From positions 1,550,001 to 1,614,000 of the forward strand of contig NZ_CP020946.1 of assembly GCF_002208115.1 (NCBI RefSeq): a stretch of 64,000 nucleotides of DNA, read 5' to 3'. The notes beneath the pieces are model-generated. The model saw only the letters and a list, made by a program, of their open reading frames with translations, searched no databases and had not been told where the DNA came from. This document shows positions 1 to 64,000 of this stretch, piece by piece. The stretch's first letter is position 1; the number at the start of each line of letters is the position of its first letter. The stretch is from Bdellovibrio bacteriovorus (GTDB lineage: Bacteria; Bdellovibrionota; Bdellovibrionia; Bdellovibrionales; Bdellovibrionaceae). Both the position numbers and the translations under genes were made by a program.

Positions 1-14
1 TGGAGGTCGGCCTT

Positions 15-52
15 CTCGCTTCGACGTGCCTGGGGCACGCCTGCGCTGCGAG
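15..52. repeat. Imperfect stem-loop at the window's left edge
   Basis: CTCGC at 15-19 pairs with GCGAG at 48-52, and CGTGCC at 25-30 pairs with GGCACG at 34-39 across a short loop. No T-run follows. The rest of 1-123 shows no convincing gene or regulatory element. It could be part of a dispersed palindromic element or the 3' region of a gene outside the window. Confidence 0.3.
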
Positions 53-123
53 GGACGCCCTCCGCCTCGGATCTGAGCCTTTTTGACCAACCGCTTGGCT
101 TGGCAGTGAGGGTTCTTAAAAAT

Positions 124-163
124 AAAAAAAGCCGCGATCTTTGATCTGCGGCTTTTTTGTTTT
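124..163 (-). terminator. Terminator of the toxin-antitoxin operon, copy 1 of a direct repeat
   Basis: An A-run, a GCCGC/GCGGC hairpin with an inner GATC/GATC pairing, and a T-run make a bidirectional intrinsic terminator directly after the antitoxin stop codon. The 35 bases at 124-158 are identical to 801-835, which is the terminator on the other side of the cassette. Confidence 0.85.
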
Positions 164-413
164 AAGAGACGTCTTTGATCATCTTTAGGATTTCAGCGCC
201 TTTTTTGTCCAGGAGTTCTCCGGTGATGTAGCGATGCAGGATGCTTCCCATGAGGGTTTGGTAGGGTATTCCCAGTCGATCTGCTTCGGTTTTAAGATCA
301 ACCAGATCGTTGGTGTTGATGCGCATGCTGATAAGTATCTTGCCTACCTCGTCTTTGGAGACAGTACGGCTTTTCTTTTGTTTCAGATTTTTAAGATCAT
401 ATTCTTTCTTCAT
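162..413 (-). CDS. brnA: BrnA/CopG-like antitoxin
   Basis: A predicted 83-residue DNA-binding antitoxin that would neutralise the upstream BrnT-like toxin and probably represses the shared promoter. After a basic N-terminus, residues about 25-60 carry a ribbon-helix-helix pattern: a short strand (ILISMRI), then a helix-turn-helix ending in LGIPYQTLMGSILHRYI, typical of CopG/BrnA antitoxins. I chose the ATG at 413 because it follows a purine-rich GGAAAGAAG stretch and overlaps the toxin gene by 17 bases, as is usual for translationally coupled toxin-antitoxin pairs. In BrnTA the toxin gene comes first, as here. Sequence similarity to canonical BrnA is loose; the partner makes the call. Confidence 0.75.
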   Translation of the reverse strand: MKKEYDLKNLKQKKSRTVSKDEVGKILISMRINTNDLVDLKTEADRLGIPYQTLMGSILHRYITGELLDKKGAEILKMIKDVS

Positions 414-678
414 AAAATCTTCTTTCCTTGTCGGTGGCCCTGCGGGACGAGATAAGACGAATTGTATTGCCATGTACGCGCTCACAAAAGGATGTCATCA
501 GCAGGCGTCCTTTTAATGAGTACCCAAGCTTTAAAAAGCGATCCTCGGATTGGCTGTGAGGCTCGTCATAGAACTCCAGTGAATGGCTGTCTGACCAGCA
601 GGTCTTCGCTTCGTCAAACCAGATGCCGTGCTTTTTGTGGTTAATCCTCTCTTTGGACGAGTTCCACTCGAATTCCAA
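397..678 (-). CDS. brnT: BrnT-family ribonuclease toxin
   Basis: A 93-residue protein with the DUF497/BrnT pattern: FEWNSSKERINHKKHGI at the N-terminus, then FDEAKTCWSD, and a C-terminal basic stretch TIRLISSRRATDKERRFYEE. BrnT toxins fold like RelE and cleave RNA, halting translation. The frame extends further upstream, but the best start is the TTG at 678: it is preceded by an excellent AAGGAGGT at 5-base spacing and gives the canonical family N-terminus. The gene overlaps the antitoxin gene, so the pair is one operon. Confidence 0.82.
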   Translation of the reverse strand: MEFEWNSSKERINHKKHGIWFDEAKTCWSDSHSLEFYDEPHSQSEDRFLKLGYSLKGRLLMTSFCERVHGNTIRLISSRRATDKERRFYEERI

Positions 679-703
679 AGCGACCTCCTTAGTGTAATAC
701 AAT

Positions 704-711
704 GTATATAC
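704..711. promoter_or_regulatory. Candidate promoter/operator palindrome of brnTA
   Basis: The perfect palindrome GTATATAC lies about 25 bases upstream of the toxin start. It overlaps a plausible -10 (TATATA) with TTGCAA about 19 bases further upstream. RelE-type antitoxins bind palindromes over the promoter, so this is the likely autorepression site. Inferred from position only. Confidence 0.35.
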
Positions 712-800
712 TTTTTCAATAAGGAGATTTTGCAAGAAGTGGGGAAGTGCGAGGAAGAATAGATTCGATTTGGGGAGCAGAAGGGTGCGTGATTCGGCAA

Positions 801-840
801 AAAAAAAGCCGCGATCTTTGATCTGCGGCTTTTTTATTTT
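801..840 (-). terminator. Terminator of the nuclease-fold lipoprotein gene, copy 2 of a direct repeat
   Basis: The same A-run, GCCGC hairpin and T-run as at 124-163, with a single G/A difference inside the T-rich tail. It lies 13 bases past the stop codon of the gene at 854-2041 and would terminate it in the minus direction. Confidence 0.85.
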
Positions 841-853
841 GAGCGTCTGAAGA

Positions 854-2041
854 CTACTTCTTTTTCGTCTTTTTAGCGTCTTTAGCGGGCTTTGCTTCTT
901 TGGCAGGAGCTGGGTCCTTTACCGGAGCTTTCGCCTCACTACGCTGTTTTAAACGAACATACAGCGGGAAGTGATCGGCCACGCCGATTTGGCGGTCATA
1001 GTCCCAGCGCAGTGGGTACTTGCCCTTTTTCAAATGAACTTCATCGTAGCGGATCACGTCGATTGTGCCTGGCTCCATTTTATAGCTGCCAGAACCTTTT
1101 TCCAGAAGCGCTTTGGAATAGATGTGCGCATCCAGGAAAGACCAGCTCTTACGATAGTTGTGAGTGCCCGGGCACTCTTTGCAGCCTACGAAGTGGGAAA
1201 CGTCACCCACCGGGCTGAAGGTGTCACGGAAGATGTGCTCTTTGCTTTCTTCTTCGTGGGTGATGTTCAAGTCACCGCCGGCAATAACCATGGTGTCCGG
1301 CCCCTTGTCTTTGATCAATTTAGCCACGAACTCCGCAGCCTGTTGACGCCAATAGGTCGGATTGGCCTGGGACGGGAAGTGGGCCGTCAGGAAGGTGATA
1401 GGATCGCCATTAGGCGCCTTCAGGGTCACTTCCAGGACGCCACGGGAGGCTTCCATCCATTTTTTGTCTTCGTCGTTTTTAGGCTTCCAAGGGATTGGGT
1501 GCAGAACCGGTTTTCCAACCACTGGCAGACGGGACATCAAGCCCACGTCGATACCGCGTTTGTCCGGGCCCTCGATCAGAACCACGGTGCTGTAGCCGGC
1601 TTTTTGCAGGTATTTTTTGTTCCAGATATTAAGAACATTTTCGTTCTCTACTTCGATCAGCATCAGAACGTCCGGACCATTGCCGTCTACGCCCAGAACC
1701 ACCTTGGAAAGGTTTTGCAGCTTTTTATCGAGTTGTTCCTCGCTCCAGTCGGTGGAAAGGCACTCGCCCACGCGGTAAGCACTGTCGTTGGTGTCTTTGC
1801 AGGCTTGGGCAATTTTTGCGTCTTTCTGCTTCACCGCCAACGGCAGGTAAGTATAGTCGTTGCGGTTTTCATCGTGGGTCGTGTCGAACAGGTTTTCGAC
1901 GTTGAAAGACATCACGGAAACCTCGTCAGCGGCCTTCGGTGGAAGGCTAAACTCGGCCTTTTTGAAGGTGACGGCACAGCCAACTAACAGGGACAGAAGA
2001 AGAGCAAGGGTCAGGTTCTTAAGTTGCAGTAAATTTTTCAT
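854..2041 (-). CDS. Endonuclease/exonuclease/phosphatase-fold lipoprotein
   Basis: A 395-residue predicted exported nuclease or phosphodiesterase of the DNase I-like superfamily. The chosen start (ATG at 2041) gives a short basic n-region, a hydrophobic core and the lipobox LLVGC. Family motifs follow in order: SFNVENLFD, LIEVEN (metal-binding Glu), HFPSQ, GGDLNITHEE and a C-terminal VADHFPLYV (catalytic Asp-His). The last about 25 residues are a low-complexity Lys/Ala/Pro tail. In a predator, an envelope-anchored nuclease could degrade prey nucleic acid, but substrate cannot be read from sequence. It has its own terminator and is divergent from the next gene. Confidence 0.82.
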   Translation of the reverse strand: MKNLLQLKNLTLALLLSLLVGCAVTFKKAEFSLPPKAADEVSVMSFNVENLFDTTHDENRNDYTYLPLAVKQKDAKIAQACKDTNDSAYRVGECLSTDWSEEQLDKKLQNLSKVVLGVDGNGPDVLMLIEVENENVLNIWNKKYLQKAGYSTVVLIEGPDKRGIDVGLMSRLPVVGKPVLHPIPWKPKNDEDKKWMEASRGVLEVTLKAPNGDPITFLTAHFPSQANPTYWRQQAAEFVAKLIKDKGPDTMVIAGGDLNITHEEESKEHIFRDTFSPVGDVSHFVGCKECPGTHNYRKSWSFLDAHIYSKALLEKGSGSYKMEPGTIDVIRYDEVHLKKGKYPLRWDYDRQIGVADHFPLYVRLKQRSEAKAPVKDPAPAKEAKPAKDAKKTKKK

Positions 2042-2190
2042 GTCCTCAGTTGTAAGGGATGGGGACAGGGGACTCAAGTTGAAAGAGTTTTAGGAATTTA
2101 TTGAGACTCATACTGTCTAAATATTCGCTATTGTGTAACGTGGCGCACTATGGCATATTTCCAGCGAATTTGATCCCTTAAGGAGCTTCC

Positions 2191-3111
2191 ATGTTTAAAA
2201 AGGCCCTGGCACTTTCTCTTGTTTTCTCCTGTCTTGCCCCTTTCGCTCAAGCTCAAGAGCGTGAAGAAAGCATGGTGATGTCCGTAGGTGATTCCCTGCG
2301 CAGAAACTGGAACTTCACGTTGTTCAACGTGGTTTCCCAAGCCAACATGAAGCCAGGCAAGAAACAGACGGACGGCCGCTCCCAGGATTCCTACACTTAC
2401 ATCAGCATGAACTACAAAGTGAATGCGGATGAAAAGTTCTCTTTGCGTGTTCCTTTCATCTTCAATACGGCCGGTCAGAATGAATACGGTGATCAGGTTC
2501 AATCGGAAACCCAACTGTCTGACGTGCACGCGGTTTATTCCATGTACGACCTGGGTTATATCGGTGATGTGGATCTTTCCGGTAATGCCAAAGTATATCT
2601 TCCAACAAGCAAGTTCTCTCAAGACTCCGGTCTGATCGCAAAGTTCCGCGCAGAGCTTTATCTGGAATATTCCATCGGACGATTCTCTTCCATCTCTTAC
2701 GGTATCAAACCTGATTACTACTGGCAGAGCCGCACGGCGAGCTTCAACTATGACATGCCTCAGTTTGATGACGGGAACTATGTTTCCGATCCTCGTCAGG
2801 CCAACAAACAGGCTTCCCTGGAGCACTTCCTTGAAGTGGTTGCTGATATCAACAAGTACTTCTCTTTCAAACCACGCATCGGTATTGAAGAAGACTGGTA
2901 CCACTCTTCCACAATCGAAGGCATCGAGCCACGTCACGTGACCAAAGCGTTCTATCAAATCAGCCTTGGTATTCGTCCGGTTCGTGGTGTGAACTTCCTG
3001 GTGGGTGCGACGAATACAACGGTTCTTAATTCTTACCGCGGTAAAGACATCGCTTTCGGTCAGCCAGAGAACACCCAGTACTTCGTAATGACCAACGCCT
3101 TCTTGTTCTAG
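2191..3111 (+). CDS. Predicted outer-membrane beta-barrel protein
   Basis: 306 residues with a clear Sec signal peptide ending PFAQAQ. The mature protein is rich in alternating aromatic/polar strands (for example DVHAVYSMYDLGYIGDVDLS and AELYLEYSIGRFSSISYGI) and ends in Phe after TNAFLF, as expected for recognition by the BAM machinery. These suggest a roughly 10-12-stranded barrel, perhaps a porin or transporter. I do not recognise the family. AAGGAG precedes the ATG. Its stop codon shares the CTAG at 3108-3111 with the convergent gene. Confidence 0.65.
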   Translation: MFKKALALSLVFSCLAPFAQAQEREESMVMSVGDSLRRNWNFTLFNVVSQANMKPGKKQTDGRSQDSYTYISMNYKVNADEKFSLRVPFIFNTAGQNEYGDQVQSETQLSDVHAVYSMYDLGYIGDVDLSGNAKVYLPTSKFSQDSGLIAKFRAELYLEYSIGRFSSISYGIKPDYYWQSRTASFNYDMPQFDDGNYVSDPRQANKQASLEHFLEVVADINKYFSFKPRIGIEEDWYHSSTIEGIEPRHVTKAFYQISLGIRPVRGVNFLVGATNTTVLNSYRGKDIAFGQPENTQYFVMTNAFLF

Positions 3112-3959
3112 ATTTTAAATTCGTGATTTTCACCTGTGAGCGGGTTTGTAAACGCCAGCTCACAGGCTTCAAGTTCGATTCTTTCCTCTTCCCAGACTTT
3201 CAACGCTCCATAAGCCACATCACCCACAATCGGATGACCTTCTGCTGAAAGCTGCGCGCGAATCTGATGCGTGCGACCGGTGTGAAGTTTGATGCGCACT
3301 TCACTCATTTCGTTTTCTAGCTTTGAAAACTCAAGAATCTCAAGAAGGCATTCCTGCCACTTGGGCTGCTGTTCTTTGCTGACCACTTTCGGGGCGCGCG
3401 GGGACGGCTCCATATAATGCTGCAACAATCCGGTGGAAAGACCCTGGCCTTGCACGCGGGCGCGATAGATCTTTTGCATCTCGCGTGCGATCAGCAGTTT
3501 ATTGAACTCGGTCTGAAATTCGGGTCTCTTGGCATAGACGATCAATCCTCGTGTGGGCACATCCAGACGGTGAGTCACATAGACGGGTTGATTTATAGTC
3601 TGCTGCAGATACGACTGCAGATTCTCATGCAGATTATCAACGCTGGCATGAACGGGCAGGCCCGAAATTTTGTTGGCCACCACAAAGTGTTCGTTTTCAA
3701 AGACGATACGCGATCTCCAGTGTCCGTCGTTGGCGGTGAATCGACGGGGTTTAGTATGGACCCTGATGTAATCGCCGACGGAAACCGAGGAATTTTCTGT
3801 CGTGCGCTGATGATTGTGGTAAATGGCACCCAGATGCAGAAGAAACTCGATTTGCATGCGATCAAGTTCCAGATTGCCTAATAATACATCACAAAGCCCT
3901 CCAGCCTGGGGGCTTAATATATGTCTAACTCCGTATTCAAATCCTCTGGCACTCTGCAT
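3108..3959 (-). CDS. RluA-family RNA pseudouridine synthase
   Basis: 283 residues. An S4-like N-terminal segment (about 40-75, ending VGDYIRVHTKPRRF) precedes the pseudouridine synthase domain. The catalytic motif is HRLDVPTRGLIVYAK, in which the Asp is the nucleophile, and the family's GRTHQIRAQLSAEGHPIVGD follows. It isomerises specific uridines in rRNA or tRNA; the target cannot be assigned. The gene is convergent with the outer-membrane protein gene and overlaps it by four bases. Confidence 0.88.
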   Translation of the reverse strand: MQSARGFEYGVRHILSPQAGGLCDVLLGNLELDRMQIEFLLHLGAIYHNHQRTTENSSVSVGDYIRVHTKPRRFTANDGHWRSRIVFENEHFVVANKISGLPVHASVDNLHENLQSYLQQTINQPVYVTHRLDVPTRGLIVYAKRPEFQTEFNKLLIAREMQKIYRARVQGQGLSTGLLQHYMEPSPRAPKVVSKEQQPKWQECLLEILEFSKLENEMSEVRIKLHTGRTHQIRAQLSAEGHPIVGDVAYGALKVWEEERIELEACELAFTNPLTGENHEFKI

Positions 3960-4059
3960 ACTTCAATCTTCTGTTAGAAACACTCATAGCACGGTGTAGC
4001 AAGGGTGTTCAAGTGAGACAGTTTCATCCATAGTAAGGTCCTCAAGGAGAGATTGCAGT

Positions 4060-4731
4060 TTGGAGTTTGCTAACGAGCCAATATTTCAATGGATGTCTCA
4101 GTTTGCGTATCAGCCGGGGATGGTTTACGCCGGTTTGATCGCGATGATGGCATTATCTGCCGTTGGTTTTCCGCTGCCGGAAGAAGTCACTCTTATTAGT
4201 GTGGGTATCTTGGCCTTTATGGGCGCCCACCCAGCGCATTTCCCGCCCCCGTACGAGGGCGCCCCTGTCGTCAACGTTCATACCGCTGCCATCATAGCCT
4301 TTACGGCCGTCGTGGCCAGTGACACCCTGATCTATGTGATAGGACGGGTGTTTGGACGAAAGCTTCTTTACCATCCCAGAGTTCACAAGTTCTTCCCAGA
4401 GCACATGATGAAACGTGTGGAAGAGTGGACACACAAGTACGGCGCTTATGCCTGCGGTATCTTCCGTTTCACTCCAGGTTTGCGTTTCCCAGGTCACTTG
4501 GCTTGCGGAATGCTGAGATACCCAGTCTGGAAGTTCCTGGTGATCGACGGTATCGCCGCTCTGATCAGCGTGCCGACGCAGATTTACCTGTTGGCGCATT
4601 ACGGGGAGCCGATCCTGAAGTACCTGCGTCAGTTCAAGCTGGTTCTGTTTGGAATCATCGGATTGTTGGTTGTTTATTTTGTAGCCAAGAAAATTCATCA
4701 ACGCTGGTCGGCTCGCGCAGCCAGTCGCTAA
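4060..4731 (+). CDS. DedA-family inner-membrane protein
   Basis: 223 residues. It has the DedA/SNARE-associated architecture: an N-terminal re-entrant region with the FPLPEEVTLI motif, a hydrophobic stretch around VVASDTLIYVIGRVFGRKLL, and the conserved FRFTPGLRFPGHLACGM segment, then two C-terminal membrane helices. DedA proteins act in undecaprenyl-phosphate or phospholipid flipping and proton-motive-force balance. The start is a TTG preceded by AAGGAGAG about nine bases upstream. A perfect terminator follows the stop. Confidence 0.88.
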   Translation: MEFANEPIFQWMSQFAYQPGMVYAGLIAMMALSAVGFPLPEEVTLISVGILAFMGAHPAHFPPPYEGAPVVNVHTAAIIAFTAVVASDTLIYVIGRVFGRKLLYHPRVHKFFPEHMMKRVEEWTHKYGAYACGIFRFTPGLRFPGHLACGMLRYPVWKFLVIDGIAALISVPTQIYLLAHYGEPILKYLRQFKLVLFGIIGLLVVYFVAKKIHQRWSARAASR

Positions 4732-4736
4732 AAAGA

Positions 4737-4765
4737 AAAGCCCAGCTCGAAGCTGGGCTTTTTAG
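4737..4765 (+). terminator. Intrinsic terminator after the DedA gene
   Basis: AAAGCCCAGCT pairs perfectly with AGCTGGGCTTT across a CGA loop and is followed by T residues. The A-rich left arm makes it potentially bidirectional, serving the convergent gene at 4786-5844 as well. Confidence 0.88.
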
Positions 4766-4785
4766 TTTTAAATCAAACAAACAGA

Positions 4786-5844
4786 TTATGCGGCGTTGCT
4801 GCCGAAAACCGCTTCCGGTGTCACTTCACAGCACAGGTGCAGGCTGACTGGTTTAGAGTGGAATTTCGGCTCCACATCCTTCCAGAAGATTTTCTCATAG
4901 CCGCTTTGCAGGGCAAAGATCTCTTCACGGATTTTGAACAGCAAACCAGCAGGGGAACCCAGCAGCCAGTCCATCTGAACCAGATAAAAGGCCTCTTCCA
5001 GCTCCATCGGGCTCAATGATTCGATGAAGTTTTTCGGCAGGTTGTCCACCAGGTGGCAGGCGTTGTGGGAATATTTATGGAAGGCTTTTTCCATAGGATT
5101 CACCAGCAGTTTTTCCACGCGGCTGTCAGGAGTTTTCGGACCCGCAAACGGTTGAGAGAACTTTTTGAAGTTCCAGTACAACAAAGCATCATTCACCACA
5201 TATTCGGCGCGCGGCAGATAATCGGTGATAGCGTCCACTTTAACACCTTCATGGGACGGGTCTTCAACATGAGCGTTGTGATCCACAGCCACCAGGCTTC
5301 TGAGGTTGTACAGGAATGAATAAAGGTACTGAAGCTTGTCGACAAACGGTTTAGAGAAGTTCAGACCGAAGTTGTACATCAACGGCTGACCCATTTTGTT
5401 TTCAAACCAACTGAAGCTGTCCAGAAGCGGCCACAAAGCCGTCAGATCCACACCCCACGGTTTCAACGCCGTTTCAAAGTGTTCGTTGAAGTGAGATTCA
5501 AATTCGGCGCACAGATCCGGATTCACAACCGCGATGTGGGACTGCAGTGCACGCACGCGTGGCAAAGAGCGTTCATAAAGTTCGGTGTGGGGATCCAATG
5601 CCTTCCAGGCTTCGCTCGCAAAATTATAATCCAGGTGAGGAGTTGCCACCGGGCTTTTAATGTAATGATTCAGTTTGACCAGAGACAATCCTACCAAGGC
5701 GTCAGACATGTACTTGAACGGCTCAGAGGCTTTGAATTTGTCGTAAGCGGAAGGTTGATTCCAGAATTGAACCTTGACGGGTTTCCAAGTGGAACCCTTT
5801 TCCATGGTGACATCAAAACCCAAACGCAAGCTTTTATGCTTCAT
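4786..5844 (-). CDS. Hypothetical protein, 352 residues
   Basis: I do not recognise this protein. It has no signal peptide and no membrane helix and looks cytosolic and mostly helical, rich in aromatic residues (for example YLYSFLYNLRSL and SFSWFENKMG). A well-placed TAGGAGT seven bases before the ATG and good codon use support it as a real gene. It is transcribed alone, convergent with the DedA gene and divergent from tatD. It may be lineage-specific. Confidence 0.7.
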   Translation of the reverse strand: MKHKSLRLGFDVTMEKGSTWKPVKVQFWNQPSAYDKFKASEPFKYMSDALVGLSLVKLNHYIKSPVATPHLDYNFASEAWKALDPHTELYERSLPRVRALQSHIAVVNPDLCAEFESHFNEHFETALKPWGVDLTALWPLLDSFSWFENKMGQPLMYNFGLNFSKPFVDKLQYLYSFLYNLRSLVAVDHNAHVEDPSHEGVKVDAITDYLPRAEYVVNDALLYWNFKKFSQPFAGPKTPDSRVEKLLVNPMEKAFHKYSHNACHLVDNLPKNFIESLSPMELEEAFYLVQMDWLLGSPAGLLFKIREEIFALQSGYEKIFWKDVEPKFHSKPVSLHLCCEVTPEAVFGSNAA

Positions 5845-5886
5845 ACATACTCCTACATGTCTGTTGTTATCGGTTGAACTGCGGCC

Positions 5887-5916
5887 TTGTTCGAGTCCGG
5901 GTTTTCAGGATATAAC
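5887..5916 (+). promoter_or_regulatory. Candidate promoter of tatD giving a nearly leaderless mRNA
   Basis: TTGTTC at 5887-5892 and TATAAC at 5911-5916 are spaced by 18 bases. The expected transcription start would be only one to three bases before the ATG at 5925, and no ribosome-binding site is visible there. Confidence 0.35.
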
Positions 5917-5924
5917 CTAGACCT

Positions 5925-6749
5925 ATGGTTGGATTTGGCTATTGGATCGATGCTCACGGACACCTTGCGGACCTGCGATGGCAGGGGCAGGTGGACACTA
6001 TTATCGATGAGGCCCGCTCAAAGGGCATCGCCTTCTTCATGCAAGGGGGCGTAGATCCTGAAGATTGGCAGCGTCAGCGCGAAATCAAAGCGCGCTACCC
6101 CAGTCATATCGGTCTTTGTTTTGGCCTGCACCCGTACTGGGTGGCGGCCCACGATGACGATGAATGTGAGCAGGCTCTGGATCTGCTGGCGCAGGCGCTG
6201 CCTGAAGCCGATGGTTTGGGGGAGCTGGGTTTGGATTTTCGCCCGCATATCATGAAAGATTCGATGGAACGCCAGATTGGCGTATTTGAGCAACAGTTGG
6301 AACTGGGGCATATCACGGGGAAGCCTCTGGTGTTGCATCTGGTGCAGGCCCACGAGGAAAGTCTTAAGATCATGGACGTGTGGGGGCTGCCAAAGCAAAA
6401 AGGCATGGTACACTCGTTCAACGGCAGTGCTTATAAGGCGCAGGATTTCCTGCAAAGGGGCCTTATGCTGTCCATTGGAGGCCCGGTGTGTCGCCCGGAC
6501 AATCAGAAGCTGCATCAGGCGGTGCGTGAAATTCCCCTGGAACAGCTTTTAATTGAAAGTGACAGCCCGGATCAGGGGCCTCCTGCCTATAAAGGCCGCT
6601 TAAATCCCCCAGAAAGCATCTGGGAGGTGGCAAGAACTATAGGGGAGCTAAAATCACTTGATCCTCTGGAAATATTAGATATCACTACTGCAAACTTTCG
6701 GAGACTGGGCATAGGCCCACAGAGCGCAGGGCCTGCGGCCCGTAGCTGA
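5925..6749 (+). CDS. tatD: TatD-family metal-dependent deoxyribonuclease
   Basis: 274 residues with the amidohydrolase-type TIM-barrel metal ligands in order: DAHGHL near the N-terminus, DGLGELGLDF (bridging Glu), VLHLVQAHEE, VHSFNGS and IESDSP. TatD enzymes are Mg2+-dependent 3'-5' exonucleases linked to DNA repair and degradation. There is no signal peptide. The C-terminus (after about residue 258) is a short Gly/Ala/Pro tail. tcdA follows 18 bases downstream, so the two are probably co-transcribed. Confidence 0.88.
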   Translation: MVGFGYWIDAHGHLADLRWQGQVDTIIDEARSKGIAFFMQGGVDPEDWQRQREIKARYPSHIGLCFGLHPYWVAAHDDDECEQALDLLAQALPEADGLGELGLDFRPHIMKDSMERQIGVFEQQLELGHITGKPLVLHLVQAHEESLKIMDVWGLPKQKGMVHSFNGSAYKAQDFLQRGLMLSIGGPVCRPDNQKLHQAVREIPLEQLLIESDSPDQGPPAYKGRLNPPESIWEVARTIGELKSLDPLEILDITTANFRRLGIGPQSAGPAARS

Positions 6750-6767
6750 AGTAGCTTGGAGAAATTA

Positions 6768-7622
6768 ATGGAAACCACACAATCACCTAATTTGCCTCAA
6801 CCTCAGGAAACCGAGTACGTTTTGCACCGCCGTTTCGATCGTATGGGTCGTTTGGTGGGTGACGAGGTGATGAAACGCCTTTTCAACACTCATGTGATGG
6901 TGATTGGTTTGGGCGGCGTGGGCTCTTGGGCTGCGGAATCCCTGGCTCGCTCCGGTGTGGGCAAACTGACGGTCATTGATTTCGATGAAATCTGCATCAC
7001 CAACGCCAACCGCCAGTTGCATGCTTTGCAGGGCCTTGTGGGGAAAAAGAAAGCCGAAGTGATGGGCGAGCGTCTGCGCAAAATCAATCCGCAGAACACG
7101 GTCACTGTGATCCCGGAATTCTACAACGCTGAAAACTCTGAAATGATGTTGTCCCATAAGCCGGACTATATCGTGGACGCCATCGACAACCTGACGGCAA
7201 AAACCCACTTGCTGGCGACCTGCCGCGAGCGTGGTATCAAAGTCATCACTTCTGGTGGTTCCGCGGCGAAGATGGATCCGCTTCGTATCAAAAAAGCGGA
7301 TCTGGCTGACACATATGTTGATCCAATGGCGGCGCAAGTTCGCAAAATGTTGCGCCAGAAATATGATTTCCCGGAAAAGAATTTCGGTATTCCTTGCATC
7401 TTCTCGGATGAAACTCCGATTCAACCGGTGGAATTGAAATACGACAACGGCCAGGGTTTCAAATGTGTATGCCCTAAAGGTCAAAACGATCTGCACAATT
7501 GTGACAGCCGTAACGTGATCTGGGGAACTGCAAGTTATGTGACGGGAGCTTTTGGTTTGGCCATGGCTTCTCACATTGTAAATGAAATCCACGCTCAAGT
7601 TTGGGCCGAGGCAAAAGCATGA
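6768..7622 (+). CDS. tcdA: tRNA threonylcarbamoyladenosine dehydratase TcdA
   Basis: 284 residues, an E1-like ThiF/MoeB-fold ATP-dependent enzyme that cyclises t6A at tRNA position 37 to ct6A. Visible motifs are the nucleotide-binding GLGGVGSWAAESLARSGVG, the DFDEICITNANRQ segment, DAIDNLTAK and the TcdA-typical C-terminal CPKGQNDLHNCDSR region. A TTG lies four codons upstream, but the ATG at 6768 is preferred because GGAG sits six bases before it. Its stop overlaps the start of the next small gene (ATGA). Confidence 0.9.
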   Translation: METTQSPNLPQPQETEYVLHRRFDRMGRLVGDEVMKRLFNTHVMVIGLGGVGSWAAESLARSGVGKLTVIDFDEICITNANRQLHALQGLVGKKKAEVMGERLRKINPQNTVTVIPEFYNAENSEMMLSHKPDYIVDAIDNLTAKTHLLATCRERGIKVITSGGSAAKMDPLRIKKADLADTYVDPMAAQVRKMLRQKYDFPEKNFGIPCIFSDETPIQPVELKYDNGQGFKCVCPKGQNDLHNCDSRNVIWGTASYVTGAFGLAMASHIVNEIHAQVWAEAKA

Positions 7623-7768
7623 TCGTTCTTGCCTGGTTCATCCTGATAACTCTTATTATTCTCTTCAGCTTTGGTTTTTTGGGTGCGACGTTCTGGCACT
7701 GGTACAAAGAAGGTAAAGCCAAAAGAAAAGCGGCCGCTGCAACCGCCGCCGCTTCCGTTCAAAATTAA
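7619..7768 (+). CDS. 49-residue single-helix membrane protein coupled to tcdA
   Basis: The ATG overlaps the tcdA stop codon (ATGA), a classic coupling arrangement. Residues about 2-26 are a strongly hydrophobic membrane helix (WFILITLIILFSFGFLGATF). It is followed by HWYKEGKAKRKA and an Ala-rich tail ending SVQN, which places the basic tail in the cytoplasm by the positive-inside rule. The size resembles small membrane proteins such as CcoQ or CydX, but I see no cytochrome genes nearby and assign no function. Confidence 0.65.
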   Translation: MIVLAWFILITLIILFSFGFLGATFWHWYKEGKAKRKAAAATAAASVQN

Positions 7769-7780
7769 TTCTCAAAACTG

Positions 7781-8230
7781 TTAAATACCGACGCCGGCCG
7801 GATTTGGTATTGAGATGTTGATACTGGATTTGTCCCCGGAAGAATCAAATGGCGTCACCTTCACGGTGTCGCCAGATTTCCACGCGATATTGATATTGTG
7901 CTTTCTGCGTCAGCCCGATGTGCGAGATGACTTGGGAAAATCCTCCGGTGCTGATAGTGCCGCCAACATACAAAAATAGAAAACTTTTGCCATTTTGACT
8001 GCTGATGCTGGAGCCCGCGCCGGCAGCAGGAATGGTCGTCGGAGAATATGTGAAGCGAATGCCGACGGAAACATTGGAGGTCCCTCGGGTGCCCGCGGTG
8101 ATCGGTTGCATGGAGTCACTGGAGCTGTAGCCCGCGAGGTTGCTCATGTCGAGGTCGATGGACCAGATGCCGGTCTCGGGACAGAATACGGATGATTTTT
8201 GCGCGATTCCGTAGGATCCCAGAATGACGA
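7781..8230 (-). pseudogene. Displaced 3' part of the cysteine-repeat secreted protein gene
   Basis: Downstream of the stop at 8231 the reading continues in a second frame from about 8260 (GVCKPGNLIVILGS, then CPETGIWSIDLDM) to about 7880 (QYQYRVEIW). It then returns to the original frame (GDTVKVTPFDSSGDKS) and ends at a TAA at 7781-7783. Both stretches read as natural secreted-protein sequence, so the gene appears to have suffered two compensating single-base shifts, one near 8240-8260 and one near 7876. Either the gene is decaying or the sequence has two errors. Confidence 0.6.
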
Positions 8231-9088
8231 TCAGATTGCCGGGCTTGCATACACCTGTGAGTGTCTGTATCGTTCGCAGGCAGATACGATATCCAGGTCG
8301 CTGATGTTTTCACAGCGGCCATTGACCTCAATTCCCCAGGCAGAGGGCAGGCCTCTCAGGAGTTCGCAATTGGTGGAGTAGTCCACCGCAGCCACCATAT
8401 TCCCAGAGCAGGAATCAGAATTGAAGATTTTTACAGCGCCCGGTGTGCTGGCGCCTTTGAAGGCGGCGCAGGCTTTGGCTGGTGCGGTGTCGCTGATGTT
8501 CTGGCACTTGCCATCGATTTTGACAGCCCAGGCGCTGGAGCCCGTGCTATCAAAGTTCTCGCATCGGGAAGGGGCGCTGATAGCGGCGATCGCATTGCCG
8601 GAACACGAGTCCGAGGTGAAGATCGTGACGGCGCGCGGATCGGCTCCACCCTTAAAGGATTCGCACGCTTTTACGGTGGAAATGTCCGGGATGTTCAGGC
8701 ACTGCCCCTTGATGCGAACAGCCCAGGTGTCGCCAGCAGAAGAGAATCTTTCGCAGCTGGAAGCCGCACTCACGGTGCCAATCAGGCTGCCCGAGCAGGA
8801 GTCGGAGCGGAACAGTTCCACGGATCCGTAAGACGGCGGCGGAGGAGAAGATCCGCCACCACCCAGGGCCTGACGCAGAAGTTCTTCAGCGGAAGTCAGG
8901 CGGTCACTCACATAGCGCAGTCGTTCCTTCTGATCTGGGCTGGAAATTTGGCCCATGACCAAGCGGGTTTGCTCTTTGGCAACAGTGATTTCTTCCAGGC
9001 TGCGGCTGACTTTAGAATCATCAGCGGCCAGAGAGATGGAACAACACAATGACATCAACAGACTGACAGTGGCGGTTTTAAAAAGCAC
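8231..9088 (-). CDS. Secreted cysteine-repeat protein, probably truncated by a frameshift
   Basis: A Sec signal peptide (core VSLLMSLCCSISLA) is followed by a short coiled-coil-like segment and a GGGGSSPPPPS linker. Then come three imperfect repeats of about 60 residues, each with SDSCSG, a central Trp and spaced cysteines, suggesting disulfide-stabilised extracellular modules. I prefer the GTG at 9088, six bases after AAGGAG, over the ATG at 9094, which abuts that site. The frame ends abruptly at 8231 while homologous-looking sequence continues in another frame. I recognise no named domain. Confidence 0.6.
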   Translation of the reverse strand: MLFKTATVSLLMSLCCSISLAADDSKVSRSLEEITVAKEQTRLVMGQISSPDQKERLRYVSDRLTSAEELLRQALGGGGSSPPPPSYGSVELFRSDSCSGSLIGTVSAASSCERFSSAGDTWAVRIKGQCLNIPDISTVKACESFKGGADPRAVTIFTSDSCSGNAIAAISAPSRCENFDSTGSSAWAVKIDGKCQNISDTAPAKACAAFKGASTPGAVKIFNSDSCSGNMVAAVDYSTNCELLRGLPSAWGIEVNGRCENISDLDIVSACERYRHSQVYASPAI

Positions 9089-9235
9089 AGGCATCTCCTT
9101 TATGGTGACAGCATTTACAGGCAAGAAAGACCTTACAACCTTTGTGCCAGACCAAAGTGACACCGGGGATCAGGCCCGGCGGAATCTTGTGTTTTTCCAA
9201 ACTCCGGCGGTAAAATATGGATGGAGGCCTTGTCT

Positions 9236-10288
9236 ATGAAGATCAAGATTCCTTATCAGGACAAAATCACTCTTGGGTATTCCTTGGCGCGCTCTGCGGG
9301 CTTCGCAGCCCAGCAGTGGACGCTGCCGTTCTTTGAATTTGTGACGACGGGTGCCCGGAAGTCCCACAAAGCCATGGATCCCCACAAACTGCGCCTGGCT
9401 TACAAAGAGCTTTTTCGGCTGCTAAAGAAAGACAGCGAAAACATCGCCCAGGGAATTTATCCGGTGGAGGTTTTGAAGCCTGAAACCGTCACCCGCCATT
9501 TCATGCGTTATCCGCGCATCATTTATGACGGCTATTCCATTGCCAAGCGCCGTAAAGACAAGTCCGCCCACGATTTTGATGCGGAAGCCGAAAACTTCAT
9601 GAAGGACCTTCCGGAGTATTATCAGCGAAACTTCCATTTTCAGACCGGGGGTTATCTGACCCGGGAATCGGCAGAGCTTTATGAACATCAGGTTGAAATT
9701 CTTTTCTCGGGCTCGGCTGATGCCATGAGACGCCTGATCATTCCTTTGGCCAAGCAGGTTCATCCCGGCGATGGGGCTGGCCTGCATTTTCTGGAAGTCG
9801 GGGCTGGCACCGGACGACTGACCCGGTTTATGAAACTGGCGTATCCGAAGGCCAAGATCACCGTTCTGGATTTAAGTTATCCTTACTTGAAAAAGGCACA
9901 AGACAACTTGCACGAATTTGACCGCCTGGATTTTGTGCAAGGGGCGGCAGAGGATCTGCCGTTTTCTGATGCCAAGTTTGATTTTGTCTATTCCTGCTTC
10001 CTGTTTCATGAACTGCCTCACGAAATCCGCCGGCAGGTGATCCGCGAGGGTTACCGGGTGCTGAAGGGCGGGGGGTGTTACGGTCTTGTGGATTCTTTGC
10101 AAGCTGAAGATACTCACGATTTTGAATGGGCGCTGGAGCAGTTCCCCGTGGATTTCCACGAGCCGTTCTACAAGAATTACACCCAGAATCCGATGGAAGG
10201 GCTGCTATTGGCGGCCGGTTTTGAGGGGCTGCATAAGGATCAGGGATTTTTTGCCAAAGCACTGTTGGCGCGTAAACCCTCAGAGTAG
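9236..10288 (+). CDS. Class I SAM-dependent methyltransferase
   Basis: 350 residues. The C-terminal half has the Rossmann methyltransferase motifs: motif I FLEVGAGTGRLTRF, an acidic end of strand two (ITVLDLSYPYL), FVQGAAEDLPF and motif IV FDFVYSCFLFHELPH, as in UbiE-like enzymes. The N-terminal about 150 residues are a less typical helical region. The ATG at 9236 is chosen because GGAGG lies eight bases upstream. The substrate is unknown. It is transcribed alone, divergent from the cysteine-repeat gene. Confidence 0.82.
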   Translation: MKIKIPYQDKITLGYSLARSAGFAAQQWTLPFFEFVTTGARKSHKAMDPHKLRLAYKELFRLLKKDSENIAQGIYPVEVLKPETVTRHFMRYPRIIYDGYSIAKRRKDKSAHDFDAEAENFMKDLPEYYQRNFHFQTGGYLTRESAELYEHQVEILFSGSADAMRRLIIPLAKQVHPGDGAGLHFLEVGAGTGRLTRFMKLAYPKAKITVLDLSYPYLKKAQDNLHEFDRLDFVQGAAEDLPFSDAKFDFVYSCFLFHELPHEIRRQVIREGYRVLKGGGCYGLVDSLQAEDTHDFEWALEQFPVDFHEPFYKNYTQNPMEGLLLAAGFEGLHKDQGFFAKALLARKPSE

Positions 10289-10431
10289 TGTCGTTTTTTT
10301 CAATTGGGGTTTTTAGAACCTGGGGGTGAGTTAACACTCCAGAAGGACTGACTTTTTTAGACTTGTGTTTTCCTTTGTTTCTGGTAGTTTCCTTGCCACT
10401 TGATAAAAGCTAGAAACTTTCAGGAGAAATC

Positions 10432-11403
10432 ATGGGTCCTATTACTCAGTTTATCGATCATCACTACCGTCACTTCAACGCTGCTGCATTGAAAGATGCT
10501 GCTAAAGGCTACAAACTTCACATGGATAACGGTGGCCAGATGCTAGTGACTTTGGCAGGTGCCATGTCTACAGCAGAACTGGGTCTTTCTTTGGCTGAAA
10601 TGATCCGCCAGGGTAAAGTTCATGCGATTTCCTGCACAGGTGCGAACCTTGAAGAAGACGTATTCAATCTGGTAGCGCACAATCACTACGAGCGCATTCC
10701 GAACTACCGTGACTTGACTCCGGCTGACGAACAAAAGCTTCTGGAAAGACACTTGAACCGTGTAACTGACACCTGCATCCCTGAGGAAGAAGCCATCCGT
10801 CGTATCGAGAACGTGGTTCTTGAATACTGGCAGGACGCTGATAAAAAAGGCGAGTCTTACTTCCCGCACGAATTCATGTACAAAATCCTTCTTTCCGGCA
10901 AATTGGAACAGTACTACCAGATCGATCCAAAAAATTCCTGGTTGTTGGCTGCGGCTGAAAAGAACCTTCCAATGGTTGTTCCAGGCTGGGAAGATTCCAC
11001 TTTGGGTAATATCTTCACTGGTCACATCATCAAAGGTGACATCAAAAAATCCACCACTGTTAAAGGTGGTATTGAGTACATGAAAACCTGGGCAGAGTGG
11101 TACATGGGCGCTTCCAAAAGAGCTCCTGTGGGCTTCTTCCAAATCGGCGGTGGTATCGCTGGTGACTTCCCAATTTGCGTTGTTCCGATGCTTGAACAGG
11201 ACTTGGGCCACGAAGACATTCCTTTGTGGAGCTACTTCGCTCAGATCTCTGATTCCACAACTTCTTACGGTTCGTACTCTGGTGCGATCCCGAACGAGAA
11301 AATCACTTGGGGTAAATTGTCTCCAACAACTCCTAGCTACATCGTTGAATCCGATGCAACTATCGTTGCACCTCTGATCTTCGCTTACGTTCTAGGAAAA
11401 TAG
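10432..11403 (+). CDS. Deoxyhypusine-synthase-like protein
   Basis: 323 residues belonging to the deoxyhypusine synthase superfamily. Visible family features are AGAMSTAELG, the SCTGANLEEDVFNLV nucleotide-binding segment, and near the C-terminus ITWGKLSP, in which Lys295 aligns with the catalytic lysine that forms the imine intermediate. Eukaryotic and archaeal enzymes modify eIF5A, which bacteria lack. Bacterial members are thought to act in polyamine metabolism, for instance homospermidine formation, using spermidine or putrescine and NAD. CAGGAGA precedes the ATG and a terminator follows. The family call is firm and the reaction is not. Confidence 0.85.
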   Translation: MGPITQFIDHHYRHFNAAALKDAAKGYKLHMDNGGQMLVTLAGAMSTAELGLSLAEMIRQGKVHAISCTGANLEEDVFNLVAHNHYERIPNYRDLTPADEQKLLERHLNRVTDTCIPEEEAIRRIENVVLEYWQDADKKGESYFPHEFMYKILLSGKLEQYYQIDPKNSWLLAAAEKNLPMVVPGWEDSTLGNIFTGHIIKGDIKKSTTVKGGIEYMKTWAEWYMGASKRAPVGFFQIGGGIAGDFPICVVPMLEQDLGHEDIPLWSYFAQISDSTTSYGSYSGAIPNEKITWGKLSPTTPSYIVESDATIVAPLIFAYVLGK

Positions 11404-11431
11404 TCGTTAGAGATTAGATATTAGAAATTGG

Positions 11432-11467
11432 AAAAAGGGCACCGGAGACGGGGCCCTTTTTCTTTTT
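11432..11467 (+). terminator. Intrinsic terminator after the deoxyhypusine-synthase-like gene
   Basis: AAAAAGGGC and GCCCTTTTT form the stem around an 11-12 base loop, followed by more T residues. It also overlaps the end of the convergent gene at 11466 and may serve both. Confidence 0.8.
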
Positions 11468-12029
11468 AGCGAACGAATTCAATTTCCAGGCGGCCGCGGC
11501 TGCCGATCAGATTCGGGCTTTCGATATCCAGAATCAGAGTGCGCACGTCCAGGGTGTCTGAATATCTTTGGCCGAAGTGGCGGTCGTATTCGTAGTGACC
11601 CAGATCAAATTCCAGAGTTTCGCCGGATCTCATTTTATAGATATATCCCAGGTCCACGCGCTCTTCGCTTTGAGCGATGACTCGTGGGTTGTTTTCAAAA
11701 CGGACTTCACCTTCCACGCAGCGGATGATGATTTTGCGGTATGAACCCCAGACATCCAGGCTGTGGCGGCTGGCGCCGAATTTGTCGGCTTTCACCGTGC
11801 GAACTTCATTCGGGATTCGCGGGGTTGGTTTGATCGGCGTTTTGGCAAGGTGTTCGTCGGTCAATGCGATCAGCTCGTCGCTGATTTGCAGAATTTCTTC
11901 CGTGCTTTGTGCTTGTGCCATGCGGGCTCTGAGTTCGGCGATACGCTGCTCAAGGTTGTCCTGGCTTTGAGCAAAAGCGGTAGATTGAAGAAACAGTCCA
12001 AAGATCAGTGTGAAAATGGTGGTTTTCAT
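11466..12029 (-). CDS. Secreted protein of unknown function with a coiled-coil start
   Basis: 187 residues with a Sec signal peptide ending STAFAQS. The next about 45 residues (LEQRIAELRARMAQAQS and onward) are heptad-like and probably form a coiled coil. The C-terminal about 110 residues look like a beta-rich domain (YRKIIIRCVEGEVRF, TLEFDLGHYEYDRHFG). I do not recognise the family. The ATG at 12029 is supported by GGGAGGGG upstream and by the signal peptide; longer in-frame starts are unlikely. Confidence 0.7.
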   Translation of the reverse strand: MKTTIFTLIFGLFLQSTAFAQSQDNLEQRIAELRARMAQAQSTEEILQISDELIALTDEHLAKTPIKPTPRIPNEVRTVKADKFGASRHSLDVWGSYRKIIIRCVEGEVRFENNPRVIAQSEERVDLGYIYKMRSGETLEFDLGHYEYDRHFGQRYSDTLDVRTLILDIESPNLIGSRGRLEIEFVR

Positions 12030-12165
12030 GTTTTTTGCCCCTCCCAAGTGGCGAAGGGACGCATTGCAATCGCAGGGCCAACGTTTGAGGTGGCAGTTTG
12101 GCTCCAAGCCTGGTGGCGGGTAGTCATGGCTTGCAATAAGGACGGCAAAAGGAAAGCATATTGCC

Positions 12166-12957
12166 ATGAAGATTGAACAGCTTTGCATCTATCCCCTGAA
12201 GTCCGCGCGTGCGCAAAAGATCAACCAGATGACCATGACTCATGAAGGTCCGGTCGGGGATCGTCAGTGGATGCTGATTGATGAAAACGGCAAATTTATT
12301 TCTCAGCGAACGTTGCCAAAGCTTGCCACAGTGGAAGTGTTTTATGAAGACACAGCCTTGACTGTTGGTTTTCAGAAAATGTTCTTTAAAATCTCCACCA
12401 ATAATTCATTCAAACGTCAGGTGAAGGTTCAGGTTTGGAATGACACCTTTGATGCGGCTTTGGAGCCCGACCTGTATTCCCAGGCGCTGTCCCAGTATCT
12501 GGGGGTGAACTGCCGCTTGGTGCGCTATGCGCCCTATTCCCAGCGCCGTGTGCTTTCCACAGACAAAACGTGGAAGCCGGAAGTGCGTTTTGCAGACGGA
12601 CGCCCAGTGCAACTGATCAACACGAAAAGTCTGGAAGAGCTGAACTCGCGATTGGCAGAACCAGTCGGCGTGGACCGCTTCCGTGGTAACATCATCTATT
12701 CCGGACAAGTGCCATTTGAAGAAGACAAATGGAAAAAGATCCGCGTGGGTGAAGTGGTCTTTTCCCAACCCAAGCGCTGTTCCCGCTGTACGATCACCAC
12801 CATTGATCAGGCCACGGGTGTGGCCATGGGCCCTGACCCGCTGAAGACTTTGGCGGGCTATCGTCGCGAGGGAAGCTCTGTCTTTTTCGGCACACTGTGG
12901 ATCCCGGAAAACACCGGGGTGATCAAGCTGGGTGACGCTTTGGAAGTGCTTGAATAG
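12166..12957 (+). CDS. MOSC-domain molybdenum-cofactor protein
   Basis: 263 residues with the N-terminal MOSC beta-barrel domain (QLCIYPLKSARAQ, GDRQWMLIDENGKFISQR) and a C-terminal MOSC domain. The motif PKRCSRCTITTIDQATG contains the conserved cysteine that coordinates the molybdenum cofactor in mARC/YcbX proteins. These enzymes reduce N-hydroxylated compounds and usually need a ferredoxin or cytochrome b5-type partner. No partner domain is fused here and none is next door. It ends five bases from the convergent delta-60 gene. Confidence 0.85.
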   Translation: MKIEQLCIYPLKSARAQKINQMTMTHEGPVGDRQWMLIDENGKFISQRTLPKLATVEVFYEDTALTVGFQKMFFKISTNNSFKRQVKVQVWNDTFDAALEPDLYSQALSQYLGVNCRLVRYAPYSQRRVLSTDKTWKPEVRFADGRPVQLINTKSLEELNSRLAEPVGVDRFRGNIIYSGQVPFEEDKWKKIRVGEVVFSQPKRCSRCTITTIDQATGVAMGPDPLKTLAGYRREGSSVFFGTLWIPENTGVIKLGDALEVLE

Positions 12958-12962
12958 TCGCT

Positions 12963-15530
12963 TTAGAACAGTTCTCCGGACATGTTCAGACGATAGGCCG
13001 TGCCGTCGAATATTTTGAAAGAGTTATCGTTAGAGTCCCAAAGAACGTCGTCAAGACTGCGGTACTGACTCATGGGGAAGTTCAGGGTTTGGACGCTGTT
13101 GTTACCAAAGCTTTGGTTTTCGGAACCGTCACCTTTCCATGATTTCATGACGAGGTTCTGACTGTAATCAAGACCGAAAACATAAAGGTTTCCCTGGGAG
13201 TCAATGCTTAAGGCATCTCCACCCCAGATATTTGTATCGATCCAGAAGTCCGTGGTGGTGCTGATATATCCATTTCCAGAACCGAATGAAGTATCCAGCG
13301 TTCCATCGGGTTTATAACAATTGATGAAGATCATTCCATCCCACGATGGCATTTCATAGCCGTCAAAGACTGTATAAAGCCGGCCGTCAGGCGCAAACTC
13401 AAGGCCCATAGTGGCGTGATCAGAGTCGGTGTCCATGCGCAGTTCCACATAGCCGTCTCCACTGAAGCTGGAATCGACATAGCCATCCTCAGCAATCATC
13501 AGCAGGAACTGGGCTGCATTCATGGAGCCATCATAGGAAAGACCTGCTATCACCGTGCGGCCATCGGCCGCCTGCTTCATCGTTATCAGATCATAAACAT
13601 CGCCCGGAGGGATTGTGATCACATTCAAACCTGTGCCTCCGAATCCCAAGTCCCGCGTCCCATCCGCCAGAATTTTTGCAGTGATAATGTTGTCACCGTT
13701 GTTGAGGATTCCCACGGACTCGCCATTGTCGTGAAATGCACAGAACCAGGGATAGGCATTGCTGCCGTTATTAATTGTTTCAGTGTAAATTCCATTGACC
13801 CCGAAACTTAAGTCCCGGCTGCCATCGGGATGGAACTTTGCGACTGAAAACTTTGTTCCCGTGGACTCGCCACACACCATGATACTGCCGTCGGCCAAGT
13901 GTTTCAGGGTGAGTATTTTTTCATAATCGTTCTCAAAAACATCACGAATATAGCCGTCGTCACCAAATTGAGTCTGAATGACGCCGGATTTGTCTGTCTT
14001 CACAATGAAGACTTTTGCGGATCGGGCCTCGAATCTTCCGGCATACAAAAAGGTGTTGTTGTCCAATTTGTATTGTATATCGGGCTGGCCATTGTCGGTG
14101 GCGGCGGCAAAGATGGATTCGTGTTTTCCCGCGCTGGCAAAGCCAGGATCCGGACTCATCGCCGTATTAAACTTTCTGATCAAGGCTGAATAGTAAAGCG
14201 GTTCTAGAGTGGTGCCCTGGCCCGCGGCGACGATGTCGCCATTCGCTACAAAACGCAGCAGGCGAAAGCTGTCGCTGCCGTTATAGGTGATCGTGCCACC
14301 CGTACCATGAGAGGCATCCAGCGTCCCGTTATAGTTGTACTGGGAAAGAAGAACTTTGCTGAACGTTCTTAAATTATCATAGGGAAAGGACAGTCTTTGG
14401 GTTTCGGTATAGGCGATCTGAATGTCGTTGTTTGAACTTCCGTCAAGAACACCTCTGACATCAAGCACGCCATAACTTAATGTGGCGTGAGTGAACATCA
14501 GTGTTCCGGTGGAATTGAAGCCGGTGTCAGGGGTTCCGTTGAGGTTGCAGACAACAATCAATCCCTGGTCTCGTTGATTTGATCCGCCCGCCGTGGCCGT
14601 GTTGCCGAAGATAACAAGGCGATCATTGTTTAATTTTTTTAAGCCGATCCAGCGAACCGTGTCGACAGCCGCCGTTGACGGGTAGGCGGTCGTAAAGCCG
14701 CCATCTTCAACACCGCTGATATTGAACTTTCGCAGTTTCACTCGGTCTGCGGTTGGCACGTGGTTCAGCAGATAGATTTCGCTGTCCGAAACATATAATA
14801 TATCCTGCGGGTTTTCAGCACCGGCCGCGTTCGAGAAGACCTGAATGCCTCCCGTGCCGTGGTTGGTATCAAGAGTTCCGTCAGTGTTTATCAGAAAAGT
14901 TGTGGCTTTGTATTGGGTGTCCATGCGATAGGAAGCAACCAGAATCTTTCCAGAGTCCGTGATCGCCATCTTCCGGCCATAAACGGCGTTACCAGTTTCT
15001 GTGCGATTGTATACGCCCTCGGTTCCAAAACCTGTATCGATGTGTCCTGTTGTTGAAAGCTTCAGAACGTTGAATCCATTTTGAGTGGGATTTGAAAATA
15101 GGATGAATGTGCCGTCATCTGAAGTTTTCATGTCGACGATGCCGGAAAGCGTGCTGCTGGGAAGGTCAACATAGCCATCTTGCCCGTAGGTCAGATCCAG
15201 CGAACCGTCTGTATTTAATCGAAAAAGAAGGGGCTTGGTATAGTCGTAGAAATTTGAATGATAAAATTGTCCCACAATGATTTTACCGTCTGATTGAGTG
15301 TTCAGCAGGCGGGGATTCATGTTCACTTTGTTGGACCCGTTGATTTTCAGAATACCAGACACCCCAAATTCATGCAGTGCGACCGAGGGCGCAGATTCTG
15401 TTTTCATCGTCAGATTCAGAATGTCGGCTTCCAAAGTGCAACCCGTGAAGGCCACAGCAAAGTACAAGTGACCCACGATGGAAAGGGCTCTTTGAGTAAG
15501 AAATCTCATAAAACGCGCAGAATTACTCAT
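12963..15530 (-). CDS. Delta-60 repeat lipoprotein
   Basis: 855 residues. After an N-terminal hydrophobic segment with a lipobox-like FTGC, the protein consists of tandem repeats of about 50-60 residues with the delta-60 signature: strands such as GKIIVGQFY, then LFRLNTDGSLDLTYGQDG, repeated as DGTLDTNHGTGG, DGSRDLSFGVNG, DGTRDLGFGGTG and DGTLDTSFGSGN. This repeat is abundant in predatory and myxobacterial surface proteins and probably forms a beta-propeller. No catalytic residues are evident; adhesion or scaffold roles are possible. The first in-frame ATG is used, but no good ribosome site is visible there. Confidence 0.85.
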   Translation of the reverse strand: MSNSARFMRFLTQRALSIVGHLYFAVAFTGCTLEADILNLTMKTESAPSVALHEFGVSGILKINGSNKVNMNPRLLNTQSDGKIIVGQFYHSNFYDYTKPLLFRLNTDGSLDLTYGQDGYVDLPSSTLSGIVDMKTSDDGTFILFSNPTQNGFNVLKLSTTGHIDTGFGTEGVYNRTETGNAVYGRKMAITDSGKILVASYRMDTQYKATTFLINTDGTLDTNHGTGGIQVFSNAAGAENPQDILYVSDSEIYLLNHVPTADRVKLRKFNISGVEDGGFTTAYPSTAAVDTVRWIGLKKLNNDRLVIFGNTATAGGSNQRDQGLIVVCNLNGTPDTGFNSTGTLMFTHATLSYGVLDVRGVLDGSSNNDIQIAYTETQRLSFPYDNLRTFSKVLLSQYNYNGTLDASHGTGGTITYNGSDSFRLLRFVANGDIVAAGQGTTLEPLYYSALIRKFNTAMSPDPGFASAGKHESIFAAATDNGQPDIQYKLDNNTFLYAGRFEARSAKVFIVKTDKSGVIQTQFGDDGYIRDVFENDYEKILTLKHLADGSIMVCGESTGTKFSVAKFHPDGSRDLSFGVNGIYTETINNGSNAYPWFCAFHDNGESVGILNNGDNIITAKILADGTRDLGFGGTGLNVITIPPGDVYDLITMKQAADGRTVIAGLSYDGSMNAAQFLLMIAEDGYVDSSFSGDGYVELRMDTDSDHATMGLEFAPDGRLYTVFDGYEMPSWDGMIFINCYKPDGTLDTSFGSGNGYISTTTDFWIDTNIWGGDALSIDSQGNLYVFGLDYSQNLVMKSWKGDGSENQSFGNNSVQTLNFPMSQYRSLDDVLWDSNDNSFKIFDGTAYRLNMSGELF

Positions 15531-15761
15531 GTAATATTAATCGGTTTAAGCAGAGGTAACCTCAAGAAGCGTTTACCTTTAGAAAGTGGATAAGCTGTTT
15601 ATTACAGCAACTTAAGAGCGACATCTCATTTTGATACAAGAGAACTGACACTTCTGGCGCGCTGACAATTCCTTAACCATACCAGATCCCATAAAAGCAC
15701 AAGCCCGGTGGGTCCAAACTGTGCAGCTAGATACCTGAATTATTTAATTTAAGGGTGTATC

Positions 15762-17849
15762 ATGTTGAGACAGTTGCGGTTCTTGATATTATTCATACTG
15801 ATCCTCGGTCGCTTTGCCTGGGCGGTGACGCCAGAAAAAGTGGGCCTTCATCTTTCTTTCGAAGAAAGACTGGCGCTGACCTATGCCCTGATGGCGCAGG
15901 GTGAAACCGCTGAAAATAAAGAGCAAATTCTTGAAAGAGCCAAAAACTATTTCTCGGCTGTTTATCAAGCTGAAGTCGAGACTGTCAAAGTCCGCAACTT
16001 TGATGAGTTTTTAAAACTTCACAAAGGTGAGTGGCCGAACACTCACAGCGTGGCTTTGGATCTGGAAATGATCGAAGCCCGTGGGGCGAAACCCATGCGC
16101 ACATACACTTCCGACAGCGCGCGCGTTCAGAAGCAGATTGAAAACTATTTGGAATGGCAGCAGCAAAAACTGAAAGACATGGTTCCGCAGGATCAGCTTG
16201 AGCAAAAGATGCCTATGGAAGCCCTTGCGGCTCAGGTGATGGCTTTGGCGCAAAACCCGGACGGCCAGAAGCTGGCTGAAGGCTGGGTCCTGGCTGAAAG
16301 TGATGCTCTGTTAACTGAAAAGATGAAAGAACTGGATCGTGTGGGTGAAAAGATCGCGGAATCCAAGCTGGGTCAACAGCAGGATGCGACGATGAAGATC
16401 TTCCTGCAGACCATGTTCAGTGAATACTTCCGTCGTTTAAGCCCGGCTTCGAAAAAACTGATTGTGTCTTCTTACCTGGGCAGTGATCTGAATATGCCGG
16501 AGATGAAAAAGTTTGAACTGATGGTTCAAAACAGCGGACCGCAACTGCAAAAGTTGCTTCAAGTGGTGGCTCGGCAGGCGGATCTGGGACCTGATATGGT
16601 TGAGGTCTTCCGGGGTCTTGAGAATTCTGTGCGCCCGGTGCCTTGGTCGCAAGTGGAAAAGCTTTTGAGCTCTGAAAATGGCAACTATAAGTTCACCTAT
16701 TTTGAAAGAAAAGCACTGGGTGTGGGAACGATGGCTCAGGTTCACCGCGCGAAAGTCGTCATCGATGGCGAGCGCCGTGATGTGGTTGTGCGTTTCATCA
16801 AACCGGGTATTGCCGACAGAGTTGAAGAAGACAAGCGCATTCTGATGGATGTGGCTGAAATTCTGGATTCAAACCCCGAGTTCCGTAAAACCGGGGCTCC
16901 GAAACTGACTCCGGTGGTTCAGGATATTACGGACACCGTTTTGGCAGAACTCAGTCAGGAAGACACGATTGCCCGTCAGAAGCTGGCGGCGACTCGCTAT
17001 GAAAAAATGGCTTTCATGAATACGCCGGATTATAAGAACGACATCCAGTTCCATGTCCCGAAGATCTACGACGGCAAAAAAGGCTCCAAATTCATGGTGC
17101 AGGAGCTTGTTATCGGGAAAAAACTGGATAAAGAAGTGGCCCTGTACAAAGAGATTGCTCCGGAAATGAAACGCGTGATCATTGAGCAAATGGCCCGCGT
17201 CTGGGCCCAGGAAGTGATGTTTGGTGGCGGGTTCTACCATTCCGATCTGCACCAGGGGAACTTCATGATCCAGGTCACCGAGCCAAAAATTATTGTGAAC
17301 ATTCTGGATTATGGAATGGGTGGGGTGATCACTCGTGACATGCAGACCCAAGTCATGTTGTTGGGGGCAGGTACGGAGCTGTTGAATTCTGAAATCATGG
17401 CGCGGGCCTTCTGGAATATCGCTGACAAACAAAAAAGCACGATCACTCAAAGTCGTCTGCAGTTTATGATCGAGGCAAAAATGCATAATATCCGTCACGG
17501 CTATGAGCAGCCTTTGACGATGGAAATGTGGACGGCCTGGGTTATGGATCTGGGACTTCGTCTGCCTTATGAGTTTGTCAGTTTGAATCGAGGTATCGTG
17601 ATCGTGAATAAGCTGCTGGCCGATGCCGGCAGTAAAATGTCCATCAGCTCATTGATGAAAAGTATGGCCGTTAAAAACCCGGCCCGCGTTTACAAGGCTT
17701 TGGCGATTGAGGGCAAGATCTCTCACAAAGAATTGGTGAAGCTTGGGTGGATTGAAATGAAAGACATGCTGGGCTTGTCTCCGAAGGTCCTTCCTGCAAA
17801 AGTGGCGACTCCGGCAGCGGTTGTTCGTTGTGAAATGGTGTTCAACTAG
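15762..17849 (+). CDS. ABC1/UbiB-family atypical kinase-like protein with an export signal
   Basis: 695 residues. A hydrophobic N-terminus (FLILFILILGRFAWA) looks like a signal peptide or membrane anchor. The ABC1 domain spans about 255-530. Recognisable elements are KLLQ at 264-267 where the family has KxGQ, ALGVGTMAQVHRA at 318-330 where an Ala-rich loop is usual, VVVRFIKPG with Arg344 where the ATP-binding Lys sits, Glu396/Glu400, HSDLHQGN with Asp495 and Asn500, and DYG at 516-518. ABC1 proteins normally act in the cytoplasm on quinone synthesis. Export plus altered ATP-site residues suggests a pseudokinase or a divergent function. No C-terminal membrane helices follow. Confidence 0.85.
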   Translation: MLRQLRFLILFILILGRFAWAVTPEKVGLHLSFEERLALTYALMAQGETAENKEQILERAKNYFSAVYQAEVETVKVRNFDEFLKLHKGEWPNTHSVALDLEMIEARGAKPMRTYTSDSARVQKQIENYLEWQQQKLKDMVPQDQLEQKMPMEALAAQVMALAQNPDGQKLAEGWVLAESDALLTEKMKELDRVGEKIAESKLGQQQDATMKIFLQTMFSEYFRRLSPASKKLIVSSYLGSDLNMPEMKKFELMVQNSGPQLQKLLQVVARQADLGPDMVEVFRGLENSVRPVPWSQVEKLLSSENGNYKFTYFERKALGVGTMAQVHRAKVVIDGERRDVVVRFIKPGIADRVEEDKRILMDVAEILDSNPEFRKTGAPKLTPVVQDITDTVLAELSQEDTIARQKLAATRYEKMAFMNTPDYKNDIQFHVPKIYDGKKGSKFMVQELVIGKKLDKEVALYKEIAPEMKRVIIEQMARVWAQEVMFGGGFYHSDLHQGNFMIQVTEPKIIVNILDYGMGGVITRDMQTQVMLLGAGTELLNSEIMARAFWNIADKQKSTITQSRLQFMIEAKMHNIRHGYEQPLTMEMWTAWVMDLGLRLPYEFVSLNRGIVIVNKLLADAGSKMSISSLMKSMAVKNPARVYKALAIEGKISHKELVKLGWIEMKDMLGLSPKVLPAKVATPAAVVRCEMVFN

Positions 17850-17870
17850 GGACTGCGCAGCGACAGTCCC
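17849..17870 (+). terminator. Weak hairpin after the ABC1-family gene
   Basis: GGGACTG and CAGTCCC form a seven-pair stem around an eight-base loop, starting at the last base of the stop codon. It is followed by TTAATTAA rather than a clean T-run, so it is at best a weak terminator. Confidence 0.45.
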
Positions 17871-17958
17871 TTAATTAATACTTTGAAATCGTCATTGAAT
17901 TTGTTTGTTGTTGTTCCTGGCTCCTGATCAAAATGAGGAAAATCAGGAGGGAACGTTC

Positions 17959-19323
17959 ATGGCCATATCTACTGTCAAAGATGCGGGCAAAGCCGTCTTG
18001 GATAAAAGCAAAATTTGGAAAGTCATCGGGGCCTCCAGCGCCGGAACCCTGATTGAGTGGTATGACTTTTACATCTTTGGCAGTCTTGCCACTATTATCT
18101 CCGCTCAATTTTTCCCTAAAGGTCATGAAACTGTGGCATTGCTTAGTACGCTGGCCACTTTCGCCACTGGCTTTATTGTTCGTCCTTTCGGCGCGCTCGT
18201 GTTTGGCCGCGTGGGCGATGTGGTGGGGCGTAAGTATGCCTTCATGGTCACCCTGCTGATCATGGGCCTTGCGACCACCGCCATTGGTTTATTGCCAGGG
18301 TATGAAACGATTGGGATTCTTGCGCCGATCCTGCTTTTGGTACTGCGTCTGTTGCAAGGTCTGGCTCTTGGAGGAGAATACGGAGGTGCCGCCACCTACG
18401 TTGCCGAACACAGTCCGGATGGCAAGCGCGGATTTTATACCTCGTTCATTCAAACCACGGCCACTTTGGGGCTCTTTGTTTCATTGGGCGTGATTCTGGT
18501 AACCCGTTTGACGATGGGTGAAGACGCCTTTAAGGACTGGGGCTGGCGGATTCCGTTTCTGCTGTCGGTGGTTCTGGTGTTGGTGTCTTATCTGATTCGC
18601 CGAAAGATGCAGGAATCACCGGTCTTTATTCAGATGAAGGCCGAGGGGAAGTCCTCGAAAAGTCCGCTGCGTGACAGTTTCCTGCATCCTGAAAATCGCC
18701 GCCTGGTGATTCTGGCATTGTTGGGTGCGACGGCTGGGCAGGGGGTGGTGTGGTACACCGGGCAGTTCTATGCACTTTACTATTTGCAGACGGTTTTAAA
18801 GGTGGACTTTGTGGTGGCCAATCAGATCATCGCGGTGGCATTGCTGTTTGCAACTCCCTTCTTTGTGGTGTTCGGTGGCCTTTCTGACAAGATCGGACGC
18901 AAGAATATTATGATGGCGGGGTGTTTGATCGCGGCCCTCACTTACTATCCGATCTATCAGGCGATGGAGTATTATTCTGGATGGAATCCTGCAGAGCCTT
19001 TGGCGACGGCGGTGAATCCCAATGTCGTGATGCTGACCTTGTTGGTGTTCATTCAAGTGATCTATGTGACGATGGTGTACGGGCCGATTGCCGCCTTTCT
19101 GGTCGAGCTATTCCCGACACAAATTCGCTATACTTCGATGTCTCTTCCATATCATATCGGGAACGGTGTGTTCGGGGGGCTTGTTCCTTTCATCGGCACG
19201 GCGATTGTGGCGGCCACTGGGAACCACTTTGCCGGTTTGATATATCCTATCGCAATCGCCTTGATGACATTTGGTATTGGGATGATCTTTATCAAAGAAG
19301 ACCGGAACGTTCGTTGGCATTAG
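17959..19323 (+). CDS. MHS-family MFS transporter
   Basis: 454 residues with about 12 membrane helices and the metabolite:H+ symporter signatures: SSAGTLIEWYDFYIFGSLA in helix one, RPFGALVFGRVGDVVGRKYA (the MFS loop motif), LQGLALGGEYGGAATYVAEH in helix four, and WGWRIPFLLS. Relatives carry shikimate, proline/betaine, citrate or alpha-ketoglutarate. The substrate is not determined by sequence. The ATG at 17959 has AGGAGGG upstream and gives the normal family N-terminus. It is transcribed alone. Confidence 0.88.
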   Translation: MAISTVKDAGKAVLDKSKIWKVIGASSAGTLIEWYDFYIFGSLATIISAQFFPKGHETVALLSTLATFATGFIVRPFGALVFGRVGDVVGRKYAFMVTLLIMGLATTAIGLLPGYETIGILAPILLLVLRLLQGLALGGEYGGAATYVAEHSPDGKRGFYTSFIQTTATLGLFVSLGVILVTRLTMGEDAFKDWGWRIPFLLSVVLVLVSYLIRRKMQESPVFIQMKAEGKSSKSPLRDSFLHPENRRLVILALLGATAGQGVVWYTGQFYALYYLQTVLKVDFVVANQIIAVALLFATPFFVVFGGLSDKIGRKNIMMAGCLIAALTYYPIYQAMEYYSGWNPAEPLATAVNPNVVMLTLLVFIQVIYVTMVYGPIAAFLVELFPTQIRYTSMSLPYHIGNGVFGGLVPFIGTAIVAATGNHFAGLIYPIAIALMTFGIGMIFIKEDRNVRWH

Positions 19324-19384
19324 CTGGACGCAGTTTCTCAATTTGATACTCAGGTCGCTTTCCACAATCTCCGATAAGATAAAC

Positions 19385-19630
19385 ATGCACGTTGGTAGGT
19401 GGGAAGTGGCCGAAATTCAAAAGAAAATCAAAGCAGCAGCAAGTCTGTTGCTTTTTTCTATTTTGGTTTTGGGTTGTACCGAGCGCACCCTTGAAATGGA
19501 CTTTTTAAATAAGGCAGATGTGTAATAAGAGACAGGTATTACTTGTGACCGATCCATTGAAAAGATCGAAGCTGAAAACCCACAAACCAAGATTTGGCGT
19601 GATGTCACGGAACTTGCTACAGATGCTCAG
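19385..19630 (+). pseudogene. Interrupted 5' end of a large lipoprotein gene
   Basis: This segment encodes a lipoprotein signal (SLLLFSILVLGC, lipobox VLGC) and LEMDFLNKADV, then meets two consecutive TAA codons at 19523-19528. The same frame is open immediately afterwards and runs through ITCDRSIEKIEAEN into the long downstream reading frame, so both parts were one gene. The stops lie inside a 20-mer that matches the Tn5 mosaic end except for one extra A (19516-19535). ATG 19385 or GTG 19406 could be the start. Confidence 0.65.
19516..19535 (+). other. Tn5 mosaic-end-like 20-mer
   Basis: AGATGTGTAATAAGAGACAG differs from the 19-bp Tn5 mosaic end (AGATGTGTATAAGAGACAG) by a single inserted A. 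No second end, transposase gene or nine-base target duplication is visible around it. It could be a sequencing-library adapter remnant, a transposition scar or chance. Confidence 0.6.
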
Positions 19631-22096
19631 GTGGACTGTGCCGACACGGGGAAAGCCACCTTCAAATTGCCGTTGGAGCATATCTTCCCTTATGAAGCCC
19701 CCACAGTTGCCGGGAATGTTGGTCACGACTTCCAGATCCGCTGGTATGTGAAAAGTCTTGAAGGGGAAACGTTTGTTTTCAACAAAACCCTTTCATTGGT
19801 GATTTTTGCTCCGAATGTCAGTTTGACCGCGGAAAGTATCAACACCCTGAAGTTAGGTCATCAAAGCTACGAAATCAACGGCACCTGCCAAATCGAAGGT
19901 GGGGTGGTGAATCTGACCGGTCCCTTTGATGGAGGACCTCAAAGTGCCAATTGTTCGGGCGGCGTCTTTTCAGCGGCAGTGACCTTGAAAAGCAACTTGG
20001 GTGATGGCGTAACCAGTATTTCAGTCAATCACATGGCCACCGGCGCTTACCGGGTTTTTGGTTTTGAGCAGAAAGAAGTTTTGGTTGATTTGACGGCTCC
20101 TGAGGTGGTGATCACATCGCCAACGGGCAATACAAAATTCACCCAGTCCTCGGTCAACGCTGATGGAACGATTACTGTTCGCGGCACTTGTTCTGAAGAT
20201 TTAATTCCCGTAAAAGTGAACATTGGTGCTGTTGTTCGTGAAGTGACCTGTTCGGCCGTGCGCACTTTTGTTGCCGACGTGGCCGTCAGTAATGGCATGC
20301 CAGCAGTCCACGCTATGCAGACGGATGCGGCTGGTAATGCGGGGGATGCTGTTGGTGTAAATATCATTGTGGATCTTGAGGGGCCTGGGGCCTTTACGAT
20401 CACCGGGGTTCGCACGATGGCCGGTGCAGACGTGACGGCAGATGGATTCCTTCGTGACAAAGGACCGGTGATTGATTTCACGATGCCGTCGGACCTTGAT
20501 CATGTCGAAGCTTTTATCAAAGACAGTGCGGGCGCCACGACGATTTGTCAGGCCAGTATTGCCGCCTCTGCGGTGGATCTTTCTTCTTGTGTGCTGGCTC
20601 AAGGCACAGTCTATTCCATTTATATTCTAGCCGTCGACGTAAATGGCAATAAAACTGCGGCTTCGAATAATGGCTTTATATTCACAACACAGTTCCCGGT
20701 TCCGCAAATCACGCGGGTTTATGCTGCCGTCCCGGGGGCGCATTTCGGGAACGGTACAACTGTCAGTATTCGCGTCGAGTATGACCGTGAATTGAAGGTG
20801 GTTGGTGGAGTCATGCCCAGCATGGTTCTAAATACCGGCGTCCTCGTGACAGCGGCGTCGCTGCAGGCGGACCTGCGAACACTGCAGTTCAACTATGTGG
20901 TGTTCGCGGGGAACTATGCATTCCCTCTGGGAGTCACTTCAACGTCCTTCAGTGGCTGTGCGGGCTGTCTGGTGGACAAGGCCAATGATGTTGTTCAGGC
21001 ATCAATGGTATTGCCCGCGGATGTTGGAGCAAACGGGCTTCAAGCATCCAATGTAAAAGTAGATGCGATGGCGCCAAACACCCCGCCGTCGTTTAATCTG
21101 GGGGCGGTTTTGCCTCTGTACACGGAAGCACCCGTTGTGAATTTCACGTTACCTTCAGATCCAGATGTGTTGACAGCGGAGCTTCGCCTGCTGCAGCAGT
21201 CCAATGGCGCCATCCTTCGTGACTGGACTGAGGTTGCTAGTCCGGTCAAATTCTCTTCTCTGTCGACGACTCTGCAGCCGGGTTTGACTTATTCGCTGAG
21301 CCTGCGCCTGAAAGACCCGATGGGGAATTATAGCAGCACTTTGACAAATAACTTTGTCGCGTTTTCGTGTCCTGCGGAATTTATCTATGTCCATAATGCG
21401 AGCATCGTCGCAAATCCGTTCTGTATAGGTCAGTATGAAGCCAAGAACGATGGCTCGCCACGCCCGCGCTTTATCGCGGATTTTGTGCCCGAAAGTTTAA
21501 GCAATATGGGGGCGGTGTCGCGATGTACTTCTTTGGGGGCAGGTTATGATCTGGTCACCAATAGTGAATGGCGGGCTGTGGCGGACCTCATTGCGAAACA
21601 GGCCGGAAACTGGGCCAGCGGTGTTTATGGGTCAGGTCTTTTGCATCGCGGGAACAATCAATCCGGTTCTCCAGTGTCTGCCACGGGCGGGGATGTTTGT
21701 GCGCCGAATTCGGCTCTTTGTACCAGCAATGCTTTAAGAAGAACGCACTCGCTGCCGTATGGTCAGATCATCTGGGACTTTGCTGGCAATGCTACGGAGG
21801 CAATCAAAGACACCAATAGTGTTATTTATAATCCGGCCTATGTGTATCCGGCGCAGAACACCGGCGATGCTTTGAATCTGGCATTTGGTACAACGGCCGT
21901 GACCTGCAGTGGTGCGGGTGGACCTGAGTACTGTGGTTTTGGTAAAATCGACTTCAGCAATTCAGCCGTGACAGGTGTTTGGCGCGGAGGCGGAACTGGA
22001 GATGGCAATTCCGCCGGGGTCTTTAGTGCCAAACGTGCTGCTGATGTGACATCGGTCCTGACCAACAGCGGATATCGCTGCGTTTATCATCCGTAA
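19631..22096 (+). CDS. Ig-like and C-type-lectin/FGE-fold surface protein, main open part
   Basis: The open portion runs from a GTG at 19631, but homologous frame continues upstream to the interruption, so 19631 is probably not the natural start. It holds several bacterial Ig-like modules (for example VDLTAPEVVITSPTGNTKF and VDLEGPGAFTITGVR). The C-terminal domain, from about FCIGQYEAKND to GYRCVYHP, resembles the C-type-lectin-like fold of formylglycine-generating-enzyme proteins. It would be an exported surface lipoprotein, perhaps adhesive. I see no catalytic Cys pair of true FGE. Function is inferred from the fold only. Confidence 0.65.
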   Translation: MDCADTGKATFKLPLEHIFPYEAPTVAGNVGHDFQIRWYVKSLEGETFVFNKTLSLVIFAPNVSLTAESINTLKLGHQSYEINGTCQIEGGVVNLTGPFDGGPQSANCSGGVFSAAVTLKSNLGDGVTSISVNHMATGAYRVFGFEQKEVLVDLTAPEVVITSPTGNTKFTQSSVNADGTITVRGTCSEDLIPVKVNIGAVVREVTCSAVRTFVADVAVSNGMPAVHAMQTDAAGNAGDAVGVNIIVDLEGPGAFTITGVRTMAGADVTADGFLRDKGPVIDFTMPSDLDHVEAFIKDSAGATTICQASIAASAVDLSSCVLAQGTVYSIYILAVDVNGNKTAASNNGFIFTTQFPVPQITRVYAAVPGAHFGNGTTVSIRVEYDRELKVVGGVMPSMVLNTGVLVTAASLQADLRTLQFNYVVFAGNYAFPLGVTSTSFSGCAGCLVDKANDVVQASMVLPADVGANGLQASNVKVDAMAPNTPPSFNLGAVLPLYTEAPVVNFTLPSDPDVLTAELRLLQQSNGAILRDWTEVASPVKFSSLSTTLQPGLTYSLSLRLKDPMGNYSSTLTNNFVAFSCPAEFIYVHNASIVANPFCIGQYEAKNDGSPRPRFIADFVPESLSNMGAVSRCTSLGAGYDLVTNSEWRAVADLIAKQAGNWASGVYGSGLLHRGNNQSGSPVSATGGDVCAPNSALCTSNALRRTHSLPYGQIIWDFAGNATEAIKDTNSVIYNPAYVYPAQNTGDALNLAFGTTAVTCSGAGGPEYCGFGKIDFSNSAVTGVWRGGGTGDGNSAGVFSAKRAADVTSVLTNSGYRCVYHP

Positions 22097-22103
22097 TTGA
22101 ATT

Positions 22104-23447
22104 CTAACTCTTCAAAAAGCGCTTGCTTAGGATGTGGAATCTCCATGTCAGAAGAACTGAGGCAAAGATCAATCCCACCAGCAGACCGATCCAGATTCCC
22201 ACCGGACCCACGCCCAAGTGGAAGGCCAGCAGGTATCCACCCGGAAGCCCCATCACCCAGTATGCAAAGAAAGCGATGATGCTGGGCCATTGCGTGTCGC
22301 TCATGCCGCGCAAAGCGCCAATCGCCACGGCCTGAATGCCGTCAAAGATCTCAAAGATCGCAACGACGACAAAGAACTTCGCCGCCCACGCGATCACATC
22401 CTGATCGGTCACATAGAACGTCGGGAACCATTCGCGCAGGAAGAAGAATCCAAGTGCACACAAGCTCATGTAAGCCGCCCCCAGCTTGATCGCGGTGAAT
22501 CCCGCAAATCTTGCCAGGGAATAATCCCCACGGCCCAGTTCAAAGCCCACGCGGATGCTGGCGGCAATGCCGATCCCCAGGGTGATCAGAAAGCTTGTGC
22601 TGGCAAGGCTGATGGTGATTTGGTGCGCTGCCAAGGGGGTTGATCCAAACCAGCCCATCATCACCGCCGCGGCGGAAAAAGCACCCACTTCAAACAAATA
22701 AGTGAAGCCGTTGGGAAGTCCCAGGCGGATGATATTTTTCAGCAGGTGGTGATCAAAGCGATGCACCCAGCGCTCGACCAGATATTTTTTAAATTGCGGG
22801 TGCAGGTGCACATAAGTGACCATGATCAAAGCCATCAGGCAGCGGGAGATCAGGGTTGCCCACGCGGCACCGTTCAGGCCCAGCTTGGGAAGGCCGTAAA
22901 GTCCATGGATCAGCACCCAGTTCCCGGCGATATTCAAGACCACACCAAAGATCATCACATACATGGCCACTTTGGTTTTACCGATGCCATCGGTGAACTG
23001 TTTGTAGGACTGGTAAAGCAGGCTCGGCAACACAGACCAGATGGTGATCTCGAAAAAGGCCGCTCCCATTTCCAGAACTTCATGGGTTTGTCCAAAGACC
23101 TTCAGGTTCGGAAGAAGGGCGTACAAGAGTCCGATGATGAATGCACTGATGGCCAGGGCGACAACAACACTATGACGAAGCAAAACCCCGCCATAAGGAT
23201 AATTTTCCTGGCCCTGCATGCGCGCAAAAAGCGCTGTCACCGGAGCCAGCATTCCCAGACCGAAAATCAGAAACACAATAAAGACACTGCCGGCAAATGC
23301 CGAAGCCCCCAGGGCCACGGACCCCAGGGCGCCCACCATGATCGTGTCCGCCAAAGTGATCAGGTTCTGACCGACCTGGCCAACGACGATAGGCCCGGAA
23401 AGACGGGCCAGCATTTTGCTTTCGTGAATGAATTTAGACTGCGACAA
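22104..23447 (-). CDS. MATE-family multidrug efflux transporter
   Basis: 447 residues with about 12 membrane helices and MATE features: SGPIVVGQVGQNLITLADTIMVG in helix one, FGLGMLAPVTALFARMQG, and the second-half counterpart YLFEVGAFSAAAVMMGWFG. It would export cationic drugs or metabolites by Na+ or H+ antiport. Its start overlaps the end of the upstream nfu-like gene by 14 bases, so the two are co-transcribed. It is convergent with the interrupted lipoprotein gene, seven bases apart. Confidence 0.9.
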   Translation of the reverse strand: MSQSKFIHESKMLARLSGPIVVGQVGQNLITLADTIMVGALGSVALGASAFAGSVFIVFLIFGLGMLAPVTALFARMQGQENYPYGGVLLRHSVVVALAISAFIIGLLYALLPNLKVFGQTHEVLEMGAAFFEITIWSVLPSLLYQSYKQFTDGIGKTKVAMYVMIFGVVLNIAGNWVLIHGLYGLPKLGLNGAAWATLISRCLMALIMVTYVHLHPQFKKYLVERWVHRFDHHLLKNIIRLGLPNGFTYLFEVGAFSAAAVMMGWFGSTPLAAHQITISLASTSFLITLGIGIAASIRVGFELGRGDYSLARFAGFTAIKLGAAYMSLCALGFFFLREWFPTFYVTDQDVIAWAAKFFVVVAIFEIFDGIQAVAIGALRGMSDTQWPSIIAFFAYWVMGLPGGYLLAFHLGVGPVGIWIGLLVGLIFASVLLTWRFHILSKRFLKS

Positions 23448-23994
23448 CTTCTTTGATCTCCGGGAAAAGTTCCTTCATGCGCACTTCGACTCCTTCTTTA
23501 AGGGTCACGCTGGAACTTGGGCAGCCGGAGCAGGCGCCTTTCATGTGAATGTAAAGGATGTTGCCTTCATATTTATGGAATACGATGTCGCCGCCATCCA
23601 AAGCCACTACGGGACGGATTTCGCGGTTCAGGACCGATTTGATATTGCGAACCATCGGGCTGTCGTTTTCATCATTTTCGTCGGCTTCAACGAAAGTAAC
23701 CACCACAGGTTCATCGCGATCCAGGTGTTCCTGAATCAGGCCGCTCAGGGGGTGAGCCAAAAGTTCCCAGTCCACCCAGTCCTGCTTGGTCACGGTGATG
23801 AAGTCCGGGCCCACGTATACGGAGCTGGTCCATGGGAAGCCGAAGATTTTGGCAGCCAATGGCGAACGTTCCGCCTCCTGAACGGTCGGGCAGTCAAAGC
23901 CCTGATCCGTGACCTTTTTGTGAAGCAAAAACTTCATCGTGGCAGGATTAGGGGTTGGTTCGAAGCTGACAGGCATTTTTTCACTCGTATTCAT
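23434..23994 (-). CDS. Nfu-type iron-sulfur cluster scaffold/carrier
   Basis: 186 residues with an Nfu N-terminal domain (FEPTPNPATMKFLL, SPLAAKIFGFPWTSSVYVG, FITVTK) and a C-terminal NifU-like domain (about 110-186). The latter has the cluster-binding CSGC in MKGACSGCPSSSVTL and the preceding RPVVALDGGDI. It delivers [4Fe-4S] clusters to target enzymes. The ATG at 23994 is selected because GAGGT lies five bases upstream; in-frame ATGs further up would add an unrelated extension. It shares an operon with the MATE gene, probably by position only. Confidence 0.9.
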   Translation of the reverse strand: MNTSEKMPVSFEPTPNPATMKFLLHKKVTDQGFDCPTVQEAERSPLAAKIFGFPWTSSVYVGPDFITVTKQDWVDWELLAHPLSGLIQEHLDRDEPVVVTFVEADENDENDSPMVRNIKSVLNREIRPVVALDGGDIVFHKYEGNILYIHMKGACSGCPSSSVTLKEGVEVRMKELFPEIKEVVAV

Positions 23995-24110
23995 ACAGAC
24001 CTCATAGGGACAACGAACATTATACCACAGCATGTTTTCTGCCAAGCGTGTTAATCGCAGAGACGCGCTTGATTAAACTTGAAAAACTTCATAAATTTAC
24101 CCCGGCCTAG

Positions 24111-24209
24111 GGTGTGCCTGAAAACCTCCATTGCTGCGTTGCTCGTCGTCGGCGTACAAAGAGTACGCCTTCCTCCTCGCGCCTTGCACTGGAGGCTTTC
24201 AGACACACC
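24111..24209. repeat. 99-bp nested inverted repeat
   Basis: The 20-base arms at 24111-24130 and 24190-24209 pair at 18 positions. At the centre, GGCGTAC (24151-24157) and GTACGCC (24163-24169) form a perfect hairpin with a five-base loop, and the sequence between is partly complementary. It lies between the divergent nfu and aldolase genes, lacks a T-run and is not coding. It resembles dispersed REP-like or cruciform elements; copy number cannot be judged from one window. Confidence 0.75.
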
Positions 24210-24254
24210 TTAATAATATGAATGTAAGTTTTCTTTAGGTTATAGGAGATCTAG

Positions 24255-25178
24255 ATGACGCCGAGAGTTAGAGAGATTTTGAGCTGGTACGGAGCTGATA
24301 ATCCAGGGGTATTAACGAACCTGGCTCGCATGTTGAACCACGGTAAGTTGGCTGGCACCGGTAAGTTGGTGATTTTGCCAGTGGATCAGGGCTTCGAACA
24401 TGGACCTGCTCGCTCTTTCGCGAAAAATCCAGATGGCTATGACCCTGCTTACCACGTAGAGCTGGCTATTGAATCCGGTTGCAGCGCTTACGCAGCTCCA
24501 CTGGGTGCTATCGAAGCTATCGCCCGTGACTATGCTGGTGAAATCCCGTTGATCCTGAAAATCAACAACTCTGATTCTCTTTATGCCAACAAGGCCCCGA
24601 TCTCTGCGATGACGTCTTACATCGACGACGCTTTGAGACTGGGTTGCGTGGGTATCGGTTTCACGATCTATCCGGGTTCTGCAGAACGCAAAAACCAATA
24701 CGAAGAAATCGCTCAGGCGGCACGCGCAGCTAAAGAAGCCGGTCTTGCGGTGATCATCTGGTCTTACCCTCGTGGTGAGCAGCTTTCCAAAGAAGGCGAA
24801 ACTGGCATCGACGTGATCGCATACGCGGCTCACATCGCGGCTCAGTTGGGCGCTCACATCATCAAAGTGAAACCTTCCTCTGCGCACCTTGAGCAGGCCG
24901 CGGCGAAAAAAGTTTACGAAGAACAGGGCATCAAAGTGTCCTCTCAAGTGGACCGCACTCGTCACATCGTTCAGTCCTGCTTCAATGGCAAACGCATCGT
25001 GATCTTCTCTGGTGGTGAAGCCAAAGGCACTGACGACTTGTTGAAAGAAGTCAGCGAACTGGCACAAGGTGGCGCCTTCGGTTCCATCATGGGCCGCAAT
25101 GCCTTCCAGCGTCCGAAAAAAGAAGCTCTGGAACTTTTGCACAAAGTAATGGAAGCCTTCGCAGGTAAAAAACTATGA
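24255..25178 (+). CDS. fbaB: Class I fructose-bisphosphate aldolase (DhnA/FbaB type)
   Basis: 307 residues with an archaeal-type class I aldolase barrel: ILPVDQGFEHGPARSF, LILKINNSDSL, GCVGIGFTIYPGS, VIIWSYPRGE and HIIKVKPSSAHL, where a lysine forms the Schiff base, then a phosphate-binding FSGGEAKG. It cleaves fructose 1,6-bisphosphate in glycolysis or runs the reverse reaction in gluconeogenesis. AGGAG sits seven bases before the ATG. Its stop overlaps lysS by four bases (ATGA), making a translationally coupled pair. Confidence 0.9.
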   Translation: MTPRVREILSWYGADNPGVLTNLARMLNHGKLAGTGKLVILPVDQGFEHGPARSFAKNPDGYDPAYHVELAIESGCSAYAAPLGAIEAIARDYAGEIPLILKINNSDSLYANKAPISAMTSYIDDALRLGCVGIGFTIYPGSAERKNQYEEIAQAARAAKEAGLAVIIWSYPRGEQLSKEGETGIDVIAYAAHIAAQLGAHIIKVKPSSAHLEQAAAKKVYEEQGIKVSSQVDRTRHIVQSCFNGKRIVIFSGGEAKGTDDLLKEVSELAQGGAFGSIMGRNAFQRPKKEALELLHKVMEAFAGKKL

Positions 25179-26653
25179 GCATCAACGAAAATCCGCTAAG
25201 AGCCGAGAAGCGCAAAAAACTTCATGCGCTTCGTGAAAAAGGCATCAACCCGTATCCGTACGTCTTTGAAAACAAGGCGAAGATCTCTGAAGTGACTGCG
25301 GAACACGCGGCCACTTTGCAGGCGGGAGAAAAGAAACCTGAATTCTCTTATCGTATTGCCGGCCGTCTGATGACCCTGCGTATGATGGGGAAAGCGTCTT
25401 TCTTCAATCTTCAGGACCAGACCGGTTCCGTTCAGGTCTATGTAAAAACTGAAGAGCTTTCTGAACAGGACCGCGCGGCTTTCGAGCTGGTGGATCTGGG
25501 TGACATCGTCGGTATTGAGGGCTTTGTCTTCAAATCCCAAAAAGGCGAGTTCTCAATTTACGCGAAATCCTTCCAGATTCTGACGAAAACCATCGAGCCT
25601 TTGCCAGAGAAATTCCACGGCGTTCAGGACATCGAAATCAAGTATCGTCACAGACACCTGGATTTGATGACCGATGCGGATTCCCGCAAGGTGTTTGAAA
25701 CACGCTCCAAGATCATCAAAGAGGTTCGTCGCTTCCTTGATGATCGTGGTTTTATGGAAGTGGAAACTCCGACATTGCAGCCGGTTTACGGCGGTGCTGC
25801 GGCGACTCCGTTCACCACACACCACAAAGCTTTGGACATGAAGCTTTACATGCGTATTTCGCCAGAGCTTTATCTGAAACGCCTGATCGTGGGTGGTTTC
25901 GAAAAAGTTTACGAAATCAGCAAAAACTTCCGTAACGAAGGTATCGACCGCACTCACAACCCGGAATTCGCGTTGCTTGAGTTCTACGAGGCCTACACGG
26001 ACTATAACTATCAGATGAAGCAGTTCGAAGAGCTGATTTCTTCTTTGGCTTTGAAAATCACCGGCAGCATGAAGGTGACTTATCAGGGTAAAGAGATCGA
26101 CTTCACTCCTCCGTGGAGACGTCTGACGGTTCATGACGGGGTTAAAGAATACGCTGGCATTGATCCGGACAAGGCAACTGATCAGGAAATCTTCCAGGCC
26201 ATCCGTAAAAACGGGGGCGATATCGATGAGCCGGGTAAACGCGGCGAAATGATCATGGAATTGTTTGAACTGACAGCTGAACAGCACTTGTGGCAGCCAA
26301 CCTTCGTGATGGATCACCCGGTGGAGATTTCTCCGCTGACGAAGATTCACCGTCGCGATAACAGACTGGTTGAACGTTTTGAACCGTTCGCCGCCTGCAT
26401 GGAAATCGGTAATGCTTATTCGGAGCTGAATGATCCGGAAGACCAGTTGGCCCGTTTGAAAGAACAGGAAGCCAACCGTGCGAAGGACGAAGAAGCTCAC
26501 CCGATGGATGAAGACTTCCTGCTGGCGATCGACGCTGGTATGCCTCCAACAGGGGGCGTGGGAATCGGTATCGAGCGTATCGTGATGTTGCTAACGGATA
26601 GACCAAGTATCCGTGACATCATCTTTTTCCCAACAATGCGTATTACAAAATAG
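25175..26653 (+). CDS. lysS: Lysyl-tRNA synthetase, class II
   Basis: 492 residues, the usual length. An N-terminal OB-fold anticodon-binding domain (about 60-150, RIAGRLMTLRMMGKASFFNLQD) precedes the class II core with motif 1 (RRFLDDRGFMEVETPTLQP), motif 2 (FRNEGIDRTHNPEFALLEFY) and motif 3 (GVGIGIERIVMLLTD). It charges tRNA-Lys in the cytoplasm. It overlaps the aldolase gene and ends in a strong terminator. Confidence 0.97.
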   Translation: MSINENPLRAEKRKKLHALREKGINPYPYVFENKAKISEVTAEHAATLQAGEKKPEFSYRIAGRLMTLRMMGKASFFNLQDQTGSVQVYVKTEELSEQDRAAFELVDLGDIVGIEGFVFKSQKGEFSIYAKSFQILTKTIEPLPEKFHGVQDIEIKYRHRHLDLMTDADSRKVFETRSKIIKEVRRFLDDRGFMEVETPTLQPVYGGAAATPFTTHHKALDMKLYMRISPELYLKRLIVGGFEKVYEISKNFRNEGIDRTHNPEFALLEFYEAYTDYNYQMKQFEELISSLALKITGSMKVTYQGKEIDFTPPWRRLTVHDGVKEYAGIDPDKATDQEIFQAIRKNGGDIDEPGKRGEMIMELFELTAEQHLWQPTFVMDHPVEISPLTKIHRRDNRLVERFEPFAACMEIGNAYSELNDPEDQLARLKEQEANRAKDEEAHPMDEDFLLAIDAGMPPTGGVGIGIERIVMLLTDRPSIRDIIFFPTMRITK

Positions 26654-26658
26654 TCTGC

Positions 26659-26690
26659 AAAAAGGGAGCGAAAGCTCCCTTTTGTTTTTT
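26659..26690 (+). terminator. Intrinsic terminator after lysS
   Basis: AAAAGGGAGC and GCTCCCTTTT form a perfect ten-pair stem around a GAAA tetraloop, followed by GTTTTTT. It separates lysS from the next gene, whose ATG is at 26703. Confidence 0.92.
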
Positions 26691-26702
26691 CAGGGGTATG
26701 TT

Positions 26703-27548
26703 ATGAAGTTTGTTTTGATTGCAGCATTTGTGGTGCTTTCTGCGTGTCAGATGAAGCCGACGAAGGTGACGGTGCAAGAGCCGGTGATGGGTGAAAATGT
26801 CACGGCCGAACAATTGATCAAAGGCAAGACGGTGATCCTGGATGCTCGTCCGGCGTTTGAATTTAATCTGGCGCATGTGCCGGGCTCTATCAATGTTCGT
26901 TGGGAGGATTTTTCTCAACAAAATCCCAAGTCCCGTGGATTGTTGCAAAATGACCTTTTTGCGATTGCTCGCAGACTCGCTCTGGTGGGCGTAGATCCGT
27001 CGACTCCCGTAGTGGTGTTGGGTAAAGGTGCGCAAGGGGCTGGGGAAGAAGGTCGTGTGGCCTGGACACTGAAAGTCCTGGGGGTGAAAAACGTTTATAC
27101 TTTGGTTCACACTTCTTATCGAGAAATGAACACCAATCCCAACCGTGAAGCGCCTCCGGTTCAGAACAAGCCTTACTGGAAGCCGGAAGTGGCGGAAAAC
27201 CTGGATACATCTTTTAAAGTGTTCAAGGCAGACGTCACTCAAAATGAAAAGCCTGTGATCGTACTGGATGTGCGTTCCGGTCAGGAATTCGCATTGCGCA
27301 ATCTTTCGACGGAAAAATCCGTGAAAGCGCCGGTGGTGAATCTTGAGTGGCGCGAGTTCTTTGACGATAAAGGCCTTCCATCCAAAATAATCGAGCGGGC
27401 CCTTTACGAGAAGAACATTTCTAAAGACAGCCGCATTCTGGTTGTCAGCAATCACGGTGTTCGCTCCGGTGCCGTGGTGTATGCTTTGAATTATCTGGGT
27501 TATAAAAAAGCCACAAACTTTGCCGGGGGCTATGAACAATGGAAGTAA
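26703..27548 (+). CDS. Double rhodanese-like lipoprotein lacking catalytic cysteines
   Basis: 281 residues. A lipoprotein signal with lipobox LSAC (Cys15) is followed by two rhodanese-like domains (about 30-150 and 165-281) with ILDARPAFEFNLAHVPGSIN and IVLDVRSGQEF at the usual strands. The active-site loops read LGKGAQGAGEEGR and SNHGVRSG where sulfurtransferases carry the catalytic Cys. Cys15 is the only cysteine in the whole protein, so neither domain can form a persulfide. A binding or regulatory role in the envelope is likely. The start follows the lysS terminator. It overlaps the next gene by 10 bases. Confidence 0.83.
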   Translation: MKFVLIAAFVVLSACQMKPTKVTVQEPVMGENVTAEQLIKGKTVILDARPAFEFNLAHVPGSINVRWEDFSQQNPKSRGLLQNDLFAIARRLALVGVDPSTPVVVLGKGAQGAGEEGRVAWTLKVLGVKNVYTLVHTSYREMNTNPNREAPPVQNKPYWKPEVAENLDTSFKVFKADVTQNEKPVIVLDVRSGQEFALRNLSTEKSVKAPVVNLEWREFFDDKGLPSKIIERALYEKNISKDSRILVVSNHGVRSGAVVYALNYLGYKKATNFAGGYEQWK

Positions 27549-27991
27549 ACCCGCAGGAACTGATTCAGATTCTGAAGGACAAGATCACTCTGTATGAGCA
27601 TCTTGGCATTGAAGTGAAAGAAATCAGTTCCGCGCGCGTGCACTTTCGTGTGTCGCTGGATAAGAGCAAAAACCACAAGGGCACAGCCTTTGGTGGCAGT
27701 TTGTATGCTTCGGCTGTTCTGGCTGCCTATGCACTGGCATTGGCAGGGTTAAAGCAGCGGGGCCTGGACACCGAAAATATCGTTATTGCCAAGGGCGAGA
27801 TCCAGTATCTGCGCCCGGTGGAAACTGACTTTGATATCGTCAGCGAGTTTCCGTCTGAAGACGACGAAGAAGCGTTCTATCAGGAACTGCTTTCCAAAAA
27901 ACGCGTTCGCGGAAAAATCCGCTCTCAAATACTGGGTGATGGCGGCTCTTTAAAGGCTTCCTTGGTCGGGGATTTCGTCGTCAAGTTGTGA
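27539..27991 (+). CDS. Hot-dog-fold thioesterase (YiiD C-terminal type)
   Basis: 150 residues matching the putative thioesterase domain found at the C-terminus of YiiD: a long helix with [12 protein letters not shown], then [23 protein letters not shown] (hot-dog helix) and [17 protein letters not shown]. It probably hydrolyses an acyl-CoA or acyl-carrier thioester. It overlaps the rhodanese-like gene upstream, so the pair is coupled. Its 3' end overlaps the convergent histidine kinase gene by 67 bases. Confidence 0.75.
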
Positions 27992-30066
27992 GCCAGAATT
28001 TCTAAAATCTCGGCCTTCTTTACCGGCTTCACGGCGTAGGAATCACAGCCGCTGCTGATGGCTCGTTGCAGGTCTTCCACCACCGCAGTGGCCGTCAGGG
28101 CGATGATTGGCGTATGGGGAAGTTTGTTCATTTTTTCATAGTATCTGATCAGTTCGGTGGACTTATACCCGGTCATGATGGGCATTTGCATGTCCATAAA
28201 GACCAGATCGTATTTACGCTCTTTGAATTTTTCAAACGCCTCCTGGCCGTTGACGGCTTCGTCGCAGTCAAACGGCAGGCTTTTTAAATAGTGAATCATC
28301 AGAACGCGGTTGTCTTCTGAATCATCCACCAGCAGCAGACGGAAGCGTTTGTCGGTGGGAAGCTGGCTCCATACCATGGCGGGCTTGGCCTTTTTCTCGA
28401 TGTTGCTGCTAAAATCAGGACGGTGTGGCAGTAAAATCCGGAACGTCGTTCCGCGTCCGGCAAGGCTTTTCATCTCCATGGTGCCACCCATGATTTCAAC
28501 CAGGTTCTTTGAAATCACCAGACCAAGCCCCGTGCCGCCATATTTGCGGGTGATCGTCGGATCACCCTGAAAGAACGGTGAAAACAGTTTGGACTGTTTG
28601 TCGCGAGGAATGCCAATGCCGGTGTCCTGCACCTCGATCAGCAATTGTTCGGGGGTTTCCTTGGTCAGATCCACCTTCACTTTGACATGGCCTTCATTGG
28701 TGAATTTTAGCGCATTGCCGATCAGATTGAACAGCACCTGTCGCAGGCGGGTCGGGTCCCCCCATTGCAGAGCGGGGACATCCTTGGAAACCTGCAATTC
28801 AAAGTGCAGGCCTTGTTCCTCGGCTTTGATTTGCAGGATTTCAAAAACGCTGCGAATGGTGCTGTGAATATTATAGCTGACGTTTTCCACAGTCAGCGCT
28901 TTGGCTTCAATCTTTGAAAAATCCAGCAGGTCATTGATCAGGGCTTTCAGGTTTTCCCCTGCATGACTGAATAAGGTCAGATAACGTTCCTGATCTTTGG
29001 AAAGTTGGGTTTCGCGCAGCAGTTCCAGCATTCCCAGAACAGAGTTCAAAGGTGTTCGGATTTCATGGCTCATGCGGGCCAGAAATTCGGATTTTGCGCG
29101 AGACGCTTCTTCGGCCTGCTCTTTTGCCGCTTTAAGCTGGCCTTCGGTTTCACTCAGCTCCCGGATCTTTCCGGTCAAAGATGTCACGGCAGAGCCCGTA
29201 ATCAGAGAGCAGAAACACAACGTCAGCAAGGTGGCCGGGGTTTGCACCTCGATAAAGCTGTTGGACCACGGAAGATTGGTCATCTTTGGCAGAATGATTG
29301 TCAGGAAGACCACCCAGGTGTTCACGGCCAATGCGGCGTACATTCCGTACCACGCAGCTGAAAGCAGCATCAATATTCCATAGACGTACCAGGTTTGGGG
29401 CAGATGAACGGATACAGCCAGCGCCAGCATTCCCGTCAGGACGACTGCAAATAAAACCTTTTCTTTGCGACTCAATGTTTCCCAATGCATTGGCGGAAGA
29501 GGTTTGACTGCAAATAGGGACAGATTGTGTTTGCGCAGCCATGGCGAAATAAGAATCAGTGCCGGGATACTTATGAAGATGGCACCCGTGAGATCGCCGA
29601 CGGTTGTGATCAGGGTGCTCCAACCGAACAGGGTTTTATCCTGAATGCCGGTTAAAACAAACAGGGCTTGAATCGCGATAGAGCAAATCACGGACGGAAT
29701 CAGCAGACCATATACAAAATAAAGACTGATGTTTTTGGGGCTGGGTTTCCAGGCATGCAGGTCCTTGAAGCGTTCACGAACCAGGAACCACGAGAAAATT
29801 ACTTCCAGAGTTTCAGGCAGGGCAAACAGGGGATAAAGTGTTGGTCGAGGCACGCCAAACAGCGAAACTGCGACCAGAGCATTCAGGAAAACGGCAGCAA
29901 AAACCCGAGGCCCCCACCACAGAGCCATGATCACACCGAAGTTGATCGGGAAATAGATCCAGTAGATCCCCTGGGATATCTTGAAGGTGAGGCTTAAAAA
30001 TGTGCCTCCAAGTAGGATGAAAAAGGGAAGGACCCAGGTCCACCAGGGAAGTTGCTTTTGGTTCAT
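27925..30066 (-). CDS. Hybrid sensor histidine kinase with a MASE1-like membrane sensor
   Basis: 713 residues. Residues about 10-295 hold eight or so membrane helices resembling the MASE1 sensor module. A short coiled coil (295-325) leads to HisKA with SHEIRTPL (phospho-acceptor His334), HATPase motifs ([32 protein letters not shown]) and a C-terminal receiver domain with [10 protein letters not shown] and VFMDMQMP (Asp625). It would sense an unknown signal and pass phosphate on to an external partner. No response regulator gene is adjacent. Confidence 0.92.
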
Positions 30067-30121
30067 GCCTCTAGTTTAAGGGCAAAGAACCTTAGCCCCT
30101 AAACGAGAAGCTATGAATATG

Positions 30122-31009
30122 CTAAAGGTCAATGCGGGGGGCTTTATAGTAAGTCTGACCAAAGCAAAGGCCGACGGCACAGGCGTTGAAGTTGATGCAG
30201 CCGCCCTCTTTTTGCACGCGATAGATGTCATCTTCCAAAATGTCATCCATACCGCGAGAAAGGATTCCGACAATTTCACCCTGGGTGTTGTAAAGGGGAG
30301 AACCTGAACTGCCAGAGAACGTGTCCACCTGGACTTTGAAAGTATGCATCTCTGGTGTGTCAGAAAGCACGCGTGCATAATCCTTCTTTACTGGCAGACC
30401 CAGTGGGTGCGACAGACTTAGCAGAGTTTGATCGGGCTTCAGCAGAACTTCTTTGGCGATCTTGGCCGGGCGCACACCGGGAACGGGGCGATCCAATTCC
30501 AGAATCGCGTAGTCGATGTTTTTGCGAATGTTCAGTTCAAACTTCACAATGCCTTTGCAGTTGTAAATTTCCGAAGACGGCAGCAGGGCTTGACGGGATT
30601 TTTCTTCGGTCCAGCCGAATATGAAATGACTGTCGTTGCAGTCTTTTTGGTTTTCCACGCAGTGACCGGCCGTCAGTACCAGATTGGGCGCAATCAAAGT
30701 TCCCGAACAAAACCCCAGCGTCGGCTGGGTCAGGAACTTTTCATTCGGGCACAGGGGATAAAGCTGTTCCAGTGGGGTGGAGTTCAGCTTAACGACTGGG
30801 TTTTGCGCTGGCACCAGTCGGTAAGAATGAACCAGTACGGCCGTAGCCTTGACCAGTTCTTTTTCCGGGGACGACGAGGTGCTGACATCTTCACGGGTGT
30901 CGCCGTTGTAAATAGCACCCGGAGCCTCTATTTTGGATAAAGCCTCAGGGGTCGAACCTGTGCAGGCGGCCAGGACCAGTGGAAGAAGGGCGCAGAGAAG
31001 GAATCTCAC
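30122..31009 (-). CDS. Trypsin-fold serine protease lipoprotein (V8-like)
   Basis: 295 residues. Lipobox LAAC at the N-terminus. The catalytic triad is visible as His116 in VLTAGHC, Asp166 in NIDYAILELD and Ser235 in FSGSSGSP. CSGTLIAPN precedes the His as in S1/V8-like peptidases. Paired cysteines suggest periplasmic disulfides. It could process envelope or prey proteins. Its start overlaps the end of the upstream gene at 31006 by four bases, so the two are coupled. Confidence 0.85.
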   Translation of the reverse strand: MRFLLCALLPLVLAACTGSTPEALSKIEAPGAIYNGDTREDVSTSSSPEKELVKATAVLVHSYRLVPAQNPVVKLNSTPLEQLYPLCPNEKFLTQPTLGFCSGTLIAPNLVLTAGHCVENQKDCNDSHFIFGWTEEKSRQALLPSSEIYNCKGIVKFELNIRKNIDYAILELDRPVPGVRPAKIAKEVLLKPDQTLLSLSHPLGLPVKKDYARVLSDTPEMHTFKVQVDTFSGSSGSPLYNTQGEIVGILSRGMDDILEDDIYRVQKEGGCINFNACAVGLCFGQTYYKAPRIDL

Positions 31010-31488
31010 TTTTTAGATCCTTTGCTGTCAGTCAGGCCGGCCACTTGTCCGTTGATGGCGATAAAGCCATCTTCATGAGGACCGCCTTTTTTGGGGTTGA
31101 TGTGCAGCCAGTGGATCACGGCCTTGTGTGGAGAATACTTGTCGACCACAAAGTCACCGCAGGCGATGATGCGATCGCCGGGTTGATATTCCGGAAGCTT
31201 GCCGTATTTCACGTTATAGATCACTTCAATGCGGTCATCGTCGGTGTTCAGGTTTTCATCCAGATCCACTTCAAAGTGCACATGTCCCTGACGGTCTTCC
31301 ATCAGGCGCACCAGGGTGCCATCCACAAAGGCGCGGGCGGTGAACTTGTTTTCCATGAACTCGCGCCAGGTCAGCACCTGGCTTTCGTTAAATTCCATAC
31401 GGTCTTTGCGATCGAAACATTGAGGAATGCGATCGCCCGCAAATGCCGAACACGAGATCAAAACAAGAAAGAAAATAAGCGATTTCAT
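31006..31488 (-). CDS. Small secreted protein, possibly DUF3465-like
   Basis: 160 residues with a clear signal peptide (LIFFLVLISCSAFAG). The mature part has a compact beta-domain pattern: RLMEDRQGHVHFEVDLD, IEVIYNVKYGKLP, GDRIIACGDFVVD and the closing IHWLHINPKK plus HEDGFIAING. This resembles an OB-like DUF3465 fold, which I state with low confidence. It is the first gene of a two-gene operon with the downstream serine protease lipoprotein. Confidence 0.7.
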   Translation of the reverse strand: MKSLIFFLVLISCSAFAGDRIPQCFDRKDRMEFNESQVLTWREFMENKFTARAFVDGTLVRLMEDRQGHVHFEVDLDENLNTDDDRIEVIYNVKYGKLPEYQPGDRIIACGDFVVDKYSPHKAVIHWLHINPKKGGPHEDGFIAINGQVAGLTDSKGSKK

Positions 31489-31687
31489 AGGTGCTGAATA
31501 TAACAGGATTTTGCGACGGTTTTGATGGCCATTTCCCCGCTGGAAAAGCTTTCAGGTGGTGTCTAAAGTTTGGCCGTTTTTGCTGGTGAACTTTTGGGCG
31601 AAAAACAATAAACGTCACTCTGTGGATTTCTTCACTTTTCCCTCTGAAAATCTGGTAAAACAGAGGTCCAAAACCGCGAGGTGTGTG

Positions 31688-32503
31688 ATGCTTAAGAAAC
31701 TTTCTTTGACTTTGTTGTCAGTGGCGATGCTTGCAGCCTGTGGGCAGCAAAATACCGCAGAAATTCTGTCGGAAGACTCGCAATCCGGAGTCATTGGCGG
31801 TGAAAAGGTTGAAATGGGCAGCCGGATCATGCGTTCCACCGTAGGGCTGTATGATGAAGGCTCTGGTACGTTGTGTACGGGAACTTTGATTTCGAAAGAA
31901 CTGGTTTTGACGGCCGCACATTGTGTGACCCCGGGTTCCACCCATCAGTTGGTGTTCTTTACTGACGACATTAAAAACATGAATGCTTATAATTCCCGAT
32001 ATGCCATCAAAGCTTTGCGCCATGAGGACTATGAACGAAACCGTGGCCGCAAATATGACACTGCCGACATCGCGCTGGTCCGAATCCGGGGCGAATATAT
32101 TCCGGTGGGTTATGCCCCGGCACCGATCTTTGCTGACTTTCAAAGTCTGAAACAAGGTTCCGAAGTCGTGGTTGCAGGATATGGACTGAGCTGGGCGTGG
32201 GGCGTGAAGAAAGGTTCTGGAGCTCTTCGCACCACGAAGCTCAAAGTCGGTGAGGCCCGCTACGGACAAAACGAGGTTCTGATAGCTCAGTCAGTGAAAA
32301 AAGGTGTGTGCAGTGGCGACTCCGGCGGCCCGGCGTATATTGATAAAAACGGTGAATTGTATCTGATGGGCGTGACCAGTCGGGGTGACTCGATGGCGAC
32401 ACCGCTAACGCCGAAATGTTTCCAGTTTTCCATTTATTCGCGTGTGGATGCTTACCTTCCTTGGATCAAAAAAACCTCGGAGTTGTTGTTGAAGGATCGT
32501 TAA
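31688..32503 (+). CDS. Trypsin-like serine protease lipoprotein (S1)
   Basis: 271 residues. The chosen ATG gives a textbook lipoprotein signal (lipobox LAAC). The mature N-terminus contains VIGGEKVEMGS, like the activation site of chymotrypsin-fold zymogens, so a propeptide of about 15 residues may be removed. Triad residues are His78 (LTAAHC), Asp127 (TADIALVRI) and Ser212 (CSGDSGGP). It is a likely envelope or prey-digesting protease. It is transcribed alone, divergent from the 31006-31488 operon. Confidence 0.88.
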   Translation: MLKKLSLTLLSVAMLAACGQQNTAEILSEDSQSGVIGGEKVEMGSRIMRSTVGLYDEGSGTLCTGTLISKELVLTAAHCVTPGSTHQLVFFTDDIKNMNAYNSRYAIKALRHEDYERNRGRKYDTADIALVRIRGEYIPVGYAPAPIFADFQSLKQGSEVVVAGYGLSWAWGVKKGSGALRTTKLKVGEARYGQNEVLIAQSVKKGVCSGDSGGPAYIDKNGELYLMGVTSRGDSMATPLTPKCFQFSIYSRVDAYLPWIKKTSELLLKDR

Positions 32504-32600
32504 GCAGCCGCGTCGTGAATTCGAAATCGCGCTTCACATTGCCCAAAAAAAACAGCTAGACTTAGGTGTTGAATTTTATCTACCACGAAGGGAATCGTGT

Positions 32601-33350
32601 ATGGGCAGCATCGTATCATTCATCAATCAAAAAGGCGGCGTGGCAAAAACCACCACCGCCATCAACGTGGCATCTCAGTGGGCGAAGGAAGGCAAGAAAG
32701 TTCTTCTGGTCGACCTGGATCCTCAGTCTTCCGCCACTCGTGCGATCTTTGGCGACGAGGATTTTGAAGATACAATCTATGACGTTATCACTGGCGAAGT
32801 GCAGGCACAGGACGCCGTTGTTTTCTCTGAAGCCTTCGGCATCGATGTGATCCCGTCTGAAATCATGCTGAGCGGTATTGAAATCTCCATGTCCACCAAG
32901 TTTGGCCGTGAAAGCATCCTGAAAAGAGCCCTGGCAGAAATCAAGGAAGAGTACGACATCGTTGTGATCGATTGTTCTCCGTCTTTGGGTCTTTTGACCG
33001 TGAATGCGCTGATTGCCTCCAAGGACATCGTGATTCCGATCTGCCCAGAGTACTTCTCTTTGATGGGCATTGATCTGATTCTTGAGACTTTGAAAAGCAT
33101 CAAGAACGGTCTTGGTCACACCATCAACGTGCGTGGAATCATCATTTCCAAGTACCGCAACCGCCGTATCGTGGAAAAGGTCATCCAGGATCTTCGCACG
33201 AACTATTCCATCCCGGTATTTAATAACTTTATTCCAGAATCCATCGCGGTTGAGGAAGCTCACCACAAGCATTTGCCGGTGAATGATTTCTCTCCGAAAA
33301 ATCCGGCGGGTCTTGCTTTGGCAAGCCTTGCACAGGAAATGTGGAATTGA
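32601..33350 (+). CDS. ParA/Soj-family ATPase
   Basis: 249 residues with the deviant Walker A motif NQKGGVAKTTTAINVA, Walker A' LVDLDPQSSAT and Walker B IVVIDCSPSLG. It is a P-loop partitioning ATPase that binds DNA nonspecifically as an ATP dimer. No ParB-like gene is adjacent; the next gene is a small unknown coupled by overlapping stop and start. It may position a cell structure or protein cluster rather than the chromosome. A second, true parAB pair probably lies elsewhere. Confidence 0.92.
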   Translation: MGSIVSFINQKGGVAKTTTAINVASQWAKEGKKVLLVDLDPQSSATRAIFGDEDFEDTIYDVITGEVQAQDAVVFSEAFGIDVIPSEIMLSGIEISMSTKFGRESILKRALAEIKEEYDIVVIDCSPSLGLLTVNALIASKDIVIPICPEYFSLMGIDLILETLKSIKNGLGHTINVRGIIISKYRNRRIVEKVIQDLRTNYSIPVFNNFIPESIAVEEAHHKHLPVNDFSPKNPAGLALASLAQEMWN

Positions 33351-33835
33351 AAAAGCACAACCCCTTGTTTCTAGATTCAACCCAGCCCGTTGGTGACAAA
33401 CTGATCACCAACGTGGAGCTATTGGATGCGAGTCTGGCGCCAGGGGAATCGCTGTATCTAGAGGTGACTGACAGCTTCGGGGTGCAGCAAAAGTTTGCTC
33501 TTAAGACTGTGGCGACGAAAAAGTCCGTGCGCCACAGTGCCGAGCTTTGGCTGAATCAAAATGAAGAGATCAAGTACAGATTCATTTTGATCTCTGCCGG
33601 AGCCGAACTGTTGTCGACAGCAGAAAAGACGGCCCTGGCTGGCGGCGCCATCTCTGAAAAGTGGGACCCTGCCACAGCCGTCAAGGCCTCTGTCGCGCCC
33701 AAGGCGAAGAAGGCAATGCCCAAGACACCCAAGTCCTCTGAAATCAAGAAAACCGCATCTATCAAGTCCCAAGGCCTTCTGGGCACCGCTCAAGACTATC
33801 AGCAGATGAAGTTCCTGCTGGGTGAGTTGGAGTAG
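33347..33835 (+). CDS. Hypothetical protein coupled to the ParA-like ATPase
   Basis: 162 residues, not recognised. The first about 95 residues look like a folded beta-rich domain (GESLYLEVTDSFGVQQKFAL). The rest is Lys/Ala/Pro-rich and probably disordered (PKAKKAMPKTPKS), ending in a short helix (DYQQMKFLLGELE). I prefer the TTG at 33347, which overlaps the ParA stop (TTGA) and has AGGA nine bases upstream; a GTG at 33341 is too close to that site. Context suggests a ParA partner or cargo adaptor, an inference from coupling only. Confidence 0.7.
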   Translation: MKKHNPLFLDSTQPVGDKLITNVELLDASLAPGESLYLEVTDSFGVQQKFALKTVATKKSVRHSAELWLNQNEEIKYRFILISAGAELLSTAEKTALAGGAISEKWDPATAVKASVAPKAKKAMPKTPKSSEIKKTASIKSQGLLGTAQDYQQMKFLLGELE

Positions 33836-33928
33836 TCATCCTCTTCAGTGAGTGGCAGCTAATTATAAAATTTTTCACAAATTGCAATGAGGTTTATTTC
33901 TCTTTGGGTCTCATGTAAACAAGAATAT

Positions 33929-33958
33929 GCACTGAGCTCCTCAGTGCCTTTTTATTTT
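33929..33958 (+). terminator. Intrinsic terminator between convergent genes
   Basis: GCACTGAG and CTCAGTGC make a perfect eight-pair stem with a CTC loop, followed by CTTTTTATTTT. It ends the ParA-like operon. The roughly 90 bases before it show nothing else. Confidence 0.88.
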
Positions 33959-33974
33959 CCGGACTTAAAAGTGA

Positions 33975-34706
33975 CTACTTAGCGCCTGCTTCAATCCAGC
34001 GTTTCATATAGCTCAGTTCGGCTTCGGTCAGCGGAGCCAGAATCGTCTTGCCTCTTTGCGGAGGCATAAAGCGTTTATTCATTCCAGGAACCGTCACCTG
34101 ATACAGCACGCTTTCTTCGGCGGTGGCTGCTAGCAGGTTGTGGTTATGAAGATCCGCCACTGTTTCCAGGATCGTGCGTTTCGCTGTTTCGGTGCTATGG
34201 CAGACCATGCACTTCGGGGCCAGGATTTCTTTTTTCAAATTCTCAAAGCTCAGTTCCAAAGTCGCAAGATCGGTTTTTGGTTTTTGAACAGGAGCTTCAG
34301 CTTCGCCACAGTTGGAAAGCTCGCCGACCTTCTGAACGTCAGAACGGCTGCGCATTTGATCATCAATCCACGTTTCAAGGATCTGTTTTTCGCAGGCATT
34401 TAATGCCTGATAACCCGAAGACCGCGGGGGCATGGTGCCTTTGTTGATGACAGACAAAATGGAATCTTTTTGCGCCAGCACTTCTTCTGCCGTGTCCATG
34501 CTGCGGGAACCCGTGGTGTGACACTCAAGGCAGGTGCTTAGGGCGGTGGATTTCACCACGTCGAAGCTGACTTTTTCGTTTTGGAATTTACTGAAACCTT
34601 TGACCTCAAGACCGCCGGTTTTAAACAGACCCAATTCTTCCATTGGATAGCTGCAGCCCACCAAAGAAAGCCCCAAAATTGCCAAGAAAACGAAGTGCTT
34701 TTTCAT
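33975..34706 (-). CDS. Dihaem c-type cytochrome-like lipoprotein
   Basis: 243 residues with lipobox LVGC and two haem-attachment motifs, CLECH (59-63) and CMVCH (166-170). Each is followed by a likely methionine ligand in a Met-Pro-Pro (TMPPRSSG and RFMPPQRG). The halves are alike, suggesting duplication of one cytochrome c module of about 105 residues. It would be an envelope electron carrier. It is transcribed alone. Confidence 0.87.
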   Translation of the reverse strand: MKKHFVFLAILGLSLVGCSYPMEELGLFKTGGLEVKGFSKFQNEKVSFDVVKSTALSTCLECHTTGSRSMDTAEEVLAQKDSILSVINKGTMPPRSSGYQALNACEKQILETWIDDQMRSRSDVQKVGELSNCGEAEAPVQKPKTDLATLELSFENLKKEILAPKCMVCHSTETAKRTILETVADLHNHNLLAATAEESVLYQVTVPGMNKRFMPPQRGKTILAPLTEAELSYMKRWIEAGAK

Positions 34707-34769
34707 AGTGGCAAAGGTTCTATCAAATTTTGGTGAAGTCAGGGGATTTGATTCAGTGCCGAAGAATAA

Positions 34770-34800
34770 AATACAAGGGACTGTCAGCTTTTTCGACAGC
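34770..34800 (-). terminator. Terminator after the HD-GYP operon
   Basis: Read on the minus strand, GGGGCTGTC pairs with GACAGTCCC (one wobble) around a nine-base loop, followed by TTGTATTTTATT. It lies just after the gene at 34817-35194. Confidence 0.7.
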
Positions 34801-34816
34801 CCCAGAATGTGGGGTC

Positions 34817-35194
34817 CTATTTTTTAACTTTTAAAGGCTGAAACGGAGCCACAGAGGCAGGCTTACGACCCCCACGGGCAGTATCAATACAGCTTTGGCG
34901 CTGGGTATCGCTGGCTTCCGTATTCTCTCCACATTTGGAAAGCTCGGCCGGGTTGTAGCTTTGCCCTTGGATGCTGTCCCAGCATGCCCAGAAGGCTTTG
35001 TCGTCTTGTTGCAGGTGGCAAACCGTAGCGGCATACCAGTCGACGTTTTCGGTTTTAGTGCGCTCTTGGCATTCGCTGATTTCTTTTTCGCCGATGAAGC
35101 GTTCGCAGAAACCAGCAGGGTTGGTGGGTTCAAGAGCAATGGCAATCAGCGGAACGCAGGCAATAAGAACCAAAGAATGCAAAACGAGCTTCAT
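34817..35194 (-). CDS. Small cysteine-containing secreted protein
   Basis: 125 residues with a signal peptide (LVLHSLVLIACVPLIAIA). The mature part has six cysteines in even spacing (GFCERF, ISECQE, VCHL, WACWDS, SKCGEN, QSCIDT), so three disulfides are likely, and ends in a basic tail. I do not recognise a family. Its ATG immediately follows the stop codon of the HD-GYP gene, so it is in that operon. Confidence 0.7.
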   Translation of the reverse strand: MKLVLHSLVLIACVPLIAIALEPTNPAGFCERFIGEKEISECQERTKTENVDWYAATVCHLQQDDKAFWACWDSIQGQSYNPAELSKCGENTEASDTQRQSCIDTARGGRKPASVAPFQPLKVKK

Positions 35195-36139
35195 CTAAGC
35201 GACCTTTATTTTGAAAAGTACTGAATACATGGCTTTCAGCATGTCGGGATCATAACGACCGGCCAGTTTTTCCTTCATCATGGCGACGGCATCCATCGGT
35301 GTCATCGGCACGTTGTAGGATCTTTGTGTGGTCATGGCGTCATAGGTGTCGGTGATGGCGACGATCCTTGCAAACGGGTGGATTTCTTCCGCCACCAGTT
35401 GCTGAGGATAACCGTTCCCAGCCCAGGATTCGTGGTGCTCAAAACAGGCGGCCTTGATTGCATCACTGATGTTCGGGTGGTTGTTCATGATAACCAAACC
35501 GTACTGCGGGTGCATTTTCATTTGCTCCCACTCGGCATCTGTTAAGCCGCCTTTTTTGCAAAGGATGTCCAGACTGACGCTGCGTTTGCCAATATCGTGG
35601 AAAAGGGCACCCACACCCAACTCTTCCAAAGTTTTTGCATCATAGCCAAGAGCTTTACCCAAGCCCAAAGAATAAATGCTAACGTCCAAAGAATGATTGT
35701 AGGTATAGAAGTCATGTCCGGACAACGAGATCATAAAGCCCATGGCTTCCGGTGCGCTTTCCATCAGGTCAATGAAATCGGTGATAATCGGGCGGGATTC
35801 ATCCAGCGCCTTGTTCACATCCGGATTTTCAAAGAGATCTTCCATCAACGCAACCGAGGATTCCCGCAGGATTTTGGCTTTATCAAACGGGTTCAGAAGG
35901 TCCGAGTTCATTTCTTCCTTCACCCAGTCGCGATAAGTCTGTTTGTCTTCCATGCGCACGAAGAAAGAATCCCCCGTGTCACGTCCGTGCAAAGTTTTGA
36001 TTTTACCGGAAGCAAGTTTGTCGCCGGCGCGCAGGTAAAGAATATGTTTACCATCCACAAGGATGTAAATGTCAAAACTGGTGACTTTATCAGGGCGAAT
36101 TGTGCTTAGACGGATGCGGAAGTAAGTCGTGGAATCCAT
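35195..36139 (-). CDS. HD-GYP domain protein, probable cyclic-di-GMP phosphodiesterase
   Basis: 314 residues. The N-terminal about 125 residues form an unassigned input region with a beta-rich start (FDIYILVDGKHILYLRAGD). The HD-GYP domain follows with NHSLDVSIYS, HDIGK (181-185), HPQYG, HHESWAGNGYP (235-245) and ITDTYDAMTTQRSY. All metal ligands appear present, with Asn in the variable position of GNGYP. It probably degrades cyclic-di-GMP, which controls the switch between attack and growth phases in predators. The stop codon abuts the next gene's start. Confidence 0.9.
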   Translation of the reverse strand: MDSTTYFRIRLSTIRPDKVTSFDIYILVDGKHILYLRAGDKLASGKIKTLHGRDTGDSFFVRMEDKQTYRDWVKEEMNSDLLNPFDKAKILRESSVALMEDLFENPDVNKALDESRPIITDFIDLMESAPEAMGFMISLSGHDFYTYNHSLDVSIYSLGLGKALGYDAKTLEELGVGALFHDIGKRSVSLDILCKKGGLTDAEWEQMKMHPQYGLVIMNNHPNISDAIKAACFEHHESWAGNGYPQQLVAEEIHPFARIVAITDTYDAMTTQRSYNVPMTPMDAVAMMKEKLAGRYDPDMLKAMYSVLFKIKVA

Positions 36140-36262
36140 AGGAAAATTCTGCCACGGAAAGGGGGCTTGAAGGAACTAAATCCGCAATAAACAAACAGCT
36201 CAGCCCTTGGTCTAGACGTAGAGGGGCGAGCCCCCCTCACAACGTTTCAATGCGGGACGGGA

Positions 36263-37291
36263 TTAGCGTTTCAGCAGCATCTGCACTGGAGTCAATCCCG
36301 TGCTAAAAGGAGTCGCACTGGTTCGGGTCAGCGACCCGTCGGTGCCCACATGAAACTGCAGTATTTGGTTTTCAATATAGTCGAGCACATAAGCGGATTG
36401 GCCTGCAGCATCCACAGTCACCGTTTCAGGCGAGGCCCCGGCAGGAACTGTTGATTTAAGCTCCAGTGTTCCGCTGTTTTGAATTTCATAGACACTGACG
36501 GTTGAAGAAAACGCATTGGCCACATACAGGTGGTTTCCGCTGATGGTCATGCCTTGCGGGCTTGATTCCGTCGCCATCACCTGACGGGATTGCAAAGTGC
36601 CATCTGAACCAATGGCAAACACTTCGACTTCGTCAGTGCTGCAGCTAAGCACATAGATGAATTCACCTTGTGAGGCCACCCGGTCCGGCACCAATGCCGT
36701 CAGCGCGCCATTGTTGTCCACTGCATACTGGGAAATACTGGCATCAAGAATGTTCACCACATAAGCATACTGACCCTGATTGGAAAAAAGCATGCTTAAT
36801 GGACCTGCTGTATGCGGCGTGCTCCCCATCGCAGTAAGGCGCCCATCACTGCCTTTGCTGTACTGAGTGATGGATTCACTGCGCAGATTCAGTGAATAAA
36901 CAAATCTTCCGTCTGGAGAAATCTGCACCGACTGGGGAAACTCTTCCGTGGCAACGAGGCCCAGGGACTGAAGCTTGCCATCAGGGCCGATTTGAAACTG
37001 TGAAATCGTGTCGTCACTGGCGTTCACCACATAAAGATGCTCTTGGTTTTGATCCATCAAAAGTGATTTCGCATAATTCCCGGCGGCCGCGACCTCCAAA
37101 GGTGCAAGGGTGCCATCAGATGCAATCGAAAAAACACTGATGCTGTCGTCCGAAGAATTCAACACATAAGAAAACCTGGCCGGAGCAGGCGTGGGTGAAG
37201 GGGAGGGGGAGGGGCCAGAACCAGAACTGCCAGCACAAGCAGCAAGAGTCAGTATCCAAAGCAAGGTCAAACCAAGGCGCAGGGTTTTCAT
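36263..37291 (-). CDS. Lactonase-like seven-bladed propeller lipoprotein
   Basis: 342 residues. Lipobox LAAC, then a Ser/Pro linker (GPSPSPSPTPAP) and about seven repeats of roughly 43 residues of the type FSYVLNSSDDSISVFSIASDGTL, each ending before the next strand HLYVVNASDDTISQFQI. This matches 6-phosphogluconolactonase/YVTN-type propellers. I do not see the enzymatic metal-binding residues clearly, so a binding role is equally possible. It is downstream of the methyltransferase gene but separated by a terminator. Confidence 0.82.
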   Translation of the reverse strand: MKTLRLGLTLLWILTLAACAGSSGSGPSPSPSPTPAPARFSYVLNSSDDSISVFSIASDGTLAPLEVAAAGNYAKSLLMDQNQEHLYVVNASDDTISQFQIGPDGKLQSLGLVATEEFPQSVQISPDGRFVYSLNLRSESITQYSKGSDGRLTAMGSTPHTAGPLSMLFSNQGQYAYVVNILDASISQYAVDNNGALTALVPDRVASQGEFIYVLSCSTDEVEVFAIGSDGTLQSRQVMATESSPQGMTISGNHLYVANAFSSTVSVYEIQNSGTLELKSTVPAGASPETVTVDAAGQSAYVLDYIENQILQFHVGTDGSLTRTSATPFSTGLTPVQMLLKR

Positions 37292-37302
37292 GGGTTCTCC
37301 GT

Positions 37303-37331
37303 AAAAAAAAGCTAGCGCCCTGGGGCGCTAG
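37303..37331 (-). terminator. Terminator overlapping the methyltransferase stop codon
   Basis: On the minus strand, CTAGCGCCC pairs with GGGCGCTAG and is followed by CTTTTTTTTAC. The TAG stop of the gene at 37312-38058 lies within the stem itself, so ribosomes must clear it before the hairpin can form. Confidence 0.85.
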
Positions 37332-38058
37332 TGACGACAAGTCGAAGGATCGATGGGTTGTTACCGGGAACCAGCTCGATTTCTTCATCCAGGATCATGA
37401 AGCCCGCACGGCATAGTTCCTGACGAATCACTTCAGCGGGTGGCAGTCTTTTTTGTGCTGTCCAGTGACGGCCATTCATGGCAACCACACCCGGAGCATC
37501 TGATTCTGGAGTTTGTCTCCACAAAACATAGTCGGCATCCAGGCAAATGGACTCGAAGCTGTCATCCGGATCGAACTGTGGGCTGAGGATGGAGGTGCGA
37601 ATCACCAGTTTGCCATCTTCAGCCAGCATTTTGCGAAGGCTTTGCAGGAAGCGCGCTCGATCCAGAGGTAGTGGAATATTAGTAAGGCAGTCGCGATCGT
37701 GGATCAAATCGAATTTTTCCTGTAGCTGCTCGATTTGCAGGCTGCCGCCCACGCGGAATGAAATATTCAAGTGCTGCTCCATGGCCATTTTGTGAACAAT
37801 CGCCACAGAAGAACGGTACATGTCGTAAGCCGCTACTTGCATGCCCAGTTCGGCCAAGGCCATTGCACAAACCCCGTGCGCCGCACCCATGTCCAGGGCT
37901 TTCAGCCCTTGGGGGTTTGGGAACAAGTCGGCGCAGACGTCTTGCAGATATTCGACATGATTGCGTTCAGTCAGGCCATTTAAGGCCACCAGAGTTTCAC
38001 CGTTGATGGCAGTTTTGTGATTGTGAGTGCGGATGAATTGTTGGTATTGAGCTTTCAT
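37312..38058 (-). CDS. SAM-dependent methyltransferase
   Basis: 248 residues. Motif I is KALDMGAAHGVCAMALAELG and strand two ends VAAYDMYRSS, with FDLIHDRDCLTNIPL as the motif IV region. An AAGGAG-like site (AAAGGAGATC) precedes the ATG. The substrate is unknown. The gene is divergent from recG. Confidence 0.78.
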   Translation of the reverse strand: MKAQYQQFIRTHNHKTAINGETLVALNGLTERNHVEYLQDVCADLFPNPQGLKALDMGAAHGVCAMALAELGMQVAAYDMYRSSVAIVHKMAMEQHLNISFRVGGSLQIEQLQEKFDLIHDRDCLTNIPLPLDRARFLQSLRKMLAEDGKLVIRTSILSPQFDPDDSFESICLDADYVLWRQTPESDAPGVVAMNGRHWTAQKRLPPAEVIRQELCRAGFMILDEEIELVPGNNPSILRLVVTSAPGR

Positions 38059-38149
38059 AAGATCTCCTTTATGCCAACCTATAAAGCACAGGCGGTGCCA
38101 GCGGATTTCGCTCTGAAAACGGCTTAATTTTGAGCTGATTGGCCCCCCC

Positions 38150-38187
38150 GCCGAGTTCCCGGCAGGCTGCGTTGCCGGGGGTTCGGC
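38150..38187. repeat. Stem-loop between the methyltransferase gene and recG
   Basis: GCCGA plus CCCGGCA pairs with TGCCGGG plus TCGGC, interrupted by a three-base mismatch, around an eight-base loop. It sits in the divergent intergenic region and lacks a T-run. Confidence 0.5.
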
Positions 38188-38201
38188 AGTTGCCGAAATC
38201 C

Positions 38202-38223
38202 CGGTGATTGGCCATAATCACCG
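38202..38223 (+). promoter_or_regulatory. Perfect inverted repeat directly before the recG start
   Basis: CGGTGATT (38202-38209) and AATCACCG (38216-38223) flank a six-base loop, ending one base before the recG ATG at 38225. No ribosome-binding site is visible there. It could be an operator or a hairpin controlling translation. Confidence 0.45.
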
Positions 38224-38224
38224 C

Positions 38225-40312
38225 ATGGCTCTTCGTCTGGATACGCAAATACAATTTCTTAAAGGTGTGGGTCCCAAGTTGGGGGATCTGTTTTCCCGTA
38301 AAGGTCTTAAGACCTTGGGGGACCTTTTTGAGTTCTATCCCCGTGCCTACGAAGACCAGCGCGCGGCACGAAACATTTCAAGCCTGCGCCCGGATGATAT
38401 CGTCAGCATCAAGGCCACGGTTGTCGCTGTTCACAGCGTGAACATGGGGCGATCGGCACGCAAGATGTATGACGTTCTGGTCAGAGACGCCTCCGGACAG
38501 ATTCACTGCAAATACTTCCGTGTGCCTTACAAAGGATACTTTGAACGCTTTAAGCCCTTCACCGAAGTTCGTGTGGTGGGAAAAGTCACCGAGTACCGCG
38601 GCCGTTTGGAATTCCATCATCCCGATATCAAGGATGTGGAGCCCGACGAAGAAACCCAGGACGCGCTGATCCCGCTGTATACGGAAATTGAAGGTCTTGC
38701 CACGGCCAAGATCATGAAGCTGGTGCGTTCGGCGTTTGCGCAAATCGAAGAATGGCCGGAAGAAGCGTTCCCGAAATGGATGCGCGAAAAGTACAATCTG
38801 ATTCCGCGCAAAGACGCCTTGAAGGACATCCATTTTCCGGATCCGAACAAGGCCAAGGAGTATTCTGAATTTAAAACTGCGGCCCAAAAACGCATCATCT
38901 TTGATGAGTTTTTCTGGTTGGAACTTTATTTGGCCTCTAAAAAGGCAGGCTTCCAGAAAGAAGGGGCTCCGCAGATCAGAAATTCCGGCGAAAAGATGCG
39001 GGCATTGCTTCAGTCTTTGCCATTTGAAATGACAGGCGCACAAAAGCGCGTCTTCACTGAAATCAAAGCCGATCTGGAAAAAGGCCACCCTATGCACCGA
39101 ATGGTGCAAGGGGATGTGGGAAGCGGAAAGACGCTCGTGAGCTTTATGGCCGCCATCTATGCCGCAGAAAGCGGTTATCAATCCTGTTTGATGGCGCCGA
39201 CAGAAATTCTGGCTGAACAGCACTTTAAAAATGCGCGCAAGGTGCTTGAGCCTTTGGGTGTTCGTCTAGGGCTGCTGGTGGGTAAATCCAAAGCCTCGGA
39301 GCGAAAAGCTCTGCTGGCGGCTTTGGCAGCCGGCGAGATTGATTTGATTATAGGCACCCATGCCCTGATCGAAGATGAAGTGCAGTTCTCAAATCTGGGA
39401 CTTGTGATCATCGACGAACAGCACAGATTCGGGGTTGAACAGCGCGGGGTTTTGAAGAACAAAGGAAACTCTCCGCACTTCCTGGTGATGACCGCGACTC
39501 CGATTCCCAGAACTCTGGCCATGACTGTGTACGGGGACCTGGATGTTTCCATCATCGATGAAATGCCGGCCGGTCGAAGCCCGATTCAGACGCGCGCAAC
39601 GTTTGAAAGCAAACGCCCTCAAGCCCTGCAATTTATGCTGGAACAAATCCAAAAAGGCCGTCAGGCCTATATCGTTTATCCTCTGGTGGAGGAAAGCGAA
39701 AAGATTGATCTGAAAGATGCAGTGTCGGAATACGAAAAGCTGAAAGAGCTTTATCCGCAGTTGAAGATCGGTCTTTTGCACGGGAAGATGAAACCAGATG
39801 AAAAAGACCAGGTCATGGATCAGTTCCGCAAAAATGAAATCCAGGTTCTGGTTTCCACCACCGTCATTGAAGTCGGTGTCGACGTGCCGAATGCCAACAT
39901 CATGATCATCGAACATGCTGAACGTTTTGGTCTGTCGCAGCTGCATCAGTTGCGCGGCCGCGTGGGACGGGGAGAATACAAAAGTTTCTGTATTCTGATC
40001 ATGGGTTATGCCGTGTCTGAAGAAGGCAAAGCCCGCACCGAGATGATGGAAAAGACCTCGGACGGATTCAAGATCGCTGAGTTCGATCTTGAAATGCGCG
40101 GCCCGGGTGAGTTCATGGGGACCAGGCAGTCAGGTCTTTCCGGCTTTAAACTGGCAAACCTGGTACGTGATATGGCCATCCTGCAGGAAGCCCGTGAAGC
40201 GGCTTTTGAGGTTCTAAGAAAGGATCCAAAACTTTCCTACGTCGAGAATCAAGGTTTGAAGGCCGAGCTTTTGCGCGAGCACGGTCCAGCCGCTCTAGCT
40301 GGTATTGCCTAA
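38225..40312 (+). CDS. recG: ATP-dependent DNA helicase RecG
   Basis: 695 residues. An N-terminal wedge/OB domain (IVSIKATVVAVHSVNMGR, YRGRLEFHHPDI) is followed by superfamily 2 helicase motifs: Q-motif-like PFEMTGAQKRVF, Walker A GDVGSGKT, motif II DEQH, TATPIPRT and QLRGRVGRGEYKSF. RecG remodels stalled replication forks and Holliday junctions. The ATG at 38225 gives the family N-terminus; an in-frame GTG seven codons upstream is the alternative. The lack of a ribosome-binding site and the inverted repeat at the start are noteworthy. Confidence 0.95.
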   Translation: MALRLDTQIQFLKGVGPKLGDLFSRKGLKTLGDLFEFYPRAYEDQRAARNISSLRPDDIVSIKATVVAVHSVNMGRSARKMYDVLVRDASGQIHCKYFRVPYKGYFERFKPFTEVRVVGKVTEYRGRLEFHHPDIKDVEPDEETQDALIPLYTEIEGLATAKIMKLVRSAFAQIEEWPEEAFPKWMREKYNLIPRKDALKDIHFPDPNKAKEYSEFKTAAQKRIIFDEFFWLELYLASKKAGFQKEGAPQIRNSGEKMRALLQSLPFEMTGAQKRVFTEIKADLEKGHPMHRMVQGDVGSGKTLVSFMAAIYAAESGYQSCLMAPTEILAEQHFKNARKVLEPLGVRLGLLVGKSKASERKALLAALAAGEIDLIIGTHALIEDEVQFSNLGLVIIDEQHRFGVEQRGVLKNKGNSPHFLVMTATPIPRTLAMTVYGDLDVSIIDEMPAGRSPIQTRATFESKRPQALQFMLEQIQKGRQAYIVYPLVEESEKIDLKDAVSEYEKLKELYPQLKIGLLHGKMKPDEKDQVMDQFRKNEIQVLVSTTVIEVGVDVPNANIMIIEHAERFGLSQLHQLRGRVGRGEYKSFCILIMGYAVSEEGKARTEMMEKTSDGFKIAEFDLEMRGPGEFMGTRQSGLSGFKLANLVRDMAILQEAREAAFEVLRKDPKLSYVENQGLKAELLREHGPAALAGIA

Positions 40313-40429
40313 TGTGACAACCTTTCCTGTTTGAAATATTCGTGTGTCATTCTGAGAAAATGCCTTAAGTGAGGGTTGTTAAGGGCCGATCAATGATGGG
40401 CTGTTAACTGAACGTTTCGAGGAATTGGA

Positions 40430-43339
40430 ATGACCACGAAGTATATTCGCAACCTGCTTCTTACACTGAATCTTCTGCTGCTGACGGCGTGTTCGTTGGA
40501 TGCGGAACTCTTTGAAAAAATCAAATCCACCTCCGAAGCTTCCACCGATCTGAGTCTTAAGATTTCTGATTTGCCCACGAACGTTCCTGAATCCTTCCCT
40601 TATTATGGACAGGTTCAGGTCACAGGTCTTTCCAGCGGTCTTTCAAGTTTCAGCACTCCGGCTTTATCCCTTCAAGACAGCACGTGTCCGGGGCTCTCCA
40701 TCAATGCCGATGGCTGGATTTCCGGAGTGCTTGACAAGGTTTCTGGCGAAAGCTGCGAATTCAAAGTCAAGGTCACTCAAGGCTCTGTCAGTGTGGTGTC
40801 CGATGTTATCAGTCTGGGTGTGCAAAACAGCTTGCAGTTGACCTTATCTCAGGAAAACTTCAGCTTTGATTCCGGTGCGCCAACGCAAAATACGGTGTTG
40901 AATCTTTCAGCTCCGGCGCCTTTTGCGACCTATTTGGATTACTCCATATATTCCGCCAATTCCGAATCATCACTGTTTAATGGAATGAACACTGGGAAGA
41001 TTCTGGTTCCAGCCGGAGCCACCTCTGTCGTTATTCCTCTGACTTTGCAGGCGGGTCTGTCTTTGTCATCCGCCGAACATCAAACCATTCAGCTCAACAG
41101 CGGTATGAGTGGGCTTAAACCCAAAATCGAACTGGTCATTCCGTTGGAGTTTACTGGCGGAGCTCCTGCGCAGGTTTTTCAGGACATCAATGTCTCTGAT
41201 ACCCATATCTGCGCGATTTCGGATGGCAAGCTGTATTGCTGGGGTAATAACGACAAGTACCGTCTTGGATTGGGGGCTGGGGATCAGGACAATCGCACAA
41301 AGCCTGTCCGTGTGGGAACTTCCACGACATGGCAAAAGGTGGCATTAAGTTCTGAGGGTACCTGTGGGCTCAATGGGGGCAAGCTTTATTGCTGGGGTCG
41401 CAACGATGCGGGACGATCGGCAACCGGGTCCATGGTGCCGTCTGAGGTTACAGAGCCTACTCAGGTGGGTGCAGATTCCGACTGGCAGGACCTGGTCGGT
41501 GGTACTCATTTCTCATGCGGTATCAGATCAGGTGAATTGTACTGCTGGGGTTTCAACCAGTTTGGTCAGCTCGCCACCGGAGATATTCTGACAAAATACA
41601 GTCCTACAAGAGTTGGCGCCAGTACAACCTGGCAGAAGATTTCTGCAGGTGGATCCCATGTGTGCGGTCTTGATTCCGGAAAACTTTATTGCTGGGGCGC
41701 GGGGTCTCGTCTGCAACTCGGGAATAATGCTAGCGTGACTCGGCAGCAGTCGGTTTTGCAGGTGGGTGCCTCGGCATCTTGGCAGGATGTTGTGGCCGGA
41801 AATGATCACACCTGCGGTATCAATGCTGGAAAGCTTTACTGCTGGGGTGACAACTATTCCGGGCAGTTGGGGCTGGGAGCTGCAGAGGCAGGCAATATCA
41901 TCGGTGCGATTTCCCAAGTGGGTACTGCTTCCGACTGGGAAAGTCTTGCGGCAGGGGGGAATCACACCTGCGGAATTCGAAACGGTGGCGATCTTTACTG
42001 TTGGGGTGCTGTAAGTTATCAAAGCGGCGTGTGGGAACCAACCCGCATTGGCACCGACAGTACTTGGAGCAAAATTAGCACAAGCTATTACATGACCTGC
42101 GGAATCAATAACGGATCCGTGCTGTGCTGGGCGCATGACGAGAGCACTATTAATTACATCGGATTGGGCGAGGATCGGGCCGAGATTGCCCACAAACCTC
42201 ATAGAGTGGGCCTGTCTACATCCTGGTCTTTGCCAAGTGCGGGATATGGTCATTCTTGTGCGATCAATGCGGGTCGCCTGTACTGCTGGGGTGATAACTC
42301 CAGTTTCCAGTTGGGGCAAAATGACAACGGATCTTTGGCGTCAATCATTGTTCCTCAACAGGTTGGAAACTCCAAGGCCTGGCAGAAAATCGCCAGTGGC
42401 GGGGGGCACACCTGTGGCATTAAAGAGGGTGAATTGTACTGCTGGGGCTTAAACGTGGGATTTGACTTCGGCGGAGGAGGTCCACCGCCACCACCACCTC
42501 CTCCGGGCGGCGGTGGTTTTATGCCGATGAATGTTTCACCGGTTTCGCAAGTTCCTACGCGTGTGGGGACTTCCAAGGCGTGGACGGCCATTGCCGCGGG
42601 TTCCGGTCAGTTGTGCGGAATCAACGGTGGAAAAATGTATTGTTGGGGGCAGAACTCCGACGGGCAGATGGCGGCTGATCCGGCCACGGTGCCTTTGGTG
42701 GAAGAGCCTACTCAAGTCGGCACTTCTGATAAATGGCATGCCGTGGGGATCAGTTCCTATCATTCCTGTGGTATCGATGACGGCAAGCTTTATTGCTGGG
42801 GTTACGGCGATGACGGGGAATTGGGTGACGGCAATAACACCTCTTCACACACGCCTGTTCGTGTGGGATCTGACTCTGATTGGACCGCCGTTGTAGCGGG
42901 CAACCTGCATACCTGTGGTATTCGCTCAGGTCAGCTTTACTGTTGGGGTGGATCCTATCAGGGGGCTTTGGGGACTGGAAGCATGGTTGATGCATCGACT
43001 CCGCAGCGTGTGGGTGTCTCGTCATCTTGGACTGAAATTGCCTCGGGCTTTGAAAATAGTGCTGTCTGTGGCATTGATGGCGGCAAACTGTTCTGTTGGG
43101 GTTCTGATGGCTGGGGGCAGCAGGGCAATGGTTCTGCCTTCACTGGTGCGGAAGTTGTGCCTATTCAGTTAGGAACTTCTACCAATTGGCAAAAAGTTTC
43201 TGTTGGCGAAAGAAACGTGTGCGCGGTGAATGCAGGGAAACTCTTCTGCTGGGGTGGCAATAATAACGGCCAATCGGCACTTCCGCCGACACCGGGCGCT
43301 GCTGATCCGACAACGCCAACGCTGATCACTGGTTTCTAA
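40430..43339 (+). CDS. Fourteen-repeat RCC1-like lipoprotein
   Basis: 969 residues. Lipobox LTAC, then two beta-sandwich-like domains (about 40-245), then 14 RCC1-type repeats of about 48 residues with the core CGI..GKLYCWG.N..GQLG. Each repeat carries two cysteines five to seven residues apart, which could form one disulfide per blade. Fourteen repeats suggest two seven-bladed propellers. A Gly/Pro-rich insert (GGGGPPPPPPPPGGGG) sits in the ninth repeat. Likely an exported binding protein; no enzyme motif is seen. It follows recG after 117 bases. Confidence 0.85.
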   Translation: MTTKYIRNLLLTLNLLLLTACSLDAELFEKIKSTSEASTDLSLKISDLPTNVPESFPYYGQVQVTGLSSGLSSFSTPALSLQDSTCPGLSINADGWISGVLDKVSGESCEFKVKVTQGSVSVVSDVISLGVQNSLQLTLSQENFSFDSGAPTQNTVLNLSAPAPFATYLDYSIYSANSESSLFNGMNTGKILVPAGATSVVIPLTLQAGLSLSSAEHQTIQLNSGMSGLKPKIELVIPLEFTGGAPAQVFQDINVSDTHICAISDGKLYCWGNNDKYRLGLGAGDQDNRTKPVRVGTSTTWQKVALSSEGTCGLNGGKLYCWGRNDAGRSATGSMVPSEVTEPTQVGADSDWQDLVGGTHFSCGIRSGELYCWGFNQFGQLATGDILTKYSPTRVGASTTWQKISAGGSHVCGLDSGKLYCWGAGSRLQLGNNASVTRQQSVLQVGASASWQDVVAGNDHTCGINAGKLYCWGDNYSGQLGLGAAEAGNIIGAISQVGTASDWESLAAGGNHTCGIRNGGDLYCWGAVSYQSGVWEPTRIGTDSTWSKISTSYYMTCGINNGSVLCWAHDESTINYIGLGEDRAEIAHKPHRVGLSTSWSLPSAGYGHSCAINAGRLYCWGDNSSFQLGQNDNGSLASIIVPQQVGNSKAWQKIASGGGHTCGIKEGELYCWGLNVGFDFGGGGPPPPPPPPGGGGFMPMNVSPVSQVPTRVGTSKAWTAIAAGSGQLCGINGGKMYCWGQNSDGQMAADPATVPLVEEPTQVGTSDKWHAVGISSYHSCGIDDGKLYCWGYGDDGELGDGNNTSSHTPVRVGSDSDWTAVVAGNLHTCGIRSGQLYCWGGSYQGALGTGSMVDASTPQRVGVSSSWTEIASGFENSAVCGIDGGKLFCWGSDGWGQQGNGSAFTGAEVVPIQLGTSTNWQKVSVGERNVCAVNAGKLFCWGGNNNGQSALPPTPGAADPTTPTLITGF

Positions 43340-43420
43340 GAAAAAATAGCGGAACATTTTGCTGTTGCATCCGCGAATTTTGTTTGTCATCCTTTTCTTA
43401 GATCACAAGGATGTGCTCTT

Positions 43421-43825
43421 ATGAAATTGCTCTTCAGCGTAGTTACGGCAACAGTTCTGTTCTCTCTTCAATCATTGGCGGCGGCACCTTCTTATAAGGT
43501 GAACATGCGTGTCGGTTTGAAGGGGGCTTCTCCTATTTCTATCAATACTGTTGCAAAATCCGGCAAAAAAAGCTTCGTCAGTGAAATTTCTGACGATGGA
43601 CAAAGCGAAACACTGGTGGAAGTGTTTGCGCGCAAATCCCAAGTGAATAAAAAAGACGGTCTTTATATGGATGTGACCGTGACAAAACGTGTGCGTGGGC
43701 AAAAGAAACTCGCGGAACGCGCGCAGATTTTTGCTCCTGACAATCAAGAGATGGAATTTGGCATGAATTCCAAGGGTCGCACGGCAGGGAATCTTTCTCT
43801 GGCGGTGATGGCTCATCAGCTTTAA
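43421..43825 (+). CDS. Small secreted protein of unknown function
   Basis: 134 residues with a Sec signal peptide (SVVTATVLFSLQSLAAAPS). The mature part is beta-rich and basic (YKVNMRVGLKGASPISINTV, LYMDVTVTKRVRGQKK) and contains no cysteine. I do not recognise a family. ACAAGGA lies about 12 bases before the ATG. It stands between the RCC1-like gene and the subtilase gene, with its own gaps on both sides. Confidence 0.65.
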   Translation: MKLLFSVVTATVLFSLQSLAAAPSYKVNMRVGLKGASPISINTVAKSGKKSFVSEISDDGQSETLVEVFARKSQVNKKDGLYMDVTVTKRVRGQKKLAERAQIFAPDNQEMEFGMNSKGRTAGNLSLAVMAHQL

Positions 43826-43910
43826 AAAATCACTCAGCGCATCAATATACTAAGTACCCCTTGCGACTGGACTTCGGTCGTGATCTGATTTTGTACTCAG
43901 AGGGGGTATT

Positions 43911-46046
43911 ATGAATCATCTTGTGAAGGGCATCACGGTCTCTACGGTCGCGGCAGTTCTTTCTGTCAGCGTGGCACAAGCAGGCACAGTATTGAAATTC
44001 AATGCTGGCGCTATCGACACCAACAAACTTACCAGCAACTACGCTGCTTCCTGGATGATGGAAGCCAAAGCAACTGAATACATCGTTCAGTTCAAAAAAG
44101 CGGTGACTGAAAAAGACAAAGCGGCCTTGAAGGCTCAGTTTGAAGTGTTCGGCTATCTTCCTGATGATGCTTTGGTTGTTCGCGGGATCTATTCTGATCT
44201 TGTGACTTTCAAAACCAACCACCCTGGTGTTCAGGCTGTGGTGAAGTACTCGGCTCAATATAAAGTGAGCACGTCCTTCGCTCCGGCCAGCGTCTTTACC
44301 AAAGACAATATGGTTGCAGTTCTTGTGAACACTTTCAAATCCCACGAAGTGGAAGTGATCGCCTCTAAAATTGAAAAAATGGATGTTAAAGTAGCAGTTC
44401 AAGTTGTTGATGGAAAGCACATCACAGCTTTGATTCCTCGTGGGCTTGTTCCGGCGGTGGCTGCTTTGACAGGTGTTGAGCACGTTCAACCGGCTCCAGT
44501 AATTGAATCCTTCCACTTTGCGATGGATGAGGACCTGGCCGGTCAGGTTTCTGCAACTGCAGCGGGTGATTATTCAGACCTGACGGGCGATGAGTCCGGC
44601 ACTCGTTTGATGAACTTTGATGCAGCTTGGGCCATGGGCTATGCAGGGAAAGGTCAGACTGTTTCCATGGCGGATACAGGTCTTGATTCTGGTAACACCG
44701 GCGCGATCCATCAGGATTTCGCAGGCGGCGTGATCTCGGGTTATCCTTTTGGTTTGTGGTCTAAATCATGGTCTGATCCAATGGGTCACGGGACTCACGT
44801 TGCCGGATCTGTGATGGGTCGTGGTACAGCTTCCAAGGGCTTGCTGAAAGGCGGCGCTTATGAAGCTAACATGGTGGCTGAAGGCATGTGGTCTCCAATG
44901 ATGAAGAACTTGAGTGTTCCATCCAAACTAGGGGATTTGTTTGAAAAAGCCTTCGCTGATGGCGCTCGTATCCACACCAACTCTTGGGGTGGTGCTCGTA
45001 CCTTCGGTGCTTATGACAACTTCGCAGTTCAAGTGGACGAATGGTCTTACGCGAACCCGGATATGTTGATTCTGTTTGCGGCTGGTAATAGCGGCGCGGA
45101 TAAAAACAAAGACGGCCGTATTGATTCCAACTCCATGGCTTCTCCGGGCACAGCGAAAAACGTTTTGACCGTGGGCGCTTCTGAAAACGTGACGAAGTCC
45201 GGTGGTATTCAGGTACCAATCAGCAAGCTTCGCGCGGCTAAGGATGAATGGCCGGCAGAACCAATCTACAGCTCTTACATCTCTGATAACGGCAACGGCA
45301 TCGCGATGTTCTCTTCCCGTGGTCCAACGACAGATGGCCGTACCAAGCCTGATATCGTGGCTCCGGGCACAAACATCCTGAGCGTGTTCTCTCAGGAAAA
45401 AGATGCTTCTCCACTTTGGGGCGCTTACAACAAAGACTATGTCTGGTCTGGTGGTACGTCCATGGCGACTCCGCTGACGGCGGGTGCGGCGGCGATTGCT
45501 CGTCAGGTGCTTGTTGAAAAATTGGGCATCAAAAATCCATCTGCGGCTTTGATGAAAGCAACTATGCTTCACACGGCTGTTGATATGTACCCAGGTCAGT
45601 TCGGTGAAATCGGTGCAGCTCGTGGTCAAGAGATTCTGACTCGTCGTCCGAACTCTGATGAAGGTTACGGCCGTGTGGACGTGGCTAACATCGCCAACTT
45701 GGGCGGTGCTACTCAGTTCGTCGACAACCGTCAGGGTGTGGCTCAAGGAGCTGAGGTTTCCTACGAATTCACTTTGAATGCGCCAGGCAGCCTGTATGCG
45801 AACCTTGTTTGGACCGATGCTCCGGGTTCGGCGAATGCGGCCCAAGCCTTGGTGAACGATTTGGATCTGGTTCTGACTTTGCCAAACGGTCAGACCCTGA
45901 GCATGAACGATCACATCAACAATCTTGAGATGATCGAAAAGTCCGGCTTGCCGGCGGGTACTTACAAGCTGACTGTAAAGGGCTTTAAAGTTCCGCAAGG
46001 TAAGAACGGCGCTCAAGCTTATGCTCTAGTCTATACGGCTAAATAG
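43911..46046 (+). CDS. Secreted subtilisin-like serine protease (S8)
   Basis: 711 residues. A signal peptide (VAAVLSVSVAQAG) and a long propeptide-like region (about 25-235) precede the S8 core. Catalytic residues are Asp255 (MADTGLDSG), His293 (GHGTHVAG) and Ser517 (GGTSMATP), with oxyanion Asn393 (AAGNSG). A C-terminal beta-domain (about 610-711, NDLDLVLTLPNGQ) resembles those of large subtilases. It is probably exported to digest prey protein. AGAGGGGG precedes the ATG and a terminator follows. Confidence 0.93.
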   Translation: MNHLVKGITVSTVAAVLSVSVAQAGTVLKFNAGAIDTNKLTSNYAASWMMEAKATEYIVQFKKAVTEKDKAALKAQFEVFGYLPDDALVVRGIYSDLVTFKTNHPGVQAVVKYSAQYKVSTSFAPASVFTKDNMVAVLVNTFKSHEVEVIASKIEKMDVKVAVQVVDGKHITALIPRGLVPAVAALTGVEHVQPAPVIESFHFAMDEDLAGQVSATAAGDYSDLTGDESGTRLMNFDAAWAMGYAGKGQTVSMADTGLDSGNTGAIHQDFAGGVISGYPFGLWSKSWSDPMGHGTHVAGSVMGRGTASKGLLKGGAYEANMVAEGMWSPMMKNLSVPSKLGDLFEKAFADGARIHTNSWGGARTFGAYDNFAVQVDEWSYANPDMLILFAAGNSGADKNKDGRIDSNSMASPGTAKNVLTVGASENVTKSGGIQVPISKLRAAKDEWPAEPIYSSYISDNGNGIAMFSSRGPTTDGRTKPDIVAPGTNILSVFSQEKDASPLWGAYNKDYVWSGGTSMATPLTAGAAAIARQVLVEKLGIKNPSAALMKATMLHTAVDMYPGQFGEIGAARGQEILTRRPNSDEGYGRVDVANIANLGGATQFVDNRQGVAQGAEVSYEFTLNAPGSLYANLVWTDAPGSANAAQALVNDLDLVLTLPNGQTLSMNDHINNLEMIEKSGLPAGTYKLTVKGFKVPQGKNGAQAYALVYTAK

Positions 46047-46082
46047 GTCTTGATAACTGTTTTAAGTATTCGAAAATACTGG

Positions 46083-46118
46083 AAAAAGGCTCGGATGATT
46101 CCGGGCCTTTTTTGCTTT
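46083..46118 (+). terminator. Intrinsic terminator after the subtilase gene
   Basis: AAAAAGGC-CGG pairs with CCG-GCCTTTTTT, with single-base bulges on both sides of the stem, around an ATGATT loop and followed by a T-rich tail. Confidence 0.82.
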
Positions 46119-46263
46119 TAAAAGGCTTCTGAAATAATTTCCAATGCGCTGCTCCCGTTTGATAACTCGTGTCAAATTTGATAGAACTGTCGAGGTTGCA
46201 AGTCTGTCCTAAGGTCTAGGCCTTATGGATGTATAGTCCCTTTTCCCTTGGGGAGGTTCGTGA

Positions 46264-46758
46264 ATGCAGACGTTTGAAGTCGGTGATAATGCAGTTTATC
46301 CTGGATACGGCGTTGTTAAAGTGGTTTCTATTGAAACCAAAGAGATGCTTGGTACTAAGACTACGTTCTACAACATGCAGTTGGTGGACACAGGTCTGAA
46401 GATCATGATCCCTACCACGAACGTGAAGTCCGCGGGTCTGCGTCCTATCATCTCCAAGTCCGAAGCATCCCGAGTTGTTGGAATTCTTAAAGAAAAAGAC
46501 ATCAAGATCGACAATCAGACATGGAATCGCCGTTATCGCGAGTACATGGAGAAGATCAAAACCGGTTCCGTATTCGAGATTGCTGAAGTTTTACGCGATT
46601 TGTTCCTTTTGAAAGCGGACAAAGAGCTGTCCTTCGGTGAGCGCAAGATGCTTGATTCTGCGCGCAGCCTGCTGTTGAAAGAGCTGACTTTGGCGACAAG
46701 CCAGGAAGAGCTGTTCAAAGAGGAAGAAGTTAAAGCCATCTTCGGTATCACGGGTTAG
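46264..46758 (+). CDS. CarD/CdnL-family transcription regulator
   Basis: 164 residues. The N-terminal Tudor-like RNA-polymerase interaction domain is seen as FEVGDNAVYPGYGVVKVVSIE, then LKIMIPTTNVKSAGLRPIIS. The C-terminal half is helical (REYMEKIKTGSVFEIAEVLRDLF) and probably contacts the upstream edge of the promoter bubble. CdnL proteins stabilise open complexes at rRNA and housekeeping promoters. It is transcribed alone, with terminators at 46083 and 46814 on either side. Confidence 0.93.
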   Translation: MQTFEVGDNAVYPGYGVVKVVSIETKEMLGTKTTFYNMQLVDTGLKIMIPTTNVKSAGLRPIISKSEASRVVGILKEKDIKIDNQTWNRRYREYMEKIKTGSVFEIAEVLRDLFLLKADKELSFGERKMLDSARSLLLKELTLATSQEELFKEEEVKAIFGITG

Positions 46759-46768
46759 GCTTTTTTAA

Positions 46769-46786
46769 CCAGCCGAGAAAGGCTGG
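46769..46786 (+). other. Small hairpin after carD
   Basis: CCAGCC and GGCTGG form a six-pair stem with a GAGAAA loop. It has no T-run and lies 30 bases before the main terminator; it may protect the 3' end. Confidence 0.4.
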
Positions 46787-46813
46787 ACGACTTTCAAAAA
46801 ACATAATAAATTC

Positions 46814-46850
46814 GGGGCTTGGTTTAATGACCAGGCCCTTTTTGTTTTTT
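46814..46850 (+). terminator. Intrinsic terminator between carD and gltX
   Basis: GGGC-TGGT pairs with ACCA-GCCC around a short loop, followed by TTTTTGTTTTTT. It ends the carD transcript 29 bases before the gltX start codon at 46879. Confidence 0.85.
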
Positions 46851-46878
46851 AAGGCCTTTCCCAGCTTTGGAGTTCCGC

Positions 46879-48351
46879 ATGTCCTCGAAAATCTCTCCGC
46901 ATGTTCGTGTTCGTTTTGCCCCATCCCCAACGGGTTATTTGCACGTGGGGGGCGCAAGAACCGCTCTTTACAACTACCTTTTCGCCAAGAAAAACGGCGG
47001 TGAGTTCATCCTGCGTATCGAAGACACGGACGAGGCCCGTTCCACTCAAGAATCCCTGCGTGGGGTGGTGGATGACCTGGTTTGGCTGGGTTTGAAATGG
47101 GACGAAGGCGTGGACCCGGTGACGTTGAAAGACGTGGGCCCGAGTGGTCCTTACCGTCAAAGTGAGCGTCTGCATATCTACAAAGAAATCGCTGATCAGC
47201 TTCTGAAAGAAGGCAAAGCGTACTATTGCTTCATGACCGAAGAGGAAATTGAAAAGCAAAAAGCCGCAGCCGGAAGCTTTGCTCACCTGGTGTCTCCTTA
47301 TCAGGATTGGTCTTTGGAACAAGCTTTGGAGCGTCTGAAGACCGGCGACAAAGCCGTGGTTCGTTTCAAAACCAAAAATCTGGTGAAAGATTATATCTTC
47401 ACCGATCTTGTGCGCGGTGAAGTGAAGTTCCCATCCGACATGGTGGGGGACTTTGTCCTGCTTCGTTCTGACGGAATGCCGGTTTACAACTTCTGCTGCG
47501 TGGTCGATGACCACCTGATGAAGATGACCCATGTTTTCCGTGCGGAAGAACATCTGCCAAACACTCTTCGTCAGTTGATGATCTATGAGGCGATGAACTG
47601 GCAGGCGCCGGAGTTCGGTCATATGGCTTTGATTCTGGATGAAGACCGCCAAAAACTTTCCAAGCGCAAAGGCGCTGTAGCTTGCGGTCAGTTGAAAGAC
47701 GAAGGTTATCTGGCAAGTGCCGTTTTGAACTTCATCGCATTGCTGGGATGGTCTGATCCTCAAGGGCGAGAGATCCTGTCTGTGAAAGACATGCTGGAAG
47801 TGTTTGATATTTCCCGTTTGAATCCATCCGGTGCGATCTTTGACCGTGTGAAATTCAAATGGATGAATGCGCAGCACCTGCGTGCGTTGCCAAACGCGGA
47901 ACTTTGGACGGCGGTGGCTCCGTTCCTGGCTCGTGAAAACATGGATCTGCCAAGTGATCCTGCGTGGCAAAGCAAGTCTTTGGATTTGTTCAAGCCCTAC
48001 ATGGAAGTCCTGGCTGATGCGATCGAACTGTATCGTCCGTTGAATGATAAATCTTATGTGATCCTGCCGGAAGCCGATGAAACCCTGAAGTGGGAATCCA
48101 CCAAAGCGGTTCTGACCTCCTGGAAAAACCTGCTTCAGGCGCACCCTTCTGACTATATGACAGAAGAAGAGTTCCTGAAAATGCAGGATGAAGTGAAAAA
48201 TCAGACCGGTTCCAAAGGCAAACACCTGTTCATGCCGATTCGTGTGGCGGTGATCGGGAAGCCTCATGGTGCGGAACTGAAGACACTTGTGCCGTTGATG
48301 AAAAAATCCTCGCTGGTGGCCCGCGCAGAGCAGGCCCTGGCAAAAGTGTAG
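46879..48351 (+). CDS. gltX: Glutamyl-tRNA synthetase
   Basis: 490 residues, normal length. The class I signature HIGH appears as PSPTGYLHVGGARTALYNYL and KMSKS as KLSKRKGA. The C-terminal anticodon-binding helical domain follows. It charges tRNA-Glu. The ATG at 46879 is preferred over an upstream TTG because GGAG lies six bases before it. cysS begins nine bases after the stop, so they form an operon. Confidence 0.96.
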   Translation: MSSKISPHVRVRFAPSPTGYLHVGGARTALYNYLFAKKNGGEFILRIEDTDEARSTQESLRGVVDDLVWLGLKWDEGVDPVTLKDVGPSGPYRQSERLHIYKEIADQLLKEGKAYYCFMTEEEIEKQKAAAGSFAHLVSPYQDWSLEQALERLKTGDKAVVRFKTKNLVKDYIFTDLVRGEVKFPSDMVGDFVLLRSDGMPVYNFCCVVDDHLMKMTHVFRAEEHLPNTLRQLMIYEAMNWQAPEFGHMALILDEDRQKLSKRKGAVACGQLKDEGYLASAVLNFIALLGWSDPQGREILSVKDMLEVFDISRLNPSGAIFDRVKFKWMNAQHLRALPNAELWTAVAPFLARENMDLPSDPAWQSKSLDLFKPYMEVLADAIELYRPLNDKSYVILPEADETLKWESTKAVLTSWKNLLQAHPSDYMTEEEFLKMQDEVKNQTGSKGKHLFMPIRVAVIGKPHGAELKTLVPLMKKSSLVARAEQALAKV

Positions 48352-48360
48352 GTTTTAACT

Positions 48361-49809
48361 ATGTTGAAGATTCACAATTCTCAAAGCAAGCAGCTTGAAG
48401 ATTTCACACCACTGACGCCGGGACAGGTGAAAATGTATGTGTGTGGTCCGACGGTGTATAACTTCCTGCATGTGGGGAACTTCCGCGGGCCGGTGGTCTT
48501 TAACATGGTTCGCAACTGGCTGGAGCACCTGGGTTACAAAGTGACCTACGCCCTGAATTTCACGGACGTGGATGATAAGATCATCAACCGTGCGAACGAG
48601 CTGGGTATGACTCCGACTGAGTTGTCTGAAAAATACATCGCAGAATACAAAAAAGATTTCGCGATGCTGGGGCTTCGCCCGCATGACATGAATCCGAAGG
48701 TGACGGAGCACATGGATGACATTCGCTCCATGGTGGAAAGCCTGGTCAGTCAGAAAAAAGCCTATGAAGCACAAGGCGATGTTCTTTATTCCATCGAATC
48801 CTTCAAGGATTATGGCAAGCTGAGTGGTCGCAACACCGACGACTTGTTGGCGGGTGCCCGTGTTGAAGTCGATGAAAAGAAACGCAACCCCATGGATTTT
48901 GCCCTGTGGAAAGCGGCAAAGCCGGGTGAAGTGTCCTGGCCATCGCCTTGGGGCCCAGGGCGTCCGGGCTGGCACATTGAGTGCTCGGCGATGATCAAAA
49001 ATCTTTTCGGCGATCAGATCGACATTCACGGGGGCGGCATGGACTTGATCTTCCCGCACCACGAAAATGAAATCGCACAAAGTGAAGGCTGCACCGGCAA
49101 AGCCTTCGTAAAATACTGGATGCACAACAACATGCTGAACTTCGGCGGGCAGAAAATGTCCAAGTCTTTGGGGAACATCGTGACTATGCGAGAATTCCTG
49201 GAGATGTACAACGCCGAGATCTACAAATGGATGATCCTGTCTGCGCACTATCGCACATTGAGTGACTTTGGTGATGAAGCCGTCGAGCGCGCCGTGGGCG
49301 GGTTGTCCCGTGTGTATTCTGCGCTTTCCATGGCTGAAAGCTATCTGACTGCGGAAGTGACTCAGGAGGATGCTGCTTTTGCGAAAATCACGCAAGACGC
49401 CTGGAAGAAAGTGGAAGAAGCCATGAATCATGACTTCGGAACACCGGATGCGTTTGCGGCGATGTTTGAAGTGGTCCGCCAGTTCAATGCTCAGGTTCGC
49501 CGTGGCATGAAAGTGAACCCAGCGATTCAAGGCAAAGCTTTGGCTTTCCATAACTTCGTTCGCAAAATGGGTTCAATGATGAGTTTGTTCCAGGAACCGG
49601 CGCACGCCTTCCTGATCAAGCTTGATGATATGTTGCTGAAGAAAATGAACCTTGAAAGGTCTGCAGTGAATGCATTGGTTGCAGAACGTGGCGAGGCTCG
49701 CGCAGCGAAGGACTTTGCGAAGTCTGATGAATTGCGCGCGAAAATCACCGCTTTGGGCATTTCAGTCAGCGACACTCCGGAAGGAAGCTTCTGGGAAGTG
49801 ACGAAGTAG
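48361..49809 (+). CDS. cysS: Cysteinyl-tRNA synthetase
   Basis: 482 residues. The class I motifs are YNFLHVGNFRG (HIGH) and GGQKMSKSLGN (KMSKS). Zinc-binding residues appear in MYVCGPTVYN, HIECSAM and HHENEIAQSEG. The C-terminal helical domain is typical. It charges tRNA-Cys and is the distal gene of the gltX-cysS operon. Confidence 0.97.
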   Translation: MLKIHNSQSKQLEDFTPLTPGQVKMYVCGPTVYNFLHVGNFRGPVVFNMVRNWLEHLGYKVTYALNFTDVDDKIINRANELGMTPTELSEKYIAEYKKDFAMLGLRPHDMNPKVTEHMDDIRSMVESLVSQKKAYEAQGDVLYSIESFKDYGKLSGRNTDDLLAGARVEVDEKKRNPMDFALWKAAKPGEVSWPSPWGPGRPGWHIECSAMIKNLFGDQIDIHGGGMDLIFPHHENEIAQSEGCTGKAFVKYWMHNNMLNFGGQKMSKSLGNIVTMREFLEMYNAEIYKWMILSAHYRTLSDFGDEAVERAVGGLSRVYSALSMAESYLTAEVTQEDAAFAKITQDAWKKVEEAMNHDFGTPDAFAAMFEVVRQFNAQVRRGMKVNPAIQGKALAFHNFVRKMGSMMSLFQEPAHAFLIKLDDMLLKKMNLERSAVNALVAERGEARAAKDFAKSDELRAKITALGISVSDTPEGSFWEVTK

Positions 49810-49842
49810 AAGTAAATGTTAAAAGCCCTCGTGATGAGTTTT

Positions 49843-50334
49843 TTATAGTCCCGCGATAATCGAATTCAAATCCGGTTTTGAGATCGGCATTTTGCCGCTG
49901 TCGCGGGTGTTTTTGCTGACGACTCCAAACGGGATGTCACCCCACCAGCGTTCGACCATGGTTCCGTCGGCCATGGTCATGCTCATTTTGCAGGTGTCAT
50001 AGGTTCCCGCCGGGGCGATGAGCTTTTCCAGGGTTCCGCCATTTTTCACGCAGTCCACAATCAGGGCTTTATATTTTGCCGGGGAGTAGAGGTCCGAGAT
50101 CTCCATCGTCTCACTGGTTTTTTCTGTGCCAACGACGGCTTCGATTTTTATTTTCCAGATGTTCTTTTTTTCGTCGTGGCCGATGACTTCTTTGGTGATT
50201 TTCACGGCGTTGGTTTCGCCGCTGACGGTGCTCATGGTCCCTGTCCAGGAAACTTTGTCACCGACATTGGGATAGGCCAAGGCGGTCGTGATAAACAGGG
50301 TGGTGAAAGCTGCCAGTAAAGATTTGGTAAACAT
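49843..50334 (-). CDS. Secreted protein of unknown function
   Basis: 163 residues with a signal peptide (LLAAFTTLFITTALAYP). The mature part reads like a small beta-barrel or lipocalin-like protein (GDKVSWTGTMSTVSGE, WKIKIEAVVGTEKTSETMEI, MVERWWGDIPFGVVS). Two cysteines could bridge. The ATG at 50334 has GGAGG upstream. It is probably the last gene of an operon with the DUF3617 and penicillin-acylase-like genes. Confidence 0.7.
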   Translation of the reverse strand: MFTKSLLAAFTTLFITTALAYPNVGDKVSWTGTMSTVSGETNAVKITKEVIGHDEKKNIWKIKIEAVVGTEKTSETMEISDLYSPAKYKALIVDCVKNGGTLEKLIAPAGTYDTCKMSMTMADGTMVERWWGDIPFGVVSKNTRDSGKMPISKPDLNSIIAGL

Positions 50335-50409
50335 AAAGCCTCCTTCCATGGAATGCCACTAGCATGGCATCCAAAGAAAAAGGCTGAAAGTCCAAGAGCG
50401 AATCAGGTG

Positions 50410-50925
50410 CTAAAGTACAGGCTTCACTTTACCGCAATCAGCAGAAATAAACTTACCCTGATAGCGAATTTGTGTGTTGCTGCCTTTGCTGGTTTTGCCG
50501 TTCATCAAGCCTTCGTATTCGTTGCTGGATTTGGCATTCCATTCAAAGTCACCCTTGGCGTCGTCTTTCGGACAGTCAAAAGTTCCCGCCAGCTTCTTGG
50601 CAGTCTGCGTGGTGATCTTGGTGGTGCAGGCCTTGGTGCCTTCCATCACTTTGTTGGGATTTTTCAGCATGTCGGCAGTGTAGCAGATACGATAACCATT
50701 TTTTGTGACGGGGATTTTGTCAGAGCCCGATAGCATCGCTTCCATCTTTTTTCTTTGCTCGGGTGGCAGTTGTTCCAGGGCTTTGTTCATTTCAGCCATA
50801 GGATCAAAGGCTTTTCCGTCCAGGGTCATTTGCATTTTTACTTCCCAAAGGCCGGGCTTGATATCAAAAGCTGCGAATGATGTGGAAGCGGTAAAAAGTG
50901 CGGTGAGCAAAATCAAAAACTTCAT
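50410..50925 (-). CDS. DUF3617-family secreted protein
   Basis: 171 residues with a signal peptide (LLTALFTASTSFAAF). The mature N-terminus has the DUF3617 hallmark IKPGLWEVKMQMTLDG, then an acidic helical insert and cysteine-paired beta-sheet regions (RICYTADML, KACTTKITT, GTFDCPKDD). The family is periplasmic and of unknown function. It starts 12 bases after the acylase-like gene ends, so it is co-transcribed with it. Confidence 0.83.
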   Translation of the reverse strand: MKFLILLTALFTASTSFAAFDIKPGLWEVKMQMTLDGKAFDPMAEMNKALEQLPPEQRKKMEAMLSGSDKIPVTKNGYRICYTADMLKNPNKVMEGTKACTTKITTQTAKKLAGTFDCPKDDAKGDFEWNAKSSNEYEGLMNGKTSKGSNTQIRYQGKFISADCGKVKPVL

Positions 50926-50937
50926 GAAATCCTCCGG

Positions 50938-53244
50938 TTATTGGGGTGTCAGTTTCAGTTCGTATTTTTTGTTCTTTTCAATGTCTTCGGCCGCCATGTA
51001 TTGCGGGCGATATTTTCCATCCAGGAACAATTGCACCTGGTCTTTATAGAAGGGTGACAGGATATGACCGGAAATGCCAATGGGATTAATGCCCCAACTG
51101 GTTTGGGGGCGGGCAAAATCAATCACCCGGCGAGTGCTGGGTCCTGCCACCACATTGAAGTCACCACCAAGGCCGCGCATCTTGTTGTTGTTGATTTCAT
51201 TGTAGGCGCCCGGCATCGGGTAGGGCCCCAGATTAAATATCTTGTCCAGTGGGAAGCTGCGGCCCAGAGGGTGTTTGTATTCCACCGTGTGCAAGTCGCC
51301 CCAGGGAATGTCCTGCACTTTTTCAATCGCGGTTAAGAAAGCTTGCGTGATCAGTTGATCCTGATTGCGATCTTTCCACCAAGGCGATGCGTCGTCCAAA
51401 ACGGCGCGCTCATAAAAGGCCCAGGCGTACGGAGTCGTCAGATAGGTGGCCTTCATTTCTTCCGGTACATCTTTTAGCAGCAGCAATACCAGTTCGTTGT
51501 TCCACTGATGGTACAAGCTGGCTTCGACGGATTGAACATCTGAACGCAGGTTCCAGTTTTTCAGGGCGTTCAGTTCAGTTTCGTATTTTAGATTCTGCGC
51601 TTCATCCAACTGCAGGTGATCATTCAGTTTGTCTAACAGCTCACGGGTTTTATAGTTGAAGTTGTCTGTTTGCAGGGCGCGCACATCATCGGCACTCCAC
51701 AGGTCTTTTTCGCCCAAGGCACGCACCAGGGTCTGATAGCGGTCATCGGACTGCCAGTCTCCGCGGATGTTTTCGGCGATGCCATCGGGACGGGAATTGG
51801 CCGTGACGATGATGCCGTTTTCAGGATTTATTTTGTGGGGTTTGTCTGCCCATGCAAGCACACGCTCGTATTCATCCAGACCCGAAGCTCCGTCCAAAAT
51901 CATATCCGAGTTCGGATTCTTCTTAATGGCGATATCACCAAAGATCCACCACGCGATATTTTCGGCATCCGCGTACATGACATTCAAGCCCGGTGCGGTT
52001 CCGTATTGCAGGGCTGTTTCAAAGGCTGCCATGTTCGGCGCTTTGCCCATTTCAAAAAGGGCCTTCATCGGATTGTTTTCGGGGCGGTGATAAGCCCACT
52101 TTAATGCCAAACCTTTGCGTTTCAAGGTTTCATCCATGATCGGGCCATGATTGGTTTCAATCATGTTCAGCACCAGATCTGGTGCATCTTTGATTTTGAT
52201 GGTTTCAGTCCATTCCTGATAAGGGACTTCCTTTCCCATGAAGACGGCGGTTTTCTTGTCCTTATTCAGGGTTTCGGCAAACAGATCCATATCGTCGGAT
52301 AAAGACATAGTGAAACCCCAGGCATGCTGGCGGCTGTGGCCTAGGATGGCGAAGGGAACCAGCGGAAGGTAGTGGCCGTAAAGTTCAAACTCCGGGGTTT
52401 GGATGTGGGCTTCGACCCAGGTTGCGGGGTGAGAAAAACCAATGTGAGGATCGTTGGCAAAAATACTTTTGCCGGACTGCGAACGGTCCGGCCCGATCAG
52501 CCACGCATTGCTGCCTTCAAAAGAGGCGGTGAAAAGATTTTCAGTCAGCAGTTCAAACGGGGTGAATCCGCCCTGAAGGGATGTGATCTTTAGTGGGGCT
52601 TTCAGCGGCACATTGCGAAGTCCTTGGAAGGATTCCGGGGAAAGCTTCCCGGCAAGTTCGGTCATCAACGGGTCGGCTTTTAGTGCGATCCCAAAGCTGT
52701 AAGCCATGTGGCCGGTCATGATGTAAGCATCCAAAGGCGAAAACGGGCGGGGTTTTAGTCCCACGAGCGCCATTTCATAGGGGGCTTTTTGAGTGCTGAT
52801 GTATTGATTCACACCTTCAAAGTAGGCCTCCATCTCATCCCACATACTCTGATCAAAACGGCCCTCGGCTTTTTCCTTTGCAAGCATGCGTTCGACTGAT
52901 CGGCGAAGCATCAGGCTGCGGTACAATTTGTCGCTGGGAAGGGCCAGCTCTCCGAAGATCTCGGAAAGTTCCCCTTGAGTCATACGGCGGGAAAGCTCCA
53001 TTTGGAAAAGTCTTTCGCTGGCCATGACAAAGCCCAGGGCTTTCAAGGCGTCTTTCTTATTGGCCGCTTTGATATGAGGAATGCCGTATTGATCGCGAAT
53101 CACGGTCACGGGCTCAGACAGCCCTTTAAGCGGAAGTGAGCCCTCCATCGGTGGCAGGGACTGGCGCAAGAATAGATAACCCCCCAAGCAGAAGACGGTA
53201 ACCAAGATGAAGAATACGAGAAGGCTTCGTTTGAGTGTTTTCAT
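50938..53244 (-). CDS. Penicillin acylase-family (Ntn hydrolase) enzyme
   Basis: 768 residues with an N-terminal signal or membrane anchor ([19 protein letters not shown]). The alpha chain region includes [15 protein letters not shown] and [16 protein letters not shown]. The beta chain would start at the nucleophile Ser245 after EG in [10 protein letters not shown], produced by autocleavage. It then has [19 protein letters not shown]. Relatives hydrolyse beta-lactam side chains, acyl-homoserine lactones or other acyl amides; which one is unknown. The first Met lies right after GAGGG, an unusually short spacing. Confidence 0.87.
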
Positions 53245-53368
53245 CCCTCAACTGTCGGCGGGGTCTGGGAGGGAGGCAAGAAAACCTTTAATTGCCACCT
53301 CGCATATAACGCAGAGTAGAGCCAAAAAAGGACGGGTACTTTTATATGATCGTGCTATTCTTGGAGGG

Positions 53369-55430
<2,062 letters not shown>

Positions 55431-55444
<14 letters not shown>

Positions 55445-57323
55445 GTTCGAGGAAGTTCGCGACAAGGTGAAAGAGTTTCCCACGCAAAGTGGTGTTTATC
55501 TGATGAAAAACACCGCCGATAAGATCATCTATATCGGTAAGGCGAAGAATCTTAGAAACCGTGTGCGCAGCTACTTTAACGACAGCAAGGATCACAGTCC
55601 CAAAACGCGCCTGCTGGTTACGAACATCTGTGAAGTTGAATACATCCTGACCAAAACCGAGGTGGAAGCATTCCTGCTGGAAGCCTCGCTGATTAAAAAA
55701 CACCGTCCCAAATACAACATTCGTCTGCGTGATGATAAGGCCTACCCTTACATCCGCTTCAGTTGGGGAGACCAGGCGCCAAGACTGTATCTGGCGCGCA
55801 AAGTGAAAAAAGACGGGTCTTTGTATTTTGGCCCGTACACTTCGGGCCTGGCCGTGCATGGCACGATCAAGTTTCTAAACAGAACCTTTAAAATCCGTGA
55901 TTGCACTGATGCGGTCTTTAAATCCCGGACCCGTCCGTGCATGACCTATCAGATCGGTCGCTGTACCGCGCCGTGTGTGAAGTACATCTCTTTGGAAGAT
56001 TACCGCAACGAAGTTGAAGGCGCGAAGCTGTTCCTGAAGGGGCAGAATAAAAAAGTCATCAAAGCCATGACCGAAAAAATGATGGGCGCTGCGGACGAGG
56101 AAAAGTTCGAGGTTGCTGCGCGTTTGCGGGATTCTATTGAAGCCATCAAGGCGATCCTGCAAAAACAGGCCGTCATCAACGACACTTCCGAAAAAGACCA
56201 GGATGCCCTGGGTTATTATGGGGATGAGCGGGGCTGCTTGATTGAAACAGTCCATATCCGTGCCGGACGGGTGATTGGAACAAGGCCGCATTACCTGCCG
56301 CACTTTGATCCGAATGACGCTGTTGAAGATCCGCGCGAGTGGCTGGTGGACTTCCTGAATCAGTACTATGAAGACAACTTCATTCCTGATGAGGTTTTGC
56401 TGCCATTGGATATCGGCAATGACCTGACCAAGCTGATGGAAGAGGTTCTTAAAGAACGCTCTGGCAGCAGGGCCACGGTGCGCTTTGCAACGGATGAGCG
56501 CGGCCGTAATCTGGTTGAGATGGCCCATGAAAACGCCAAGTCGCATTTCCTGAAGTACGTTTCCAAGTCCGAAGAAAAACTGCGTGGTCTGGAGGAAATC
56601 AAAGAACGTTTCAATCTGCCGGAGCGTCCGCGCCGTATTGAGTGTTATGATATCTCCACCTTCCAGGGGGCTGAAACCGTGGCCTCCCAAGTGGTGTTTG
56701 AGGACGGGGTCCCTGCCAAAGAGCACTATCGTCGCTATAAGATTAAAACCGTTCAGGGAATCAATGACTTTGCCTCGATGTACGAGGTGTTAAGCCGTCG
56801 TTTCAAGCACACCGAGTACGAGGACCCTCAGTTGATCGTGATCGACGGTGGTAAGGGGCAGTTGTCCCAGGCCATGAAGATTCTGGAAGAAATCGGGCGC
56901 AAGGACATCCCGGTGGTGGGCTTGGCCAAGGCGCGCACCGAAAGTGATTTCCAAAAGCAGGAAGTCGAGTCCACCGAAGAGCGCTTCTTCCTTCCGGGGC
57001 GTTCCAATCCGGTGATCTTTAAGCACAATGCCGAGGCTTTGTATATCCTTTCGGGCATCCGCGATGAGGCCCATCGTTTTGCCATCACTTACCACCGCAA
57101 ACTGCGTGAAGGCACGTCACTTGAAAGTGAGCTGGATTACGTCGTTGGTTTGGGGGAAAAAAGAAAGAAAGTTCTTTTGACTCAGTTCAACTCTGTTGAT
57201 GAAATCAAAATGGCTGATGCAGAAGAGATTGCTAAACTTAAGGGCTTTAACCGGGTCCTTGCCGAGCGTATTTTGCTTCAGCTTAACGAGAGTGAAGAAG
57301 AAGAAACTGAGGTTGAAGAGTGA
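55431..57323 (+). CDS. uvrC: Excinuclease ABC subunit C
   Basis: 630 residues. The N-terminal GIY-YIG nuclease domain ([22 protein letters not shown]) makes the 3' incision. A UVR motif (about 200-235), a central RNase H-like nuclease ([30 protein letters not shown]) for the 5' incision, and C-terminal helix-hairpin-helix DNA binding follow. The ATG at 55431 overlaps uvrB and has GGAGG upstream. A four-base overlap (GTGA) leads into murJ. Confidence 0.96.
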
Positions 57324-58882
57324 AGAGTCATGCGCTCTTAGTCGGACTGGGGATTTTTTTAAGCCGTATCGCGGGTCTTGTCCGTGAAAGGGTCTTTGCC
57401 CACTACTTCGGAAATTCTGATGCCGGGGATGCCTTCAAGGCCGCTCTGAAGATTCCAAACTTCCTGCAAAATCTGTTCGGTGAGGGCGTGCTGTCGGCAA
57501 GCTTTATCCCGGTCTATGCCCAGTTGCTGGCAAAAAAACACGATGAAGATGCCGCCAAAGTGGCGTCGGTGATCGGCAGTTTGCTGTTTCTGCTGACGTC
57601 AGGTTTGGTGCTGGCTGGTGTGCTGGCAACGCCTTTTTTGATTGATGTCATTGCGCCGGGATTCACCGGTGAAAAACGTGATCTGACCATTCAGATCGTG
57701 CAGATCCTGTTCCCGGGCACGGGGTTTTTGGTGATGTCGGCGTGGTGCTTGGGGATTTTAAATTCTCATCGCAAGTTCTTTCTTTCGTATGTGGCGCCGG
57801 TGATCTGGAACCTGGCGATTATCGCCGCGCTGGTGATGTGGGGCGGGAAACAGGGGCAGTTCGACCTGGCTGTGACGGTGGCCTGGGGGCTGGTGGCGGG
57901 AAGCTTCCTGCAATTTGCAGTGCAGTTGCCGTCGGCTTTGCGTTTGGGGAAAAAGATTTCGCCGTCCTTGGATTTAAAGCTTTCTTCCGTTCGCACGGTG
58001 GTGAAGAACTTTGTGCCCGTGGTCTTTTCCCGCGGTGTTGTTCAGGTTAGTGCCTATATCGATAACGTTTTGGCCAGTTTGCTTCCCACCGGCGCGGTGT
58101 CGGCCTTGGCTTACGCGCAGACCCTTTATCTTTTGCCAGTCAGTCTTTTTGGAATGAGTGTGTCGGCCGCGGAGCTTCCGGCCATGTCCCAGGCGACGGG
58201 TTCTGACGAAGAAATCCGTCACTATTTGCAGGGGCGTCTGAACAGGGGCCTTGAACAGATTGCGTTCTTTATCATTCCATCTGTGGCGGGCTTTCTGATT
58301 TTGGGCGATCTGATTGTCGGCGCGGTTTTTCAGACCGGAGAGTTCACGGCACAAAACACCCACTATGTGTGGATGGTTCTGGTGGGATACACGCTGGGTC
58401 TTTTGGCGTCCACATTGGGGCGTTTGTATTCTTCAACCTTCTTTTCTTTGAAAGACACCAGGACGCCGCTGCAGTTTGCAATTGTGCGTGTGATCTTTGC
58501 GACCTTGCTGGGCGCGATGCTGGGGTTCTATGTGCCTCAGGCGCTGGGGCTGGATTCCCAGTGGGGAACAGCGGGTCTGACGGCGGCGGCCGGGATAGCG
58601 GGCTGGATCGAATTCTATCTTTTGCGCAAGTCCTTGAATAAACGCATCGGTCGCACCGGATTGTCACTGAAATTCCAAGGCAAAGTGTGGTTGATGGCTT
58701 TGATCGGGGCAGGTGCGGGGGCACTGGTTGCCAAAGGATTGCTTGATGCTTCAGTGCACGTCATTGCCCGTGCCGCAGTGGCATTGGTGATCTATGGCCT
58801 GCTCTACTTCACTTTGGGTTATATCCTGAAAGTAGAGCAAGCTCACAGTTTGCTGCAGAAAATTCTGCGCCGTATTCGTTAA
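57320..58882 (+). CDS. murJ: Lipid II flippase MurJ
   Basis: 520 residues with about 14 membrane helices and MurJ/MviN features: LSRIAGLVRERVFAHYFG at the N-terminus, GDAFKAALKIPNFLQNLFGEGVLS, and FIPVYAQLL. It flips lipid-linked peptidoglycan precursors across the inner membrane. The GTG start overlaps the uvrC stop (GTGA), so it is coupled to the repair genes. Its stop directly abuts the stop of the convergent gene at 58883. Confidence 0.94.
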   Translation: MKSHALLVGLGIFLSRIAGLVRERVFAHYFGNSDAGDAFKAALKIPNFLQNLFGEGVLSASFIPVYAQLLAKKHDEDAAKVASVIGSLLFLLTSGLVLAGVLATPFLIDVIAPGFTGEKRDLTIQIVQILFPGTGFLVMSAWCLGILNSHRKFFLSYVAPVIWNLAIIAALVMWGGKQGQFDLAVTVAWGLVAGSFLQFAVQLPSALRLGKKISPSLDLKLSSVRTVVKNFVPVVFSRGVVQVSAYIDNVLASLLPTGAVSALAYAQTLYLLPVSLFGMSVSAAELPAMSQATGSDEEIRHYLQGRLNRGLEQIAFFIIPSVAGFLILGDLIVGAVFQTGEFTAQNTHYVWMVLVGYTLGLLASTLGRLYSSTFFSLKDTRTPLQFAIVRVIFATLLGAMLGFYVPQALGLDSQWGTAGLTAAAGIAGWIEFYLLRKSLNKRIGRTGLSLKFQGKVWLMALIGAGAGALVAKGLLDASVHVIARAAVALVIYGLLYFTLGYILKVEQAHSLLQKILRRIR

Positions 58883-59287
58883 TCACCAGCGCACACCCCA
58901 GCCATAAAGCTCAACAACGATGCTGCCGTTCGGGAATGCGAATCTGAGTGCGCCGCTGAAATAGCCTTCATACCAAGGGCGGAACTCAACACGGGTCAAA
59001 CAGCTTTGGCCCGGATACAGATAGTTCGGACATTGGCTCCAGGCCCAGAAGGCGGCGCCGCTGATATAAACGCCACGGACATACAAAGGCTCATGTCCCG
59101 TGTTGCGCAGATAGATATCGGCGTATTGACTCCAGTTCACCCGCACACTTCCAAAGTTGTAGTAATAGTATTGATGTGATTGCGTCTCTATCGTGGATGG
59201 AGTGACGGTGACTTCCAGTGGGGCGGCCTGGGTTGTTAGGGGCAGGCAAAGGCTTGCGGCAAGGAAAATACTTAGTAGAAGCTTCAT
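58883..59287 (-). CDS. Small secreted ASH-like beta-domain protein
   Basis: 134 residues with a signal peptide (IFLAASLCLPLTTQAAP). The mature region has an Ig-like arrangement with an ASH/HYDIN-type feel: NFGSVRVNWSQYADIYLRNT, VRGVYISGAAFWAWSQCP, CLTRVEFRPWYEGYFSGALR. One cysteine pair probably forms a disulfide. The ATG at 59287 has AGGAGGT upstream. Function unknown. Confidence 0.72.
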   Translation of the reverse strand: MKLLLSIFLAASLCLPLTTQAAPLEVTVTPSTIETQSHQYYYYNFGSVRVNWSQYADIYLRNTGHEPLYVRGVYISGAAFWAWSQCPNYLYPGQSCLTRVEFRPWYEGYFSGALRFAFPNGSIVVELYGWGVRW

Positions 59288-59364
59288 AAGCACCTCCTGA
59301 CACTTCTATTTTTTCCCAAGAAGAGATTGGTCGCAAAGTTTTTCAGGAGTATGCTGTTCTTGTC

Positions 59365-60561
59365 ATGAACGAATCAGTCTGGTCTCCGATGAAAATTTCC
59401 ATCTATCGATCCTTTTGGATCTGTGCCTTTGTGTCGAATCTGGGAACCTGGATTCAGGATGTGGCGGCCAGTTGGGTGATGACACACTTATCAACATCAC
59501 CTCTGATTATTTCTTTGCTGTCCTTCACCGGAAGTCTGCCGGTGTTGTTCTTCAGCATCCCGTCCGGCTATTTGTCGGATCTGGGGCATCGTCGAAAATT
59601 GTTGCTGTTCGCACAAGGTCTGATGTGTTTTGCCGCGGGCCTTTTGGCGTATCTGGTGTGGACCGAGCAGGTGACGGAAGTCAGTTTGTTGGGTCTGTCT
59701 TTGATCATGGGCGTGGGCTTTGCGCTTTCCAATCCGGCATTTCAGTCGGTGCTCACGGATCTTGTTCCTCATCCTATGCAGGCACAAGCGGTGCTGGTGT
59801 ACTATATGGGGATTAACATCACCCGCGTTTTGGGGCCCACACTGGGGGGCGGTATTTTAAGCGGCTTTGGTCCCAGCAGTGCCTTTGTGGTGAACAGCGT
59901 TTCTTATCTGGGGTTGATTCTTTTTTTCTGGAAGTGGCCAGTGCCGCAGTCCGTGGAAACGCAGAAACTAAAAGTCCGCATTCAGGAAAGTGACTGGAAG
60001 CCGTTGTTGTCATTGCATAACATGAAGCTGTGGGTGGAAATTTTCCTGGTCACTTTCTTTGCGTCTTCGTTGTGGGCGCTTTATCCGACACGCGGGCGTA
60101 TTGAGTTGCAGCTAAGCTCGCTGCAATATGGGTCGCTTCTTGGTTTTTTGGGGCTTGGGGCTTGTGTCAGTGCTTTCTTGTCAGGAAAGATCATGCATCC
60201 GGATCGCACGCAAAAATCCTTGGCCGGATCGTATGTGATATATGCCGTGGGGATTTTGCTTTTGGGGCTGGCGCCGGGCTACTTGCTGATGTGTGCGGCG
60301 ATGTTCTGCGGCGGGGTGGGGTGGCTGGTGCTTTCCACGTTGATGAACATGAGCTCAAGGCAAATCACCGGCGCTTCGCAGTTGAAAGCGACGATGCTGG
60401 GAGTTTTTCTGGCGGTATTCTATGCCGGCATGGCGTTGGGGGCCATTTCCTGGGGAGCCGTCGCGCGTGTGGGGTCCACTTCGGTGGCCCTCATCATGGC
60501 CTCGGTGGGTTTAGGTCTGATAGGATTTTACAAAGGGCTTAAAGACTTCACACGCGTTTAG
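59365..60561 (+). CDS. MFS transporter of the EntS/DHA3-like family
   Basis: 398 residues, about 12 helices. N-terminal FWICAFVSNLGTWIQDVAASWVMT, then GYLSDLGHRRKLLLFAQG (loop 2-3 motif), and LVYYMGINITRVLGPTLGGG. The family includes enterobactin and drug exporters. The substrate is unknown. Its stop shares the TTAG at 60558-60561 with the convergent gene. Confidence 0.86.
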   Translation: MNESVWSPMKISIYRSFWICAFVSNLGTWIQDVAASWVMTHLSTSPLIISLLSFTGSLPVLFFSIPSGYLSDLGHRRKLLLFAQGLMCFAAGLLAYLVWTEQVTEVSLLGLSLIMGVGFALSNPAFQSVLTDLVPHPMQAQAVLVYYMGINITRVLGPTLGGGILSGFGPSSAFVVNSVSYLGLILFFWKWPVPQSVETQKLKVRIQESDWKPLLSLHNMKLWVEIFLVTFFASSLWALYPTRGRIELQLSSLQYGSLLGFLGLGACVSAFLSGKIMHPDRTQKSLAGSYVIYAVGILLLGLAPGYLLMCAAMFCGGVGWLVLSTLMNMSSRQITGASQLKATMLGVFLAVFYAGMALGAISWGAVARVGSTSVALIMASVGLGLIGFYKGLKDFTRV

Positions 60562-60761
60562 TGAACGCGGTGATTTTCTTCTTTGATTAAAGCACAGCAC
60601 GGGCAGGAAGCTTCTTCCGAAAGCACGGCAAATTCATTCAATTGTTTGTAGCTGAATTCCAGGGCCGTGCCGCAAGCTTCACAGTTGTTGATGGCTTTGC
60701 GGAAGGCTTCACGTTTGTTAAATTCTTCAGTCGGGATGATGTTGAATTTGAATACTTCCAT
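60558..60761 (-). CDS. Small zinc-ribbon protein
   Basis: 67 residues. CEACG near the middle and CPCCA near the C-terminus supply CxxC and CxC-C ligands for one zinc. The start at 60761 (MEVFKFNIIPTEEF) has AGGAGG upstream. It probably binds protein or nucleic acid, but nothing nearby points to a role. Confidence 0.7.
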   Translation of the reverse strand: MEVFKFNIIPTEEFNKREAFRKAINNCEACGTALEFSYKQLNEFAVLSEEASCPCCALIKEENHRVH

Positions 60762-60910
60762 GTGATGCCTCCTGTTTGTGCGTGGTATCTTTCTTATCGG
60801 TAAAGTTTGTATCAACTTGAGACAAAAAAGCGGGTTTTAGCCCCCTTTAGGCAGTGCATTAACCCCGGTTTTTGGTGTCTCCAAACCAAGGTCCAGATAC
60901 AATCGGCGCC

Positions 60911-61408
60911 ATGAAAGACTACATCCAGTATCTTCAAGACGTTCTTGGTCTTCAAAATGTCATGCTCGCTCCGGAACAAGCCGGGGTTGAGGCTGCCAAG
61001 ACGCAGTTTTTCACTGCCAAGGGGCCCTTCACGGTCTCTGAACTTCGCCATTATGAATTGGTATTTTTGAATATCCTGACTCAAAGCAAAGAAAGTCTTT
61101 TCCTGCCGGAAGTGAACGATCTTTATTCCAAGATGAAAGCGGCGATGAAGCTGCGCAATCTGCAGGTGCTCGAGCTGGATTGCACGGTGGAAGACCGTTC
61201 CCAACTGCCGTCTGAACTGGCGAAAATCTGTGAAAGCAAAGTTGTGGTTGTCTATAGCTCGTTCCCGAAAGACATCGGCGAGCTGATCTTTAAAGGTCCG
61301 GGAAAGTGGCTTGAGACCTACAGCCCGGCTTATCTGCTGGAAGATCCGGCAGCCAAAAAAGTCGTTTGGAATGACCTGCAAAAAGTAATGAAGGAGCTCG
61401 GAGTATGA
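60911..61408 (+). CDS. Hypothetical protein coupled to nfeD
   Basis: 165 residues, not recognised, without signal peptide or membrane helix. It looks alpha/beta and cytosolic, with a helical start (MKDYIQYLQDVLGLQ), a hydrophobic strand (SKVVVVYSSF) and a C-terminal helix. No clear ribosome-binding site precedes the ATG at 60911, but its four-base overlap with nfeD (ATGA) shows it is the first gene of a three-gene operon ending in the slipin gene. Confidence 0.68.
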   Translation: MKDYIQYLQDVLGLQNVMLAPEQAGVEAAKTQFFTAKGPFTVSELRHYELVFLNILTQSKESLFLPEVNDLYSKMKAAMKLRNLQVLELDCTVEDRSQLPSELAKICESKVVVVYSSFPKDIGELIFKGPGKWLETYSPAYLLEDPAAKKVVWNDLQKVMKELGV

Positions 61409-62679
61409 AGTCTTTGATGCTGATTCTGGTTGTGTCTTTGCTGTCGGTGGTTGCCAAAGCGGACTGTACGACCGCGATCACCATCAATGAGGCTATTTCG
61501 GCCAGCACTTCAGATTATCTGGAACGCGCGGAAAAGCGGGCCGTCGAGGATAAGTGCAGCTCCCTGTACCTGCGTATCAACACTCCGGGTGGCAGCCTGC
61601 AAAGCACGCGTCTGATTGTTGAACGTATTTTGGCGTCACCGGTTCCTTACCTGTGTCTGATTGCTCCTCGTGGGGGGCATGCCGGCAGTGCGGGGGCTAT
61701 CATTCTGCAAGCCTGTCACGTGAACGGTGGTCTGACTGCCACTAATATTGGCGCCGCGACCCCGATTCTGGGGTCGGGTGAAAAGACCCCGGAAGATTTG
61801 CGCAAAAAACTTATTAACGACACCGTCAGCTGGATGGAAGGTGTGACGAAACTTCGCGGTCGCAGTCTGAAGTTTTCAAAAGAAATCATCACGGAAGCGA
61901 AATCTCTTTCCAGTGAAACGGCGCACGCCGAAGGCGCTTTGGATATTCTGGCGGGTACCGAGCTGGAGTTTTTGCAGCAGGCGCAAGGGCGCAAAGTTCT
62001 GGTGGGTGAAGACAAAGAACCCGCAGTTGTGGCAGTTCATGACTTGCGCGAGTTTGTGCCGGACCTTCGCTATAAGGTTTTAAGTTTTGTGGCCGACCCT
62101 GAATTTGCTTATCTGCTGTTTATGGGAAGTTTGGCTTTGCTGTATGTTGAGGTCACGCATCCGGGATTGATCGCGCCGGGAGTGATCGGGGGAATCGGTC
62201 TGGTACTTTCCATGGTGGCCTTCCATAAGCTGGATGTTGCCTGGGGCGGACTGGCGTTGATCTTGTTAGGGGTCGCGTTCCTGATTGCGGAAATGTTCAT
62301 CCCAAGTTTTGGTGCTTTGGGCATTGGCGGCCTGATTGCCGTATTTGTGGGAAGTGTGTTTTTGTTTGATGCGCAGACAACGGGGTATGTGTTGCCAATG
62401 TCTTTGATTGTTTCAGTGGTGGGTGTTTTGGGGATCTTCTTCCTGGGCTTGGGTTATCTGGCGGTGAAAACCATCCGCTTGCGCACCCAGGACGCGGATG
62501 CGCAGATGCAAAGCCGTGATGGTGTGGTGATGACGGTGGAAGGCAACGGCCACAGCGGGCAGGTGGAAATCATCGGCGAGATCTGGAAGTTCGTTTCTGA
62601 AGATTCCCTGATGCCTGGCGACCGTGTGCATATCACCGGACGTCAGGGTCTGACTTTGAATGTGAAAAAGAACAAATAA
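61405..62679 (+). CDS. NfeD-family membrane serine protease
   Basis: 424 residues. Signal peptide (ILVVSLLSVVAKADC), then a ClpP-fold domain with LYLRINTPGGSLQSTRLIV and the catalytic Ser in HAGSAGAIIL, about five membrane helices (240-360), and a C-terminal NfeD OB-fold (VVMTVEGNGHSGQVEI). These long NfeD proteins cleave stomatin-like partners. The next gene encodes exactly such a partner, 12 bases downstream. Confidence 0.9.
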   Translation: MKSLMLILVVSLLSVVAKADCTTAITINEAISASTSDYLERAEKRAVEDKCSSLYLRINTPGGSLQSTRLIVERILASPVPYLCLIAPRGGHAGSAGAIILQACHVNGGLTATNIGAATPILGSGEKTPEDLRKKLINDTVSWMEGVTKLRGRSLKFSKEIITEAKSLSSETAHAEGALDILAGTELEFLQQAQGRKVLVGEDKEPAVVAVHDLREFVPDLRYKVLSFVADPEFAYLLFMGSLALLYVEVTHPGLIAPGVIGGIGLVLSMVAFHKLDVAWGGLALILLGVAFLIAEMFIPSFGALGIGGLIAVFVGSVFLFDAQTTGYVLPMSLIVSVVGVLGIFFLGLGYLAVKTIRLRTQDADAQMQSRDGVVMTVEGNGHSGQVEIIGEIWKFVSEDSLMPGDRVHITGRQGLTLNVKKNK

Positions 62680-62691
62680 GGAGATAGCAGC

Positions 62692-63444
62692 ATGGAATTT
62701 ATAATTGGTATTATCGTCATCGGCGGTATCATTGGCAGCTCGATGATCAAAATCCTGAATGACTGGGAACGCGGCGTGGTTTTGCGTCTTGGTAAGGCTG
62801 TGGGCGTGCGTGGTCCGGGTTTGATTCTGTTGATTCCGTTCGTAGAGCGCATGATCAAGATCGACACTCGTACCATCACAATGGATGTTCAGCCTCAGGA
62901 CGTTATCACGAAAGACAACGTATCCATGCAGGTGAATGCGGTTGTTTACTTCAAAGTGATTTCTCCGATGGAAGCGATCACAAAAATCGAAGACTACTAC
63001 TTTGCGACCAGTCAGTTGGCGCAAACGACTTTGCGTTCTGTGATGGGGCAGTACCACCTTGATGACGTGCTTGAGCATCGTGACAAAATCAATGCGGCTT
63101 TGCAGGTGATCCTGGATAAGGCGACGGAATCCTGGGGTATCAAAGTCACGATGGTGGAAGTAAAACAAATCGACTTGCCAAAAGAAATGCAAAGAGCCAT
63201 GGCCCGTGAAGCGGAAGCAGAGCGTGAGCGTCGTGCGAAAGTCATCAGCGCGGAAGGGGAAGTGCAGCGTGCGCAGAAGCTTCAGGAAGCTTCCAACACT
63301 CTGGCGGGTTCTCCATCAGCTCTGCAATTGGCTTATTTGCAGACTTTGACGGAAATTGCCGGCGATAAAACCAACACGATCCTGTTCCCATTGCCGCTGG
63401 ACATCATTAAACCGTTCATGGAGATGGCGAAAAAGGAAAACTAG
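62692..63444 (+). CDS. Slipin (stomatin/SPFH-family) membrane protein
   Basis: 250 residues. One N-terminal membrane helix ([15 protein letters not shown]) is followed by the SPFH domain ([40 protein letters not shown]) and a helical coiled-coil C-terminus rich in Arg/Glu/Ala. It assembles into membrane microdomain cages and is the expected partner of NfeD. AGGAGA precedes the start. Confidence 0.93.
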
Positions 63445-63477
63445 ACTTTCATCGCTGGACCACTGTTGGTTTAATAA

Positions 63478-63511
63478 AGGGGATAAAGCAAGACGCTTTA
63501 TCCCTATTTTT
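63478..63511 (+). terminator. Intrinsic terminator after the slipin gene
   Basis: GGGATAAAGC pairs perfectly with GCTTTATCCC around an AAGAC loop, followed by TATTTTTTT. Confidence 0.9.
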
Positions 63512-63536
63512 TTGCTCTACGGATGGAGTAACAACA

Positions 63537-64000
63537 GTGAAGCTCGTTTTTGCAGCGTTGATCTTCAGCATTGGTTTGGTCAGTTTCACATCAGAAGCCC
63601 GCGCGGAAGACAAAGAAATCGTGCGCGTGCGCTTAAGCTCATTGGCGGGGAAAATAGCCTTCACCGGGACAGGTTTGCAGTTTCAGAATCTGACCCAGAA
63701 TTTTCGTCCTGTTGCCATTCCCAACTCTTCTTCAGCCGAAGTACGTGTGCTTTCCAAAGGTAATAAAAAAATCTGGGCTCTTCGTATCAACAACAAAGAC
63801 CCGGAACATCTTTTCACCGACAAGTATCTGATGATCCAGGGGCACAATCTGCGAGTCGGATCGCAGGCTCTGCCGGGCCGGGTTTTGCTGAATTTGAACT
63901 CTGAAAGACAGATTGATGTCATCGGCGTGATGCCGCTGGATGAATATATCACGGGTGTCCTTGCCAGCGAAATGCCCTTGTCCTGGCCTCTGGAAACCTT
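63537..64000 (+). CDS. SpoIID/LytB-domain protein, 3' end outside the window
   Basis: A GTG start with GGAG about ten bases upstream opens a frame that runs to the window end (154 complete codons seen). It begins with a signal peptide (LVFAALIFSIGLVSFTSEARA) and a beta-rich region. Near the edge it reads LDEYITGVLASEMPLSWPLE, the hallmark of SpoIID/LytB domains, which cleave or bind denuded peptidoglycan glycan strands. In a predator such enzymes could act on prey or self wall. The catalytic region continues beyond the window. Confidence 0.85.
   Translation, partial: MKLVFAALIFSIGLVSFTSEARAEDKEIVRVRLSSLAGKIAFTGTGLQFQNLTQNFRPVAIPNSSSAEVRVLSKGNKKIWALRINNKDPEHLFTDKYLMIQGHNLRVGSQALPGRVLLNLNSERQIDVIGVMPLDEYITGVLASEMPLSWPLET

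Follow-up and report, generated by a model that had tools for sequence, protein, structure and literature searches.

A predicted periplasmic ABC1/UbiB-fold protein of Bdellovibrio with a clade-wide rebuilt nucleotide pocket

A 695-residue ABC1-family protein of Bdellovibrio is predicted to be exported and belongs to a clade in which the residues that normally bind ATP have changed together and the catalytic core has been kept. The protein is therefore probably an envelope protein that uses the UbiB fold without ordinary ATP. Our preferred reading, to which we give a probability of about 0.4, is a periplasmic protein from an extracytoplasmic ABC1/UbiB branch found across Bdellovibrionota, with a remodelled phosphate-ligand pocket that would serve lipid or isoprenoid handling without cytosolic ATP. 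Sequence comparison supports predicted export, a KxxQ lid, invariant Asp/Asn/Asp residues, a rebuilt pocket and a cysteine tail that replaces the membrane helices. The UbiB family is old and conserved, and the role of its kinase-like site is still disputed.

Results

The gene and its setting

The window analysed (64,000 nucleotides) covers bases 1550001-1614000 of a Bdellovibrio-type genome that forms a single contig of 3.77 Mb. The open reading frame list and its translation gave a frame for 695 aa with an ATG start and the following features.

15751-15755 (+), Shine-Dalgarno-like AAGGG before the ATG, the same or nearly the same in divergent orthologs
15762-17849 (+), predicted exported ABC1/UbiB-fold protein of 695 aa (Pfam, AlphaFold and COQ8A match)
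15762-15824 (+), predicted Sec signal peptide, residues 1-21, with cleavage predicted after AWA (rule-based scan); its sequence diverges among orthologs
15828-16487 (+), N-terminal domain, residues 23-242, mainly helical (pLDDT 86.4 when modelled alone)
17829-17831 (+), Cys690 in a conserved C-terminal tail, the sole cysteine of the mature protein

The Pfam ABC1 profile PF03109 matched residues 286-532 with 103.1 bits (cut-off 22.9, E 1.7e-29), and the NCBIfam UbiB equivalog TIGR01982 scored 110.9 bits, under its cut-off of 487.55. The genome encodes four ABC1 proteins, of which this one is the most divergent by ABC1 score (105.9 bits in that comparison, 184-259 bits for the other three). The gene is under strong purifying selection: dN/dS was 0.023 and 0.032 against two close orthologs, values that rule out pseudogene decay.

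No conserved operon partner was found, the gene adjoining different genes in different genera and sometimes lying near lysS. The divergent upstream frame (12963-15530, minus strand) encodes an 855-aa repeat-rich protein, the position of which is not conserved among the compared genomes. A promoter and terminator scan at the gene scored no better than shuffled sequence.

Relatives

Within the genus, an ortholog was present in 21 of 24 genomes, counting G017, where the gene is split over contigs. Three genomes of 99% completeness (G005, G013 and G025) do not have it; thus the genus as a whole does not depend on the gene. Across the phylum, roughly fifty of the 291 genomes sampled carried a member of its clade (E below 1e-42). 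A genome scan with the single protein as query returned no matches, and in an alignment-based scan the clade members among the matches listed were all from Bdellovibrionota.

Three sets were compared: the clade of the 695-aa protein, hereafter the Arg clade (59 distinct, deduplicated members, each from Bdellovibrionota), canonical ABC1 proteins (66), and an exported group from Bdellovibrionota that retains the ATP-binding lysine (11: L157, L158, L161, L163-L165, L168-L171 and L073), of which G313 and G319 each encode two. With the trait columns masked, these groups were separated at SH-aLRT values of 98-100 in an unrooted quick-search tree of 50 Arg-clade, 12 exported Lys-type and 27 canonical rows.

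More divergent proteins were also seen. L167 (from G075; 1274 aa) and L166 (from G197; 1012 aa) are ABC1-like, long and exported, and their motifs have changed further (HADLQPAN and DWG; QQLFQ, the lid lysine missing). A Lachnospiraceae contig, L096, carries three adjacent large ABC1-like frames (1143, 1740 and 819 aa) with LMQKVMQ-type lids and the lysine retained.

Export and the C-terminal cysteine

The protein begins with MLRQLRFLILFILILGRFAWA, followed after the predicted cleavage site by VTPEK; this N-terminus holds two arginines, a hydrophobic core and then AWA. Signal peptides were called by a rule-based scan rather than by SignalP. On that basis a Sec-type signal was present in every Arg-clade member with a readable N-terminus (L018 and L154 being judged by eye), and an N-terminal signal was found in none of the canonical proteins. 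In several Bacteriovoracaceae members the signal ends in a lipobox cysteine (LLISC in L044, VSAC in L047, IVSC in L135 and LTSC in L154), which is an independent form of the same export call.

The distribution of cysteines and membrane helices agrees with this location. A hydrophobic helix near the C-terminus was detected in 60 of the 66 canonical proteins versus 0/59 in the Arg clade. Internal cysteine content is about six-fold lower in the Arg clade than in canonical relatives (0.06% vs 0.33%). A cysteine lies within the last 50 residues of 58/59 Arg-clade members and of all 11 exported Lys-type proteins, compared with 9/66 canonical ones, and the lone Arg-clade member without it stops at a contig end. 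Judged from sequence, internal depletion combined with a tail cysteine is the pattern expected from an oxidising compartment, and the 695-aa protein is predicted to be exported and periplasmic.

The first-pass annotation of this DNA had proposed an export signal or anchor, which these observations bear out, and had named a downstream start as the finding that would undo it. A GTG at codon 22 is indeed in frame and would yield a cytoplasmic protein. That codon is not conserved in the orthologs; these repeat the signal and the ribosome-binding motif, with AAGGGTGTATC-ATG or close variants recurring upstream of divergent orthologs. Given also the lipobox forms and the cysteine depletion, a mis-called start is hardly credible. 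The same annotation had suggested action inside prey, which finds no support here: lipoprotein predictions place many relatives in the bacterium's own envelope, and no predation-linked genes adjoin this one.

Structure

The AlphaFold model of the whole protein (pLDDT 88.2, pTM 0.82) has a UbiB-type kinase-like fold, in keeping with the PF03109 match. Its top solved match was human COQ8A (5I35; Z 16.4, rmsd 4.3, 348 aligned residues), followed by mycobacterial ABC1 proteins and RIO kinases. The N-terminal region is common to the whole Arg clade. The corresponding domain matched no Pfam family; against solved structures Foldseek gave no hit at E<=0.001, and VIA-align and Foldseek gave weak matches only (best Z 3.3). 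Such weak matches of a predicted model are not proof of a new fold.

The nucleotide pocket

The changed and the conserved positions of the nucleotide and catalytic site are as follows.

16551-16562 (+), KLLQ (K264-Q267), at the KxGQ motif; K and Q never vary, and a hydrophobic residue replaces G
16620-16622 (+), Glu287, specific to the clade; mostly Gln in canonical proteins
16719-16730 (+), GVGT loop (320-323) instead of the Ala-rich loop; Gly322 is at the COQ8A Ala339 position
16791-16793 (+), Arg344, replacing the beta3 ATP lysine (COQ8A Lys358), from multiple alignment counts
16800-16802 (+), Lys347, the reciprocal exchange; mostly Arg in canonical proteins
16965-16979 (+), Thr402 (where COQ8A has the alpha-C residue Glu411) to Gln406 (new), from the multiple alignment
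17244-17261 (+), catalytic loop D495-x-H-x-G-N500, invariant
17307-17315 (+), D516-Y-G, counterpart of DFG; Asp invariant
17589-17591 (+), Arg610, counterpart of COQ8A Arg611, invariant

COQ8A has a pair formed by Lys358 and Glu411, an Ala-rich loop that gives it a preference for ADP, and a catalytic Asp held by Arg611; the Ala339Gly substitution reverses the ADP preference and permits autophosphorylation (PMC4718504). The beta3 position is R in 57, G in 1 and K in 1 of the 59 Arg-clade members, versus K in 66/66 canonical proteins. At the alpha-C position the clade has T 41, A 12, S 4, G 1, K 1 and E 0, where canonical proteins have E in 66/66; this assignment of Thr402 depends on the multiple alignment, phmmer placing COQ8A four residues off there. 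The Lys-Glu pair is thus replaced by Arg344 and Thr402. The position of Ala339 is G in 56 and A in 3 (A in 64/66 canonical), so that the protein does not have the Ala-rich loop of UbiB/COQ8 proteins. In 59/59 the glycine of KxGQ has given way to a hydrophobic residue (L, I, F, V or M), where 66/66 canonical proteins have Gly; the 695-aa protein reads KLLQ at this motif. Of the ExD motif, the protein has E396-L-S398, and in the clade the Glu is mostly retained and the Asp variable.

Other changes accompany these. The canonical Arg at position 347 is Lys in about 98% of the clade, so residues 344 and 347 have swapped identities. Glu287 is present in 97% and position 406 is Q in 54, H in 4 and E in 1; one Glu has been gained at 287 and another lost at alpha-C. 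K264, Q267, D495, N500, D516 and R610 are unchanged in 59/59. Since the K-to-R, Ala-to-Gly and KxGQ-to-KxxQ changes are fixed across the clade, they are not chance, and on the alignment they are a coordinated clade signature rather than one protein's quirk. Side-chain pairings among the changed residues are guesses.

The first-pass annotation had correctly placed KLLQ, GVGT, Arg344, Asp495, Asn500 and Asp516, and its altered nucleotide site now extends to the clade, with relatives that combine the signal and the K-to-R change. Thr402, Lys347, Gln406, Glu287, Cys690 and the absence of C-terminal membrane helices go beyond it. It had also named relatives with canonical motifs as a finding that would refute the idea, and on this point the result is mixed. 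No member of the Arg clade has the canonical set, but the exported sister group comes closer: all 11 retain the beta3 Lys and alpha-C Glu, and 8 have Ala in the loop. That group otherwise resembles the Arg clade in being exported and long, with a C-terminal cysteine and a hydrophobic KxxQ in every member. An exported group that still has Lys, Glu and usually Ala suggests that export is older than the change in the pocket. It follows that a lack of periplasmic ATP alone cannot explain K-to-R, and that extracytoplasmic nucleotide binding may occur.

Discussion

The closest comparisons are with three known systems. The 695-aa protein resembles COQ8A/ADCK3 (4PED, 5I35, 7UDP) in the lid Lys and Gln, the Asp/Asn/Asp residues and the Arg611 counterpart; unlike COQ8A, it has Arg at beta3, Thr at alpha-C, Gly at the Ala339 position, no KxGQ glycine, an extra N-terminal domain, predicted export and a cysteine tail. 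The mycobacterial proteins Rv3197 and MSMEG_1954, which bind macrolides and ADP, share the ABC1 fold (Z 12-14) and were solved with a small molecule; they are reported as ATPases (PMC8696161). The yeast UbiB proteins Cqd1 and Cqd2 face the intermembrane space and control CoQ distribution, in line with the link of the family to isoprenoid quinones (PMC8346625, PMC10214851). They are likewise UbiB-type, and a membrane separates them from the matrix; however, the known CoQ/lipid role is theirs, they are membrane anchored and they depend on kinase-like residues, Cqd1 being inactivated by E330A, a substitution intended to prevent ATP binding (PMC8346625). Orthology is not claimed. Our literature search, with supplements outside it, found no paper naming such a Bdellovibrio ABC1 protein.

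Lipid or isoprenoid handling is our leading guess because Cqd1 and Cqd2 act outside the matrix on CoQ distribution; the first-pass annotation had likewise suggested that the protein may bind another ligand, such as a lipid or quinone. In this mechanism the pocket would still accommodate a ligand carrying phosphate or metal, which Arg344 and Lys347 would recognise in place of the Lys-Glu pair. Ligand binding would shift the hydrophobic KLLQ lid, and the protein would extract, carry or sense a lipid or isoprenoid of the envelope with no hydrolysis of cytosolic ATP. The cysteine tail may tether it through a disulfide. Several points weigh against this proposal. Cqd1 and Cqd2 require kinase-like residues, whereas the clade has lost Lys and Glu. 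The invariant Asp/Asn/Asp would also suit real catalysis, the exported sister leaves room for extracytoplasmic nucleotide binding, and the Glu411 counterpart is subject to the alignment offset noted above. Moreover, no lipid gene was found in a conserved operon with the gene.

The most serious competitor, unlikely in our estimate, is an exported pseudokinase scaffold, with the pocket a ligand-gated or static module and the protein acting by protein-protein contact, for example through a Cys690 disulfide or the N-terminal domain. This reading would fit the fact that almost every member lacks beta3 Lys as well as alpha-C Glu, and also the conserved cysteine tail and the N-terminal region of the whole clade; the aligned Asp495, Asn500 and Asp516 argue against a bare scaffold, being conserved beyond the needs of a plain one.

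Somewhat more doubtful is the broader idea of an extracytoplasmic enzyme class on the UbiB fold, in which an Arg/Lys/Gln set would replace Lys-Glu for envelope phosphate-ligand chemistry without cytosolic ATP. We know of no ATP supply in the compartment of the exported clade. Slightly less probable again is an exported ATPase, kinase or nucleotidyl-transferase acting on extracytoplasmic nucleotide, for instance from digested prey. It would account for the invariant catalytic residues, for Gly322 at the position that unlocks autophosphorylation in COQ8A (PMC4718504) and for the Lys and Glu of the exported sister group. Lys and Glu are both gone in the Arg clade, however, and with the glycine present but that pair lost a plain kinase is unlikely; the ATP source is only putative, and many relatives are predicted to sit in their own envelope. 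A phosphotransferase with a non-ATP periplasmic donor such as undecaprenyl diphosphate would suit retained catalytic residues in an ATP-poor compartment and the isoprenoid ties of the family, and we regard it as improbable.

The Arg clade has naturally made the change engineered in COQ8A as Ala339Gly; it has also lost the Lys-Glu pair, retained its catalytic residues and, by prediction, moved compartment. A soluble, exported and nearly cysteine-free UbiB member would offer a tractable way to tell the ATP-dependent part of the mechanism from the part that handles lipid. With it, Bdellovibrio and its relatives gain an envelope family that is as yet unstudied.
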